64,000 bases of DNA from Paracyclopina nana (lineage: Eukaryota > Arthropoda > Copepoda > Cyclopoida > Cyclopettidae): NCBI GenBank assembly GCA_019096065.1, contig JAGUCH010000006.1, forward strand, positions 4,918,001-4,982,000, in the 5' to 3' direction. The notes beneath the pieces were generated by a model. That model saw only the letters and a list, made by a program, of their open reading frames with translations. It did not search any database and had not been told where the DNA came from. This document shows positions 1 through 64,000 of the stretch, piece by piece. The first letter of the stretch is position 1. Every line of letters begins with the position of its first letter. Position numbers and translations under genes: made by a program.

Positions 1-370
1 GCACAAGTGTAAATGCCGCGTACGCGTGTAAGAGTCTTTGTTGGATGCGTCTCGTGTGCTCGGCGTCTGTTGGCGTTCTTTTGCTCCCGGCCTCCCCGCC
101 CTGGAGCTGCTGCTGTAAATGCTGCTGCTGCTGCTGCTGTAAGTGCTGCTGAAGTCTCAACTTGGCTACCTATTTAGTGAACTGTTTAGAAAAACATCAC
201 CACCATTTTCTTGCTTTTCACCAGTTTGTGGCCTGTGCAAAGGCTCAGCCTCTTTGTGGTACACAATTAACGTAGAAGCAAGCATGGTTGATTTAGTGGT
301 GCAGTGCTAAAAATTCTGCCGGTTTGGCAGTGAAATCACCATTGTTTTGGTGGTGGTGACATGAGAAAAA
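1..370. other. 5' flank / leader of the receptor phosphatase gene
   Basis: No coding exon is visible here. The stretch includes a short CTG-rich run (about 110-155) and then AT-rich DNA up to the ATG at 371. It probably contains the 5' UTR or promoter of the phosphatase gene, but I see no clear TATA box or initiator. Confidence 0.4.
109..156. repeat. imperfect CTG trinucleotide run
   Basis: Clusters of CTG are broken by TAAATG and TAAGTG. It is a simple low-complexity tract upstream of the phosphatase gene. One GTAAGT inside it could act as a 5' UTR splice donor. Confidence 0.6.
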
Positions 371-3300
371 ATGAGGCTCAATTTGGGTGTTGTTCAGCTA
401 GTAGCCGCTGCTCTGCTCATTTCACTGGGTAAGAAAATGCTAAATTGACATCTATCTAATGCAATCAGTGGCTTATTCATGCTTGTAGAACACTTAGACG
501 CGATTTTCCACTCGATTTAAAGCCACCAAGTGCACAGTTTCATGCATCCGCAATTTTGGGCTTTAATCATAAAGATTCATATCTTGGCATTCCATGGAAT
601 TGAATTGGGAACCCAACTCGGTTATCTAGCTGTTTTTTAAACAAATTTCCTTCTTGGCTGCTGAGCACTTTTTTATTTTGATAACAAAAAACTAGTTTGC
701 TTTTGCTTCCTTTAAAGTAAGGCAGCATTTTTCAACAAGCTTAAATAAAGCACGTTTAATGCTATTTTATAGGAAATTGTTCATGGCGATCAAGATCTTT
801 TTTCCCATCAAATTGCAATTAGTTTCCCTTCACTTTTGGCTCTTCGGTATACCTATGGCTTGTCTGTGTTGCCATATGCTGTCTCTTCTGCCAACCTCTG
901 GGCAGTTTTAGTAGCATTTTTGGATCATTTTGGCAAGGCTCGTTTTCAATTGAGTTTAATCGGCCTAATTGGACGTGGTTATACAGCTCTGTTTAATCAA
1001 TAGAGCGGAAAAAGAGGCAATCAAGCCATATTTGACTTTTTTATTGTGCACTTGATTTTTCGCAAAGGCTTTGAATTTTCCCGTGTTAATTACGTAGAAC
1101 AATTGAGCCCTTCGTTCGCAGCCTTGACAATTGCAGAAAGGTTAGCTCGGAATGTCGAGGATTTTTCGCGGAAAAGAGGCATTTTTTCGGCTCGTCAAAA
1201 ATTGCCCATTTTGGGTGATTTTGAACACAGTTACACATAGCGGACATTTCTCTAATATCCTTTGGTCGTTAAGGCAAAACGTAATTGAAAGGGTTCAAGG
1301 TCCTAGTGAAATTATTTCCCTGCTACGTACGTACAACTCTCTAACTCACCCTACAATTTAAGTCATTATAGCGACTGTGAAGTAATTTGCCAATTTCAAA
1401 CGCTCGTTCTATAAACATTTGTTGTCGATGTAAACTATCATTTCAAAAGCAATTTAACTTAATCTGCACTTTGTCTTCCTTTTGGCTATATTTTGTTGCT
1501 GTGCATGCAAGTCAAAACTTTTTTTTCTCTCTCTTAAAAGAAAAATACTTGAGAAAAGGGAAATCGTTTCTCACATAATTCTCACGGCAGCACTGTTCTT
1601 TATTCTCAAAATTTGTAGCTTAGAATTGACTGCGAGTCTTCAAAGTAATGACAAAAAAAAGTTGCACAATGAAAACTGCCAACAATTTTACATGCTATAT
1701 CCATTTTTGCTGCGCAAAAAATGCCCGTTTTCTCTTTTCCCACCGTGCCTCGTTTATTTGCGGTGTGCGTTCCACTTTTGAATAGCTTCGGCCCACAGTG
1801 GCCAAAAATGCGAGTTCATAAAAGAATTACCTTGGGCAAACAGAATTGAAGCGTGAATGACCAATATATTGGGAAAACTTTGGTGAAGCCCTCTAAAGTA
1901 GCAATTGGCTCAACACGGCAATCCACTTTATCATAGGACCGTTTCCCCCCTAAAACTCATATACTATTTTTTTTATGGAAGAGCCCTTATGATAGGAATA
2001 GAGAATGGCACCTTGTGCACCCAACAGCCAATAAAATGACCCCTCTCCATTTCCCAATAATGTATTAGTGCCGACGATATTGATACCTCTTTTCATGCAT
2101 ATATCATGCACGTAATTGAGAAAAATGCATAGGAAATCGTGACTTGCAATGCACCTCTTGATTTATTGTCTTCAAAGGGGATGATTTCTATAGTGGGAAA
2201 TTTTGGCTTTTTCAGTTGTCGGAGAGCGAAAAAAGTTTGAAACCGCCTTGCTTGGGAAACGAGCTCAATTCCAATGCAACGTACAAAGTCCGGATGCGTC
2301 AGAGGTGTCGCTGTGGTGGCAATTCCAGGGGCAGAATTTGACCAGTGCCAACGATGACAACCACCACAGCATCACCGTGTCGAAAACGGCCTCTGGGTCG
2401 GTGACCTCGGAGCTGATTTTGGACCGAGTCGCTTGGAAAGATGAAGGCATCTACACCTGTCTCGCCAAGGAAGTTGGCTCCTCTGATGATCCAACCAAGC
2501 AAGATATCATCTTGGAGATTTTTGGTAAGCTATTATAGTTGTAGTACATGGCGAGGAAGGCGAGGAAAAAGAAACAATTGGCCGCATTGTTTTTGGTTGG
2601 ATGCCTTCACCTGGTTGCTGCTTTTGCATGCTTGGTGGAGTTCATTTGGACACAAAGTCATACTATATATAATGTAATGTACTGCGTTGCATTGCTATGT
2701 AAAAAGTACTCTACTTTTACTGCCTTAACCTTGGCATGACAGTTTTTCCCTAATTGTTGCTATATATCCTGTTCGGCATTAAAACTGACGATGCTTTATT
2801 TTCCTCCAGCCGCACCCAAACACATCAATATCACAAATGGATCAGGCATGACAGGCACAACAACAGAGCTGTCATGCACATACGAGGGGAAACCTTTACC
2901 CACCATCAAATGGCTGGGATTTGGCAAGGATTTGAGCCAGGTGAAAATGTTATTTTTCACTCAGGAGAGGCTTGAAAGCAATTTTCAATTTCTCATTCTG
3001 CAGGATCCGATGAAATATGAAATGACAACATCCAATATCAACGATAAGCAGATAGTGTCATTTCTCAAAATTATGAGCTTGGGCCATCCAGACAATGGCA
3101 CATATTTGTGCCATGGAGAAAACGACTATGGCACAGATGTTGCCATTCTGCAGAACCTCGTCCTGGACAAGCCACAAGTGAGGATTGATTTGGTCGTGCC
3201 AGTGGCCAGAGACAAGATATTTTTCAACTGGACCATCACAGACTGGAATTCGCCTGTCACGGATTATTTCCTCAGTGTAAGTCTTTGTTTGCCTACGGTT

Positions 3301-6300
3301 CGGCCTATGCAAAGTCAGATGAATTCCAAACAAGATTGTACTTTGCTTTCACACATTTGCTTTTGCAGTATCGCAAGGGAGGAGCCTCAGCCTGGGTGTA
3401 CTTCATTGACCAGAAAATCCCCAGGGATGCCACGAGTTTTGTCATGAGGAATCTCACCGCTCACTCAAAGTACCTCATTAAGCTCGCTGCTCAAAACGAA
3501 TTTGGCATGGGCGAGTTCAACCTCTACCATGCTGAAATCAGCACTCTTGAGTACGATCCAACCTATGTACCTGAGGTGGGTGTCAAAGGGATCACGTGGA
3601 ACTCCATCTCTCTGGGCTGGGATCCACCCCCAGTGGCCAAAGTACCCGACATTCTCAACTACATCACTTACTTCAAAATCACTCGACAAACTCCGCTCGA
3701 GGAGTCGGTTGTGTACCAACCGGTTAATCAGTATCCCACATACCTCTGGACCAATTTGGACCCTGCCACTGAGTACTCTTTCCACGTGTACGCCTGCAAT
3801 GGATACACGATGGAATGTGGCCAACCCTCCCAGGTGGTTCAAGGCACCACCGAGGATGGGAAAAGTGGCCCTCCGTCGAATGTGGTGGCCACGTGCAAGT
3901 TTGACAACATCAGTGACATGAATTACGTCGATGTGCAGTGGTCGCCGCCCAAGAGGCCGAACGGAGTCGTGGAGCTCTACAACATCGAGCTAAATGGCCT
4001 GGCCACTTACACTGACCCCTCGGGCTCTGTCAATGTCGACAAGTTCGGGCCCCAGAAGAAGACTGAGGATACGACCAAAACTGGCGTGCTTTCCACCAGA
4101 TTCGATTTCCTGCCAGCCAACACGAATTTCACTGTGAGCATTTGCGCGGAAACGAGGAGCCAGGCGTGCGGTCAAGTGGCCTCTGGAGCCTGCAAAATGA
4201 GAGCCATGCCACCCAAAATGGACCAGCTGAGCAGAGGCTTCCAGTGGGTGAATGACAGGAGGGTGGACAGGGACATTTTCAGGCTGCGTACCACCAAGTT
4301 GAGCCAGAGGAATGGGCCCATTTGTTGCCTCCGAGTCGTTGTGGTCAGAATGAGGCCAGGATCCGGTGCTCAAGATTTGCCTCAAGATCCCACTGATCTG
4401 CCAATGCTCTCCTACAACAAGGTGCACGAGAGCCCCTCCGAGTGGGGAGCTTACATCGCTGAAATATTGGGGCCCAATGCTCTTGGCAAGGATGTCCTTG
4501 TTGGAGACGGCCAAAACACCCTTGCCAATGTTGGCGATGAGTGCCCAGCTTGCCAATCCGGAATCAGAGCTCACCTTCTGCGCTCAGCTCAATATAAGGA
4601 GTCTCAGAACTATCGTTCTAAGAGGTACTAATGAATAATCTAGGGCCCCATCTTGATGATGCACATCTACTATTAATTACTTTTCTTCTCGAGTACAGCA
4701 ACATAAGGAGAGCATTCATAGAGAAAATGTTGTGTGGTACACACGTGCATACGCTCGAGTAATCACGTATTTAGTATGAACAATGATAGCAGTCAACTAT
4801 AAGTGCATTTTTCCCATTCTGTGCAGACCCTTGTATTGCGCTGTGTGTAATAGATAAGCTAGATTGTTTGCTTTTTCCAGAACTGTTGGAGCCTTAAGCC
4901 TGCGTGTCGAAGATGGCTTCCTAGATCCTGGCTCTAATTACACGGCTTTCGTGGAGGTTGTGGTGCCTGAATCTGGCGCGAGCAAAAACATCATTGGCAG
5001 GAGCCCCTATATGGTACCAAGAAAGCCAGGGGAGTACATTTACCCCGACGGGACAGCTGGTGGATCATCCAGCAGCATTTCAGCAGCCATCGTGACAATT
5101 TTGGCTCTACTCGCGTCTCTGGTTACCGTGGCTCTCTGCTTACTTTTGGCGCTCATTTTGCTCAGAAGATACTCAAAATCCTTTGGCCCTGGCAGCCCTG
5201 GAGAAAGTGATCACGTGGATGGTGAATTGGGCCAGGAACTTGATATGAGAAAGTCCTTTACTCACTTTTGCAAGTGAGTGCTTTAATATTTCACGTTAAG
5301 GAGAAACTTCTTCGTCCAATGGATCATATAATGCAATATTTCTGCTTGTTTAGCCAAGCATTTCAATAGTTGTTGAGTAAACATTTCCTTGCGTTGCAGC
5401 ACGATATTCAGAGGCAAGGGAGGCTCGCAGTATTTGCTACCAAGTGGTGGAGATATGGGCAATGTTGCCAAGAGCACCAGCAGCTCTGGCCTCAGAAAGC
5501 CAGTGGACACAAAGCCAATCTCCAAGGATGATTTGGTGGCTGCCTATCTGGAGCGGCACAGAGACTCGGATTTTGGCTTCCAAACTGAATTCGAACAGCT
5601 TCCGACCAGTTTTCCGGACAGGACTACTGAAATATGTGACAGGCCAGCCAACAGGCCCAAAAATAGGTATCCTGACATCAAGTGCTATGACCAGACACGA
5701 GTCCGACTCAAGCTTCCTACTGATGATGAAAAACCTACTTCTGCTGCCTCAGTGGAAGAGGAGGAGAACTCCATATCCAGCAATGGCTCCTCTTCAGCCA
5801 AAGCTTCGAGTGTTGTTGAGAAGATTCCTTCTAGTCAATCTGACTACATCAATGCCAATTACGTTATGGGCTATAAAGACAGAAAGAAGTGGATATGTGC
5901 TCAAGGACCACTTGAGCACACCGTTCAAGACTTTTGGAGAATGGTCTATGAGCAAGTATGTTCCTTCTTTTTTAAATGAATTATGCTTTTCTATCTTAAA
6001 ATCAATCTTCAGAACGTGGAAATGATCATTATGTTAACCAACCTCGAGGAATACAACAGAGTCAAGTGTGCCCAATATTGGCCACAAGCTGGTGACTCCA
6101 CCTTCACACCGTGGCCCAATTTGCTGCTCAACATTCGATTTTGCACCGAAAAACGCTTCTCAGACTACATTGTCAGAGAGCTCACTCTGACTGCCACCAA
6201 GGCAACCATCACCAAAAACGAGGAGGGCAAGGAGCTGGATGTGAAAACGACTGAAACGAGAACTGTCAAGCATTACCACTATCTTCAGTGGAAAGATTTC

Positions 6301-7897
6301 AATGCGCCAGAGTCTGCTCCAGCCATGCTCAGATTTGTGAAGCGAATCAATGAGGAGCACTGCAAGTCAAAGACACTGAGTCCACCCATTCTGGTCCACT
6401 GCTCGGCCGGAGTGGGACGTTCTGGCACACTTGTTGCCATAGATGGACTGATTCAGCAACTCAGAGAAGACAACGAAGTTACCATTCATCGATTGGTGTG
6501 TGACCTGAGACACCAAAGGAATTACCTGGTCCAATCTGCTGTAAGTTTCTCATATCCGAAAATTAATTTGAATATCCTGATATTTGATTAAATATATATG
6601 TCTTTTAGAAACAATACATGTTTGTGTATCGAGCCATCATGGAAATGGCCCAATTTGGGGACACCGAGCTGGAAGCTGCTCAAATCAAACATACGTGGCA
6701 GCAATTGTCTGAGAATGCTGGCAAAAAGCTCGAGTTGGAGTTTGCTCGACTAGCAAATATGGTGGATGATCGGAAAGCTTTATCTGTGGGAACGAGCGAG
6801 CAAAATCGTGCCAAAAACCAGTCTGACACAGTGATTCCATTTGACAGGAATAGAGTCATTCTCACGCCTGATGGAGTGAGGCCTGACTCCACTTATATCA
6901 ATGCATCTTTCATTGAGGGCTACCACAACGATGAATCTTTCATCATCACTCAAGTGAGTCACGAATTAACGAATTCTGAGTGTGTGCACTCCATATGCCA
7001 CTTGATGACATGATTTTTTCATCGCAGGACCCAATGCAAAACACAGTGGAAGATTTCTGGAGGATGGTCATCGAGCACAACATTTGCACTATGGTTCAAC
7101 TGAACGCACCCTTGCCAAATAGTGGGCCCAGCTCCGCTGACTTCTTCCAATATTGGTCAGACACTCCTGGCTCAGAGGTCACCTTTGGCTCTCTACAAGT
7201 CACACTCAAGGCCAGAGAGGTCATGCCCTCCTACGTGAAAAGGGAGTTTGAAGTGTACAACAGCAAAGTTGAGGAGGAGGTGAACTTGACTCATTTTGCA
7301 TACTCTGGCTGGGGCGATGCTCCTCAAAGGCCCCGGAGTCCCAACCCTGGCCAAGGCTCTCCAGAGGTGCCAAGCTCAACCACTGGCCTGTTGGACTTGG
7401 TCGAGCATGCTTTGGCTCACAAAGTGGAGGCTAGCCTGCCTGGCCCCATAGCAGTGCACTGCAGGTACTTAACCATATTCCAATCTGTCTGTTCCAGCCA
7501 CTTATCATATTTCCCTGCATAGGTATGGATCAGAACGAAGCTCTGTTTTCGTTGCTCTGAGCTGCCTTGTGCAACAGTTGAAAACTGAGGCAAGAGCTGA
7601 TGTCTTCACGACTGTGAGAAAATTGAGGTCTCAAAGACAAGGAATGGTGCAGCATGTGGTAAGTGATAGAAATCGCTATGAAACACCCCTATAAATCCAT
7701 GTTACATAGACTTTTGCCTTTGAAGTTGCGTAGCGTAAAAGCTAATTAGTGCCATTTCCTCTTGCTTGCAGAGCCAGTACAAGTTTATTTATCGGGCCAT
7801 CTCGGATTATGTGGACCTTTACCGCAACAAAGATGATGAATACGCCTACTCTGTGCCAGTGAATGCGGTCAACAACCCCCAGCAGAAATCTTTATAA
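371..7897 (+). CDS. Ptp69D-like: receptor-type protein tyrosine phosphatase, Ptp69D-like
   Basis: This is a transmembrane tyrosine phosphatase; relatives act in axon guidance and cell adhesion. I place 12 exons: 371-428, 2216-2524, 2810-2940, 3004-3276, 3369-4624, 4881-5273, 5400-5955, 6013-6540, 6609-6953, 7028-7464, 7523-7658 and 7772-7897. All have GT-AG borders and compatible phases, giving about 1515 aa. Exon 1 encodes a signal peptide (MRLNLGVVQLVAAALLIS). Two Ig-like domains follow, seen by Cys and the YTCLAKE and YLCHGEN motifs. Then come FN3 domains in exons 4-5, a membrane-proximal region, a TM helix at about residues 743-771, and two PTP domains. D1 has the full VHCSAGVGRSGT loop (Cys at about 1122), but the WPD loop reads WKD. 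D2 keeps a CX5R loop (HCRYGSER) with WGD in place of WPD. Domain order and length match insect Ptp69D. Intron 1 is 1.8 kb; the rest are short. AATAAA lies near 8129. Confidence 0.88.
429..2215 (+). other. first intron of the receptor phosphatase gene
   Basis: AT-rich 1.8-kb intron between the signal-peptide exon and the first Ig exon. Several short open frames lie here, but none shows a domain or splice support. I see no gene inside it. Confidence 0.7.
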
Positions 7898-8200
7898 TTT
7901 GTCAGTGTGGTACCGTACTAGCTACTACTATATACAATATTGCTTTTTTTCACGCCTGCAACAACACACAAGAATATTGAGCTTCTCTACTACCCCTCTT
8001 CATCACTCATTTTTTATACAAGTTTTTATGTTTTTGTATGCGACATGATGATGCCTAGTCAACTTATATTATAACCATAATAATAAGCAACCTTTGATAT
8101 GCGATCACTCTATTATTAAAGCCACGTAAATAAAGTTCAATTTGAATATCATCCATGTTAGGCTGAGTGTATATATTTCATGCAACTTAAACTTTTTTAT
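7898..8200. other. convergent 3' UTR region
   Basis: About 300 bp between the stop codon of the phosphatase (+) and that of the convertase (-). It contains AATAAA near 8129 and nearby ATTAAA variants, and is probably shared 3' UTR. Confidence 0.6.
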
Positions 8201-11200
8201 TTAGCTTTCTATTTCAATAGACTGAATGTCAGCTTCTAAAGTAGTCTCTTCAGATGGAATGTCGGAATTAATCCTTGGATCAGTCAAATTTTGTAAGTCC
8301 TCAGCGAAAACAGTGGTCTCGTCAACTGGGTCCTCCATCATTGCCCTTGCTTCAATGTCACCACCATCTTTCTGGGCCTATATATGAAGAAACTAATGAA
8401 GAGAGGCTTCATAAAAAGGCAAGATAATACTTCATACGTCTGGTGAAGAAGTTGATGCCAATTCCGGTTGAGGGTCTTCTTCAGTGCCATAAAATACCAA
8501 TTGCCAATCATTCAAGATGGCTGGCTTATCTCCAGCATTGTTAATGATCAATGTCCACTCGCTGCCTTCATCTGTTACACTGGATTCGCCCCAGAAATGT
8601 ACACTCATCATGGGCCACTCCTGGAAAGCTCCCAATCCTGTTCGCACCTTATCGAAAGGCCTCGGTGCCAGCAAAACTGACATTGTTCCACTTGGAGACC
8701 TGCGCGAGAAAGCAAAGTCATGTAGCAATGAATTAATAATAAAGCGGCTTTTTAATTACACTAAGAGAACAGTGAGTGCTCCTCGTTCAGATCCAGAAGT
8801 CAAGTCAATCAATAAGTGAATATGCTCGAGGAATTTGATGTTGCCACAATTTGAGACGTTCAATTTGGAAGCTTCTTCAGAGTTTGGCTTGATCAAAATT
8901 GGCCTATTCTTGTTCACTCCAGATTGCCCTGGCTCAGTGGTGCACTTTGCCGACTCGGGCACATTTTTCCATTGCTTGGCAAGCTTCACCATAGCTCCAG
9001 CATCCATGAGTCCAAATCCATAAGCATGGGAGAACGTCAATCCAGCTCCATTTTGCTTCCAGTCAACAGACTAAAGAATTACATTGTATCAAAAAAAGAA
9101 TGAACTGTTTGAAAAGCTTTGGAATACCTGCAAATGGCCCTGAGGAATGGCAGTCCTTACAACAATATGCTGCAAATCTCGCCAAGTCAAGTCCGGATTA
9201 GCCTCTAGGACCAAAGCTACAATGCCAGCTGCCATCGGGCTTGAAGCCGAAGTGCCAGTGTGCTGACTGGTGCATTTTCCATGAAGATCTGTTGTGACCA
9301 CCTTTTTCTCCGGACGAGCTCCCTTGGTGGTTCCAGAGCTGTACGTTGTTGCGAGCGAACTGGAGCAGGATTCGGAATACCACGGCGTTTTCCCCGTCTC
9401 CGACACCGAACTGACACTCAAGGTGTAAATGGAAGTGGTATAGCCATCGCAGTTGCAATTGTCCAAGTATTTGCCACCATTTCCGGAAGCCCAGACAAAT
9501 ATGGATCCCTTGCCATTTCTGCCCTTCCGGACTCCATCTTCCAAGGCCAGTTTGGCGAGTGGTCCAGGACCATCCACCGTCTTGCCATCATCATCAGGCC
9601 CCCAAGAGGCTGAATAGATGTCAATGTGGTCTCGTTTAAAGCTAATGGCTTTGGCCTCTAGCACATCGATGATGTTGCCATCCAAAATTCTCACTCCTCC
9701 AATTTTGGCGTTGTAAGCTATGCCCACAGCACAAGCAGAATTGTTGGCAGCTGCAGCCACTGTGCCAGCACACCTCGTTCCATGCTTGTTTGAGTTGAAA
9801 AAGTCATACCTGGGGAATGGATCATCATCATTGTCATTGAAGTCAATGCTGGCCTCCTTGTCATAATTCTCCTTCAAGTCGGGATGGTTCCACTCGACTC
9901 CATCATCAAGGATGGTGACAACCACACCCTTTCCAGTCACACCTTGGGCCCAAGCCTCTTCAACATTCATATCCAGACCTTTGCCACCTCTGTTCAAGTA
10001 CCACATTGCAGGCCAAGCTTCATCATTCAAATTTGTCTTGAACTGGCTCCTGTCTACATCTGGCCATACTTCTTCTTCAGTAGAGGGAGGCTTTTGATTG
10101 CCAAGCCCGCCAGTGAGTCCAAATAGGAAACTGGGGTCAAATTGGAACTGAGGCGGCAACGCAGATTTTCCAGAGGGCGATTGGCTACGTGGTGGGGGAG
10201 GTCCAAATTGGTTGTTGCTGGGTGGGCCTGAAAAGCTCCTTGCAGGCAATTGATTTGGTGGGAATCCATTTGGAGGCTGTTGGGGAAACCTTCCCTGCAA
10301 TTAGATAAATAGTTACTGAATTCAATTTTGATTACTAATTTACTTACTTGTGGTGGTTGGGAAAACCTTGGTGGACCCTACAATGAAAATAGCTCTGATA
10401 GTAGATATGTGTGATAATAATGCATGTTTTCAATTTACCTGTACAAAGTTTGGAGGGAATCTTGGAGCACCCTGAAATAAGAAAAAAGTAAGAATTTATA
10501 GCAAAACTCAAAGAAAAAGTGTAAGCAGGTATTTGAGCAGGCTAAAGAACAATGTCGCCGTTGCATGATAATTATCTTTGTTATGTTTTTTTTTGACGAA
10601 GTCAATATAGTAATTAATTTATGTGGTTTATCTTACTTGTCCTCCAAAACCTTGAGGGGGACCAAAGGCCTCGGGAAAGCCTGTTGGTGGCTGGGGATTA
10701 TTGCCTGGCTCGTCGTTAACTTTTACAGGGTCTTTTTCAATACCCACACTACCAGCCCCCAAAGTGACACAGGAGAGGGATTTCTTGTCACAATCTCCCC
10801 ACTGACCTGATACTGCATCTCCACTGGCATCAACTTGTGTAGCGCACCACTCAGCTCCATTACTCGAGTGGTCACTTGTGCATTCAAGGTAGGTCTTGCC
10901 TTTATAGCCGAATGGGAAAATACATCTCTTTGAGGCCTTCTTCTCGGTCTCCACAGTGTTCACAAAGCACAGTTGGCTGCCTGTGCTCCTTAAATCATCT
11001 TGAGGCACTGGCACTCTCTTCACTCTGGTTAAGCTCTTGTCTTGCGCATGAAATGAGCTGATCAGGGCATTGGCAGCGAACTTTTCAGTTAAATCTTCGG
11101 CTGATCTCCTGGCTCTCCTGGAGCTCTGCTGGAAGTGGTACAAATTGGACTCTGGAATGACCTCTCCAAGGTTCTCCAAGTCATGGGCTTCAGCCACTTC

Positions 11201-11311
11201 TTTGGCATGTTCCAGGCCTCCTGGCACGTGTAGCACCCAGTCATTGGAAGCACTGGTGAGGCTGCCGAGAGTGAAAACTAGCAATAACAGGCTGACCACT
11301 GTGGCATGCAT
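8201..11311 (-). CDS. furin-like proprotein convertase with an inserted FN2 domain
   Basis: This is a subtilisin/kexin-type serine endoprotease expected to cleave precursors after dibasic sites in the secretory pathway. Exons (transcription order): 11311-10637, 10471-10439, 10377-10348, 10294-9128, 9070-8760, 8699-8438, 8377-8201, giving about 884 aa. The ATG at 11311 opens a signal peptide (to about residue 21) and a prodomain that ends in RVKR (96-99). An FN2 domain follows (130-174, four Cys, [14 protein letters not shown]), then a Pro/Gln/Gly-rich linker (about 200-316), part of it encoded by two tiny exons of 33 and 30 nt. The catalytic domain has Asp376 (ILDDG), His417 (HGTRCAG), oxyanion Asn518 (ASGNGG) and Ser595 (GTSASSP). 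Asn rather than Asp at 518 argues for furin/PC1 over PC2. A P domain follows ([17 protein letters not shown]). The tail is acidic with no Cys-rich repeat or TM, so the enzyme is predicted to be soluble. Confidence 0.9.
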
Positions 11312-11892
11312 GTTCAAGCTCTTCTTCCACTGCTCAGCTGCAAGAATAAATATTAGTATTCAAATAAAGATACTCAATGCCTGGCTCTAAAGGTGTGTAC
11401 ACGTGAGTGTGTGTGCATCCACCTCTGCCCAGACACGAACTGCGTTACATAGCGGTGAACGAGCTTTAAAAGGGCATGCCAAGCTATACCCAAACGCTTC
11501 TTCTATATCACACACTTCTTCTATACATCGACAAAAGCTGCATGTGTCCTGCTTATCTCGTGATTTTTGGCTCTTTGTTCAATCTTCCTCTTTTTAGAGT
11601 GCGAGCGTGCTGTAAATGCTGGTGTGGTTAGTTAAACCGCTTAAAAATGTTGTGCGCGCATTTTGTGTGCTTTGTTGCATATATCTTACCAGGAACAGCT
11701 ATCAAGTTCTAGCCATCAAACGAGCGCGCACGTGGTCTGATTGTTATTTATAAAAAAAAGATATGGCTCACTAAAGAACGTATGGAAGCATGAGTAGCAA
11801 AATATCGAGCATGATTGAAAAGAGTAGAGCTTTTGATAGAAACAAAGGATCGGTGATGCCAAATCACCATGTTTCCTCTCTAGTAGACACAT
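11312..11892. other. upstream region of the convertase gene
   Basis: No coding exon is recognised. On the minus strand a pyrimidine-rich TTATTCTTGCAG lies about 30 nt before the convertase ATG, so a 5' leader exon or a trans-splice acceptor is possible. The remainder is AT-rich. Confidence 0.4.
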
Positions 11893-12039
11893 TGGCTCAT
11901 TATCTTCCGCGTCTTTGATCGTGGCCTGCTTACGGTTGTTATCGCTTCTTATTTACTGACATCGCAACCTCGTCAGTAAATAAGAACCAATAACAACCGC
12001 AACCATGCTACGATCAAAGACGCGGAAGATAATGAGCCA
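11893..12039. repeat. 147-bp palindrome with about 68-bp arms
   Basis: The left arm (11893-11960) and right arm (11972-12039) are near-perfect reverse complements (TGGCTCATTATCTTCCGCGT and its complement) around an 11-bp loop. It could be a fold-back or MITE-type element. It lies about 200 bp before the small secreted-protein gene. Confidence 0.85.
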
Positions 12040-12244
12040 TTATTGTCAAACTTGAGTGGTTTTTTAGCCATCATTCGGAAATTGCCGGATTTTGTTGTAG
12101 AACCTGTTTTGGACACCAAAATCATTGAATAATAATCACTGCTTGCATCTGTGTGAAAAAGCCTACGAAAATCGCACATTTTACCAGGCACACTCGCACA
12201 TATGTGTATTTTGTATGCAGTGCAACATTCAACACTGCTAGCAA

Positions 12245-12849
12245 ATGACGTTCTTGCTAAAAGCAGTGATTTTTCTAGCTTTTCTCTCAAAAGCTCGAGG
12301 ATCATGGAAAAAGACCGAGGGCTACTTTTTGCCTCCATATTTGAACCAGATCAATTTTCTGGACTGTGATGACAAATGTGGGGAAAATGAAGTTTTTTGG
12401 CCTCTCCCCTGGAATGCAGCCAATCAAACTTGCCCAGATGATATCACCGAACCACAAACATGTCCTTGGATTCCTGAGCCACTTTTGCAACCTGGAGATA
12501 GATTTTGTGCTGGAAGACAATGGGTACGGCTAAAATATAATGCTCAATTTTTAAACACTTCAATTTTTTTGCAAGCAAGCTATGATTGAGGTAAAGCAAT
12601 CTAATCATAAAAATGTGGTTAAGAATTGCCAAGAAGATAAGAAAATTACATTGATGTGTACACAATAGTCAAATGTTGATTTTTCAGCTACCAAAGAACC
12701 CTGAAGTATTGCGAAAAGTGTGTGGCGTGTGCGTCAACCTTTGCCCCTTTGACCTTCGTCCAGATCGATACCAAGTTATTGGACCCTTCGAGGTTGATTG
12801 TACGCAAGCAGATTCTGATGGAAAGCTTAAACGTCCCACATGTGTTTAG
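12245..12849 (+). CDS. small secreted cysteine-rich protein, unknown family
   Basis: Two exons (12245-12523 and 12688-12849, GTACGG donor, TTTTCAG acceptor, phase 0) encode 146 aa. The N-terminus (MTFLLKAVIFLAFLSKARG) is a signal peptide. The mature part has about ten Cys, including CDDKCGENE, CPDDITEPQTCPW and CGVCVNLCPFD, and WPLPWN. The spacing suggests a disulphide-bonded extracellular protein. I do not recognise the family. A TTTGTATGCAG acceptor-like site lies about 28 nt before the ATG. The even Cys spread and clean splice sites support a real gene. Confidence 0.6.
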
Positions 12850-14628
12850 AATTATGGCTGTATTCAATTAAAGCTGTATTATAAAGCAGTGTGACCATGC
12901 AGTACATATACTATATTTTTGGCGATTTATTGTACTTATAGAGGGGCGTGGCAAACCGTTGGAAATAATGGTCGTAAATCCGGTTGGCCTAATTTAGATT
13001 GCAATCAAAAGATGTATACCAATGCAATGGAGGATCAATTCACTTTTGTTGAACGAATAGAAAAACGGAACAAAAAAATGTCTGTCCCAGAACCTTCCAG
13101 TCGCTTGAAAACTGATATTTTTCCAATAATTGTCCAAATTGAAAATTGTGCTCGTCATCCACATCATGTATTTTCTCATGGAAGCTTTGCATTGCTATCA
13201 TGATTAAAAAGCCTGGCTTTGAGGTGCAGTGCACGAAGCCGGTGAGTCAGCGCCGATATACTACCATACGTGCATAAACGTATGTAGGGCAATACACTAA
13301 TATTTGGTGGTTGGCTGCAACGAGGCGCAGACGGCAGGCGCACTTTGCTCAACTCAATTAATTCTTGAGGTAAGGCTTACAAGTTATCTTTCTAAAGTAT
13401 TGTAGACATTTGAAACGCATAATAAAAGAATGGCCATTCTTAGATAGGTGATATTATTGCTAAATCTTTACTCTATATTTTGTGGATACTGTAGAAAGGT
13501 TATATTTATGAGTGTATTCTGAGACGCTCCCTGAATCTAAGAATTAATGGCGCCGATTGTACGGACCACACACATGCAATTGTAAGCAACTCGGCCAATT
13601 TTGAAAGCCTTCCGGGTTAGTCGATCATGAAATACCTGTGGAACCATTCTTACATTGAATAAGTCTAACTTGAACGTCTTATAGGAGCGTGAGTTGATTT
13701 TTCTTTGCTAAAATAGGCCAAGTGAGCTTAAAAGTATTTTTTAAAAAATGTGTACAATTTTTTGGAAATTCAAAGACTAGCTCAATATTTCATCAAGTGG
13801 CAAAAAAGATTTGTCATGAATTGTTTTTGTTCTGCAAGAATAAGACATATAATGCGACTTTTTGCGAGCCTTTTTTGAGAAAATGTCATAATCTAAAGAT
13901 AATTATGGTGCTTTCTGTCATTCAAAATTAATTTCGTACACAATTACTGCTATCAGGTTTAAGAATGGTTATAAGGACTCAATTGGCAGTAATTAAGGTG
14001 AAAGCTTAACGAATGTAATGCAATATTGTTAAGCTTAAAATTACATAAAAGAAAACTTAGTATATGGGAGTTACTTTCCCGATGATATAAAAGAAAGGTT
14101 CATGACCGTTGAATTATTAATAAAGGCTTCTGGTTAAAGTAGCCTAAGTGTAGAAAGCAGCATTTTTACCTCCTTTTGCTCAGAGTGGACCGTTATACTT
14201 CTGTGTGCCTCTAATTACCTTTTTGGCCATATGTACACAAAATATTTGCCCTATTTTTGTTTTCATCGATCAAGTGGAACATGAAAAGGTTTGGCACGCA
14301 CTTTTCTTATTATGGGCTTTTTCATTAATGCATGACCGATTTTTTAAGTGCATGGTGGTGCACTACTGCTTTTCCCATGCATATCAATGTAAAGTGAAAA
14401 GCTGTCATTGAAAGCCCGCGTTTATTCGCTCCATTGTAGCGCTACACTAATCATATTTTCATAGACAATTGATTTAGGCCTTTACTCTGCTACTTTTTTC
14501 TTGCCCAGACCACAAATTGTCTCGCGAGCCACAAACTACGGTGCTTTTCAGTCAAAAATCCATGTCAAGCTGGTTCGTTGACCCTCTGCAAGATCTTAGA
14601 TAAGTTGTATTTTCAGGCTCCTACTATC
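12850..14628. other. 1.8-kb intergenic region, no gene recognised
   Basis: AT-rich. A 90-aa open frame ending at 13203 contains a few Cys/His residues but has no recognised domain and is overlapped by antisense frames, so I do not call it. Nothing else stands out before the MAM gene. Confidence 0.4.
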
Positions 14629-17600
14629 ATGATCAAGCTCAGCGCAATTGCAATTTGGCTTCTCTTTCTGGTCGTGAACGAAGCATTCCCCCAATTCCAA
14701 GAGGTACAAGCATATCCTTACTGTTTATTTAACCTATTGAATGTCAAGTATACAGTCTGACCGTTCAAAATTGGACGGTACGGTAATCTAAACATTTTGT
14801 CACATATTCAAAAAATACAGGACTTTTAAATTATACAGTTGGAAAGATTGAGCCTTTTTCCATCTTTTTTGTAAAAGTAGAAAAAATCAATTGAAATATG
14901 AAAAAACGGGAAAATTCAATTTTCCCTAGGCAACCCAGAAAATTGTCACGAAAAAACTGATGCATCATTTATTTTTGCTGTCACGCGGAATTCACAATAA
15001 TATTTTTCATTTTGTCAGAAAACAAAAAAGATGTCCAAAGGTTCAAGCTTTCCAACGATACCCATTAAGCCTCAAAATTCATGAAATCATAACACAAACT
15101 TTTGATTCCTGCACCGTCCAATTTTGAACGGTCAGACGGTATAAGCAAAGTTCGTTCCTCTGTAATTATTGTAATTAATACAGCAGAGAGCCAGGTGAAA
15201 GCTTATATACTGAATATCTACTGCGTAGGTATATTATCGACTACTGCAGCTGCAAAAGGAATAATTGCAAGTAGCTCATTAAAATGGTTTTAAGCTATGC
15301 TATGTAAAATTTCAGGACAGCAATGTAATAACTCGCGAGAAAAGACAGGCGAAAAACGAGGAGGCGACCAGAGAAAAAGAACATGCAGCCGATTGTGACT
15401 TTCATGCTGGTGCAGGAGTGGATCTCTGCTCATGGGTGAACTTGAACTTGTCAGCCTTCAAATGGCTGCCCAGCTCAGGCGCAGATTCACATTGGATTGG
15501 AGGGCCAAAAACGGACCAAACAGATGGAAACCAAATGGGTGGCTATGCTTTCTTTGAGACTTCTCAGCTGCCTGATGTTCCTGATGCAACCAATACAGTC
15601 AGCGCTATGTTAACCAGTCCAGCTCTGAAATCTACTGGATCTTCGGGACACTGCATATCATTCAGGTGAACTTAGATATTTGTACATTCATAGTGAAAGA
15701 CTAATTGTTAAACCTCCTTTTTAGCTATGCCATGGATGGTCTGTCAGCTGATAAACTGAGAGTTTTGCTACACCCTGTGCAGGAAAAGGCCTCAGAACTC
15801 AAGAAAAAGGCTGACACACAGGTGTCAACGACATCCAGTCCAGAAGAAGAGAGCCTAGATGTAAAAGACCTAGAATTAGATTTCAGGGAGAATTTAGCAC
15901 TTGCTACCCTGACTGATGGAACTAGAGGCCTTTGGAAAACCGTTCAAGTCATGTACTCATTTCCTCTGCAACATAAGGTAAAATTAATCCGTCAAAAAAG
16001 CCACCTAATACTGACGACTTAAAAATATCGTTCGAACTTGAACCAAGAATTTTTCAGCACAGTAAATTAGTGCTCTGGGAGGGGCAAGATATAGGGGACT
16101 CAATTTCAATCGGTCATAAATGAGCGCGGGCGGTACGGTATTTGATGAGAAGCTAGATATCTAGAAGAGGCTCAATGACGCTCAATTAGCTATTGTCCGC
16201 GCGCGCTCATCATATGTTTTTATCGGTCGAAGGCGTGCGCGCGCGTCGGTCAATTGAGCTGACAGCTGAGGTGACACGTATGCGCGCACGCCAGCATCCT
16301 CGCCGAGAAGAATGGTTTAATTATTGGAATTTCTACCAAGTGGTTCGCCATATCTTCAGATACCACTTGAACCTACAAGTGGTTAGGTTGCTAAAAAATG
16401 GCAAAAAATTGCTCAAGAAACTTGCTGGAAGCCTTCAACCGGGCCAAGATCGAAGAAGATCAGCAAGCTGCTAGAGCAAATTTGGGGCAGCAAGGAAATG
16501 CTGCCAATTCATATCGTAGACTGTGGCCATCTTCCCCTGAGATTTTGGATACTTCTTCAACCTTCCGGAGAAATGTGGACAACTCGCGAGTGCAACTCCA
16601 TTACTCCGGATGGCCCAAGACCCAGCTTCCTGTCAGCCTTGACGTGCCTTTCCGCGAGAATAACCTGTTTGCCAAAATCTTCGAAACAGAAAACGAAGCG
16701 AGCCATCAAAAAGGACCAGCCAACTTTCCAAGGCAACAACCTCCAGCATTGCCACACTCTGAGGACTCGAGCAAAGAAGACGCCGAAGTGGCTTTCTACT
16801 TGAAAACCGTAGAAAATTCGAAAAGCTGGAAGTTTCATCCAATTGAAAAGGACAGAGAAGAGAAAGTTCACGAGTTCATGTTCCTCAAGGAAGAACAAAA
16901 GCCTTTCAAAATCGATGCGGGAAAAATTGTCCAGGACGAAGCGAAAGGGCTCGTAATTGTCATTCCAGATGCGAAACCAAGAGCGGCCTCTGTGCATTTC
17001 CTGGAGTGCTCCAATGACAGCTTCGTTGAGGATTCTGATGATGAAAAGGACTCCAATTTCGAAAATAATTGCGGAGATCAAATCACTCCAGAGGAGCTGA
17101 TCGAGCTGGACAAAGATATTGAAGAAATACAAGCTGATCAGGCCAATGAGTTCATTGAAATTCCTCCAATGTTCAAATATGATCCCAACGATGAAGATGA
17201 GGGCCAAGAACTTGCCAGGCCTCCGCCATTGCTGATCAGCATGGAGACTTATCGCAAGTCCTCCAAGGAAGAAATCGACAGGATGTATGAGGATCACCGA
17301 AGACAGGAGTACTTCTTCGGATTGAGGCGCAAATGGATCGACGCCATAGCAAGATTCACAGAACTGACGAAAATGTTGAACGGCTTTTCTGAAGCTCACT
17401 CCAAAGAGAATTGCAATGCATGCACGGATTGACAGCTAGTGCCAACATTGTTGCGTGATCCCCAAGAAGACCACAAGGCATAGCTCATTTGGTATTAAGT
17501 GAATTTCAAGCCTCAGATGTTGACAGCCCATTATGCCTAAGGTTACCAAAAGATGCTCCAAATCAATCGATTGTAACCGTAGACTTGAGCTCTAAATCAA

Positions 17601-20600
17601 TTTAAGTACTGCCTTCGCTATGAACAGTGAAAATCCGGAAAGCAAAAAAATTCAAACACCAAAAAATTATAAAAAAAGCTACAAAATACACTAAACATTC
17701 GTATTGATACTAATATCTGCCAATAGTTGAAGCTTTTATAGCCGACTTTCTTATGTTTTCTATTCTAACATAATTTCTTTACTTAACTTATGAGGTAATA
17801 TCTACAGGTATGTAGCTGTCTTCTATGAAATTGGGAAAATAAATGGCAAAGTCGAAAAAAGTTGTACTTTAAATCATTTTTGAAGAAAACGTGCCGTTCA
17901 AATCTTACATCTTCTATTAGATCATACTGGAAGCCATTCCAAAAGATGAGACTGACCAAGCTCGTAAATACAGAGGATACGTTGCTGTGGACGATCTGTA
18001 CTTTGAAAATGGCGAGGCTTGCCAAGGACATTGCACTTTTGATTCCGGAATGTGTGGATTTTCAAATGATGATAGAAAGGATGATTTTGACTGGGAAGTC
18101 GTAAGTCTTTGCCGGTATTAGGTAAAAATTATAGTCTATCAATTGAACCTGAATTACAGAGTCGAGGAAGTGAAAATCCAAACACTGGACCCATCAGAGA
18201 TCATTCCAGCTTTGGTAGCAATCGAGTGACTGGAGCCTTTGCCTACATCGATGCGTCATCCCCAAGAAGACCACAAGACAAAGCTCATTTGGTGTCAAGT
18301 GAATTTCAAGCCACAGATGCTGACAACCCATTATGCTTAAGGTAGCCAAAAGATAATTTAAGTAATCAAAAACATCAACAAAAATCTGAGTAATTATAGA
18401 TTCTGGACCCATATGTTTGGCTCTGGAATTGGGGAATTGAACGTCTACATCAGGTCAATTGATGGGTCGGAGCAGGATAAGAAAATCTGGGGTCTCAATG
18501 GAGATGCTGGCAATAATTGGTACATGGCTCAAGCTCCAGTCGCTGCAGCCAAGCCTTTCCAGGTGGTTTTTGAGGGCATTGTGGGCAGAAACAGCCTGGG
18601 AAACATTGCCATCGATGACATCTCAGTTGCACCTGGAGTCTGTCCAAGTAAGGCCAATTTTCTCATTTAATAAAAGGGAAAATTATTTGATGCACTTGAA
18701 TGAAGATTTTCATCTACGGACGAGATAATTTACGGCTCTTAATTGCCAACTCCATGTAGTGCACTGGTTTGCTTTGATGCTACAATTACCACTTTACACT
18801 TGTGGTTTTGCAATGAGAATCCCCTTGAAAATGAAGTCAGTTGAAAAAATGGCTTCGGCTCAGCTGGGCCTAGACATCACATTTATAATTCTGCTTAGCG
18901 TTCATATAGCCATCTTGGCCATTGTCATTCTGTGGCTGATTTTGGCCAAGTTTTGCTGCTGCAAAAAATCCCCAATCAACTATTGTGTGTCTGGCTCCAG
19001 TTCAATAGTACTGGACTTTTCAAGCATTAGCTCATTGCCTTGAACTTGGTGAAGCCAGAGATAAATGTTTTCCTCCACTTTTTAAACTATAAATAATTTT
19101 TTAAATAGCCTCTCCTCAAGTGGCCTCATCAAGTGCTGGTGATTGTGCATTTGAGGACGATATGTGTGGGTGGATCAATGCTGGAAGAGCAGATGAGGCC
19201 GTTGATGAGCTCAATTGGGAACGACTCGATGCCAGAAGTGAGGCCAAATATCCACAGGTACATAATTTATAAATCCAACGCAACCACACCTTTCACACTT
19301 TAGGTATATGCGAAAAAACGTCATTTTGAACATTTTTATTATTTTTCTTAATAAAAAATTAATTCTTTTCTCGTCACGTAACATCATTAAAATTGTCTTT
19401 AGAATGACCATACGACTGGAGCCAAGGATGGATATTATATGGGACTTTCAAGAGAAACTGTTCAACAGCCAGGAGACAGAGCAATGATAATTTCTCGAGA
19501 ACTGCCTGGATCGCCTGGATCTCAATGTGTCAGCTTTTGGTATTTCATGTACGAGCCCATCGTGGATAACACTGGACCCAATCTTGGAAAATTGGCAGTC
19601 TGGATGAGGACTTTTGACAAGTAAGTACCAATCAATTCTCCCACGAATAAACGACTAAAAACGTTCTACACAGAAATGACAATTTGGTCATGACGCCTAT
19701 TTGGAGGCTGCAAAACGGCCAAGGACCCTCTTGGAAATATGCGCAAGCAAAAATTGATTCCGAAACGAACTTCCAGGTAACATACGATGCCATAACTTAA
19801 CATGAAAATAAAAAAATAAACTATCTTGTTCTAGGTCGTTTTTGAGGGCATTTGGGGCAATTCAAGAGTGAGTGGATACATTTCAATTGACGATGTGACC
19901 TTTTTTGAGGGAGACTGCACAAGTAGGCCTTGCATTTATTGTATTAATGCCTTTAATACTATTTTCCCATTTTAAGCATTGCCTGAACATGCTAGCCTAG
20001 TCAGAGCAGAATGCACTTTTGATCGAGATTCTTGCTCTTGGAGAAATACATCTAATGGAGATTTCGAATGGAGAATGGCATCTGTAGCGAGACGACCAGC
20101 TAATTTGCCAGACAAAACTTATGGAGCTCCAGTTGGCTATGCTTACTTTGACATTTTCAACACTGGAGCAAGGTCAGCAAAATAATGCACTAAAAAATAT
20201 TTTTAACTGCTATGTATCCATTTTTAGATCTAACACTGTAAGGATGATTAGCCCCACTATTCCTAAAGACATTTCCGACGAAATGTGCTTCAGTTTCTGG
20301 TAGGAAACGAATTTTTATCTATTTATATATGTAAACAATTTATAAAACAAGCTAATAAAATAGCTGAGCAAATTTTGTAAAGTAGAAATCGAGTGGCATT
20401 TTTGCGGGCTCGAGCTTGCGAGAGCCAAGTAATGCCACGAGATTTTTACTTTGCAAAATGAGCTCAGATGTTTTGTAAGCCTGTTTTATAATTTGTTTAC
20501 ATATATATACGATTTTATATGATGGAAAGTAATTTTCAACTGTTAATGAAGTTACCAGAACAGGTGATCTTGACTTAGCACCTGATCCATTACTTGAAGG

Positions 20601-21567
20601 CTTGGGTTGAGCGGCCCTCAGTAGTGCAAGAGTAACAGAAAGAGTTAATCAAGCAATTAAAAAATTGTGCATTTAGAATTTGGCATTTTTGGGGGCTAAA
20701 AGATGTGTTAGATTAAGTTTTGTCTGGTACCTCTGAAAAGGCTCTACTGTTCTACTAAGCTTAGCTCAGCTGAGAATAAGAATAAGAAGGAATTCTGACA
20801 TTAATTATTCTGTCTGTATTGGTAGCTCAGTCAGTAGAGCGTTGGACTCCTAATCTAGATGATCAGGGTTCGATCCCCATACTCGGCATTTTTTCTCCTT
20901 TTTTCTAACATGGGATTTACTTCTTGGACAATATCATGGTCTCTGGTCAAACAGAGGAGCAACACACCTTATAAAATACTTTATAATGCGTGTCACTTGA
21001 TAAAGTTAAACGTCAGAGCTTTTATATATGTATAGTAATATGAACTGAGACGAATTGGTAAACTGAATTATACATGCGAAAATTGCTTTCCATCATATAA
21101 AAGCTTTTATAGCCATGGGTAATAATTTGAGTTTTAGGTTTGCTGCTTTCGGAGCTGGGGATACAACAAGTTTGCAAGTGTTCAGATCGGACGGAAAAGA
21201 AGACACAGACGACAGCACTGATTTGCCTTCAGTAAATTCTAGCTAATTTTGACTATGTAAATATGTTGGAAAAATTGGTACTTTCAGATTTGGTCCATGG
21301 ATGCTACAACCCTTAATACAGCAAGACCAGATTGGTTTCCTGGCCAAGTCACTGTGGATTCCTCAACTGATTTTAAGCTGATCTTGGAAGGGAAAGCTAA
21401 TAATGGTGGATTTGCAATTGATCAGCTCGTTTTTAGTCCTGGAAAGTGCGAGAGTAAGTAGTTGATTTTGCTCAAGTGAAAATACATAATTCGAAATGTA
21501 TTTTGCTTTTGCAGTACGCCCAAGTTCAGCTCTTCCACGTGAAGATTCGACGGCTTCAAAAAAGTAA
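14629..21567 (+). CDS. multi-MAM domain surface or secreted protein
   Basis: I place 15 exons: 14629-14703, 15316-15665, 15725-15977, 17921-18100, 18160-18341, 18400-18647, 19109-19257, 19403-19620, 19674-19776, 19835-19922, 19977-20172, 20228-20299, 21138-21231, 21288-21453 and 21515-21567. Phases agree throughout, giving about 808 aa. Exon 1 is a signal peptide (MIKLSAIAIWLLFLVVNEAF). Four MAM domains follow, recognised by CDFHAGAGVDLCSW, CTFDSGMCGF, CAFEDDMCGW and CTFDRDSCSW starts and by terminal motifs such as GYVAVDDLYF and GNIAIDDISV. MAM domains mediate adhesion. As read, the protein stops soon after MAM4. A frameshift at A6 (21558-21563) separates it from a Ser/Thr-rich, hydrophobic-ended frame to 22184. 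An alternative TM exon lies at 18760-19043. A TATTTTCAG acceptor-like site lies 13 nt before the ATG. Confidence 0.82.
14753..15139. mobile_element. 387-bp MITE with TATA target duplication
   Basis: Terminal inverted repeats of about 27 bp (CMGTCTGACCGTTCAAAATT...) lie at 14753-14779 and 15113-15139 and are flanked by TATA on both sides (14749-14752, 15140-15143). There is no coding capacity. It lies in intron 1 of the MAM gene. A TA or TATA duplication suggests a Tc1/mariner-like mobiliser, but I cannot assign the superfamily. Confidence 0.8.
16398..17432 (+). CDS. intronless gene nested in a MAM-gene intron, unknown function
   Basis: A continuous 344-aa frame starts MAKNCSRNLLEAFNRAKIEE (context AAAAATGG) and ends at TGA 17432. 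It lies wholly within the 1.94-kb intron 3 of the MAM gene, same strand. The protein is charged and acidic in the middle (SFVEDSDDEKDSNF and ELIELDKDIEEIQAD). A C-terminal basic/aromatic segment (YFFGLRRKWIDAIARFTEL) and a short CNAC motif follow. There is no signal peptide or TM, so a nuclear or cytosolic protein is likely. I do not recognise the family. Lack of introns among intron-rich genes suggests a retrocopy; I did not find a clear poly(A) tract. Confidence 0.6.
   Translation: MAKNCSRNLLEAFNRAKIEEDQQAARANLGQQGNAANSYRRLWPSSPEILDTSSTFRRNVDNSRVQLHYSGWPKTQLPVSLDVPFRENNLFAKIFETENEASHQKGPANFPRQQPPALPHSEDSSKEDAEVAFYLKTVENSKSWKFHPIEKDREEKVHEFMFLKEEQKPFKIDAGKIVQDEAKGLVIVIPDAKPRAASVHFLECSNDSFVEDSDDEKDSNFENNCGDQITPEELIELDKDIEEIQADQANEFIEIPPMFKYDPNDEDEGQELARPPPLLISMETYRKSSKEEIDRMYEDHRRQEYFFGLRRKWIDAIARFTELTKMLNGFSEAHSKENCNACTD
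17455..17553 (+). pseudogene. duplicated fragment of a MAM exon
   Basis: This stretch closely matches 18253-18352 (shared CCCCAAGAAGACCACAAG, GTGAATTTCAAGCC and CCCATTATGC). That segment is the 3' half of MAM exon 5 plus its splice donor. This copy has substitutions, including a premature TAG, and no acceptor, so it is a dead exon fragment. Confidence 0.75.
18760..19043 (+). CDS. candidate alternative terminal exon encoding a TM helix
   Basis: An acceptor-like CCATGTAG lies directly before 18760. Exon 6 of the MAM gene ends with one spare base, and joining here stays in frame for 94 codons to TGA. The product contains a strong TM segment (FIILLSVHIAILAIVILWLI) followed by CCCKK, typical of a membrane-proximal palmitoylation and stop-transfer signal. 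It would give a two-MAM, membrane-anchored isoform. Transcript evidence is needed; it could also be a decayed exon. Confidence 0.45.
20324..20508. repeat. fold-back element in a MAM intron
   Basis: The arms 20324-20400 and 20430-20508 are imperfect inverted repeats (TATATATGTAAACAATTTAT ... ATAATTTGTTTACATATATA). The loop is rich in CTCGAGCTTGCGAGAGC. It is a non-coding MITE-like structure in intron 12. Confidence 0.75.
20515..21100. mobile_element. 0.59-kb element bounded by 23-bp inverted repeats
   Basis: TTATATGATGGAAAGTAATT at 20515 is mirrored by AATTGCTTTCCATCATATAA ending at 21100. The interval carries the tRNA-like sequence but no open frame. It is probably a non-autonomous element next to the fold-back at 20324. 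Confidence 0.5.
20815..20889 (+). tRNA. tRNA-like sequence (CCT at the anticodon position), probably pseudogene or SINE head
   Basis: A good A box (TAGCTCAGTCAGT) and B box (GGTTCGATCCC) are present. The D stem (GCTC/GAGC) and a 7-nt anticodon loop CTCCTAA would read Arg (CCT). The outer two T-stem pairs mismatch, and the acceptor halves (GTATTGG versus ACTCGGC) do not pair. It is therefore unlikely to be a functional tRNA. Confidence 0.5.
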
Positions 21568-21575
21568 TTTGGCCG

Positions 21576-22184
21576 ATGGCAAATCAGGGCTTTTTCCAAA
21601 CGACGCCAAAACCAGACATTTTGGCTGAGCAATTGTTCAATTCCTTTACTACAAGCATAGTGCCTACTACAACGAGACAAGAAAGGCCCAATCGACCATC
21701 ATCTTTCATTTTTACCTCTGCTCCTCAAACCTTCAAAGTTGAGTCAAGAACAACCGAAAGCAGGGGCGATTTGCCATCGAGTACCACAATTACTACGACA
21801 ACTGAGACTAGCGAAAGCTACAATGCAGAAATTTTCCGTCCCATCGATTCCCAATTTACCGAGCAGCTTCAAAATTCCTATGAGGCTTCTACGACTGCTG
21901 CAAGCGTAGATATCACCTCAGAGTCTGTAGCTGAAAGTATTGTAAAAACTGTAACAGTACAATTTCAAAATACCATACACAGTACCGAGAAATACCCATT
22001 TACTGCTGGCTCTGAAAACAGTCCTACCCTCAAAGTCACAAGTTATAATGAAACAAATAATGGCCCCACTTTTCAAAAAGCTTCTTTTTTCCCCCAAAGA
22101 AAGAATGGTTCTGTTAAAATTAAATCATCCCTTTTAGCTTTCAGTTTCGTTGTACTTATATTGAGCATTTTTCGTTGTATGTAG
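21576..22184 (+). CDS. Ser/Thr-rich stalk with C-terminal hydrophobic anchor (frameshifted end of the MAM gene)
   Basis: The open frame (202 aa from its first ATG) is rich in Thr/Ser (for example STTITTTTETSES). It ends in LLAFSFVVLILSIFRCM, a TM or GPI-type tail. It starts just after the MAM4 exon, in the frame reached if the A6 run at 21558-21563 had one more A. I infer it is the membrane-anchoring tail of the MAM protein, interrupted by a real or assembly frameshift. A separate gene is less likely because it lacks a signal peptide. Confidence 0.5.
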   Translation: MANQGFFQTTPKPDILAEQLFNSFTTSIVPTTTRQERPNRPSSFIFTSAPQTFKVESRTTESRGDLPSSTTITTTTETSESYNAEIFRPIDSQFTEQLQNSYEASTTAASVDITSESVAESIVKTVTVQFQNTIHSTEKYPFTAGSENSPTLKVTSYNETNNGPTFQKASFFPQRKNGSVKIKSSLLAFSFVVLILSIFRCM

Positions 22185-23764
22185 CTTAAAGTTATTCAAT
22201 TCTTGCATTGTTTTAAAGTACCCAACCAGAAATTCTGGGCCCTCATACGGCAAAAAAACCCTCAGTGAAACTTATACGTTTTATCAACATTGAGTTCAAG
22301 TCATTATGTAACATTAACTGCCTTGACACCTAGGTAAAATCGAAAATACAAATTTTCTGTGTCACATTTGATTATCTCAATTTTTTTTTCATAGGTGGTA
22401 CGGAAGTTAATGTTACATAACGACATAAACTCAACCTGGGTAAAACGAAGGAGTGCCAACACGTTACAATAACTTTCAGAAAACTTGGGAAAATTTCTGG
22501 TTGGGTATGTATCAGAAATAAATACAAAGATTACTAGCGTTAGTAAAGAAGACAACGTTTACCTTAAATATAGTATGTTTTCTTGGAAGCTTGCGACATG
22601 TTCTCACATTCAGCCATTAGTTTCAGTAACTTTTACCAGGAATTTACCGACCTTAAAGTCCAGGCGAGTTCGTTTTTAAAACTCGCAGGTAACGACAAGT
22701 GACCACTTACCTATCTAAATTCTGAGAGCTCAAATAGCGCTCCCAGAATTTTATTCTTAAAAGATGGCTTACCTTCGTGAAGTAATGTGCCACCAGGCTC
22801 TTTCCACGTGGTGTGTCATCAAACAGTACATGAGTGATCGTGTCAAAACATGGTAACTGCGTGCTATGCAATTCACAATCGTGACAGTGTCAAGGAGCGA
22901 CTGGCAGATGGACTTGTAAGAAGACAAAAACAAACTTTTTTTCGTGACTCATTTCATTAATCCCCTTTTTCTTGCAAAAAACGCCAATTTTAGTTATGTG
23001 ACTTTCTGCCTAGTCTGGTAGCTCTTTATGAAAAACAAAAATTACATGCTTTTGTCCATCTTAGTTGTGTTGAGTTGTTCTGTGCTGTGATGTGACAAAT
23101 TTCGGTAACTTGGAAAATTTAGCATTGATGGTCGTCTGAAGCTACTTAGCGTCAAAAAAGCACCACATGGAAAGCCCCCAAATGAGTACTGCAGTGCAGC
23201 TGATTTTTTCCCAATTGCGGTGTAAAACACCTGGCAGCGCTTAAGCTGAGCGTGCGCGACTGACCCGCAGACTGCAAGTGTCGCTGAATATGAAGCAGTG
23301 AGCATGAACGGCCGGTCAAGCGAGTGCGTCAGTTTTTATCTAGAAACAAGTTTCAACAAGAGGAACAAGAGGACAAGGTTCTTTTCTTAACATTTGCCGT
23401 GAAAGCGAGAAATGAACACTATTTACAATCAGGATCGAAGGTAAGACTCATATTGATGATTTCTTTTGATGGTCAATGATGTGCTTGAAGTCGAGCAAAA
23501 TAGCTAGATTTTTTAGCTAGTGTATTTTTGCCTGGATAAATCTCGAAGTGGGCGTTGCGGCATGCGCATTGAGCCTTTTTGTTGAATTTCTGCAGCTGAC
23601 CTAAGGGCATCTTACGTTAGCGATCATCTTGCACCCTACAAATTTTTCCTTATTTTAAATTATTGCATTGATGTTGATTATTTCAAGATGATCTAGGATT
23701 ATTTAACATTTTAAAAATTAGCAGATGGATTTGGAAAAATTATCAGCTGGAAAATGGCACGTGG
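22185..23764. other. 1.6-kb intergenic region
   Basis: It separates the MAM gene from the channel cluster. It contains an inverted repeat (22286-22436) but no convincing coding exon. Short open frames here lack domains and splice support. Confidence 0.5.
22286..22436. repeat. 151-bp inverted-repeat element
   Basis: 22286-22319 (…GTAACATTAACT) and 22405-22436 (AGTTAATGTTACATAAC…) are inverted copies about 32 bp long. It is probably a short MITE. Confidence 0.65.
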
Positions 23765-25118
23765 CTATGCAGCGATGGCTTGAAACTTTCGACTTGAGCT
23801 GCAGAACTTGACTGCAGAATCAAACATAGATAAAATACTTGCTCCTAATAAAAGACCCAAATACCCTCCAAAGTCTGATAAAAAGTTTGGGAACCCGTAC
23901 AACTTAATTTCTTCCTTCAGCTCAACCTAAAAAAGAAAGGGACTTTTTCTTAACTTTCCGACTTCTTTTTTCTTATCTTACCATGTCGTTTATCATGAAT
24001 ATGTACATTTTGGTCTGGTTGCCATTTTCATAATTTTGAACTTCTGACGAAATTTGGCTGTGCCAAGTTAAGCTTTCGCAGCTTTTTGATGCACATCTGC
24101 TTTCCCTTCTGAGTTGATAAATGGCCCCCTTGAATTTTTCATAATCATCCTTTGTGCTACATTGTATTCCTACAGAATAATTGAGCTGATTCATCTTATT
24201 TTGAATTTAATTAATTTATGTACCTGACTGTTGGCTACTTGTTGTACTCCAAGGTAAAGAGCAATTTATTTTTGCCTCTATGAAGTCACTCAAACAGCTA
24301 CGTTTTTTAGTATCAAGACAGGGATTCCCATCTCTATTAATAGATCTCCTTACTTCAACTGACAAAGCGATATTCTTTTCATTATGAGAACTATCAGTTG
24401 TGACAAAGAGAGCATTATTCCACTCAATCAATCCATCGAGGATTATTCCATCTTCTGGTTCATGAAAGTACATAAAAATGGGAGATTTCAAAGCCTTTGA
24501 AGCACCAGTAAGAGATGAAATAACAACCTGTTAATTCAAGCCATTTCAAATACAGAAACTGATATGGCTTGTATTTAGAGCATTACATTTGGTTTCTTCT
24601 TATTAGCCAACACGTGAGTGGTATAAAGTTGCAAATTCCATGTTCCACATTTGAAAATGGACATCCCCGAATCAGGTGCTGAGATGAGGAAACTTTTTTG
24701 AAACGTGCCTTCAAAATAGAAGCCAAAATGCTTTTTCACGGCTTGTTCATCCTTCAGATTTATAAATTGATTCATACCACTGAAAAGTTAAGTGCTCTAA
24801 AATGCATCTTATTAATTTCTGAAAGATAGTCAACAACCTTTCTTCTAAATAAATTTCTGCATCAAAAAGGTCCCACATTGATTGTAGTTTTGTTTCAATA
24901 TCCTCAAAATTTGTAATGTTGGATCCTGGATAGTTGTTGACTATATTAGGGCAAATGGAAATGCTTGGGAATGGTTGCCCATATTGCTTGCTCAAAGATA
25001 TGCCATAGCCTGGATGTAACAGATTGTAGAATGAGTTAGCTAAAGCAATGACCAATCCTGCTATCAAAAGTAGCTTTAGTGAAAGTCTCACTGCACGTAT
25101 TGCCTTTGAGAACGCCAT
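23765..25118 (-). CDS. DEG/ENaC-type sodium channel 1
   Basis: This is an amiloride-sensitive-type cation channel subunit of the plasma membrane. Exons: 25118-24838, 24779-24587, 24527-24224, 24169-23982, 23926-23765, all phase-consistent, giving 375 aa. There is an N-terminal TM1 (LKLLLIAGLVIALANSFYNL) and the post-TM1 family motif FPSISIC. The extracellular part is Cys-rich with CSLPW. The pre-TM2/TM2 signature is DFGGYLGLLLGASILSMFD (family G-x-S-x-L-S pattern). It is short for the family (usually over 450 aa), like its neighbours. One donor (GTTGTT after exon 1) is weak. It is the last gene in a head-to-tail row of four channels on the minus strand. Confidence 0.85.
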
Positions 25119-26526
25119 ATTTCATATCAAATAAGTCAAAAGTGACTGTTGTGTATCTAAACGGGAGGAGTCTAAGTCAACTTGGCAATGGTGAAATTAA
25201 TGTTAACGAGCCACAAAGCAACTAGCCTTTCCATTTATTTTATTATCAATTTGTATTATGCTATTAGCGAATCAAATAAGTTTCGCTTAAACTCGAGTTA
25301 GCTGAAAGATTTTCATGGATGACTTTTAGCGCGTGATCCTCGACCGAATGATCTCGACAAATTCGTCAAAAAATGACAGAACACTGGCACCCAAAAGGAG
25401 CCCCAAAAATCCACCGAAATCCGACAGAAAATTAGATAAGCCATACAACTTCATCTCTTCAATTACAGTTGCCTGAAAATGATTTTCAAAGCTTCCAAAA
25501 TTGGCTGTAATGACACGAGCTATCTGGGCTTACTTCATCTTCGTTCATGTAGTATTGCAATGTTGTATGCTGACTGTATCCAGGTATTTCAGCCAGAACC
25601 TGATGCCTTGTATTGAGGTGATCGCAATTTTGGGGTTGGCATACATTTTCATTCGCCAATTTCACCATGATTTGCTTGAAATGCGAAAATTCTCGTCTCG
25701 TGCTGCAGGTTTTGTCTGTGATAGCTCGAAGTAATTTCATGGCATAAAAAATTATAGAAAATTACCACCTACAGTAATTTGATTTTTCCCATGGGAGGCT
25801 ACAATTTAGCGATGACTCAATAAATTCCCTAACGCATGAATGCAATTGCATCGAGTTCGCGGAGTTGCAGGCATGATTTTTTCTGTCGATATTGCGAACT
25901 TTCTCCATGGACAAATTGATGATCCTGAGATTGAGTGTTGTGTTCCTGGTAAAGTACTGGACATTTTTCCAATCCAAGTATACTTCACTCAATGCAGACT
26001 GCATGTATCCATGGTAATGGACAGTGAACAGAGAGGAGTGATCTTCTCCCATTTTGTCCGCTCTCATAATAATCTGAAATAATTTCCATGACTCATTCAT
26101 ATTTAAAGATATAATTTAAATACCATGGGCTTTTTCTTGTAGTTCAAGATTTTATAGCTAGGTGGATTAAATGTAACACAACGAAATGCTGAAAACTTTG
26201 CTTTATCTGTGCATCTTATTGTTTCCTGAATGACATCATCTTGATAAAAGTACGTTTGAACTTGAGTTTCGTTCAACACGTCAATCTTGAGCCTAAATAA
26301 AAAGGTTGGGTTATTTTTAATCAATGAAATGTTGCTCACTTTCAAATTCGCAGCATTACTTACGGATTGGCCTCATCATATCCATATTCCATAGTAATAC
26401 TGAACATTTCCTTGACTGAGATTGTGTTTTTCATGAACTCATCGAATGTTGAAACGTTCCCAGAGTTACGATGAACGCACAGAGTGAAGCTGGGAAACTC
26501 TGCTCCTTTCTCCTTATAAATACTTA

Positions 26527-26542
26527 CCCCACTAGACCTTTT
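26527..26542 (+). repeat. left terminal inverted repeat of the CACTA element
   Basis: CCCCACTAGACCTTTT, identical over 16 bp to the complement of 34275-34290; similarity fades after this. Confidence 0.9.
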
Positions 26543-27093
26543 CGGAGTTTTCTAAAACTTTTTTTCGGCAAAACGTGAACTACTCCAAATGTTTAGTGAA
26601 ATCATTGAAAACTTGCAACTTTTTCTCGTAAGAATTTGAGTAGTAGTTTGTTGTTGCTGACGTCATCATCTACTCTAAACACCTATATGTTTTCTCTCAA
26701 AAAATTGCTGCTTTATTCTAGATTTTCTTTACGCAATTTATAGTGCAACAATTTCTAACTATTTATTGTTGAAAAAAAGTTTTTTGTGTTAAAAACATTT
26801 ATATCTAACAATTTTATGTTTTCTTCTGCTTTCAGAATTTGTACTTCTGCACGCCGGTACTTCGACAAAAGCAAATGAGAGAATTTTGTAATGAATTCCT
26901 ATGGATATACAGTGTTATTCCTTTATTTTTCAAGAATTAGTTTTGTTCTTGTTATCATACGTTATAAGTTACCATAATAGATGGCGGTCTCGCACTTAGC
27001 ACATGAAAGAAAAAAGTGTCAAATTGTTTTTGAAAACGATAGAAGTGCGGTTTGAAAACATACAATTATTATCCAGTTTTGGGAACATCTTGT

Positions 27094-30000
27094 TCACACA
27101 AAGGTGCCATCATGTGGCACACAAATCAAGTGCTCTCCATCGTAAACGCCTTTGCCGACAACATCATCCAGAGAGACATTGGTGACGTGCTGTGACAAGG
27201 AGACAAACTTTTCCACTCCAGCTATTTTCCAATTCAAATGGTTTCCCTCAGGAATGTCTGCTCTGACTGTGAAGAATTTTTGGCATTGCACGTTGGTTCC
27301 TTCAATTGACAAGATTTGGTAAAAAACTCTGTTTCGTGTGTAGATAATGTTGTCGCCACTGCGAGACATGCCATCAGGTGAGTAGCTGACGACATTGCTG
27401 CATTCGTGATTAGTGGCAATTCGTCCAAAAATCTTGGGGATCACTTGTTTTGGGAATGATGGTGTGTTTGGTTTCATGTCCTTTTTCATGTGACTAAATG
27501 CTCCCTCAAACAACAAAGCCGACAGTTCTGGCAAGCGGGCATCATCCCTTACTTCTTTCAGGTGAGTGAACAAGTGCTGATTCCACGAGCAGTTGATCAA
27601 GCCATACCTTGTCTCCAGCCACTGATAGTACATTTGCATGTTTCGGTCGATGTCGCAAGTTGCCTTGATTTCCTCCCACATGGCATCATCAACTAGGTGA
27701 ATTCGCAAGAGCCAGCAGAACAAATACCAAGTGCGGCGCATCTCAGCGTGCTCAACATAGGAACCCAACGCTTTGCCAAAGAGGATGAATCCACATAGTG
27801 CCAATGAAATGTACTCTTGGGTCTTGTAAAAAGCCAGAGCTGTGGTCAAGGGCCGAGGATACCTGTTGAATTCTCTGGGAATCTTGACTTTTGTCCATTG
27901 CCTGTCGAAGTCATTCATGATACGACTTTGCTCCAACGTCAATTTGTTCGAAGTCTTCTTGATTTTGAGCATGAGCTTAATGAGTTGCCTAAAAAAAAAA
28001 GGAGAAATAAGAAATCAAAGCAAAAATCATTTCAAATATTGCCTTACTTGATACATCCACTAAGATTATGCATCGGTTCAATGTTGAATTGCTTCACAAT
28101 GTCAAAGTTTGGAAGCAAGGCCAATGGCGAGGCACCAGTCAATCCTTTGAGTTCTTCTGACGTGAAATTGTCGATACCTTGGTGCACAATCTGGAGAGCC
28201 ATTTCGCGGAACCATTCACCAGTGCGTCTTTCAGCAGTGAATGTCATTGAAGGGAATGTCATCTTGTGTCCAACTCGAATGCCTTTGGCAAAACAACGTG
28301 AGCAACTGTAATAGCCAGAGTGAAGATGGAGGCACATTAGCTTCGCTCGGATTGGCCCATCTCCAATGAACCTTGTGAGCACTAATCCCGCTTTTTTGAT
28401 TGCTGCCAAAATGTCACTCAATATTTTGATAGGGTTAAGTCGACTATTTCTTGTAAATGTGCATTCCAAGAACGTAAACACTTTTGCAAGGTGGAAATTG
28501 GCCACACAGCACGTTCAACTGGTCATCTGTCGATTTTCCTATGGGGACACCATCCATAAAGAGAACAACTTCTTTTTTTGGCTTATGTCCAGGATGAATT
28601 GCCATGTGCATCTTGTGAGAAAATTTCCACACATCGACAATTTCGACTGTCGCATATTCTGACAGCTTGACAAACTGAGAGCGTGGAAATTGCAAACGTG
28701 GATAGACATCTGATTGGATGTCATGAATAAGTCCCGATTCTCGTTCTTGAAATTCATAAGCCATGACCACTTTTGGCATTTTCTGGAGAAACCTTTTTTT
28801 GCAAGGCTTGTACCCACGGAGTTTTCGACCTGGCATAGCAGCTCTTATAAAGTCGAGTACTTCTTTGCACGCAGTTTCATTACAATTTGTCTTAGTCATA
28901 ATGAAGTTATACACTTCGAAAAATCCAACATTTTTGGCGTCTTGCTCAGTCATCTCGTTTTCTCGCGCAAAATACTTAACATATTCTTTGTAACCAAGCT
29001 TCATGTGCGCTGGATCAAAGAGGCTGTCTCCTAGTACATGATTCTCCTCTGGTCTCAAATGCCCGTTCACGTCCTCTTCCTCCTCTACAATTGGCTCTTC
29101 ATCTGACGAGGTATTGTCTAAGTTATCTTCATTGTTGGGTGGACGCTCAACAACCTCGTCGTCTGTTTCCTCTTCACTCACAACTGGGGAATCAGGATCA
29201 GGTTGGCAAGAATTATCTGAGTCCTCATCAGACTCATCAACAACACCTTTGGCTTTGATCAGAGGTATTTCTACCTCCTCTGCAGCAACGTCTCCATTTT
29301 CTTGTGGATCATTGTTGTCATGGTTGCTGTTGGGACTTCCATGGTTGCTGTTGTCAAATGAAATTTGATTTAGCCGGTCATGAAAACTAAAGTCTCCTTC
29401 TTGGTAGTTTTGGGTCGGGTCAATTTCTACGTCAGTTTCATTGTCTGTTGTCGTTTCTAACTCGACAACGCTATCGTTATACCTATCTTGGGTTGGCGTG
29501 TTCTCGACAATGTTTTCTGTTGGACGCAACGGTGGCAAAGCTGGCTCATCTGGCAAATGAATATTTCGTTGCGTTGCAGGTACGTCTGGAGGAATGTTGG
29601 CCTGTTCTAAACTTCTGAGCAAACCACTCGTTCCTGGTTGTTCACCAATAGAAATGCGTTGACCTTGAGTGCCGCTTGTGCCTGGTTGATTTCCGACCGA
29701 AATACGTCGGTTTTGTAGACCACTGGTGCCAGGCTGATCACCAACAGAAACATTTGGTGCCAAAACAAGTCGACGGCGTTTTCTGGAAAGACCTTTTGGA
29801 ACGAACGCCTCAGTGGGGCCTATCTGGCTCGGGAACCCAGTTGGGTCAATGTCACTTTGAAATTGTGATGTGGCACTGTTTTCGTCAATAGCATCATTTC
29901 TCGTGACTTCGCTGTTAGAACCACGTGCTTCATCCTGAGAATCATCGCTTGATAACTCCTCTTGAATTCGTTTTCGACGCTGCGTCAAGGATTCTGTAGG

Positions 30001-30376
30001 TTCAACTTCGTCCATCTCGCTGTCACTTGAAGATGCCTCATTGTCTGCTGCTGCTTGCTCTTCAACTAATTCCGAGATCTCCTTGTACACATCCCTGATC
30101 GCTAGTCCCTGCTTAAGAAATGGACTCTCGACAAACTCTTGCCTGAAAAAACGAACAGACATTAATCTCACAATTTGTCGCTTAACGTGAAGAAAATATT
30201 TCTTACGCTTGATTTCCAGGAACAAGGCTGCATTCGTTGTCGACAATTTCCTTAATTCTTCCAATGTGCCGCTTTAGTCCTAGCAATTTTCTCGCCATTC
30301 GTCGTCGATCCCTTTTTGACTCCTTTCGAATGGGCGGAATGTCATTGTTGCCCAAGTTTTTGCGCGGACGCCCCAT
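27094..30376 (-). pseudogene. CACTA transposase (tnp2-like), one frameshift
   Basis: Exon 1 (30376-30207) starts MGRPRKN, a basic AT-hook-like start. Exon 2 (from 30142) holds a long acidic, repeat-containing region (copies of SVGNQPGTSG). It then enters a catalytic-type region with VVLFMDGVPIGKSTDDQLN and VYVLGMHIYKK. There the frame breaks: TAG follows at about 28444, and the protein continues one frame over as NPIKILSDILAAIKKAG, RFIGDGPIRAKLMC and YYSCSRCFAKG. FNIEPMHNL follows, up to donor 28048. Exon 3 is 27988-27094. The GDGP(I)RAK, Cys-pair and EPMHN motifs resemble tnp2/CACTA transposases of plants and animals. One inserted base near the break would explain the frameshift, so this copy is probably not autonomous. 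Confidence 0.72.
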
Positions 30377-30680
30377 TTTAAGGGGAAATTGAATTTAGTT
30401 TTGCCTCTTTAGAATTATTGTCGTTGTTTTTTTCTTCGCGTCTCAAATAATGGCCATAGTGCTGAGAATCTTTGACGACAGCTGCGGAAAAAGGCGCAAA
30501 AGCTGAGAAAGATCAACAATCATGACAACAATACATCGGCAATAGCTGACAATTAATTGTAGCAGAAAAGTTGTTGTTTGACGTTGCAAAAATTATTGTT
30601 TGAATATTTTTCTTGTCAAATCGCAACAACTTCCGGCGACGCCAAAGACGGCACATATTTCAAAATTTGAAAAGCGAAAA
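30377..30680. promoter_or_regulatory. shared divergent region between the two transposon genes
   Basis: About 300 bp separates the transposase ATG (-, 30376) from the ATG of the second gene (+, 30681). It should carry both promoters. I see no clear TATA box; GTTGTTTTTTTC-type tracts and TGCAAAAATTATTG lie within it. Confidence 0.4.
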
Positions 30681-33600
30681 ATGGCAAATCTCAACACAAG
30701 TGCGAGTAAAAGGAAGGCCCAAAGAGGCTCCTACAGTCGCCTCATCATTGCTGTGCTTGATGACGACGAAACCTTCTCCTATCTTAACCTTGACGACTGG
30801 ATCTCGAGTGAAGGAAAGGCGTTTGATGAATATTTCAAATTCGACGTGACCAAAAAGCTGGACAGGAACAATGAGCGATATTTTGCAGCCAAAATCCCGT
30901 GGTATGGCGAGACCAAGGACGTGAGGGTTTTTGTTCGGATTGAAGATGGTATAGTTAACCGCTTATTGTTAATGTTGACCAAATTAAAACGATTGAAATA
31001 TTGCAGGCGTGGAGCAATACCGAATTGACGAGCAGGTGAAGATTTTCAACAAGGAAATTTCTGTGGAACCTGAGGGATCTCGAATGCAAAAGTACATTGA
31101 GATGGAGATGCATTGGTTTGAGAAGATGATGAAAGACAAGATGTACGTTCGCAAGGATCCGCGGACCAATACGTTCATCTTTCCTCCTTGGAACAAGCCG
31201 GCGACGAGAAAGCACACTCAGCAAGTCACCGACGTTTTGTCTGGTTCAGACTTTGAACGTGCGGGTCCCTCAACTGAAATTGGCGTGAAGGTGCGAGCTT
31301 TAAAGCCAGGCCTGAAAAGGAAGAACACCAGCGAATACATCATTCCTGGCCAGACGCAACCTAAATTTAGGAAGGATGGCAAAGATGCTGTGGCTATTTC
31401 CATAGATGAAGCCAAGAAATTGTACAGGCAATATGTTCCAATTGACCAAATCAAAGATGTGCAATTGCCCCCCGGACAAGTTAGTGTGGTCGTGGCCTCA
31501 TCACCGCCCGCAATTTTGGATTTGAGTCAATCATCGGCAACAATCCCATCTGGATCTCAGGTGATGCCTGTGGACTTTTCACAGCAGGAGCAACTTGAGG
31601 AACCAGTTGCTGAGGACATTCCAGCTGTCAAAGAAGTCCAATTGCCGGCTCCACAACATGATGAGTTCGTTGGCGTCTTTGCTGTAAGTTTGCTGTAGCT
31701 TTATTTCTATGGCTTCTCAAAAGATATTGATTTCAGCCAACAATGAATGAACTGAAAGAAGCCGTGCGTGAAGTGATCCAGGCTGCAAAGGTCGAGATTC
31801 TTGCTGAAATTGAAGTCAGATTTCAAACGCACGAGGGCAACATTAAAGGCCACATTGACTCCGAGCTTGGAAAGGTCCGGAAGCAATTGGACAACAAGTT
31901 CTTGAGAGTAGGAGTAAGTGATTGCTTTTTAATTTCAAAGAAGCACATTTATTCTTTAAACAATCTCTTTAGGAAATATCAAAGGCTACAAAAGCCATCC
32001 AAGAGAAAGTCCAAGGAATGAGTGGCCCTCATCAGTTTGCTCCTGGAACTCCAACAAAGTCCACTCGACTAAATGCTGACCTAAAGGGAAAAGCACGAGG
32101 CATCCTTTTCAGAGTTGTGCCATTTAAAATGTGCGGCAAGGCATGTGATGCCTTCTTTGCATTCCATTTCGTGCAAGAAGAAATTGTGGACCATGTCTTT
32201 CCGGTACTCAACAAGGCTGAGCTCGGAGGCATCAATGCCAACATTGCTAAAGCATTAATGCAGACATTTTTCACGCCATATGCCAGAGCCCACATGATTT
32301 ATGGCAAAGTATTGAAGTAAGTATCATCAGTAATCTGTGAGAAATTGTTTGGTAATTGCTGTAACATTTAACTAGTTCACTGAAACTCCTCAAATTTGGA
32401 AAACGGCCCATTCCTCGAGGCTTGTTCAACTTGGTAGAGCACAACCTTGTCACCAGGTTGTCGCAAAAGTTTGCAGCTACTCAAGAAGTAGATCTTGCGT
32501 ACATGAGCGATCTGCACGAGACGTGCGCAAACATTTTCAACACTTCAAGGACAGCCTACTTGAATGCAGCAATCAAAAATTGCGCAACGACAACCGAGGC
32601 TGCTGAACTCATTGTGGAACAAGAGTTTGAGTTCCACGAAGCAAACAAACATGTGCACGACGACAACTTTGTTTTGCCAAAGAAAGCGGACGTTTTTAAG
32701 ACGATTTACAATCGCAATGAGTTCAAGCTTCCCAAGGAGCGAGAGTCACTCGGGCTGCACAATGTAGGAAAAAGGTTTCCTTCGAAAGAAAATGTTTTCC
32801 GCCCTGTCTTGCTAGACTTCACGTACGAGTGCAAGGATGTGGAAGAGATGATCGAGATAATTTGCGTTTCTGCTCACTTAAATGGGCAAGATTTCTCATC
32901 ATTGACATTTGATCAACTGCTTGACTTTCCTGAGGTAACTTAACCATTTCTTATCATGCTTACAATGTTTGCAACAGTTTCTTAACTTTAGTTGCCCGAG
33001 ATCTACCATGATGTCGTTAGTAACATCCGAGACATCAACATCCTGGTGGAAAAGTACTCGGCCACAGCTTGAAACTACCTGCCAGAGGTGGCCATCAATG
33101 AAAAACTGTCAGCTAAGCAGCTCAAAGCTAGTGAAGGAACATCTGCACGAAGAAATTTGAGCCGACAGATCAAGGAGCAAGTGTCTAAGAAGCAATATTT
33201 GCTCTCGCAAGAGTTTGCAGATGAAGAGGATCAAACTCAAGTACCTGGCAGAGCAGTGTATGCAGAGATAAATTTGAGTTACAGAAAGAATCTAACGTGC
33301 AAGTTGTAAAATGGCAATTTCTTTACAGGATGTTGAGTCAGAGTACAGCGACACCAACACTGATGAGACTGAAATGCCAGTTCCCGAGAGACTTCCAGAA
33401 ACAGCTGCTTTCCGAGTTTACAACAAGCGTCGAGCAGCAATGGAGGCTGCTAAAGCTATGCAAAAAGAACTTGCGGAAAAAAGTGGCCAAACTCAAACTC
33501 CGCCAGTAAGCCCGCTTAAATATTAACTTACGCACCCCAAGTTGAAATTGCATTTAATCAAATTGTCAATATTTTTTATTGAGAAAGCATATTTACTAAA

Positions 33601-33729
33601 ACTTTTAGTAACACAATCCTGTTCTTCCAGAATCCTGGCCCAATCAACCTGAGTGCCTCCTTTAGCACGCCAAAACCTTCTCAAGATAAGGTTCCAGAGG
33701 AGATCCTCAGCCCAAGCGACGATGAATAG
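30681..33729 (+). pseudogene. second (accessory) gene of the CACTA element
   Basis: Exons: 30681-30948, 31008-31683, 31737-31913, 31973-32316, 32376-32934, 32992-33240, 33329-33505, 33631-33729. The start is MANLNTSASKRKAQRG. An N-terminal segment of about 145 aa (LDDWISSEGKAFDEYFKFDV, WYGETKDVRVFVRIED) is followed by a low-complexity linker. A coiled coil (MNELKEAVREVIQAAKVEIL...) and a folded C-terminal region come next. An in-frame TGA at 33070-33072 interrupts the frame, which then continues (NYLPEVAINEKLSAK) to 33729. By position it may serve the role of TnpA in CACTA elements, perhaps DNA binding, but I recognise no family. Confidence 0.6.
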
Positions 33730-34274
33730 CTCAAGTACCTCATGAAGACTTGCCAGTTCCAATAATTCTCCTAGAAAAACAGAATGCTTATTGAAAAAAA
33801 AATTGATTGACATAAACATATATATAGTCGTATGAGATAAGAGATAATGCTAATATGCCATATTATTACTAGCAAATAAAAGAGATGCCATTATTTTCAT
33901 TTTTCTCATCAATAACAGCCGTAAAGGCCACCAAAGGCCGCCCTGATAAAGAGCAACGTTTCAGCAGCAATAGTGACATAGTATTCAACGCTGTAACTCG
34001 ACAAACAAAGTTTAGAACATGCGTAACAGCTCCATTTGCACAGTATTCTGTTGTCCGCTTCTTTAGATTTAGTGACTTTTCAGCAACAATAACTATTGAA
34101 ATAATGTTTACATCTAGCGAGAAATTTGTTGAAAATTATTGGAGCACAGCTGACTTTCGGCAACAATTTCTAACGTTTCTGCTACTAGAATGGTACGTTA
34201 TCGTAGAAAATTATTGAGAAAAAGTTGCTTTTTGAAGTACTAGACTGACGACGATTTGCAACAATTTTCACTCA

Positions 34275-34290
34275 AAAAGGTCTAGTGGGG
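34275..34290 (-). repeat. right terminal inverted repeat of the CACTA element
   Basis: AAAAGGTCTAGTGGGG, the complement of the left end, directly followed by the ATA target copy inside channel 2 exon 1. Confidence 0.9.
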
Positions 34291-34572
34291 ATATGCCAAT
34301 TTTGGGGTATACCAGATTGTGCAGAGCATTCCCAATAGCAATTAAAAATAGTATGGTTAAACAAGTTTTGAACAAAACCCTAACATTATGAAGCAGTCCA
34401 ACATTCCTCATGCTTTCTTAGTCAATATTTAATATTTTTATTATTTGTAAAAGGGTGGGAACGAATACCTAGTTGTCAAGGCCAACATATTTGCCCTGAG
34501 CAAATCTTGGCAAAATGCAATACATAATACAAACTTGTATTTCTTGCTCAGCGTTTGAAATACTTTAGATGA

Positions 34573-35939
34573 TTATTCTTTTATTTGGATCTTTGGATTC
34601 TTGTAGCATTTACATGAACTCGCGAATTTATCAATAGCATCAAAAAAGGACAAAATACTCGTACCCAAAAGGAGCCCCAAAAATCCTCCAAAATCTGACA
34701 CGAAGTTGGATATTCCATACAACTCCACTTCCTTGGTAACTGTTGTCTGAAAAGTATAGTATGTATAGAAGAATATCCATTCCTAGATAAAGTGATTCAC
34801 TAACTTCATTGTCATTTATGTACAAGAGTACAGTAGTCAGGTTGTCGTTATGCCCAGGCAATTCTGCTAAAACTCGAAACTTTGTATTTATGCGGTTGCA
34901 GTTTTTAATTTTGCACACTCCCTTGTAAGGTAGGTTCAACATAAGTGCTTTAAAATCATCAAACTCTTGCCTTGTCTGGCATTTTTCATCTATTTTATGG
35001 CGAAGAATATGAGTCATCTTAAATTAACTTGTTAAACAATATAACTCACAAGTACTTTGATGGGTTGACCACGGAAGGCCACATTTTAGAGTTGATTCAA
35101 CAAAATTCTCAACACAAGATTCTAAAAGTACTGAGTTAGCTGAGTCACAAATGTGATCGCGTCTGTTAATTTTGTGAATTCTCTCCATTGACAGCTCCAC
35201 TAGTTTGACGTTGTAAATATTCGTCCCTCCAATGGTGAAATACTGCATGTTACTGTAATCCCAATAATTTTCGCTAATTGTCGATTGTTTGTATCCGTGG
35301 TAGTAGACATTAAATATTTCAACGACTTCTTGCCCCTTCGCAGAAGCTTGAATTTTAATCTGAAAATATATTAAGGAAACTTACAAGCTAGAACTCACTT
35401 AAGGATGAGCCAACATTAGAACTGAAATTACCATTGGTCGGCTTCTATATTTTCCGTTTAAAATCGACATTTTTGGCGGATCAACTGTTACGCACCGGCA
35501 TGCCAAAAATTTGGCAATATCTTTAACTATGAATGTCTCTCTCATCATGCTTTGAACCTTAAAGTGCTTTTCAACTAATTTCACATTCGATAGTTCCACT
35601 GATAAGCTGAATCAGATTGTTGAAAAAAATGTTATACTTCAGAAGGCAAACTTACTGGTTTGCTTCATGGAAGCCAAGTTCAATGGAAATATTGAATAAA
35701 TCCATGACTTGGCTCGTTTCAGGTAAAAACTCACTGAATGAAGTAACGTTTGCCGTCAGCTCATTCTGCGGGCACAGAGTGAAGCTGGGAAACTCAGCGC
35801 CAATCTCCTTGTGAACAGACAGTCCAATTTCTGGATCCAGAAGATTTTTAAAAGCATTTCCTATTGCAACTACAAAAAATAAGCCCAGGACAATTTTTAA
35901 TATTGGCCTTAATTTTGTGATGACACTGTTATGTTTCAT
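34573..35939 (-). CDS. DEG/ENaC-type sodium channel 3
   Basis: Exons: 35939-35656, 35606-35432, 35359-35050, 34989-34805, 34746-34573, giving 375 aa. TM1 is ILKIVLGLFFVVAIGNAFKN, followed by FPSFTLCP. The extracellular part has CRCVTVDPP and CGLPWSTHQ, and TM2 carries DFGGFLGLLLGTSILSFFD. The 60-bp intron between exons 3 and 4 (GTGAGT...AAATAG) is among the shortest in the window. It is the intact closest model for channel 2. Stop at 34573 lies only 161 bp before the channel 2 start. Confidence 0.86.
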
Positions 35940-36143
35940 GCTTATTGCACAATTTTAGACTGCACCAATTTGCAACTTGTTAAATGTATTTGACTTTTGG
36001 GCGTGGATGATTTACGTAGCCCAATATGTATCGAATTGGTACATTGCAAGCCTCAGAGAGGATCCCACAATTCAACTAAACTCTTTAAAAATACACACCT
36101 GAGTATCCTGTTAAGAAGACAACATGAGGCAAGTTTAGGTAAT

Positions 36144-37557
36144 TTATTGTTTTTGGGGAGAATTTAGTTGGCCAAAATACTTATGAAGTAGAATAACAAC
36201 AAAATCATAAATGCTTAAAATACTTGCTCCCATGAGAAGGCCCAAATAGCTTCCAACGTCAGCAATGAAATTGGTTATTCCATACAATTTGATATCTTTT
36301 TCCACAGTAACCTAATGGTCCAGAAAACAAATTAAGCATGACAAACTAGCATCACTCAGTTGCTCCTACTTGGCTACTGATCATCAAAATCCTGACCATT
36401 TCTGTGGGGCTTTTTTCTACATTGACATTGACCAATTCATTGGTCACCCATTTGTTTATAACGCAATTATGCAGCAAGCAGCCAAATTCTATTAGTTCTT
36501 TTTCCTTTGGTTTGTCATAATCCATAAGCTGCGTATACAACTGTTTATAGTTGGAAAAATCCTCCCTTGAGTGGCAAAGCCTCGAGACTGAAATAAAAGC
36601 CAACAATTGATTGCAGTTCTTGCCAGCTATGTAGATAACAAGCTTAATTTAATACCATTAGTTTTTTCCTTAGCCCATGGCAAAGTACAACTTAATTTTT
36701 GCTCAAAATATCTTTCAAAGCATGATGTGCTTTTCTGCTCGTTTTTTGCATCGCACTCATCGTTCCGTTTACTTTCGCTTATTTTTCGTTCTGCTTTCAC
36801 ATTGATATACTTAAATCCCAAAGGTATCGATATGAACTGTAGATTTGACCAGTCCATGTTGTAGTAAAAACGAGATTGGCCTTTTTCGTGAAAGTCAACC
36901 AGGAACACTGACAATCCTCTAGGCTGAGCACCCTCCCTTAGTTGGAAAATGTACTGGAATTACTTTGAGTTAGTATGAAAAAAAGGGATTAATTTAATGT
37001 ATGCCCAACTGAGATTTCATGCTCATTCTCCAATTCTTGTGGCAAGTCAAAGGTTAAGCATTTCACAAACTCTGAGGGGAGTCCACTTATCTTGAGCATT
37101 CCCTCATGCCAAAGCTCGTGAAAGCTCTTATTTAGGTCCTGCTTTACCCTGTCTTCATCAGAAGCAATGTACAGCCCTCTGAAATTGAGAAATGCCAATT
37201 TGACTGAAAATGATGCTAGAATATCATGGTAGCCTACTGAAGGCTGAGATGAGTTGAAAATGTGTTCACGGTTACTGAAATGTTGAGAATATCCAGCATT
37301 GAGGGTAATTTCTCATAAGCATCCTTCAACGTTGCTACTTCCTCGTCAATAGTTACTTTCGCGTCGTCATTTGAGTAGTAAGCTGGACACATCGTAAAAG
37401 AGGGGAAAAAGCCGTCATATCTTGACTCTCGAACGGTGCCGAAATCCGGATGAAATAGATTTATTCCTGCAAAGCTTAATACGTACAAAAATGCAATCCC
37501 AAGGCACAACTTCAAGATTGACCTGAAAGTCAGGCGGATTTTGCAATTTCGGCTCAT
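36144..37557 (-). CDS. DEG/ENaC-type sodium channel 4
   Basis: Exons: 37557-37238, 37178-37010, 36953-36656, 36587-36370, 36311-36144, giving 390 aa. The true ATG is at 37557 (MSRNCKIRLTFRSILKL). TM1 is LCLGIAFLYVLSFAGINLF, then FPSFTMCP, CTLPW in the ectodomain, and the TM2 signature DVGSYLGLLMGASILSIYD. It is the most diverged of the four: its exon 2 (RGLYIASDEDRVKQ) has little in common with the others. The donor of exon 2 (GTTGGG) is weak. A TTTCACTACAG acceptor-like site precedes the ATG by 33 nt. Confidence 0.83.
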
Positions 37558-37769
37558 AATCCTGTTTGTAGCCAAGCTTTGACTGTAGTGAAAGACAAAT
37601 CATTAGTTAAATTGGTGCCACAATATTCAAGCATGTCAAGCTAGAGCAAATACAATGCTTTTCCATAATTGTTTGCAGAGAAGCTTACATTTTTTGTGTT
37701 TTAATAAAAGATATCATGTTCCTTTATTTCGTTATGGCCTTCATTTTTTTAAGGAGCGTAACATTGATT

Positions 37770-38863
37770 TCATATTGAAATGTGTAGCATGGTTCTCAGA
37801 ATTTCGGGTGAGCTCGCCCATTGACATATTGCTAATACTGCTGATTCAATTGGGACAAATAGGATGAAGTATGTTCTGATTGCATTTTGACTTTTGACCA
37901 AGAAAAGATAAACAGTAACCAAGGTTGCTATGTCCAAGCAGAACATAAAGACTTGCCCTCCAAAGGTCACAAAGGTCGACCTTTGCCTTTTCTTCATGCT
38001 GATGCTACTCACCTTTCCAACCATGGAAAGGTCATTTGAGTATCGATACCAAGCGATCCAAACGTAAATCATCAATTGGCCGGCTACAGCTCCTGAAAAA
38101 GGACAACTTAGCATTTCGCTTGCTTTCCTTCGTACGATTGGATAATTGGAAATGAATTGGATACCTTACCTATCAGAGCTAGGATAGCTGCAATTTGAAA
38201 ACCCATTCCTGCACCCTTAAATGAATATTGCTCCGAATTGTCATCGTATTGTCTAAATATTTGGCTCATTACTTCGGAGTGTCCAGTGCAAAACTCATCC
38301 CCTAATTTTTCACCAGAACGGAGAGAGCCTTGATAATGAGCGTAGCAAATGAAAAAAGTCAAAAATATTGATGACGTCATTATTTTGAATGCTCCCTGTT
38401 TTATCTGTCCAACTTTGATGACTATCAAGCGGTAAGCTGCTAATCCAAGTCCATTGCAAGCTTTAAAAGCTAAGTGAGCCCGACCAGCCATTCTAAATAA
38501 TTCGCACGGCAAAGTGTTGCCCCCGAATATCCTATTAGCTGGAGTACTCAGCAATATTGGCAGAAATTCAACCATGAACAGCAAGAAAGATGTTGATCCG
38601 ACGGTTATCTGGATGGTTATCGATAATACATTCAGTTATGTTAATTAATGAATAAAACTCACCTGGTCAAATGTTAGAAGTGTGTTGATGGTATTCTCTG
38701 GGGAAAACTTGTTGATGAAATAGACAATGTGACCCCTCACAAGCAGATTTGTGATGGCAAATAAAGACAAAACTGTCAAAAGAGCAGCCTTGCTGTGTGT
38801 GTCCAGATTTAACAAGTAGAATTCAGATTGGAATGCTGTGTTTTCTACGGTTATGTTGTCCAT
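37770..38863 (-). CDS. seven-transmembrane receptor (divergent rhodopsin-like GPCR)
   Basis: Three exons (38863-38663, 38608-38170, 38092-37770) encode 320 aa. Seven hydrophobic segments can be placed, for example LLTVLSLFAITNLLV, FLTFFICYAHY, GMGFQIAAILALIG and TYFILFVPIESAVLAIC. A DRY-like AYRLIV follows TM3. The N-terminus carries an N-glycosylation site (MDNITVEN) and no signal peptide. The ligand is unknown. It lies 212 bp upstream of channel 4 on the same strand and is divergent from the TSP gene. Confidence 0.7.
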
Positions 38864-39354
38864 TTTGATTGCAGATCAGGACTGAACTAAAACGAGAGAG
38901 GCAAGAGAGGCGTCGATCTAAAAAAGGACTGGAAAGAGCTAGTAGCTGCGCATCTTGAAAATTCATGAATTACTTCAACAGCAATCAGTAAATTAATAAG
39001 TCTTCATCAAATGAGCTTGAGCTAGTTATTTAAAATCGTGGGTAGATCTCCAATGCAATCTTGAAAAATATTAGGTACTACTAAAATATTCTTTGCCACG
39101 GCTTTTTCAATTTGTCTGACGAAATTGAATTTTCAAATGAGTACTTATTTGAGAAATGGCAAAATATTGCTCTATGTCGTCGTATTTGACATGTGTATTG
39201 ACTTGGACGAAAAATAGCAGACAAATGAGCAGCAAATATGAAATACTGCTAGCACTTTTCAATTGCTTTAGGACATTGATAAATGTAGTACTATTTGGTT
39301 GACGACTCTATTTGAATAGCAGAATTTACTGCAGTCGTCCTAGTAAAACCAAGC
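38864..39354. promoter_or_regulatory. divergent intergenic region between GPCR (-) and TSP-repeat gene (+)
   Basis: A 491-bp AT-rich interval between the two start codons. It should contain both promoters. I see no unambiguous core promoter motif. Confidence 0.4.
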
Positions 39355-42078
39355 ATGATAAAAGCATTGTTTGGGGCCTTACTTTGGGCCTTTTCCAACT
39401 TGCCCCTAGATTCAGGCTTGAATTTAGGAACCTGCGATATTGACTATGGTAAGTTTACGTAAGTTTGACAAAGCCCTAAAAGTTATGTTTGAGCTTCTTT
39501 CAGTTGTTGTCAAAATGAAGTTTATGAATCATGGTCCTGATAATTACTTGGGTATCATTGATGATTACTACTACTACTATTATTCTTCAAGCAGTTCCAT
39601 TGGCCTGGTAGGCATCCATGATGATGCTACTTTAGACTGGAAAATGTCCTGCCAGGCAACTCATGATGAGCCTCGAATAATTACCCTGGCTTCTTCTTAT
39701 GGGTACGAATATTACTTGACACATCACAATCTGCAGCTTGTTTTGGATCGGTATGGTGACACTGATCCAACTCTATGGACTTATAAAAATTTTAAGCTAA
39801 CCACTGACATTGGAAATGTGACTTATGAGCTCGCCATTCAGGATTCCTTCGCGACTTTGGTGGAACTGAATGAGTCAAGCAACGCCAATGCTATTCAGAT
39901 TTACAGCTCACCGTTCAAAATTGTCGTGCAATCATTGAAGTATTTCTTTGCTGCTAATAATCATCGTTACTTACTTTCTCCATGATCTCCTTTCACCTAG
40001 CTCGAATGAGTCCAAGTACTATTTGTATAGCGATTCTTGGAATGGTGTAAATGCATCTACGTATTTCAACAATACAGACGTGTATTTGTGGTTTGCTGAC
40101 TGCGCCTTCATCAAGCCAATGATGTACCCTTGGCGTTCATTGAGCTATGATATTAATTACTCTTCAAAGGATTGGTCGCCAGTCTCTTTAAGCTACACGC
40201 TTATAAAACGACAACAACCTCTGAAGTTCGCCTTAAAGCTTGGACACTTGGTAGCAGTCAATGGGCCCTTCTTACTTCAATTATTTGGTCATTTGGACTT
40301 GATATTCTCCTCAAATGGCGTTGTTGATGCCGTAATTGTTGCTAGTCAAGGAACCGAGAAAAGCAGAGCTTCCCTTGAACTAGGTCTGTATTTTGACACA
40401 TAACTTTTATAAATAAAGCTGATATGTTTTTTGTTAGCTCCTTTTAGGCTCTTTTTATTTAATGCATATGGTATGCAAGTGATAGGAGCTAACCTCGATG
40501 GACATGGTGCTTTTTATGGATCTTTTGCTGCCCCTGGACATTCTCAAGAATTGTATGCTTCACCCCGTCCAGTGCCAGAAAATTTCATGGCAATTTTCAA
40601 CTCAAATGGATCAGTCCTTGAAGTATCAGGAACTTCAAATTTCTCATACTGCTTTGGCAGCTATTTGCTTGGTCATCATGGGGTGAATGAAATGTATTTC
40701 GATCTAGGCTACTACCCCACTGCTCTTTTGAGCGTTGGGAATAAAGGCCTTGGCTACCAAAGTTTTCGAGGTGCGCCCTGATCCATAGATTTGAAGCTAT
40801 GAAAACTCACAGCAATGTTCTTGTGATTTTCTGCTAGATTTTCATGGAGTTTGGTCTGAATGGGGAGCATGGAGTGAAGGCTGTAATTCATATGATCAAT
40901 GTAAAGATGACTATCTGAGCTTGGTTGAGAGAAACAAAACTTGCCTGGAAGACTTGGAGCCTAAGTGCAGAAATGGACCCATCATCGAGAGCAGACCGTG
41001 CACTTTGCAAAATTGCAGCAGTATTTACACCTCTCTTCCAAATTGCGCTAGATGGGGTCATATTGATTATTCGACATGCCCATCCTTCAGCTCAGACTTT
41101 GGCACCTGTTATTATTCAAAGTTCGACCCTAATCTTTACCAATTTTGGGTATTTCATGCTAGCTCGAGTATTTGTCATTATTGCCCAAGTATTCAAGCTA
41201 ATTATACCTTTGTTCAATCAAGAAATACCATAATTGGAACGCATACTTGTGGTAATGAGCCTTTAGACTTCCACTTGAGTTGAAATGATAAATCTGGCTA
41301 CTTTTCAGGGTGGAGTGAGTGGACCATTTTGACAGAAAATTGCACTCAGACTAGAAGCAGAAGATGCTTAGAATTATTTGATCAAGAAAGCTCATGTGCT
41401 GGCAACAGCACTGAAATATTGAGTAAAATCTGAGAAAGCCAAAAAAGTAGAAGAATTATTTTCTCAATTTTTTCAAATCTAGAATATTGGCAAGAATGGA
41501 CGGAATGGTCAAATTGCTCCTTGATTTGCAGCAATCAATCCGAATTTCGAAACCGGACGAGATCATGCCTTATCGCCAACTTAGGTGAATCTGAATTTGA
41601 AGAATGCAATTTGAATACTTGCCCACCATCTACAGGTGTCAGCCACAATAATTGCGCGTTATTTTTGATTGATATTGTATTTTGCTCTTTTTAGTCAATC
41701 TTGGTCAATGGGGCAGTTGGAGCACATTTTCTAGCTGCTCAAGCAATTGTGGGCCAGGAACTCAAATGAGGAACAGAACATGCGATGGCTTGCAGAAAAA
41801 CTTGACTTGCACTGGGAATGACACAGAAATTCAGGCTTGTGATGCAATTTGCACAACTTCTGGTGTACCTTTAAGTAAGGAAAGATGCCCTTTTTTAGCG
41901 TGTAATGCAACATTAATTTACATAGATTTTTGGTCTTCATGGTCTCCCTGGTCAATCTGTTTTGATAATTGCACTATTATGCGCAACAGGAATTGTCTGT
42001 CACTCAATCCTCTTCTTGATTGTGGAACCAGTTCAGATTTCGAAATTGAAGAGTGCTTCACCAACAAAAAGTGTTACA
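39355..42078 (+). CDS. secreted/surface protein with five thrombospondin type-1-like repeats (3' end uncertain)
   Basis: Exons: 39355-39448, 39504-39939, 40001-40383, 40438-40770, 40838-41251, 41309-41422, 41483-41635, 41695-41862, 41926-42078; phases agree. The signal peptide is MIKALFGALLWAFSNLP. About 400 residues follow with no family I recognise (includes a DDYYYYYY run, and FNAYGMQVIGANLDGHG). Then come five TSP1-like modules, each on its own exon: VWSEWGAWSEGC, WSEWTILTENC, WQEWTEWSNCS, WGSWSTFSSCSSNCG and WSSWSPWSICFDNC. Most later introns are phase 1, which favours exon duplication of this module. The last exon ends at a good GTAAG with one spare base. The terminal exon is not certain: short in-frame tails are possible after acceptors near 42195 or 42221. 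Confidence 0.75.
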
Positions 42079-42646
42079 GTAAGACATTTTTAACAAGCCA
42101 ATTTGAATCCAATTGCCATAACCAAGGTTACGATACAAACCAAATAGCTCTAATGACCATATGATTTTTTTATCTGAAAAATCGTCGCAATGCAGTAGGC
42201 ATAAATGTTTTGCTATGTCAGAGGACTTATCGTAAAAGGTAATTGACGAATTAGGTGGCACCTAGCTTTGCTAAAAGTGACGTTACTACTCAAATGCTCA
42301 ATTTCGTTGTTGGTTCGAGGCTGAAGTCCATCGATATCCAATAAAAATATTTCAATAGCAAATTAGGTGAAAGTTAATTACGAAAAAGTTGTCAGTTGCA
42401 TTGATTGATAGTTTTGGGAAAATGTTTGCGACGGATATCGGCTATTGTTTTTAAGGTGAGCTTAATTTGAGAAGATTTTTACCAGCGGCGAAAGTTAATC
42501 ATACTTTTGATCATCTGTTAGCCTGGATATTGGAGTTTCAGGGGTGCACTTATACACAGCAAACCAATGCACTGGTTTCCTGGCGCGCGTAAGCGTCCAA
42601 CACAAGAACTTTTGACAGCAACAACAGTCTTTCAAAAATATCCATC

Positions 42647-43617
42647 ATGAAGAGATTGCAAAAGTTGGAAGAAACTTACTTGGCAGATAATTTCAAGGAG
42701 AACGGACGCGAGCAACGTTACATTTTCAAAGGACTCGTTTCCAGCGGGTCCTTTGACGTAGAAAATGAGACTAAAATTTTCGTTGAGCATTCTGACTTTC
42801 CTGTCGGGAGAACAATTGTGAAATCACGCAGTTTTTCCCCCTGCAGCCAAATACAAAGTCTTCGCCCAAAATATCATTACAAATTCAAGAATTGTCTGAT
42901 TGTGGAATATGTTGGGGTACGTATTTTGCATATTGATTTAAAAGTTGACAATCTCATAGATATTTGATTTTTTCAGAGCCAAGTGACAACAGCGTTGTGG
43001 CAAATAATGGTTGATAAAGATTCGTCAATTCGATTGCTGAATAAGCCAGGGCCACCAAAGTTTAAAGCCCGGTTCCAACAACAAAATAAGTATAGTATAA
43101 GTACGATTAACCAGTATAGTATGGTACAGCTGAGCGCGCGAGCTAGCAGGCACCATACTATACTTATAAGTATAAGTAAGGTGTCCTCACTGTACTGATT
43201 TTCATTGTTGGAACCGGGCTTAAGCATCATAGCTTAAAACGGGTTGATAGAGCCCCAATAACACACCCTGCAAGAGGCAAATTCATGTGCTTGACAATCA
43301 TTCCATTGGTTGATTTAAAAGACTCAATCGAGCCGCGAAGAATTATTTGCATTGACAAATCTGGGACATTTATCATCTGGGCTCTTTATGATGGAGATTT
43401 CGATGACGACGAAGGAGTTGACAGGCTCATGAAGCGTCCTTTGATTATAAGGAATGCATGGGTGTATTTCTATGCTCAATTTGACGAGCTGCAGTTCAAA
43501 GCAAGTCTTAGCTCAGCTTACTTGGAAGATGAAGTTGGTGATGAACCAGCTATTCAACGAGTTAGAAGATATGCTGATACAAAGGTAAACAAGGCTAAAT
43601 TCAAAATTGGAAGATGA
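42647..43617 (+). pseudogene. RPA70-like two-OB-fold protein A, exon 2 interrupted by a MITE
   Basis: Exon 1 is 42647-42916 (MKRLQKLEETYLADNF...CLIVEYVG). Exon 2 starts at 42977 (SQVTTALWQIMVDKDSSI). After PGPPKFK the frame is broken by a 154-bp MITE plus a 4-bp duplication, and resumes as HHSLKRVDRAPITHP and MCLTIIPLVDLKD up to TGA 43617. Layout matches RPA70: the end of DBD-A (KNCLIVEY…W.I..D..SSI), linker, then DBD-B (CIDKSGTFIIWALYD, RPLIIRNAWVYFY). The N-terminal domain and zinc-bearing DBD-C are absent. Paralogue of the gene at 47003. Confidence 0.65.
43066..43219. mobile_element. 154-bp MITE with TTAA target site
   Basis: Termini GCCCGGTTCCAACAA (43067) and TTGTTGGAACCGGGC (to 43219) are inverted. 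TTAA lies at 43062-43065 and 43220-43223. Removing 158 bp (element plus one TTAA) restores the frame of the host exon. TTAA targeting is typical of piggyBac-like mobilisers. The centre carries a second inverted pair (AAGTATAGTATAAG / CTTATAAGTATAAG type). Confidence 0.8.
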
Positions 43618-43837
43618 TCATTAGCCGAGCAAAATGATTTCCCTGAGAAAGTTCTTTTATGTAATGACAGCCAAACTGAGAAACATCCATTAGAGCTTTA
43701 ATGAAAAAATTGCTACCCTAACTTGGACTCACATCAAGTTTTGACTGCTTTGAGTGTTTTTCAGTCCAAATAAATGCTCTAATGAACGAGACTATTTTTG
43801 ACGCTAAATTGTCATACTTTTACTCAATTTTGGCAGC

Positions 43838-44128
43838 TCACTGGATCATTGGGCTATTAGTTTGAAAGATTTTGGTTAGTAACAGCCAAGACAACAGCAA
43901 CAACAATAACAAAAAATCCATAGAACTGGTATAAGCCAAAGGCGTAAAGTCCCTATAAAGATTCAATGCACCATCTAGACCGGCAACTTGACCAAGTACA
44001 TATAAAATGAATGGCATGGCTGTGGTACATAAAAAACCGAGCTTCTCAATGAGTTTCCCAATAAAGTCATTGTTTTGTAGGCTTAGAGTGCTGCTCCATA
44101 AGCTTCCACTTACACTCGGAAAATCTGT
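43838..44128 (-). CDS. hydrophobic open frame, possible membrane-protein exon
   Basis: An acceptor-like CCGTGACAG precedes a frame (DFPSVSGSLWSSTLSL...) with two hydrophobic stretches (CTTAMPFILYVLGQVAG and MDFLLLLLLLSWLLL), ending at TAG 43838. It could be the last exon of a membrane protein. No partner exon was found, and no family is recognised. Confidence 0.25.
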   Translation of the reverse strand, partial: TDFPSVSGSLWSSTLSLQNNDFIGKLIEKLGFLCTTAMPFILYVLGQVAGLDGALNLYRDFTPLAYTSSMDFLLLLLLLSWLLLTKIFQTNSPMIQ

Positions 44129-44164
44129 CACGGGACGTAACAATGATTTTGATTTATGATGTTA

Positions 44165-44615
44165 AACGGTATATCTGTTTAAATCCGTGTCCGCAAAAAT
44201 CCGCGCCGTTAAAATCCGCTCAGCTAAAATCCGTTGATTGAGCATTTCGTTGAGTAAAAATTCGTTTGATCACTGTAACTTGACTTTCAGAAGATGCAAG
44301 GGGTCCCAAAACGAAGTATAATAGTATACACTACTCTTGTTCTTTGCTGCCAAGTTAAAATTGGTAGAATTGTGCACAAAATCATCAACTTGAATTAATG
44401 CTTAGATTACCATACAGAATTTAATCTTCTTACAAATAATGCATAACTTTATATTGAGAGCCATAAAACAAATGTTTTTGCTAGAATCTAAAGAAAATGG
44501 CCAAATATCTGCTTAGTCTTACGTGTATCATAAAATGTATTTACATGGCTGCTATTTATAAATACATTTTATGTTTTAAGCTATTTGAATGGCGGAGAAG
44601 GATTTGAACAGTACA
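44165..44615. mobile_element. AATCCG-rich element with inverted ends
   Basis: The left end (TGTTTAAATCCGTGTCCGCA, then several AAAATCCG units) is mirrored by GAAGGATTTGAACAGTAC near 44610. The same end sequence recurs near 46382-46413 and 63058. It looks like a non-autonomous element family. Confidence 0.5.
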
Positions 44616-44795
44616 ATTAAACAATATTATAATATGATGTAGAAAATGGTCCATTGGCTCATAAACTAAACTTTTACTTTCAGGCAAACTAAAGGCATAA
44701 TTTTTAAATACATATTTTTTATTTTTTATTCATCGTAATTATTTTCGTATTTTTGACAAGGTTTCGCTAAGTTGCCAGCAATTTTACAGCCGTTT

Positions 44796-45174
44796 TTAGC
44801 CAAAGATTTCAGACATGGCAGTTTTGAAATGGGCTGGCCTTCCAACGAAATAAATAACGGGGAGAAAGATGCATGCCGACGAGTGCGAAAAAAAGGCAGC
44901 AATCATAGTGTTTCCGGCACTGGAAACATTCAACGCTCTGGTGAGGATGATTGGCGTTACCAAAATTATTAAGCAAGAGACCAAAATAAGCGATGATGTA
45001 CCACTGACAATGCTTTCATTATGAGCATTGATGTTCAAGCCAGCACTCAAATGAGCAGCTTGTTGCACACCTATATTTCTTAATCGAAACCTCATTTTAT
45101 CAACCAAATTAACAGTTCCAGATGCAAGGATGAAAAGCATTAATATCATCGAAGGAGCAATGACATTCCAAAAG
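44796..45174 (-). pseudogene. GPCR remnant (TM5-TM7)
   Basis: The frame reads FWNVIAPSMILMLFILASGT, VDKMRFRLRNIG, LILVSCLIILVTPIILTRAL and AFFSHSSACIFLPVIYFVG. This is the arrangement of TM5, loop 3, TM6 and TM7 of a rhodopsin-like receptor. Just upstream, CKWAHGSITT...ICPSVSNGLEPENTK would be extracellular loop 2, but it lies in another frame and ends at TAG. Further upstream a TM-like segment (IICLTIVNAIGITCYPGSYL) is separated by more stops. I read this as a decaying receptor gene, though unseen introns are possible. Confidence 0.5.
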
Positions 45175-45933
45175 TAAACTACTTTGTGTTCTCCGGTTCA
45201 AGACCGTTGCTAACTGAGGGACATATTGTTTGAAGTTGTAGGCTTAAGCTGCTAGTGGTTGTTATGCTTCCATGAGCCCATTTACACATTAGAACATACG
45301 TTTAGAAAGCAATTTAAAAGATTATGCAAGCTCCCAAAATAGAATGAGATAAGAGCCTGGGTAACATGTGATACCGATAGCATTCACGATCGTTAAGCAA
45401 ATGATCGAGGTAGAAAGATCTATCGACTCAAGGGTCAATTGAAAAGCATATTACAGTCTGGCTCAGAGATTTCCACGCTCTTTGAAACCGGAAATTCAAG
45501 AATAACCGGACATATAATGTGTAGCATTGAAAAGCTGAAACGTGTAGTCATCTTTTTTATTAGAGACATTTTGAAAGGAGGTAAAGACAAAAAAGAGAAA
45601 GCACTCAAAATCAAGCCGTTCTTCCTGATTATGAGGGCTAAAAAATCCTACCAAGTTAAATTCAATTTCGCGAAAAATTAACGAATGAAATATGCACGAA
45701 ACATTACTCAAACAAATCGAGGCCCTTTCGGAAAAAATTAGGTATATTCCGTAAAAATCCGTTCCATAAAAATCCGTAAAAGACATCTGAGTTAAAAACC
45801 ATTCAATATATTTCAATCAAAGTTGTCTTTAAGTTCTAGAAATATATTTGTTTCTTCCATATATGACAAATCTTGATTGTTCCGTTTTTTACCAGAAACA
45901 ATCCTTGTTTCTGCTGAAAGTGTATGGGGGAAC

Positions 45934-46128
45934 CTATAGAGAGACCAGCCATCTTGTTTGTCCAGCCATTTTTCCAGTTTTGCATTCTTCCTTTTTCACA
46001 ACAAATTTGTGGTATAGCATATGTTCTTCATCTTCATCACTGTTTTCTGCATCACTGACTGGTTGAGCCCAACACACACCAAAGGTAGAAAAGAGCACTT
46101 CGAGCAGAACTAGCAATCCTAGCATCAT
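45934..46128 (-). CDS. small ORF with signal peptide, unknown
   Basis: 64 codons from ATG 46128. The N-terminus MMLGLLVLLEVLFSTFGVCWA is a convincing signal peptide, followed by an acidic (DAENSDEDEE) then basic stretch. It sits between AATCCGT-repeat ends, so it may be a captured exon or a chance frame. Confidence 0.3.
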   Translation of the reverse strand: MMLGLLVLLEVLFSTFGVCWAQPVSDAENSDEDEEHMLYHKFVVKKEECKTGKMAGQTRWLVSL

Positions 46129-46315
46129 GTCTTGCTTGCTTATTGATAATGGTATCACTTTAATTTTCCAAGTCCGGTAGCATGACAATAAAAGAGTTAT
46201 GCTGTTGCGCTCGCATTTTCGATGATAGCTGATGCGCAATCACTGTAGCAACTTTCAAAATTGAACTCAACAAACCTTCTAAAGAAAAAGACAACCCCAA
46301 CAAACGGATTTTTAC

Positions 46316-46382
46316 GGAACGGAATATAACGGAACGGAATATAACGGAACGGAATATAACGGAACGGAATGTAACGGCACGG
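46316..46382. repeat. 15-bp tandem repeat
   Basis: About four head-to-tail copies of GGAACGGAATATAAC, ending in GGATTTTTGCGGATAAGG. It forms part of the end of an AATCCG-type element. Confidence 0.8.
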
Positions 46383-47002
46383 ATTTTTGCGGATAAGGAT
46401 TTGAACAGTACATTCTGTTAAACTAATGTTAAACATGAGCATTGCAAAAGTTGCCTCGTTTTGCAAGTCCGCAAACGTCAAAAAAGATTCCAACTTCTGA
46501 TTGGCCAATGGCCATCGCTTTGCACCCCATTTTGATTGGTCCCGAAATGTCATGCCGCTCTTACATCATCTAGCGTCTTTAGAGTCACGCTTCACTCGAG
46601 ACAGTTTTTCCAAAATTACTTGCTCAAAAGCGCCATCTAACGATGCGTGGGTTAGTTGGCTAAAATCAACGTAGCGTAATTGTTGATTACTTTTGTTTGA
46701 AAAGATACTGCGGCTTGCTGCAGTCGGATTGAATCTTGAGGTTGTTAAATTTCTTTTTTCTCAATGTTGCGTCGGAACTTTTCCCTAGAGTTACAACCGG
46801 AAATGCGGTTAAAAGCTCTGATATTGATTGGAACAGCCGGTGTAAATCAAAGGTTTAGTGTAACATCTGGCAGCAACCTTTTCCAGTGTGGTATAGACTC
46901 TAATCGTGACCACTCATTTCAGTCATTTGAGTGGAAGCGGCATCTTCAGCACTTCAGAATTCGGATTTCTGACGGTTTTAGAATATCGACAAGCTCTTCG
47001 CC

Positions 47003-50000
47003 ATGGCCGTGATAAAATTGGATAATTTTCGCGAAGATTACTTGGGTAGTCTTTCCGCGAGTGGAAGCCGTCAACGATACGAGTGTGATGTACTTGTTGT
47101 GAGCGAGCAATTTTATTTCGGAGACGACGACAAACATTTCATCGAACATGCAAATTATCCACTTGGTCGGACCATTTTGAAGTCTGCGGGAGTACCAATG
47201 CCAGAACTTGTACCAAAAAGGTTCTACAAGATAAATAATTGCTTGATTTCCCAATACTCTGGGGTAAGAACTTGTAAATGTTTCTCTATCATCTTGAGCT
47301 AAGATGATTGGCAGCGTACATGTAAGGGGTGCCATAAATAAGATCGAATTCCGGGTAGGTTTTAAGTCCGAAATAGTTGGAGATTAGATAGCGGAATGGG
47401 AAACTATACCTGGTCCTACCAAAACAAAGTGTACTTGGTCCTACTATTCCAAACCGTACCTGGTCACACCACCGTGACAGACCGCGTACCTTATCCTTCA
47501 TGCATTGAAGTATATGCTGTTGGGATCAATAATTATCAAAAGTGCACAGTGGTTAAAAAAATTGCGAAATCGACGTAGCACCTTTTTGCTTATAGCCGTA
47601 AGCAAAAAATAGGCTATCATAGCTCCTGGAACCGGGCTCTTTTTCAAGACAAATTGATTTCCAAGTTTTCTTCTTTATCTGTCAATGCACTCTAATTTGG
47701 ACACTTGATAGCCTAGAAGTTATTCAAAAAAGAAGCTGAAAATTAGTCTTAAAATGATAATTTGGCTGTTTGACGGAATTTCTTGTGAGCGCGAAAACGG
47801 CTTTTTTGTCCACAGTGAAGTGGTTTTAGTTAGGTAGTTTACAAATCCGGGCCTTGTTCTTCCCATATCATATTATTTAAAAAAATATGTGGCTCCCCTC
47901 GGTTCTTTTTTTGTAAGAAAAGTTTTGCTAGTTGAAAAATTGTGCTTCTTGATCATCCTAGCAACTTGCTTATGAAATAAAAGAAGCTAGCTCTTTTAAT
48001 TTTGGCTTGGGTAATTGAAATGCATTATACCAATACAAGGAAGAGGAACTGAGCTAGGGCCTGGTTCACCTGCGATATTATGATCAAAATATCGAGCGAT
48101 ATTATGCTGATATTTGCAAATATCAGGTACTTCCAAAATAATTTTTTAGATTTTCTCTTCGGATTCGGTCTTTTGGTACCAAAAGCCATCCTAGAACAGT
48201 ATCTAATTTCTCAGTTTCTCAGTATTTCGCTCCGATATTTTGTCAAAATATCCGATACCCCACAAACCAAATCAAGTGTATTTTATCCCGATTAATTCCA
48301 TTCGGAAATTCAATCATGGCCAAACAGATTAATTTTGATATACATCAATTCACCTATGTCCATTCATTACTCGCATGTTGTTTTTTTCACTCTATCATAA
48401 TTAGTCTTTAAGATATTCAATTTTAAAATATTCGAAATGGCGACAATTTGACACACTCAAAGTGTTTAAAATATTTTCATCAATCTTTAATTTTCGAATT
48501 GATATGACTTTTGCAGCATATAATTTAATCATTCATCAATATTTTTTTTTAAATTTTCTAAAAATCAATGTCCCTATTTAATTACAATTAATTGCCTATT
48601 TAATTGATTCAATTTGGATTAAGTTTACTCGTATTTTTATCCCATCTGATAAGCCAACATTTCACTGAAAATTGTTTGAATGAAATGTATACTAATTCTA
48701 TTTAATATGCTATTTTATTTGTCCATTATATTTCTACTTTATTATTTCTTATAATTGAATTTTTGTATATTTAATGCTCTCTAACTCCCAACTGTTGTGG
48801 TTTCGTAGGTAACTATTTTATTAGGACTTTGCCTCTTTTCAAATTAGCAAATCAATCCAATCTAAATTGCCACAAAAGCCATTAATGGGTACAGCCTATC
48901 AGTCAATTTCCATGATTTCCAACTAAGCAAAAAGTGTAGATTTTATCACTTTTTAATCCCCACTCTCCTGATTTAGCAGGTACCTATTTCATTTGGACTT
49001 TGCTTTTTTTGGCAGTAGTAAAATGATCCCATCTATATTACCACTAAATACATTTAGGACTTAACAGAAATTGTGTATTTATTCCATATTTTTAAGAAAT
49101 ATCAAATCTAACTTAGTAAACTGTTCAGAGATGGCTCTGCTTGCAATTCAATTATTTGTGAAATTGTTGTTATCAATAACTTTGAATGGTTTTAGGATTT
49201 GAAAAATCATCATTAATAGATGTTGTTTGGAGCAACATTAAAACTGAGTTAGCAAGTATTATTCCTCTTATTTTCAAACAAAAACTGAGATTTTTAGAAT
49301 ATTTCAATATTTTATTCTATGTAAAACAATCACTAAAAACCACTCTATTTTTTCAATGACAGAACTCTTCATGACTTCAAGATTTATACTTGAAATGAGT
49401 CATTACTCATTATTGTTGAGTGAGCCTATAAATTTCAGGCTTGCAGAATTAGTATTTTACTTGCTGCTTTTCGGGACTGAGAAGGTAAGTAAAAAATGCC
49501 CTAGGTGTGTAAATGAAACCAAGCCGAATCTTGAACCGAGCGAAGCGAGGGGAATAGTGAGGCGAGGTTTTATTTTACTCACCGAGGGCATTATTTACGT
49601 TACCTTCGAAGTCCCGAGAAGCAGCAAGTCAAATTTTATTAACTGTGACCGATTTTCCGAGCGAAATGAACTTGCCGGAATGCCATGTTGTGACGTCACG
49701 GGGTTTGCAAAAAGCTGACACGATCGGCAAAGTGAATTTACTCGCGAGTAAAACCGGTTACAGTTAGTAAAAATTATTATTTTTAGTATGTGTATTAATT
49801 ATGAGAAGTGGTCCTGACAAAAATAGGCAAAAAAGATGTAATTTAGTATGAAGTTCATGTATGACTTAAAGGTAATTTATATTAGTTGGATACTAATTTT
49901 TTTTTCCAATAAATAGGGAGAAAATAGACACTATAGATTTTGCAATTAAAAATAAATAAATAATTCCCAACTTATTCCATAGAATATAGAATAAAGATGA

Positions 50001-50904
50001 ATAAAAAACAAATATTGCTTTTATTTAAGAATTCATAAGTCTTTCAATTTTTAATATATTAATTTTTCAGCAATCATGTGCTATCCATAGAATGTGTATG
50101 TCATATTGAAAACAAAAAATAACTCTTATCTTTGTTTTTTAGTCATCCCTATTTCCGAATTCATATGTTTAGCGATATCGTTACGCTTTTATTGCCACTA
50201 GTTGACACTAATCGGGATTTCAATACACTACGAAATCCCTATATTTTAACAACTTTTTTTCATTTTGTTTTGTGGGGTATTATAAGCAGGTGAACCATGC
50301 CTTAGCCAATGTATCTGCCGTAGTGTGAAAGCGAACCAGAAATCGGAACGCTAATGTAACGATATATAACTTCTCCGATCATACCGATTCTTTTAGAGGC
50401 TGCAAGAATCCTTACTTTTAGATAAAGGTTACAACTGCGATGTTCCAAATCGAAGTTGATGAGGAATCAACCATTGAACCTTTGGATATTGACGAGCCTC
50501 CACGTTTTGATATCAGCAACTTGAGTGACATTGATATAGGCCCGATAACCTACCCCATTGGAGGCACATATATGGGATTGGCCATTATACCCCTTGTTGA
50601 CTTGAGGGACACGATTGAGCCCAGAAGAATCGTTTGCATCGACAAGTCCGGAAGAGAAATCGTTTGGGCCCTTTACGATGCAGATTTCGAGGACGACGAA
50701 GCAATTGATGGGATTATGAGACGTCCGCTCATTATTCGAAGTGCTTGGGTCTATTACTTCCATAAGTTCGGCGAGCTCCAGTTCAAAGCCAACCTATGCT
50801 GTGCTTACTTGGAGGACGAAGTTGGTGATGAGCCAGGTATCCAAGAAGTACAACAATACGCTGACACTGTCATCAATACCAATGACTTCAAAAGTGACAG
50901 ATAA
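47003..50904 (+). CDS. RPA70-like two-OB-fold protein B
   Basis: Exon 1 (47003-47263, MAVIKLDNFREDYLGS...NNCLISQYSG) and exon 2 (50422-50904, IKVTTAMFQIEVDEESTI...) join in phase 0 for 247 aa. The order of blocks matches replication protein A large subunit: end of DBD-A (FYKINNCLISQYSG..FQIEVDEESTIEP), linker (PPRFDISNLSDI), then DBD-B (RRIVCIDKSGREIVWALYD..F, RPLIIRSAWVYYFHKFGELQF). RPA70 binds single-stranded DNA in replication and repair. The usual N-terminal domain and zinc-bearing DBD-C are missing, so the protein may be a specialised paralogue. The 3.16-kb intron is far longer than others here because it carries a 2.25-kb TIR element. Clear paralogue of the broken gene at 42647. Confidence 0.68.
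48054..50305. mobile_element. 2.25-kb non-coding TIR element in the intron of RPA-like gene B
   Basis: The 20-bp ends CTAGGGCCTGGTTCACCTGC (48054) and its complement (50286-50305, 18 of 20 match) are inverted. Further in, ATACCCCACAAA, TCCCGATTA and ATTCGGAAAT recur in inverted order near both ends. The body is very AT-rich with no transposase frame. No target duplication is clear. Confidence 0.65.
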
Positions 50905-52163
50905 TTATGCTATTACTATCACGAGCTTACACCTGCCTGCTTTCAAGGTTAAATGAAACTCAGGATTACAATAAATTGTAATAAGTAATCTAAGGCTTGT
51001 GTGTAATTCACCTATAGCATAAGCAACAAAACTACTGAAAGTCACTCAACCTAGGAGGCAAAATTATGGGAAAACTCTTTTTTTACGCCTTTACTTTGAG
51101 GGTCGGTAGTGTATTGGTTTTTCGTTTCTTCGCGGAATTTACGTGTCTTCTTTTGGCCGAGGAAGTTCGACTAAAGGAAAACGAACATGGTATTGGAGTG
51201 ACGTCAATAGAAAGTGGACATTATTGGCATTAGTCCATTCATTTCCGCCTTATTTATTTACGTTTCTAGCCATGAAAGTGGACGACGAATTGCTACATGC
51301 CAATATTACGTACTACACTTGGTTATTTACTATTATTGGCCTAATTTCCAGGCAATGCTACGGTTCGAGTGAAGGATTATCTAGCTAATTCCAAGGTTTT
51401 GCTTCCTGAATTATTGACAAAAAAATAAAAGTAAGCGCTGTTTTGCCTAAGTATTTTCGTTTGGTGAAGATCGAGGGCTGCTTTTTATCAATTGCGTTGA
51501 AAACAGTGTGTATGCAATTTTTCGCCCAATTCTCCTCATAGTGAAAATAGCAGTTGTAATTTTGTTAGCCATAGTTCCTCGTGACGACAAAGTTTTGGTC
51601 AAAGGCCAAATCGAAGGCTGTTTTGCTACCAGCTACTCTGCTACCTAGTTGTCAAGGCCAAAATTGCAGGCCCCTTCAATTGCGCGTTCAACACCAAAAC
51701 AAAGCTAACAGCAAGGTATTTTTGAGAAAAACTTCATTTTGGTTGCGAACGCATTTTTCTAGTATCCCTTAGTGCGTTGGGTAACTAAGGCAACCAATTT
51801 TGGTCACCTGCCCAACCGAAGAAGCAAAGGCCAAATAAACAGAAAAATCAGATTGGTTTCGACTGGCTCTCTAAGCTACAGCAGGCCGTAAGTAAACAAG
51901 GAGACTCCCCTTTTCTTACATTCTGCCTTTCCTTTCTTGCACACTTTTCTGCGAACTTTTCGGGCTGAAGATGAGAACTAATTCAATAAGGACCATGTAC
52001 TCTAACTGTACCATGCCTTTTTGGGCAAGCTGCTGCTGCTCAACCAAGCAGAAGCTCTGATTTTCTTTTTTTGCTGAGAATCAGTTTCCTACAATAATGA
52101 TGGGGAAAACATCTTTCATTAGGCAATTTGCTAACGAAGAGCTACTACATTACATAACGAGCT
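50905..52163. other. 1.26-kb intergenic region
   Basis: No domain-bearing frame is seen. A pyrimidine-rich tract with TTTGCTGAG near 52067-52078 precedes the next gene and may be a leader acceptor. Confidence 0.4.
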
Positions 52164-53130
52164 ATGGCAGAAGTGAGCAGCATCGTTGGAATTACTTTTA
52201 TGGTGATTGGAAGCTTGCTTGTAGCCCTGGGACTATTTTTGTGCTACACAACCAAGGTAAAGATATTTTTATGTGCATGGTGTGTTTATATACTATAATG
52301 AGGATAGGAGCCACAGCTAAAAAACTAAGAGTTAAAGCTTTAGAGATTAAGATGCGTTTTATTGCCAAATTACACTAATTTGAAAACATATGGGGAAAGA
52401 TTGCAAAAATGTAACGAGGGCTAGTTCTCATTAGTTGATTTTGAAAATTAACATCATAATTAACATCATGAGCGTAATAGCTAATTAGTCTTTGTTATTT
52501 TTCACCAGTTTAAAAAATGCGGAAAATACAAACTTTAAAAGAAAGCTCGCTTTTTCTTTCTTGAGAATTTCCAGCCAAAAGCAATAAAGACATGTAACTT
52601 TTAAAACAAATTGTGCTATATGCGAAAGCATGCCTTTCTTTGCATCACTGGTTTGCAATGATATGAGGACTGGCAATAAAATTATGCACTGGAACGATTC
52701 ACAATTGCAGTTCGAGGCAGTGCCCATTTTCACCTATACATGGAGAAATTGAGCTAGAAAGCATGCAGCGGTTGATTTATGAGCTTTTTATAGTTTTTGT
52801 GCTGAATGAGGCCATTACAGATGCAAAATTATAGCACATTATAGTAAAAGAAACATTTTTCGTTGCACTTCTTTCCAAGACATAAATTCTTTTTGCGTAG
52901 GTCTGCAATTTTATATCATATAGTAGATAACAAAGTAAGCTTTCTTTTTTTCTTCCCAGGGTGAATATTACAACCAGGATGAGGTGCAAGCCATGGTGAC
53001 AGCCGAAGTTTTGGAGGATGAGAAGAAGAGGAAGGAAGAAATCGAGGCTGAAATGTTCGATGCAGTTGATTCTATGAAGGCCGAGGCTAAGAACAAAAAA
53101 CGCAGAAAAGGCCCATTGGTGGCAACCTAA
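52164..53130 (+). CDS. small single-TM protein, paralogue 1
   Basis: Exon 1 (52164-52256, MAEVSSIVGITFMVIGSLLV... ending CYTTK) and exon 2 (52960-53130, GEYYNQDEVQAMVTAEVLED...) give 87 aa. One N-terminal TM helix is followed by a charged, probably coiled-coil tail rich in Lys/Glu and a KKRRKG motif near the end. The intron sits at the same codon in the next gene, so the two are tandem duplicates. Unknown function; perhaps a regulator of a membrane complex, as many such micro-proteins are (inference). Confidence 0.78.
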
Positions 53131-53325
53131 TGTATTTGATTGTCTTAGCAAACGTGTGCTGGTGACAAAATATAGATATATATAATGACAAAGAAACTCA
53201 TTAACAACTATATTGCAGCAGCAGCAGCACAAACTTTCTCCTTCTCTTTCTTCTTCTGCTTTCCTTCTTGGTGTTTTTTTCGCGAACGAAAAAAAAAATC
53301 TTTCTTTTTTTCATCTATAGTAATA

Positions 53326-53970
53326 ATGACAGACGTTAGTACCATTCTTGGAATTGCTTTGATTGGCGTTGGAGCAGCTTCAGCAGTCTATGGGATTATT
53401 TTGTGCTATACTACAAAGGTAACAATATTTTTCTATTATACTATTTTTCTGCTACCATTTGCTATTGTTTGAGCTTAATCCTGATAATTGCTTCATTTTC
53501 AAAGTTACCAGCTGAATTTAGCATTGCATTGGCAATTGTGAAATTGCCTCTTTTTCTGCAAAGAATTGACAATTTTAATCATTTCCCTGGGAAAACAAGC
53601 CACCAAAGACTGTAATACTGGATGAAATTACTAGTTGAACAACAAATCACTTTTTAATACAGTATAATTTTTTCATGACGTAAAACGATTTGGCACTTTC
53701 TGGATAAATCAGTTATTTCTCCCTAATGCAGCTGCATTACGAATTGCCCGCACGAGCAAAACATTACACGAATAACCACTCATAATTATGCTATATATGT
53801 TATAGGGCGAGTATTTCAATGACGAGGAGGTGAGAATCATGCTTCTGCGGGAAGCTGAAGAGGAACGAAAAAGGAGAGAAGCTGAATTGGCCAGGGAAGA
53901 AGAGGAAGAAATTGAGGCCAAACGCGAAGAAGGCAACAGGAAAAAGCGAGGCATTCTAATTGCAAATTAA
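53326..53970 (+). CDS. small single-TM protein, paralogue 2
   Basis: Exons 53326-53418 and 53806-53970 give 85 aa. The start MTDVSTILGIALIGVGAASA... and exon-1 end CYTTK align with the previous gene, both exon 1s are 93 nt, and exon 2 starts GEYFNDEEV in both style and phase. The tail is a highly charged helix (EERKRREAELAREEEEEIEA) ending KKRGILIAN. TTTTTTTCATCTATAG lies only 4 nt before the ATG, so the mRNA start is probably created by splicing. Only 195 bp separate it from the stop of paralogue 1. Confidence 0.8.
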
Positions 53971-54339
53971 GCCTTGTCTCAAGCGTCTTTATTAAACCTG
54001 GCTTCATGCTAATAAACGAAGGAATGCAGGAATGTAAGCACTTAGCCATATCGTGGAAAATACTTCTTACGCAGGCCGCATTACGTAAAATCAAAACCCC
54101 GCAAGATATGCAGAGTATTTTGAGCCAAAATCGATTATTTGTAAGGTTTCTCGTTTTTCAGTAAGCTTCTACTTATGCATACATACATATTTCTAAGCCT
54201 TTATTCCACGCGAAAAAACGTGGCCATTTCATAGGTGGGACGATTTATTAAATCTACTAAGAATTCCAAAATAGCTTCGTGATGCTTGTTCTTAAATAAG
54301 TTAAAATGTATGAAGAGTTGTTGTATGTAGTAGCTGGCT
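53971..54339. other. convergent 3' region
   Basis: About 370 bp between the small TM gene (+) and the C-type lectin (-). It probably holds both 3' UTRs; an AATAAA-like TAATAAACG lies near 54010. No gene. Confidence 0.5.
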
Positions 54340-56256
54340 TTAGAATAGGAAGGGGAACTTGAGGCCTCCGAAAAATCCAGGGGCGGGCCTGCGGGCAGGC
54401 CTGGGCCTGTTGGGGCCGGCAGGGCCGAACCCTGCGAAGGGCCTTTGTGGCCTTCGTTGGGCAGCAATGGCGGCCTGCTCGGCCTCGTATCGGTTCTCCT
54501 CAGCAATGACTGCATCAGGGTCGACGAGTCTGCTATCCTCTCCCTTCTTGACGGTGTTAGTCACATCCAAGCCGTTTTGCTGACCGACGAGGGCAATCAG
54601 CTGATCGGAGTCCTCGCACACGATCACTGATCTGTAATGGCAAGCCACGTCGTGCCAGCCAATGCCATCGTTGTACTTGTTGTTCAGCACGGCCAAGCAA
54701 GCCTCGTCGTGGAACTCTTGGAGGCCCTCGATGGTGACGCCAATGTCGAATTCGGTGTCAATCGGGCCTTCCTTGAGGCCTTCAAAGTTGTCGGGTTGGG
54801 GAGCTCCAGTCCTAGAAAAAAAATCATATTTTTAGTTAGGTGTCCATGGCGTGGAGAAATGCTTCGGCGACTCGGATTACTTGAGCGGAGCAATCTGAGG
54901 CGAATTCGTAAAAAAAGTTTGAAGCTTAGAGATACCAAAAGTGACCATAATAAATTAGATGTAATTTTAACTCCCCACTTATTTCAGCCTCGGTTTTACT
55001 GAAACGCTCCGCTCGAATAATTGGAAAGTGCAAATGCTTACTCTCCAGTGAGGGACCAGAAAGCCTCGGGAGATCGCTGGTCTGTCCTTGGGATCCTCGT
55101 GTTTCCGGCTCCAGCCCAAAACCAACCATTCACATTGATGGGTTGCAAATGCTCGGCGTCACAGCCTTTGCCCTTGAAGTTGCACTTACGGCCCGAGGTG
55201 TAGATTGAGCTCACGTTGTCTGGAAAAAAGTGCACAATTTATGAGTGCAGATGGCTTTGCAAAACATACTCATGAAGCCAGCGAAATGGCTTCTTTTTGT
55301 GGCGGCTTGTTGCCAATCGCGAAAGATATATAGTGCGCTGCAGACATTTTTGACCAAATGTTCGGCCATTACTTCTATGTTTAGCTTATGCCGTGTTCAT
55401 CTACAAAAACGTTAAAACAGGTTTAGCTACAGCAATCCTTCAAAAGTTTCTGGAATGGCTTGAAATTCAGCGTAACACCAATCCTTAGCTAAAAATCGGA
55501 GAAGTGAATGCGATTGGGACGAGTTGAACTGGTAAGCTAGGGTTGATGAAATCAATGTTGATTCGCCTGCAATTTCAAGTTCAATGGCTTGAATAGGCTT
55601 CGATTAGCCTGTCCCCTAAAGATACTCAGCTAGTAAAGACGGCCAGTTAGGGTTGACTAGCATATTACATAATAGTTTCTGAGGGCTCTTCAAAATGTTG
55701 CTTTGATTCAGCCAACCCTAGAGGCTTTTTTGGCGGACGATCAGTTCTCATTGCAGACAACATAGAAAATCGTAAACTTTTGTGTCGTTTAAAGTAAAAC
55801 TAAACAACTAGGAAATAACATAGTAGATGAACTGGGCTGTGTGGTGCAAATAAGTGCACTTTTGCTATAAATTGACGAAAATCTCACCTTGGCGCACAAT
55901 GGCTTCAAAAAGCTTGTATTCTCCGGGAGTGTCAAAGCTGACCAAATCCATGCATCTGTCCCTGCAAAAGTTGCGTCCATTGAACCAATCCCAATCCTCG
56001 AACTTGTGCCAAGGTTCCCGCCATGACAAGAAATAGTTGTGACCGCCCCATTGCATGTGAGAAATTCCTGCAAAAAAATCCGTCTCAGTTTTCGCCGAAA
56101 AATGCAGAGGGAAAAAATAATAATACTTTTCTGGCACTCTTCCTCGACGGGCCTGTTCAGCAGGGGTTTGCCATCCGGCCCAATTCTGGCCGGCCTTTGG
56201 CCCATGACAGCCGAGGCCGCCGAGAGGGCGAAGGCCACACTCAAAAGCATCCGCAT
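54340..56256 (-). CDS. secreted C-type lectin-domain protein, arthropod Clect27/slf-type
   Basis: Exons: 56256-56127, 56067-55888, 55219-55042, 54811-54340, giving 319 aa. Signal peptide MRMLLSVAFALSAASAVMG. The CTLD covers about residues 45-220: HNYFLSWREPWH, WFNGRNFCRDRCMDLVS, YTSGRKCNFKG, VNGWFWAGAGNTRIP, ACLAVLNNKYNDGIGWHDVA and CHYRSVIVCEDSD. This string of motifs is typical of a conserved single-copy arthropod lectin. An alpha-helical acidic stretch and a Pro/Arg/Gly-rich tail (RRPQRPFAGFGPAGPNRP...) follow and end at LKFPFLF. Carbohydrate binding is uncertain because no EPN/QPD-type calcium motif is obvious. TTTTTGTTTTTCAG lies 10 nt before the ATG. Confidence 0.88.
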
Positions 56257-58863
56257 TCTTTGACCTCTGAAAAACAAAAAGCGAAAGTTGAGTTGACAAA
56301 TCGTGAAAAATGGAGTTACGGATGCGCGAAGATTTATCAGTGCGACAATAATTACTAAAAATACAATTTGTAAACAAAGCCTGCACGGGTCGTGACCTGA
56401 CAGCTGACACTCGCGACAGCTGATGGGAAAGATCAATCAAAACACTGAAAGCCAGAAAATTGAAATTCTTTTTTGGTATATGTCTTTTTGCCGTAAAAAT
56501 GTCGACATTCCTCTCGATGCATTTGAAAAATGCTGCAATCGCCGCGTGAAATCTTATTTTCTACTCGAAAATGCTATTAATATCCCAAATATGCCAAAGT
56601 TGCGGTCACAACATCCAATGCTATCCTGATGTAACTGTAAACTTTTTTTCAGCTCTGATGTACCCTTGAATAAATGCATTTTCAAGAAATGACAGACGTA
56701 ATGAAAAATAATAAAAGCACCTGCCAAGGTCTAGGACATACATACGAGCTCCTTTTCGAGAAACGACATATCATCATGAGCTGGCTTTTCATCACAGCAA
56801 TAAAAAGATTTATGCTTGCCATAACGAAATTGGCATTTATAAGCAATGACCGTAAATTATCAAGATTGCCACAATGACCACGCAAAATTATTTGACTAAT
56901 GCACACATTTATGCCTGCATGTACTTTCGTAAATGGGATACGATTTGATATGCGAAATGGCGAAAAATTGCCTTGACCAGACACTCAGGAAAGAATTCCT
57001 ATAAATTACGTTTCTTGGAGCCCAATATTGCATTAGTCGAGTTGTCAAAGTGAGCCCATTTAAAAATACTTGCATATTATCTTTTCTCAGGAGTGAAAAG
57101 TATGGATCAGGAAATTCTCAAGGGAAAAAGTTGACAAAAGAAAGTCTCGCTCACTCGAGTTCCCATCCACTTTCAAGTTTGAATTAAATAGACTTTATTT
57201 ACCAGTGGCTGTAGAAAAGTGGCAGAATCTGGAATGCGTTTCACGACACAGGGATTGATCGACTGGTAGGACTAAAATTCCGGCCCACGAGTCCCAGGTC
57301 CGTCTTCTAGGGCTGGCCCGAATCGGAGCCCGCATCACGCCCGGTTCACCTATTAAAAAGCGTATTTTTGAGTGTCCTTTTAAAAATCCTCTGAATATAA
57401 ACCACTTTGGAAGTTAGGCTACGTTGCTAGGTTTTTGAATAAATTCTAACAGACTATTGGCAAATCCTTTTTTAAATTAGGCATTTAATGCTCATGTTTT
57501 GCTAGCTATTAAAATTATGATATTTACTAAGCCACCACCTATAGTGAAATCAACAAACGCTCGCATGTTTCGCAGTTAAACTTATTAGCTTTCGAGCTGA
57601 AATATTTCTGTTTTTGGCTCGAAGAATGCATGGTTTTTTGTGTACATGATCCGGGCTTTGTTGTGCTTCGAGAAGCCCTAGCCTGGCTGCTTTGACGAAG
57701 GATACTACTACAACCTATAAACGCGCGCCTTTGGCCAAAATGATTTCACTTTTCGGCTCCGTTAGATTCTTGGACGCTCGCAAGAAAGAGGGTGAGGCCT
57801 CACTTATCTCAAATAGGAGCAAGGGAAAAAATACCAAATGCTCATTAAAGCAGCAGGCAGCTGCTGAATTTGACATTGGATCATACAACATCAGCATGGT
57901 TAATTAGGAACTAGGTCATTGCTTTGTAAAGCTGAAAATCTAAAATATGCTATTTAACCAGTCGAGAATTGCGTCAAAAGGAGGTTGCGTGATGTGCACC
58001 CATTAAAAGTGCGAATGGCTTTTAGCAAACACTTTAAAAAGTGCATTGGATATGTTCATGGCTAATTAACATGACTAACGTTTACTCACGTAAGAGCAAT
58101 TTCAGGTTTTCTTGTAAAACAACTGGCTAGCTGCGCTAATTGCTGCTCTTTTTCTCTCACTTCCTTTTCGTAAACCTCCAATCTCAAAGTCTGGCAAAAA
58201 TGATTCCAACTTTCACATTAAATGCAAGCAAGTGAGAAAACTTGGCACAGCACACACAGATCGCCTTATCTACTTTCTAAGGATCTTTTTTAAAACTCGA
58301 ATAATGCACGCAGACATGTTGTGCTAATTGCCAAAACAGCCATTTGCATGAGCTTCCTTGGTTGCTTCTTTTTTGTAGAAAAGAAACAAACGTTGCATGT
58401 TTCTATGCTTGAATGGTTCACGGTGTGGATCTCCAGACTCTAGATTTTTTGCCTGAAATCTGTCTATTTTCACTCCTCCAGTCTGCTATATAGTTAGCAG
58501 CAAGAAAGAGGCCAAAAAAGTGAGGGAAACTGTTTTGCCCTTTTTGCACGCACATCTCAGTCGCAAGTTTCATCCCTCATAAAGTCTCAATGCTGACCAG
58601 CAGCAGCAGCATAGAAACTGCAGGATTGCCCAACTTGCACAGCCTTGAATCTCACTTTAAGTGCATAGAGCAGACTGATGCTTATGGCAGAAAATGGAGT
58701 GTGCGGATAGCTGTCGTCCTATTTGAGCAGCATGACTTTGCATGACATTGACCTTATGCATATTTTTGTCTGGAGGTTTCCAGAGTATGATATGATCAAT
58801 CTATAGGATCTTAACAGCGCTTTTGAGAGAAGCTAGATAGCAATTTGGCCAGCCCTACACACA
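56257..58863. other. intergenic region, no gene recognised
   Basis: 2.6 kb of AT-rich sequence. GCCCGGTTCACCTATT near 57340 resembles the ends of the TIR elements at 43066 and 48054 and may be a lone end. Small open frames (for example at 57692) show no domain. Confidence 0.4.
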
Positions 58864-59258
58864 AGGGCGATCCCATATTCGAATTTTTAGTCAAGTAACG
58901 TTGCTAAAACAGCAACCTTACTTGATCAGTTAAGTTCCGCTTGTTCTAGCCAAGTTTGGTTCGTTTTAGCAATGTTCAGTTGACCGCTGAGCTGACACGC
59001 CAACGCGTTGTACATCAGCAGCTGATGAGCAAAGTTACCTCTTCTCAATTGAGCGAGCTGAAGTTACAACGCATATGAGAACACTTTTTGTAGCTATGTT
59101 CAGTTTGACAACTGAACTTAGCTCGACAAGTAAGCTAGTACTACATAAAATCAAGGTAAGTTAAGTTCTACCTACATAAATATCTGGGAACGGAACTGAA
59201 CTAAACTTAACTTTCTACCTAACTTAACTTGACTAACTGGCTAATACGGGAACGCCCT
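58864..59258. mobile_element. 395-bp MITE with ACA target duplication
   Basis: Inverted ends AGGGCGATCCCATATT (58864) and AATACGGGAACGCCCT (to 59258) are flanked by ACA on both sides (58861-58863, 59259-59261). The inner parts also pair loosely through TTAGTCAAGT / ACTTGACTAA. No coding capacity. Confidence 0.75.
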
Positions 59259-59261
59259 ACA

Positions 59262-62200
59262 GTCGGATTCAGAGAATTGTGAACACCTTAGCAAAAAGTG
59301 ACTATGAAAGAAATCTTTGTGTAGATAGATAACCTTCACGAGATAAGCACTTTGAAATGAGAAAAAGAGGCCTCAGCAATGACTTTTTGGTCCTTTTTTG
59401 TCCTTACAATGCAATGGCGATAAGGATAGTTAAAAAATATCATCAATAATGCTGCCACATCCATGATTCTCTCTTTCAGCATACATATAGTATTATTTAC
59501 AACATTCACAGAAGATGATGGAAGACGACTTCTGCTGATGACATTATCCAATATTAAGTTATCCGAGAAAATCTCACTTGCTTGAGGTATGATCTTAATA
59601 TTGTTTGCTTTACTTGTTTGCAAACTAACTCCATTAGCAGGAACCAATTTGTAAGTGTTTCAATCAGGCCTATTTACTCTGATGCGATGATTTCTGTACA
59701 TTTTTGGGTGAAAGTGAGGCTTATTTTTTCCGAGAGCAGCAATCAAAGTTTGCAGCACAAATCGTTCCACTTCATTTCCAGTCACGTATGTCACTTTGGC
59801 CTAATCTGATCCAGAAACTGCCCATTTCGGGGGAAAATGTCATGAAAGTGGAAAAATCACTTTTGTGTTCAATCAGCCATTTACAGATGAGAGGAGATTT
59901 TTATAGTGAGTTACATGGCGAATGGTCGTCGCAGATAACGTGAGTCATTCATTCAAACATCTAAAGAAGTATTGACAATATTTGACTTGGTTCCACCTTC
60001 AAATTATTTGAGCTAAGTGAAATCCCCAGCCATTCGAGATGCATGTAATCAGCTAGGATTGACTCTGCTGACTCAGCTCACTTTTCTCAGTAAAAGATGA
60101 GCCTTCCACATCTTCCAATCTCAGTTCCTTAATCTGCTCAAATTGTTCTCCTATAATTCCCTCAGTTACTTCTTATCGTGCAAGTTGGCAAATAAGCCAC
60201 CTTGCAAGCTGCTCAGCACTTTATGTAGATCCATATCTCAGCTCTATCTGGACAAATCTCAGCCAAGCTCAGCAAGGTCAAGTTGCCCTGGATAATTCTC
60301 AACCTGGTGGATTTTGCCCCCCAACTCCAAAAGTACGTATTATCCTGACTGCAGGTGAAGCTGTGATCAATTGTTCAAGGTGGCTCGAGTCATAGCAACA
60401 AATGAGAAATGAAGACCTTTTCTTGGAAATTCCGTTACTTAAAAGCATCATCAAGTGCTACTAGAATAGGTATGCTCCTAGATAACATTGCATCACAGGC
60501 TATGGGCGACCTTCCGCCTGCAACTCAGGGATAATTGGCCCGAAAAAACTCCACTCGGTCTTCAGGTCAAGTTAAACGCACGCCAGCGAAGCTATCTTTA
60601 GCTGGGACGCGGCGAAACGGCCCTTTTTGGGGCGTCTCAGCCCAGTGTGCACAGTCAACGAGCAAGAGAAGGATTTCACCTTTGCGTACAAGGTCGAAAG
60701 AAACGGCTCAAAGCGGATCCAATAATGGAAATGAGCAGCTAGGGAAAAATGCAGCCATTCTTCAGGGTTACCCGGGCAATCAGCGAAAAATCAGTTATTT
60801 CGGTGCACAGTATTTTTCCTGCGAGAAAAACAAGAGAGAAGGATCGAATTCGGGCTCCAGGCAAACATTGACAATGAGCCGGAATTGAACCTCTGTTGAT
60901 TTTTTACTATATTCTTCAACAAGACAAGTTTTTATGTCACATCAAGTCACAGTGCCAAATTCTCTTTTTTTTAGACAGCTTTTTTCATCTTCTGTGAGCA
61001 AAAACCTTTAAACATTCTTAATGACACATTTTCAACTTTACATAGGGCATTTTTAACTAGGAGAAGCAATTTTTCATTTTCATATGTGCACAGTTTCAAA
61101 GCGAATCCGAGAAGGGATCTTTTCAAACTGGAAAACTATGGCCTTGTGGTAGCATGAGTACTTTGAGGTATACAAGCAAAAAAAGGCCATTTACATGCCC
61201 AAACCATAATTAGGTACACATTTATGCAACCAAACAAAGTAGTGCTATACTAGCAACAAAACGGAAACCATAATTTCTCGTGCTTCCATTTGGTACACTA
61301 GCACACAGCTATAAAGGTATGCCATAGAAAAAATGGAAATCTTACCATGTTGAGAACTTTTTAACTCTTGCTTCATATGTACTTTTTCTCATAGATAATC
61401 TAAGCATGTGAGATCTTTCAGAATCTCTAGAAATTGCAGGAAACATCGAATGCATTGCGACACACTTGAGGTTGCGTGACGACAGCGTGTCAAAGAAGTT
61501 CCGGCACTAAACTACTCGCATTAACGATGTTGACAAGATGAAAACTGAGAAGAACAGAGCGCGTGATTTCCACCAAAATAAACTTCTTCTAGGAGTGTTC
61601 AAACAAAAGTGAGAATTGGGAAATAACACATCATTTCCAAAGAGAAGAGGAAGATGAAGACAAATTTCACTGCCAAACATTGGGCGCAAACAATGCCTAC
61701 AAATTCACTTTTTCCTGAGTAAGAACTTTTATATACACAAAGTGTGTCGATGCTAAAACAAACTTTCTTGGACTATTCCAGTTCTGAGTGAGTTTGCAAA
61801 TCCAGTTTTCCTCTTGCTTGGCCACATGGCAGAATTGACTATTGTTGATTTTGCCCGTCGCTCTTCTCAAAGCTTTTTAAAGATTATTTTCAAGCTACTT
61901 GGAAAACTTTTTCAAGAGGGTTTTCAAGTTTTACTTTTTGCAGAAGGTTGCCTGCAAGTTTTGCCAAAAAGATTTTAAAGGATTGGAAGATAGTCAAACA
62001 ACTATAGACAGTCTGATATGCAGCTTTTTGAAATAGAACTACTAATAAAGTGTTATCAATTCTCTGAATCAGGCTGTTTATTGAGTAGCCTTGAATATTC
62101 AAGCTTTTCTTGACGTTATCTATTAGCATTAGGAATTATAGCTTTTGGCACATTGCATTGCGAATATTACATTTGCCCATTACTTGAGATCAACTGACTA

Positions 62201-62503
62201 TTATTGTGACAAAAGTAAAACGTACTTTTTTATTGCTAGTTGCGCAAAGAGGCTTTTGTAGTAGAAGCAGATCGCAACTGCAGCATTTATGCGTAATGCA
62301 ATCTGGCAGAAGCAGCACCATAATATAGACGTAAAACGAGGCTATTTGCTTACGAAGCAACGAAAAAAATTAGGTCATGAGTGTAGTAAACAAGACCGTT
62401 CGCAAAAAGGCTTTTTTGGACTCTTGAAAAGAGTTCTCTGCTTCTTCCCAGACTAAGGCTTAGTCTTTCGTCAGTTTTGGATCGTTACATAGTCACGGTA
62501 ATT
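59262..62503. other. 3.2-kb intergenic region, nothing recognised
   Basis: No exon chain, domain or RNA gene is visible. Open frames here are short, overlap on both strands and lack splice support. Confidence 0.4.
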
Positions 62504-62514
62504 ATGCAATTAAA

Positions 62515-62625
62515 TACATGGGTACTTAAATACATGGTATTTAAATAGCTTAGCTCATGTATTTAAATAGCCTATGTATGTATTTAAATAGCTTTTATAG
62601 GTAATTAAATACATAGTGAAAAATA
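62515..62625. repeat. ATTTAAATA-type tandem repeat
   Basis: Irregular tandem copies of ATTTAAATA joined by CATG or GCTT, about 110 bp. It lies just upstream of the HARBI1-like fragment and may mark a transposon end. Confidence 0.7.
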
Positions 62626-62653
62626 AACAAATAAAGCAGCTGAATCATTCAGC

Positions 62654-62831
62654 ATGGAGCAGTTTCTTCATTTCGTCGATGAATTAGAGAAAATTGAGGA
62701 CACCATTGATAAATTTGAAAGTGTGTGGAATGTTGTTCAAGTTCCAAGGCGAACAATTGTGGACCGTGAATCTCCTCTAGAATACTACAGTGAAGAAGAG
62801 TTCAAGCAACATTTCACGTTTTCAAAAGATG
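62654..62831 (+). pseudogene. HARBI1-like (PIF/Harbinger) transposase, 5' fragment
   Basis: The frame MEQFLHFVDELEKIEDTIDK...RTIVDRESPLEYYSEEEF(KQHF)TFSKDG resembles the N-terminus of Harbinger nucleases, where a NPLE.Y..EEF..RFR.SK block precedes the DDE domain. A GTAAGC donor follows at 62832. No DDE domain is found downstream before the repeat arrays, so this is a remnant. Confidence 0.5.
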
Positions 62832-63049
62832 GTAAGCAAGCAATGAATAACTCATTTATGCAGCTAAATGGACTAAAACAGGTAAAAAAGCAACATTCAT
62901 GAACATGAGGTGAATATTGGATGCAAATAATAGTCATAAATAATATTAACTTAACATCACAGGAACTTTAATTTGCAAATTCACCCAACCTCCAAATTTC
63001 TAAAAATTGGAGCTAATAAGCATCTAGATGAATCTGCTTTTTAAAGAAT

Positions 63050-64000
63050 GTTCTGTTCAAATCCGTATCCACAAAAATCTGTATCTGCAAAAATCCGTTC
63101 CATGTCGCTCCTTTAATCTATGTCCATGAAAATGGCTACGTGCATGAGTCCAGCTCCACGAAAAAAGCCAAATTTTTTTTATCATTGCATGTGCCTTAAT
63201 TGTCACATATCATTATGTCCCATTAAAAGTAGCACTAAGCCCTAAAAACTAACCTTCTTTAAGCATCCAGTAATATACCCTGCTGGATTGGGGCTACGCG
63301 CATGTGTCCAGTTTAATTATTAAGTTTATATTCTTTGAACATATTAGAATGTTCCATAGCCAATGAGGTAACAAGTCTATATTGTTTTTACTAAGGAAAG
63401 CAAATTGTCACATAGAACAATGGCCCATAGCAAATTGTCACATAGCAAATTGTCTCATAGCATATTGTCTCATAGCAAATTGTCCCAAAGCACATTGGCT
63501 CATAGCACATTGGCTCATAGCACATCTGATGGGCTACACACATGTGTCCAACTCCACAAAAAAGCCCAAAGTTTTTGATCATTATAGTAATTTGTCTCAT
63601 AGCAATTGGTCACATAGCATACTGTTTCATAGAAAATTGTCTCATAGGATTTTGTCTCATGTGTGACAATTTGTTATGAGACAATTTGCTATGGAACAAT
63701 CTGCTAGATGACTTATTGCTATGAGACAATATTCTATGAGACAATATGCTATGTGACAATAAGCTATGTGACAATATGCTATGGGCCATTGTTCTATGAG
63801 ACAATTTGCTATGAGACAATTTGCTATGTGACAATATGCTATGTGACAATATTCTATGTGCCATTGTGCTATGAAACAATTTGCTATGGGACATTATGGT
63901 ATGTGACAATATGCTATGTGACAGATGGGCTACGGGCATGTGTCCAGCTCCATGAAAAAGCCCAAAGTTTGGATTATTGCAGGTGCCTTAATTGTCACAT
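63050..64000. repeat. composite repeat region at the right end
   Basis: The region starts with the AATCCG-type end (TGTTCAAATCCGTATCC, about 63058). A unit of about 80 bp (GGCTACGxGCATGxGTCCAG ... TTAATTGTCACAT) occurs near 63130, 63529 and 63927-64000, and partially near 63288. Between these are short tandem arrays. The last unit runs off the window. Confidence 0.7.
63400..63925. repeat. inverted arrays of an approximately 16-20-bp unit (ATTGTCTCATAGCA)
   Basis: From 63400 to about 63665 the unit is read as AAATTGTC(T/A)CATAGC. From about 63666 to 63925 the same unit is in reverse orientation (GCTATGAGACAATTT). The whole forms a large hairpin-capable structure. Apparent ORFs here (NCHIANCLIAYCLIAN, LSHSILSHS) are products of the repeat and not proteins. 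Confidence 0.85.

Follow-up and report, generated by a model that had tools for sequence, protein, structure and literature searches.

Transposases of CMC/CMCT elements, in the portion of PMC12730594 drawn on here, carry the residues D, D and E with C(2)C and H(3-4)H motifs between the second D and E; these elements duplicate 2-5 bp of target and in most cases have 5'-CA..TG-3' termini. The TRC elements (SmTRC1 and relatives, of the animal and fungal CACTA superfamily) have inverted ends that start with CCC and a 2-bp duplication and, like Spongebob, a CXXC in the transposase and a size of several kb (parts of PMC1636069 and PMC4298943). Plant CACTA/EnSpm elements, as the excerpted account in PMC4158355 has them, combine two genes, a DDE transposase, CACTAG near the ends and presumed cut-and-paste movement with a start at CACTA and 3-bp duplications. 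Splicing despite a 13-kb CACTA insert is described in part of PMC4219821, in a case where the insert is located within an intron.

We analysed a stretch of 64,000 nt from Paracyclopina nana (GCA_019096065.1, JAGUCH010000006.1, positions 4,918,001-4,982,000 of the forward strand), here called the window. A CMC-clade transposon with TRC-like ends and two divergent genes has almost certainly entered exon 1 of channel 2, a member of a tandem DEG/ENaC array, at a TA, with duplication of the TA and one extra base. The borders of the element can be read directly, both flanks come from a single gene, and the channel frame is otherwise intact. A preliminary description of this DNA had a mobile element cleanly splitting exon 1 of one DEG/ENaC gene, and this account is well supported, the inverted ends lying at the exact junction. 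The DEG/ENaC gene, intact in other respects, has a 7.8-kb DNA transposon in its first coding exon, a clear but ordinary disruption. It gives a clean case of an animal exon disrupted by a CMC-type transposon, and on its own leaves existing knowledge unchanged. A literature search for a transposon within a DEG/ENaC-type channel gene found nothing relevant.

Ends, genes and classification of the element

The features of the element and of its target site are as follows.

26527..34290, no strand assigned: CMC-type (TRC-like) DNA transposon of 7764 bp (perfect terminal inverted repeats of 16 bp; ends of this kind also in relatives)
26527..26542, plus strand: left terminal inverted repeat CCCCACTAGACCTTTT (exact repeat search)
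34275..34290, minus strand: right terminal inverted repeat, 16-bp CCCCACTAGACCTTTT (exact repeat search)
26525..26526, no strand assigned: left copy, TA, of the presumed 2-bp target duplication (reading of the flanks; 2-bp duplications in relatives)
34291..34293, no strand assigned: extra base (34291) and presumed right TA copy (34292-34293), judged from the 2-bp duplications in relatives
28444..30273, minus strand: N-terminal part of the transposase with the first catalytic D, ending in a stop where relatives continue (open reading frames and relatives)
28044..28514, minus strand: middle part of the transposase in another frame, with the second D and C(2)C (open reading frames and relatives)
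27094..28014, minus strand: C-terminal part of the transposase after an apparent short intron, with H(3)H and E (open reading frames and relatives)
30681..33729, plus strand: second element gene, of several exons and divergent (open reading frames; right border placed by eye and approximate)

The termini read CCCCACTAG, with CCCC..GGGG outermost. The exact 16-mer CCCCACTAGACCTTTT occurred only at the two element ends when the whole window and the 92-Mb genome were searched, and allowing as many as 3 mismatches added no further site in the window (shuffled controls gave a mean of 0.36 sites and reached two in 4 of 100 shuffles). As a candidate subterminal repeat, the heptamer GCAACAA has 5 copies within the outer 900 bp of the element against 3 in the inner 6864 bp, a frequency that some 7-mer equalled in 48 of 300 shuffles.

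The transposase residues follow the order D, D, C(2)C, H(3-4)H, E, which aligned in all 11 relatives that have the whole core; these were drawn from 20 fetched loci, with six near-identical partners, L019 and L036 omitted and L018 entered as two pieces. In the window copy, D, D, E, C(2)C and H(3)H are spread over three separate pieces, and the gene as assembled has a frameshift. The second element gene has an in-frame TGA (33070-33072), and pieces homologous to it are present in the relative C5 and in other copies. Judged from these reading frames, the element as assembled cannot make a full-length transposase, so its mobilisation would need another copy.

On sequence grounds the element is a member of the CMC clade that resembles animal TRC elements, a reading we adopt because of its ends CCCCACTAG, the 2-bp duplications in its relatives and the D, D, C(2)C, H(3-4)H, E transposase. 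The arrangement of residues and motifs is that of CMC/CMCT transposases, whereas the duplications of 2-5 bp given there compare with 2 bp in the relatives and an imperfect copy in the window, and the CA..TG termini compare with CCCC..GGGG in the window element (PMC12730594, in part). The ends starting with CCC, the 2-bp duplication in relatives, the CXXC and the size are shared with the TRC elements, but the eumetazoan TRC motif [LVI]-D-x-[LM]-H-x3-L-G, taken from part of PMC1636069, is kept only partly in the window transposase (IEPMHNLSGC), and therefore we call the element TRC-like and do not file it as TRC. It differs further from the TRC elements, so far as the partial sources describe them, in its ends CCCCACTAG and in having no match to Transposase_21. 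The label CACTA, under which the element had been reported, is correct for the wider CMC clade only and fails for canonical CACTA: two genes, a DDE transposase, CACTAG near the ends and presumed cut-and-paste movement are common to both, yet the window element has CCC before the CACTA-like start and its relatives duplicate 2 bp where the plant elements duplicate 3 (PMC4158355, in part). Comparison of near-identical pairs placed the CCC inside the element in independent insertions, with a start that is not exactly CACTA.

No family in Pfam matched the transposase pieces of the window element, and Transposase_21 (PF02992) was matched by none of the three window pieces, by none of 4 relatives and nowhere in the genome, with 14 control genomes also silent; a PDB profile search with the transposase alignment gave no match up to E=1. 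For arthropods, a literature search for CCC ends combined with 2-bp duplications found nothing relevant. PIF/Harbinger elements have the 3-bp target TWA. An assignment to that group was dropped on two grounds: the presence of C(2)C and H(3-4)H in the transposase, and duplications in relatives that are 2 bp long and vary in sequence.

The target duplication had been put at 3 bp, a reading we revise. In gene orientation the 3-bp flanks are TAT and TAA, which is imperfect as a 3-bp repeat, and directly at the element ends the flanks read TA and AT, which calls for one additional base or else for a single change in a 3-bp copy. Complete relatives had 2-bp duplications in all three cases read (CT/CT, GA/GA and AT/AT, with two of these relatives near-identical to each other). 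Because complete relatives carry 2-bp duplications, TA/TA with one extra base fits better, and the target copy at the window insertion is best read in this way. Insertion would then have proceeded by cut-and-paste at TA in exon 1 of channel 2, with the TA duplicated and an extra base at one end.

The interrupted channel gene and its paralogues

The exons of channel 2, taken from the joined frame, and the two neighbouring paralogues, placed by window search and paralogue alignment, are listed here.

34292..34411, minus strand: DEG/ENaC channel 2, upstream part of exon 1, from the start codon to ...VYPKIGI
26364..26524, minus strand: channel 2, downstream part of exon 1, S-IYKEKGAEFPSF... (IYKEKGAEFPSF from 26521 downwards)
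26124..26292, minus strand: channel 2 exon 2
25773..26073, minus strand: channel 2 exon 3
25534..25715, minus strand: channel 2 exon 4
25326..25472, minus strand: channel 2 exon 5, ending in the stop
23795..25118, minus strand: channel 1, neighbouring paralogue with a continuous exon 1
34639..35939, minus strand: channel 3, neighbouring paralogue with a continuous exon 1

Once the element and 3 nt are omitted, exon 1 measures 281 nt, as previously described, and together with the four further exons it forms an open frame of 359 aa with no internal stop, which bears out the earlier remark that the rest of the gene is free of lesions. All four introns are GT..AG, with lengths of 50-71 nt; the exon borders other than the join were placed by hand to fit the frame and the paralogues. 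We presume that channel 2 has the two membrane segments of the DEG/ENaC family, and take exon 5 to contain the second of them and the selectivity-filter-like GAS. The Pfam family ASC (PF00858) matched the joined frame (44.3 bits against a cut-off of 23.6, E=1.6e-11, residues 216-346), and two exon pieces searched singly had no ASC match. Since the match lies wholly downstream of the insertion and the exon pieces are unmatched, Pfam does not itself test the join.

The join is tested by the paralogues, and the refuting outcome named in the preliminary description, an alignment assigning the halves to different genes, did not occur. All 10 other exon-1 matches in the genome (E up to 0.01) span the junction unbroken, and only channel 2 is in two pieces. 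Five of the six relatives read (channel 1, channel 3, L043, L045 and L047) have the Ser that joining the halves restores at the junction, and channel 4 (GTVRES) is without it. Exon 1 of channel 3 has 284 nt and the same phase as channel 2. Exon 1 had been described as equal to that of channel 1 in length and phase; in channel 1, which starts at 25118, nt 281 is marked by a GT, with AAAG/GTTGTT as a weak candidate donor.

We considered that the two halves of exon 1 might derive from different genes or fragments, brought beside the element by a rearrangement such as recombination between two elements. The imperfect target duplication is what would be expected from ends of different insertions, but the halves join to the codon and are collinear with the paralogous exons, each flank has one full-length location in the genome, and in the window search neither half had another partner beside it, with the order and strand of the array undisturbed. 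An origin from different genes is thus scarcely credible, and we retain the reading of a single interrupted gene.

Consequences and age of the insertion

A transcript through exon 1 would read 7 residues of the element and then a stop (...PKIGI-SPLDLFE*), which would fall just after the presumed first membrane segment; therefore no channel would be made from this allele unless the insert were spliced out. The channel 2 allele is likely null, judged from this predicted stop. The disrupted gene belongs to a tandem channel family, in which loss of one copy may be tolerated.

Alternatively, the insert might be spliced as an intron through cryptic sites at or near its ends, giving a slightly altered channel, as in suppressible plant CACTA alleles, and for this the case in PMC4219821, known to us in part, counts as a precedent. 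Donor and acceptor pairs in phase near the ends left an open frame in 25 of 197 combinations, one of which takes its donor 22 nt upstream of the insertion and its TTTTAG acceptor 25 nt short of the element end, but such pairs, counted regardless of site strength, are a plain by-product of abundant GT and AG dinucleotides. Channel 2 keeps 69 of 80 conserved columns (69/77, 69/76, 69/89 and 69/77 in the others); it gives no sign of decay and no excess loss of conserved residues, a point in favour of splicing of the insert. However, an intron of 7.7 kb would be unusual beside those of channel 2, and we consider such splicing very improbable. That the insertion is tolerated in this way, the element leaving the messenger as a new intron with an altered stretch just after the first membrane segment, is likewise very improbable; if true, an animal gene would have gained an intron from a transposon.

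The suggestion that the insertion is recent or polymorphic goes further than the sequence shows: the element bears two coding lesions, although the channel is without decay. No close copy of the window element was found when its left fifth was compared with the genome and the remainder was searched as protein pieces or against fetched loci; the left fifth matched one other place, at 70% identity. Dating by copy divergence is therefore impossible. Once individuals are compared, the insertion site could help to date the activity of the element family. The same search bears on whether an assembly artefact put the element into the exon. The two coding lesions could also be sequence errors, but the exact element ends occur once each in the genome, the left fifth has only that one diverged counterpart, and the inverted ends mark the join precisely, leaving a footprint of 2 to 3 bp, so that we regard an artefact as exceedingly doubtful and keep to a genuine insertion.

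The transposase core had 152 matches in the genome, the window copy counted. Near-identical copy pairs share the same kind of ends, and from these pairs the wider family looks very active in this genome. The shared sequence stops exactly at CCC/GGG in three of seven pairs and one base further outside in the other four, and thus the border may lie a base beyond CCC/GGG in some families.

Two flanks of one channel gene

The DEG/ENaC genes form a row on the minus strand of the window:

DEG/ENaC genes of the row
about 37557-36180, minus strand, channel 4
35939-34639, minus strand, channel 3
34411-25326, minus strand, channel 2, interrupted by the element
25118-23795, minus strand, channel 1

Elsewhere in the window, open reading frames named by eye resemble a receptor-type protein tyrosine phosphatase (2740-7522, plus strand) and a subtilisin/kexin-like proprotein convertase (9089-11359, minus strand).

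The insert in channel 2 is 7764 bp long (26527 to 34290). Its right-hand flank codes for MRNVGLLHNVRVLFKTCLTILFLIAIGNALHNLVYPKIGI and its left-hand flank for IYKEKGAEFPSFTLC..., both in exon 1. If the flanks are joined so that one TA is kept and base 34291 dropped, exon 1 measures 281 nt, and together with four more exons it makes 1080 nt encoding 359 residues plus a stop codon. The introns, all four with borders placed by hand, start with GT and end with AG, and Pfam ASC matches the joined frame (E = 1.6e-11, residues 216-346) downstream of the insertion point. In channel 1 a GT lies at nt 281, and exon 1 of channel 3 stops at nt 284. The introns of channel 2 that lie outside the insertion are short, all four at 50-71 nt (25326-26364).

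With the joined exon 1 as query, the genome (92 Mb, 10 contigs) yielded 12 matches with E no higher than 0.01. Two are the halves of this gene; the remaining 10 all run over the junction unbroken. The joined frame reads Ser at the junction, as do five of the six relatives examined at that position (channel 1, channel 3 and loci L043, L045 and L047); channel 4 differs at this position. Judged from these sequences, the flanks are one gene, not two, in agreement with the preliminary description, in which the element cleanly splits exon 1 of one DEG/ENaC gene: the halves join in frame, and the other 10 matches span the junction. Each flank has a full-length match in only one place; thus, the assembly searched with both flanks contains no second haplotype or element-free duplicate of channel 2.

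Classification and ends of the element

A perfect inverted repeat of 16 bp closes the element at either end; as an exact 16-mer it is present just twice genome-wide, both times at this insert. Its transposase lies on the minus strand in three pieces, and a second gene with several exons lies on the plus strand. The second protein (30681-33729) shares 40-73% identity, in seven pieces, with that of the C5 relative, the nearest relative of the element, and we found no Pfam family above cut-off for any piece searched.

A genome search with the transposase core gave at least 152 matches, including the window copy, and we fetched 20 loci, several of them chosen as likely pairs by equal scores. For the transposase alignment, six near-identical partners as well as loci L019 and L036 were left out, and L018 was entered as two pieces. 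In every one of the 11 relatives whose core was entered whole, the transposase carries D, D, C(2)C, H(3-4)H and E; 64-65 residues separate the two D, and 261-269 lie from the second D to E. The same residues are present on the window pieces. These motifs are exactly those given for the CMCT clade, which has duplications of 2-5 bp, in the available part of PMC12730594. The closest description we found is that of the TRC elements of animals, which belong to the CACTA superfamily and have CCC-starting ends and 2-bp duplications (available parts of PMC1636069 and PMC4298943). However, one TRC motif is kept only in part, and Pfam Transposase_21 had no match in the window pieces, four relatives or the genome, in a genome search whose controls were silent too. 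For these two reasons, we call the element TRC-like, rather than TRC, within CMC on its sequence features, with no finer placement. The insertion is real, clean and ordinary, and the element belongs to an already known kind.

Six pairs of fetched copies (L022/L023, L024/L025, L026/L027, L028/L029, L030/L031 and L032/L033) are 99.4-99.9% identical across more than 6 kb; such near-identical copies point to very recent activity of the wider family in this genome. One further pair is 98.6% identical over 2.1 kb. At the pair borders, left ends read CCCAACTACG, CCCCACTACG, CCCCACTTCT or CCCAACTAGG and right ends TAGTGGGG or TTTGTGGGG, with one extra outside base common to both members in four of the seven pairs. 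Off-diagonal matches also revealed tandem repeats of ~215 bp close to the left-hand end in one element family (L032, 2505-3178; L033, 2374-3048).

We read both ends of just three copies. Two of them are near-identical and have CT/CT and GA/GA at their flanks; the third, the C5 relative (76% identity in the core, 7777 bp), is flanked by AT/AT. From these flanks, the family appears to leave a 2-bp target duplication. The bases directly abutting the window element are TA and AT. The 3-bp target copy proposed previously (TAT/TAA, with one change) agrees with the reading frame but disagrees with the 2 bp of the relatives, whereas TA/TA plus one extra base fits both.

Lesions and effect on the channel

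The transposase piece at 28444-30273 hits a stop where all 11 whole-core relatives read on, and resumes in another frame; in the second gene, 33070-33072 is an in-frame TGA, at a position that has a residue in the C5 relative and in two others. With both reading frames broken, we consider the window copy not autonomous as assembled. Channel 2 has no lesion besides the insertion, as the preliminary description held. It retains 69 of 80 residues invariant in four relatives (channels 1 and 4 not among them), a share within the range that the four show (69/77, 69/76, 69/89 and 69/77). By our own arithmetic, two lesions in ~5.8 kb of element coding sequence versus none in 1.1 kb of channel is no difference, with ~0.4 expected for the latter. 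The data agree with a fairly young insertion of a perhaps already damaged copy, without dating the insertion.

Splicing could conceivably remove the insert from the channel 2 transcript, and there is a splicing precedent in soybean, where the CACTA insert lies within an intron (available part of PMC4219821). Among in-phase GT/AG pairs near the element ends, 25 of 197 leave an open frame and are compatible with such splicing, but this number is unremarkable. Unspliced, the channel 2 frame runs 7 residues into the element and then stops (...PKIGI-SPLDLFE*). This stop falls just past the presumed first membrane segment, and the allele with the element would therefore most likely be null.
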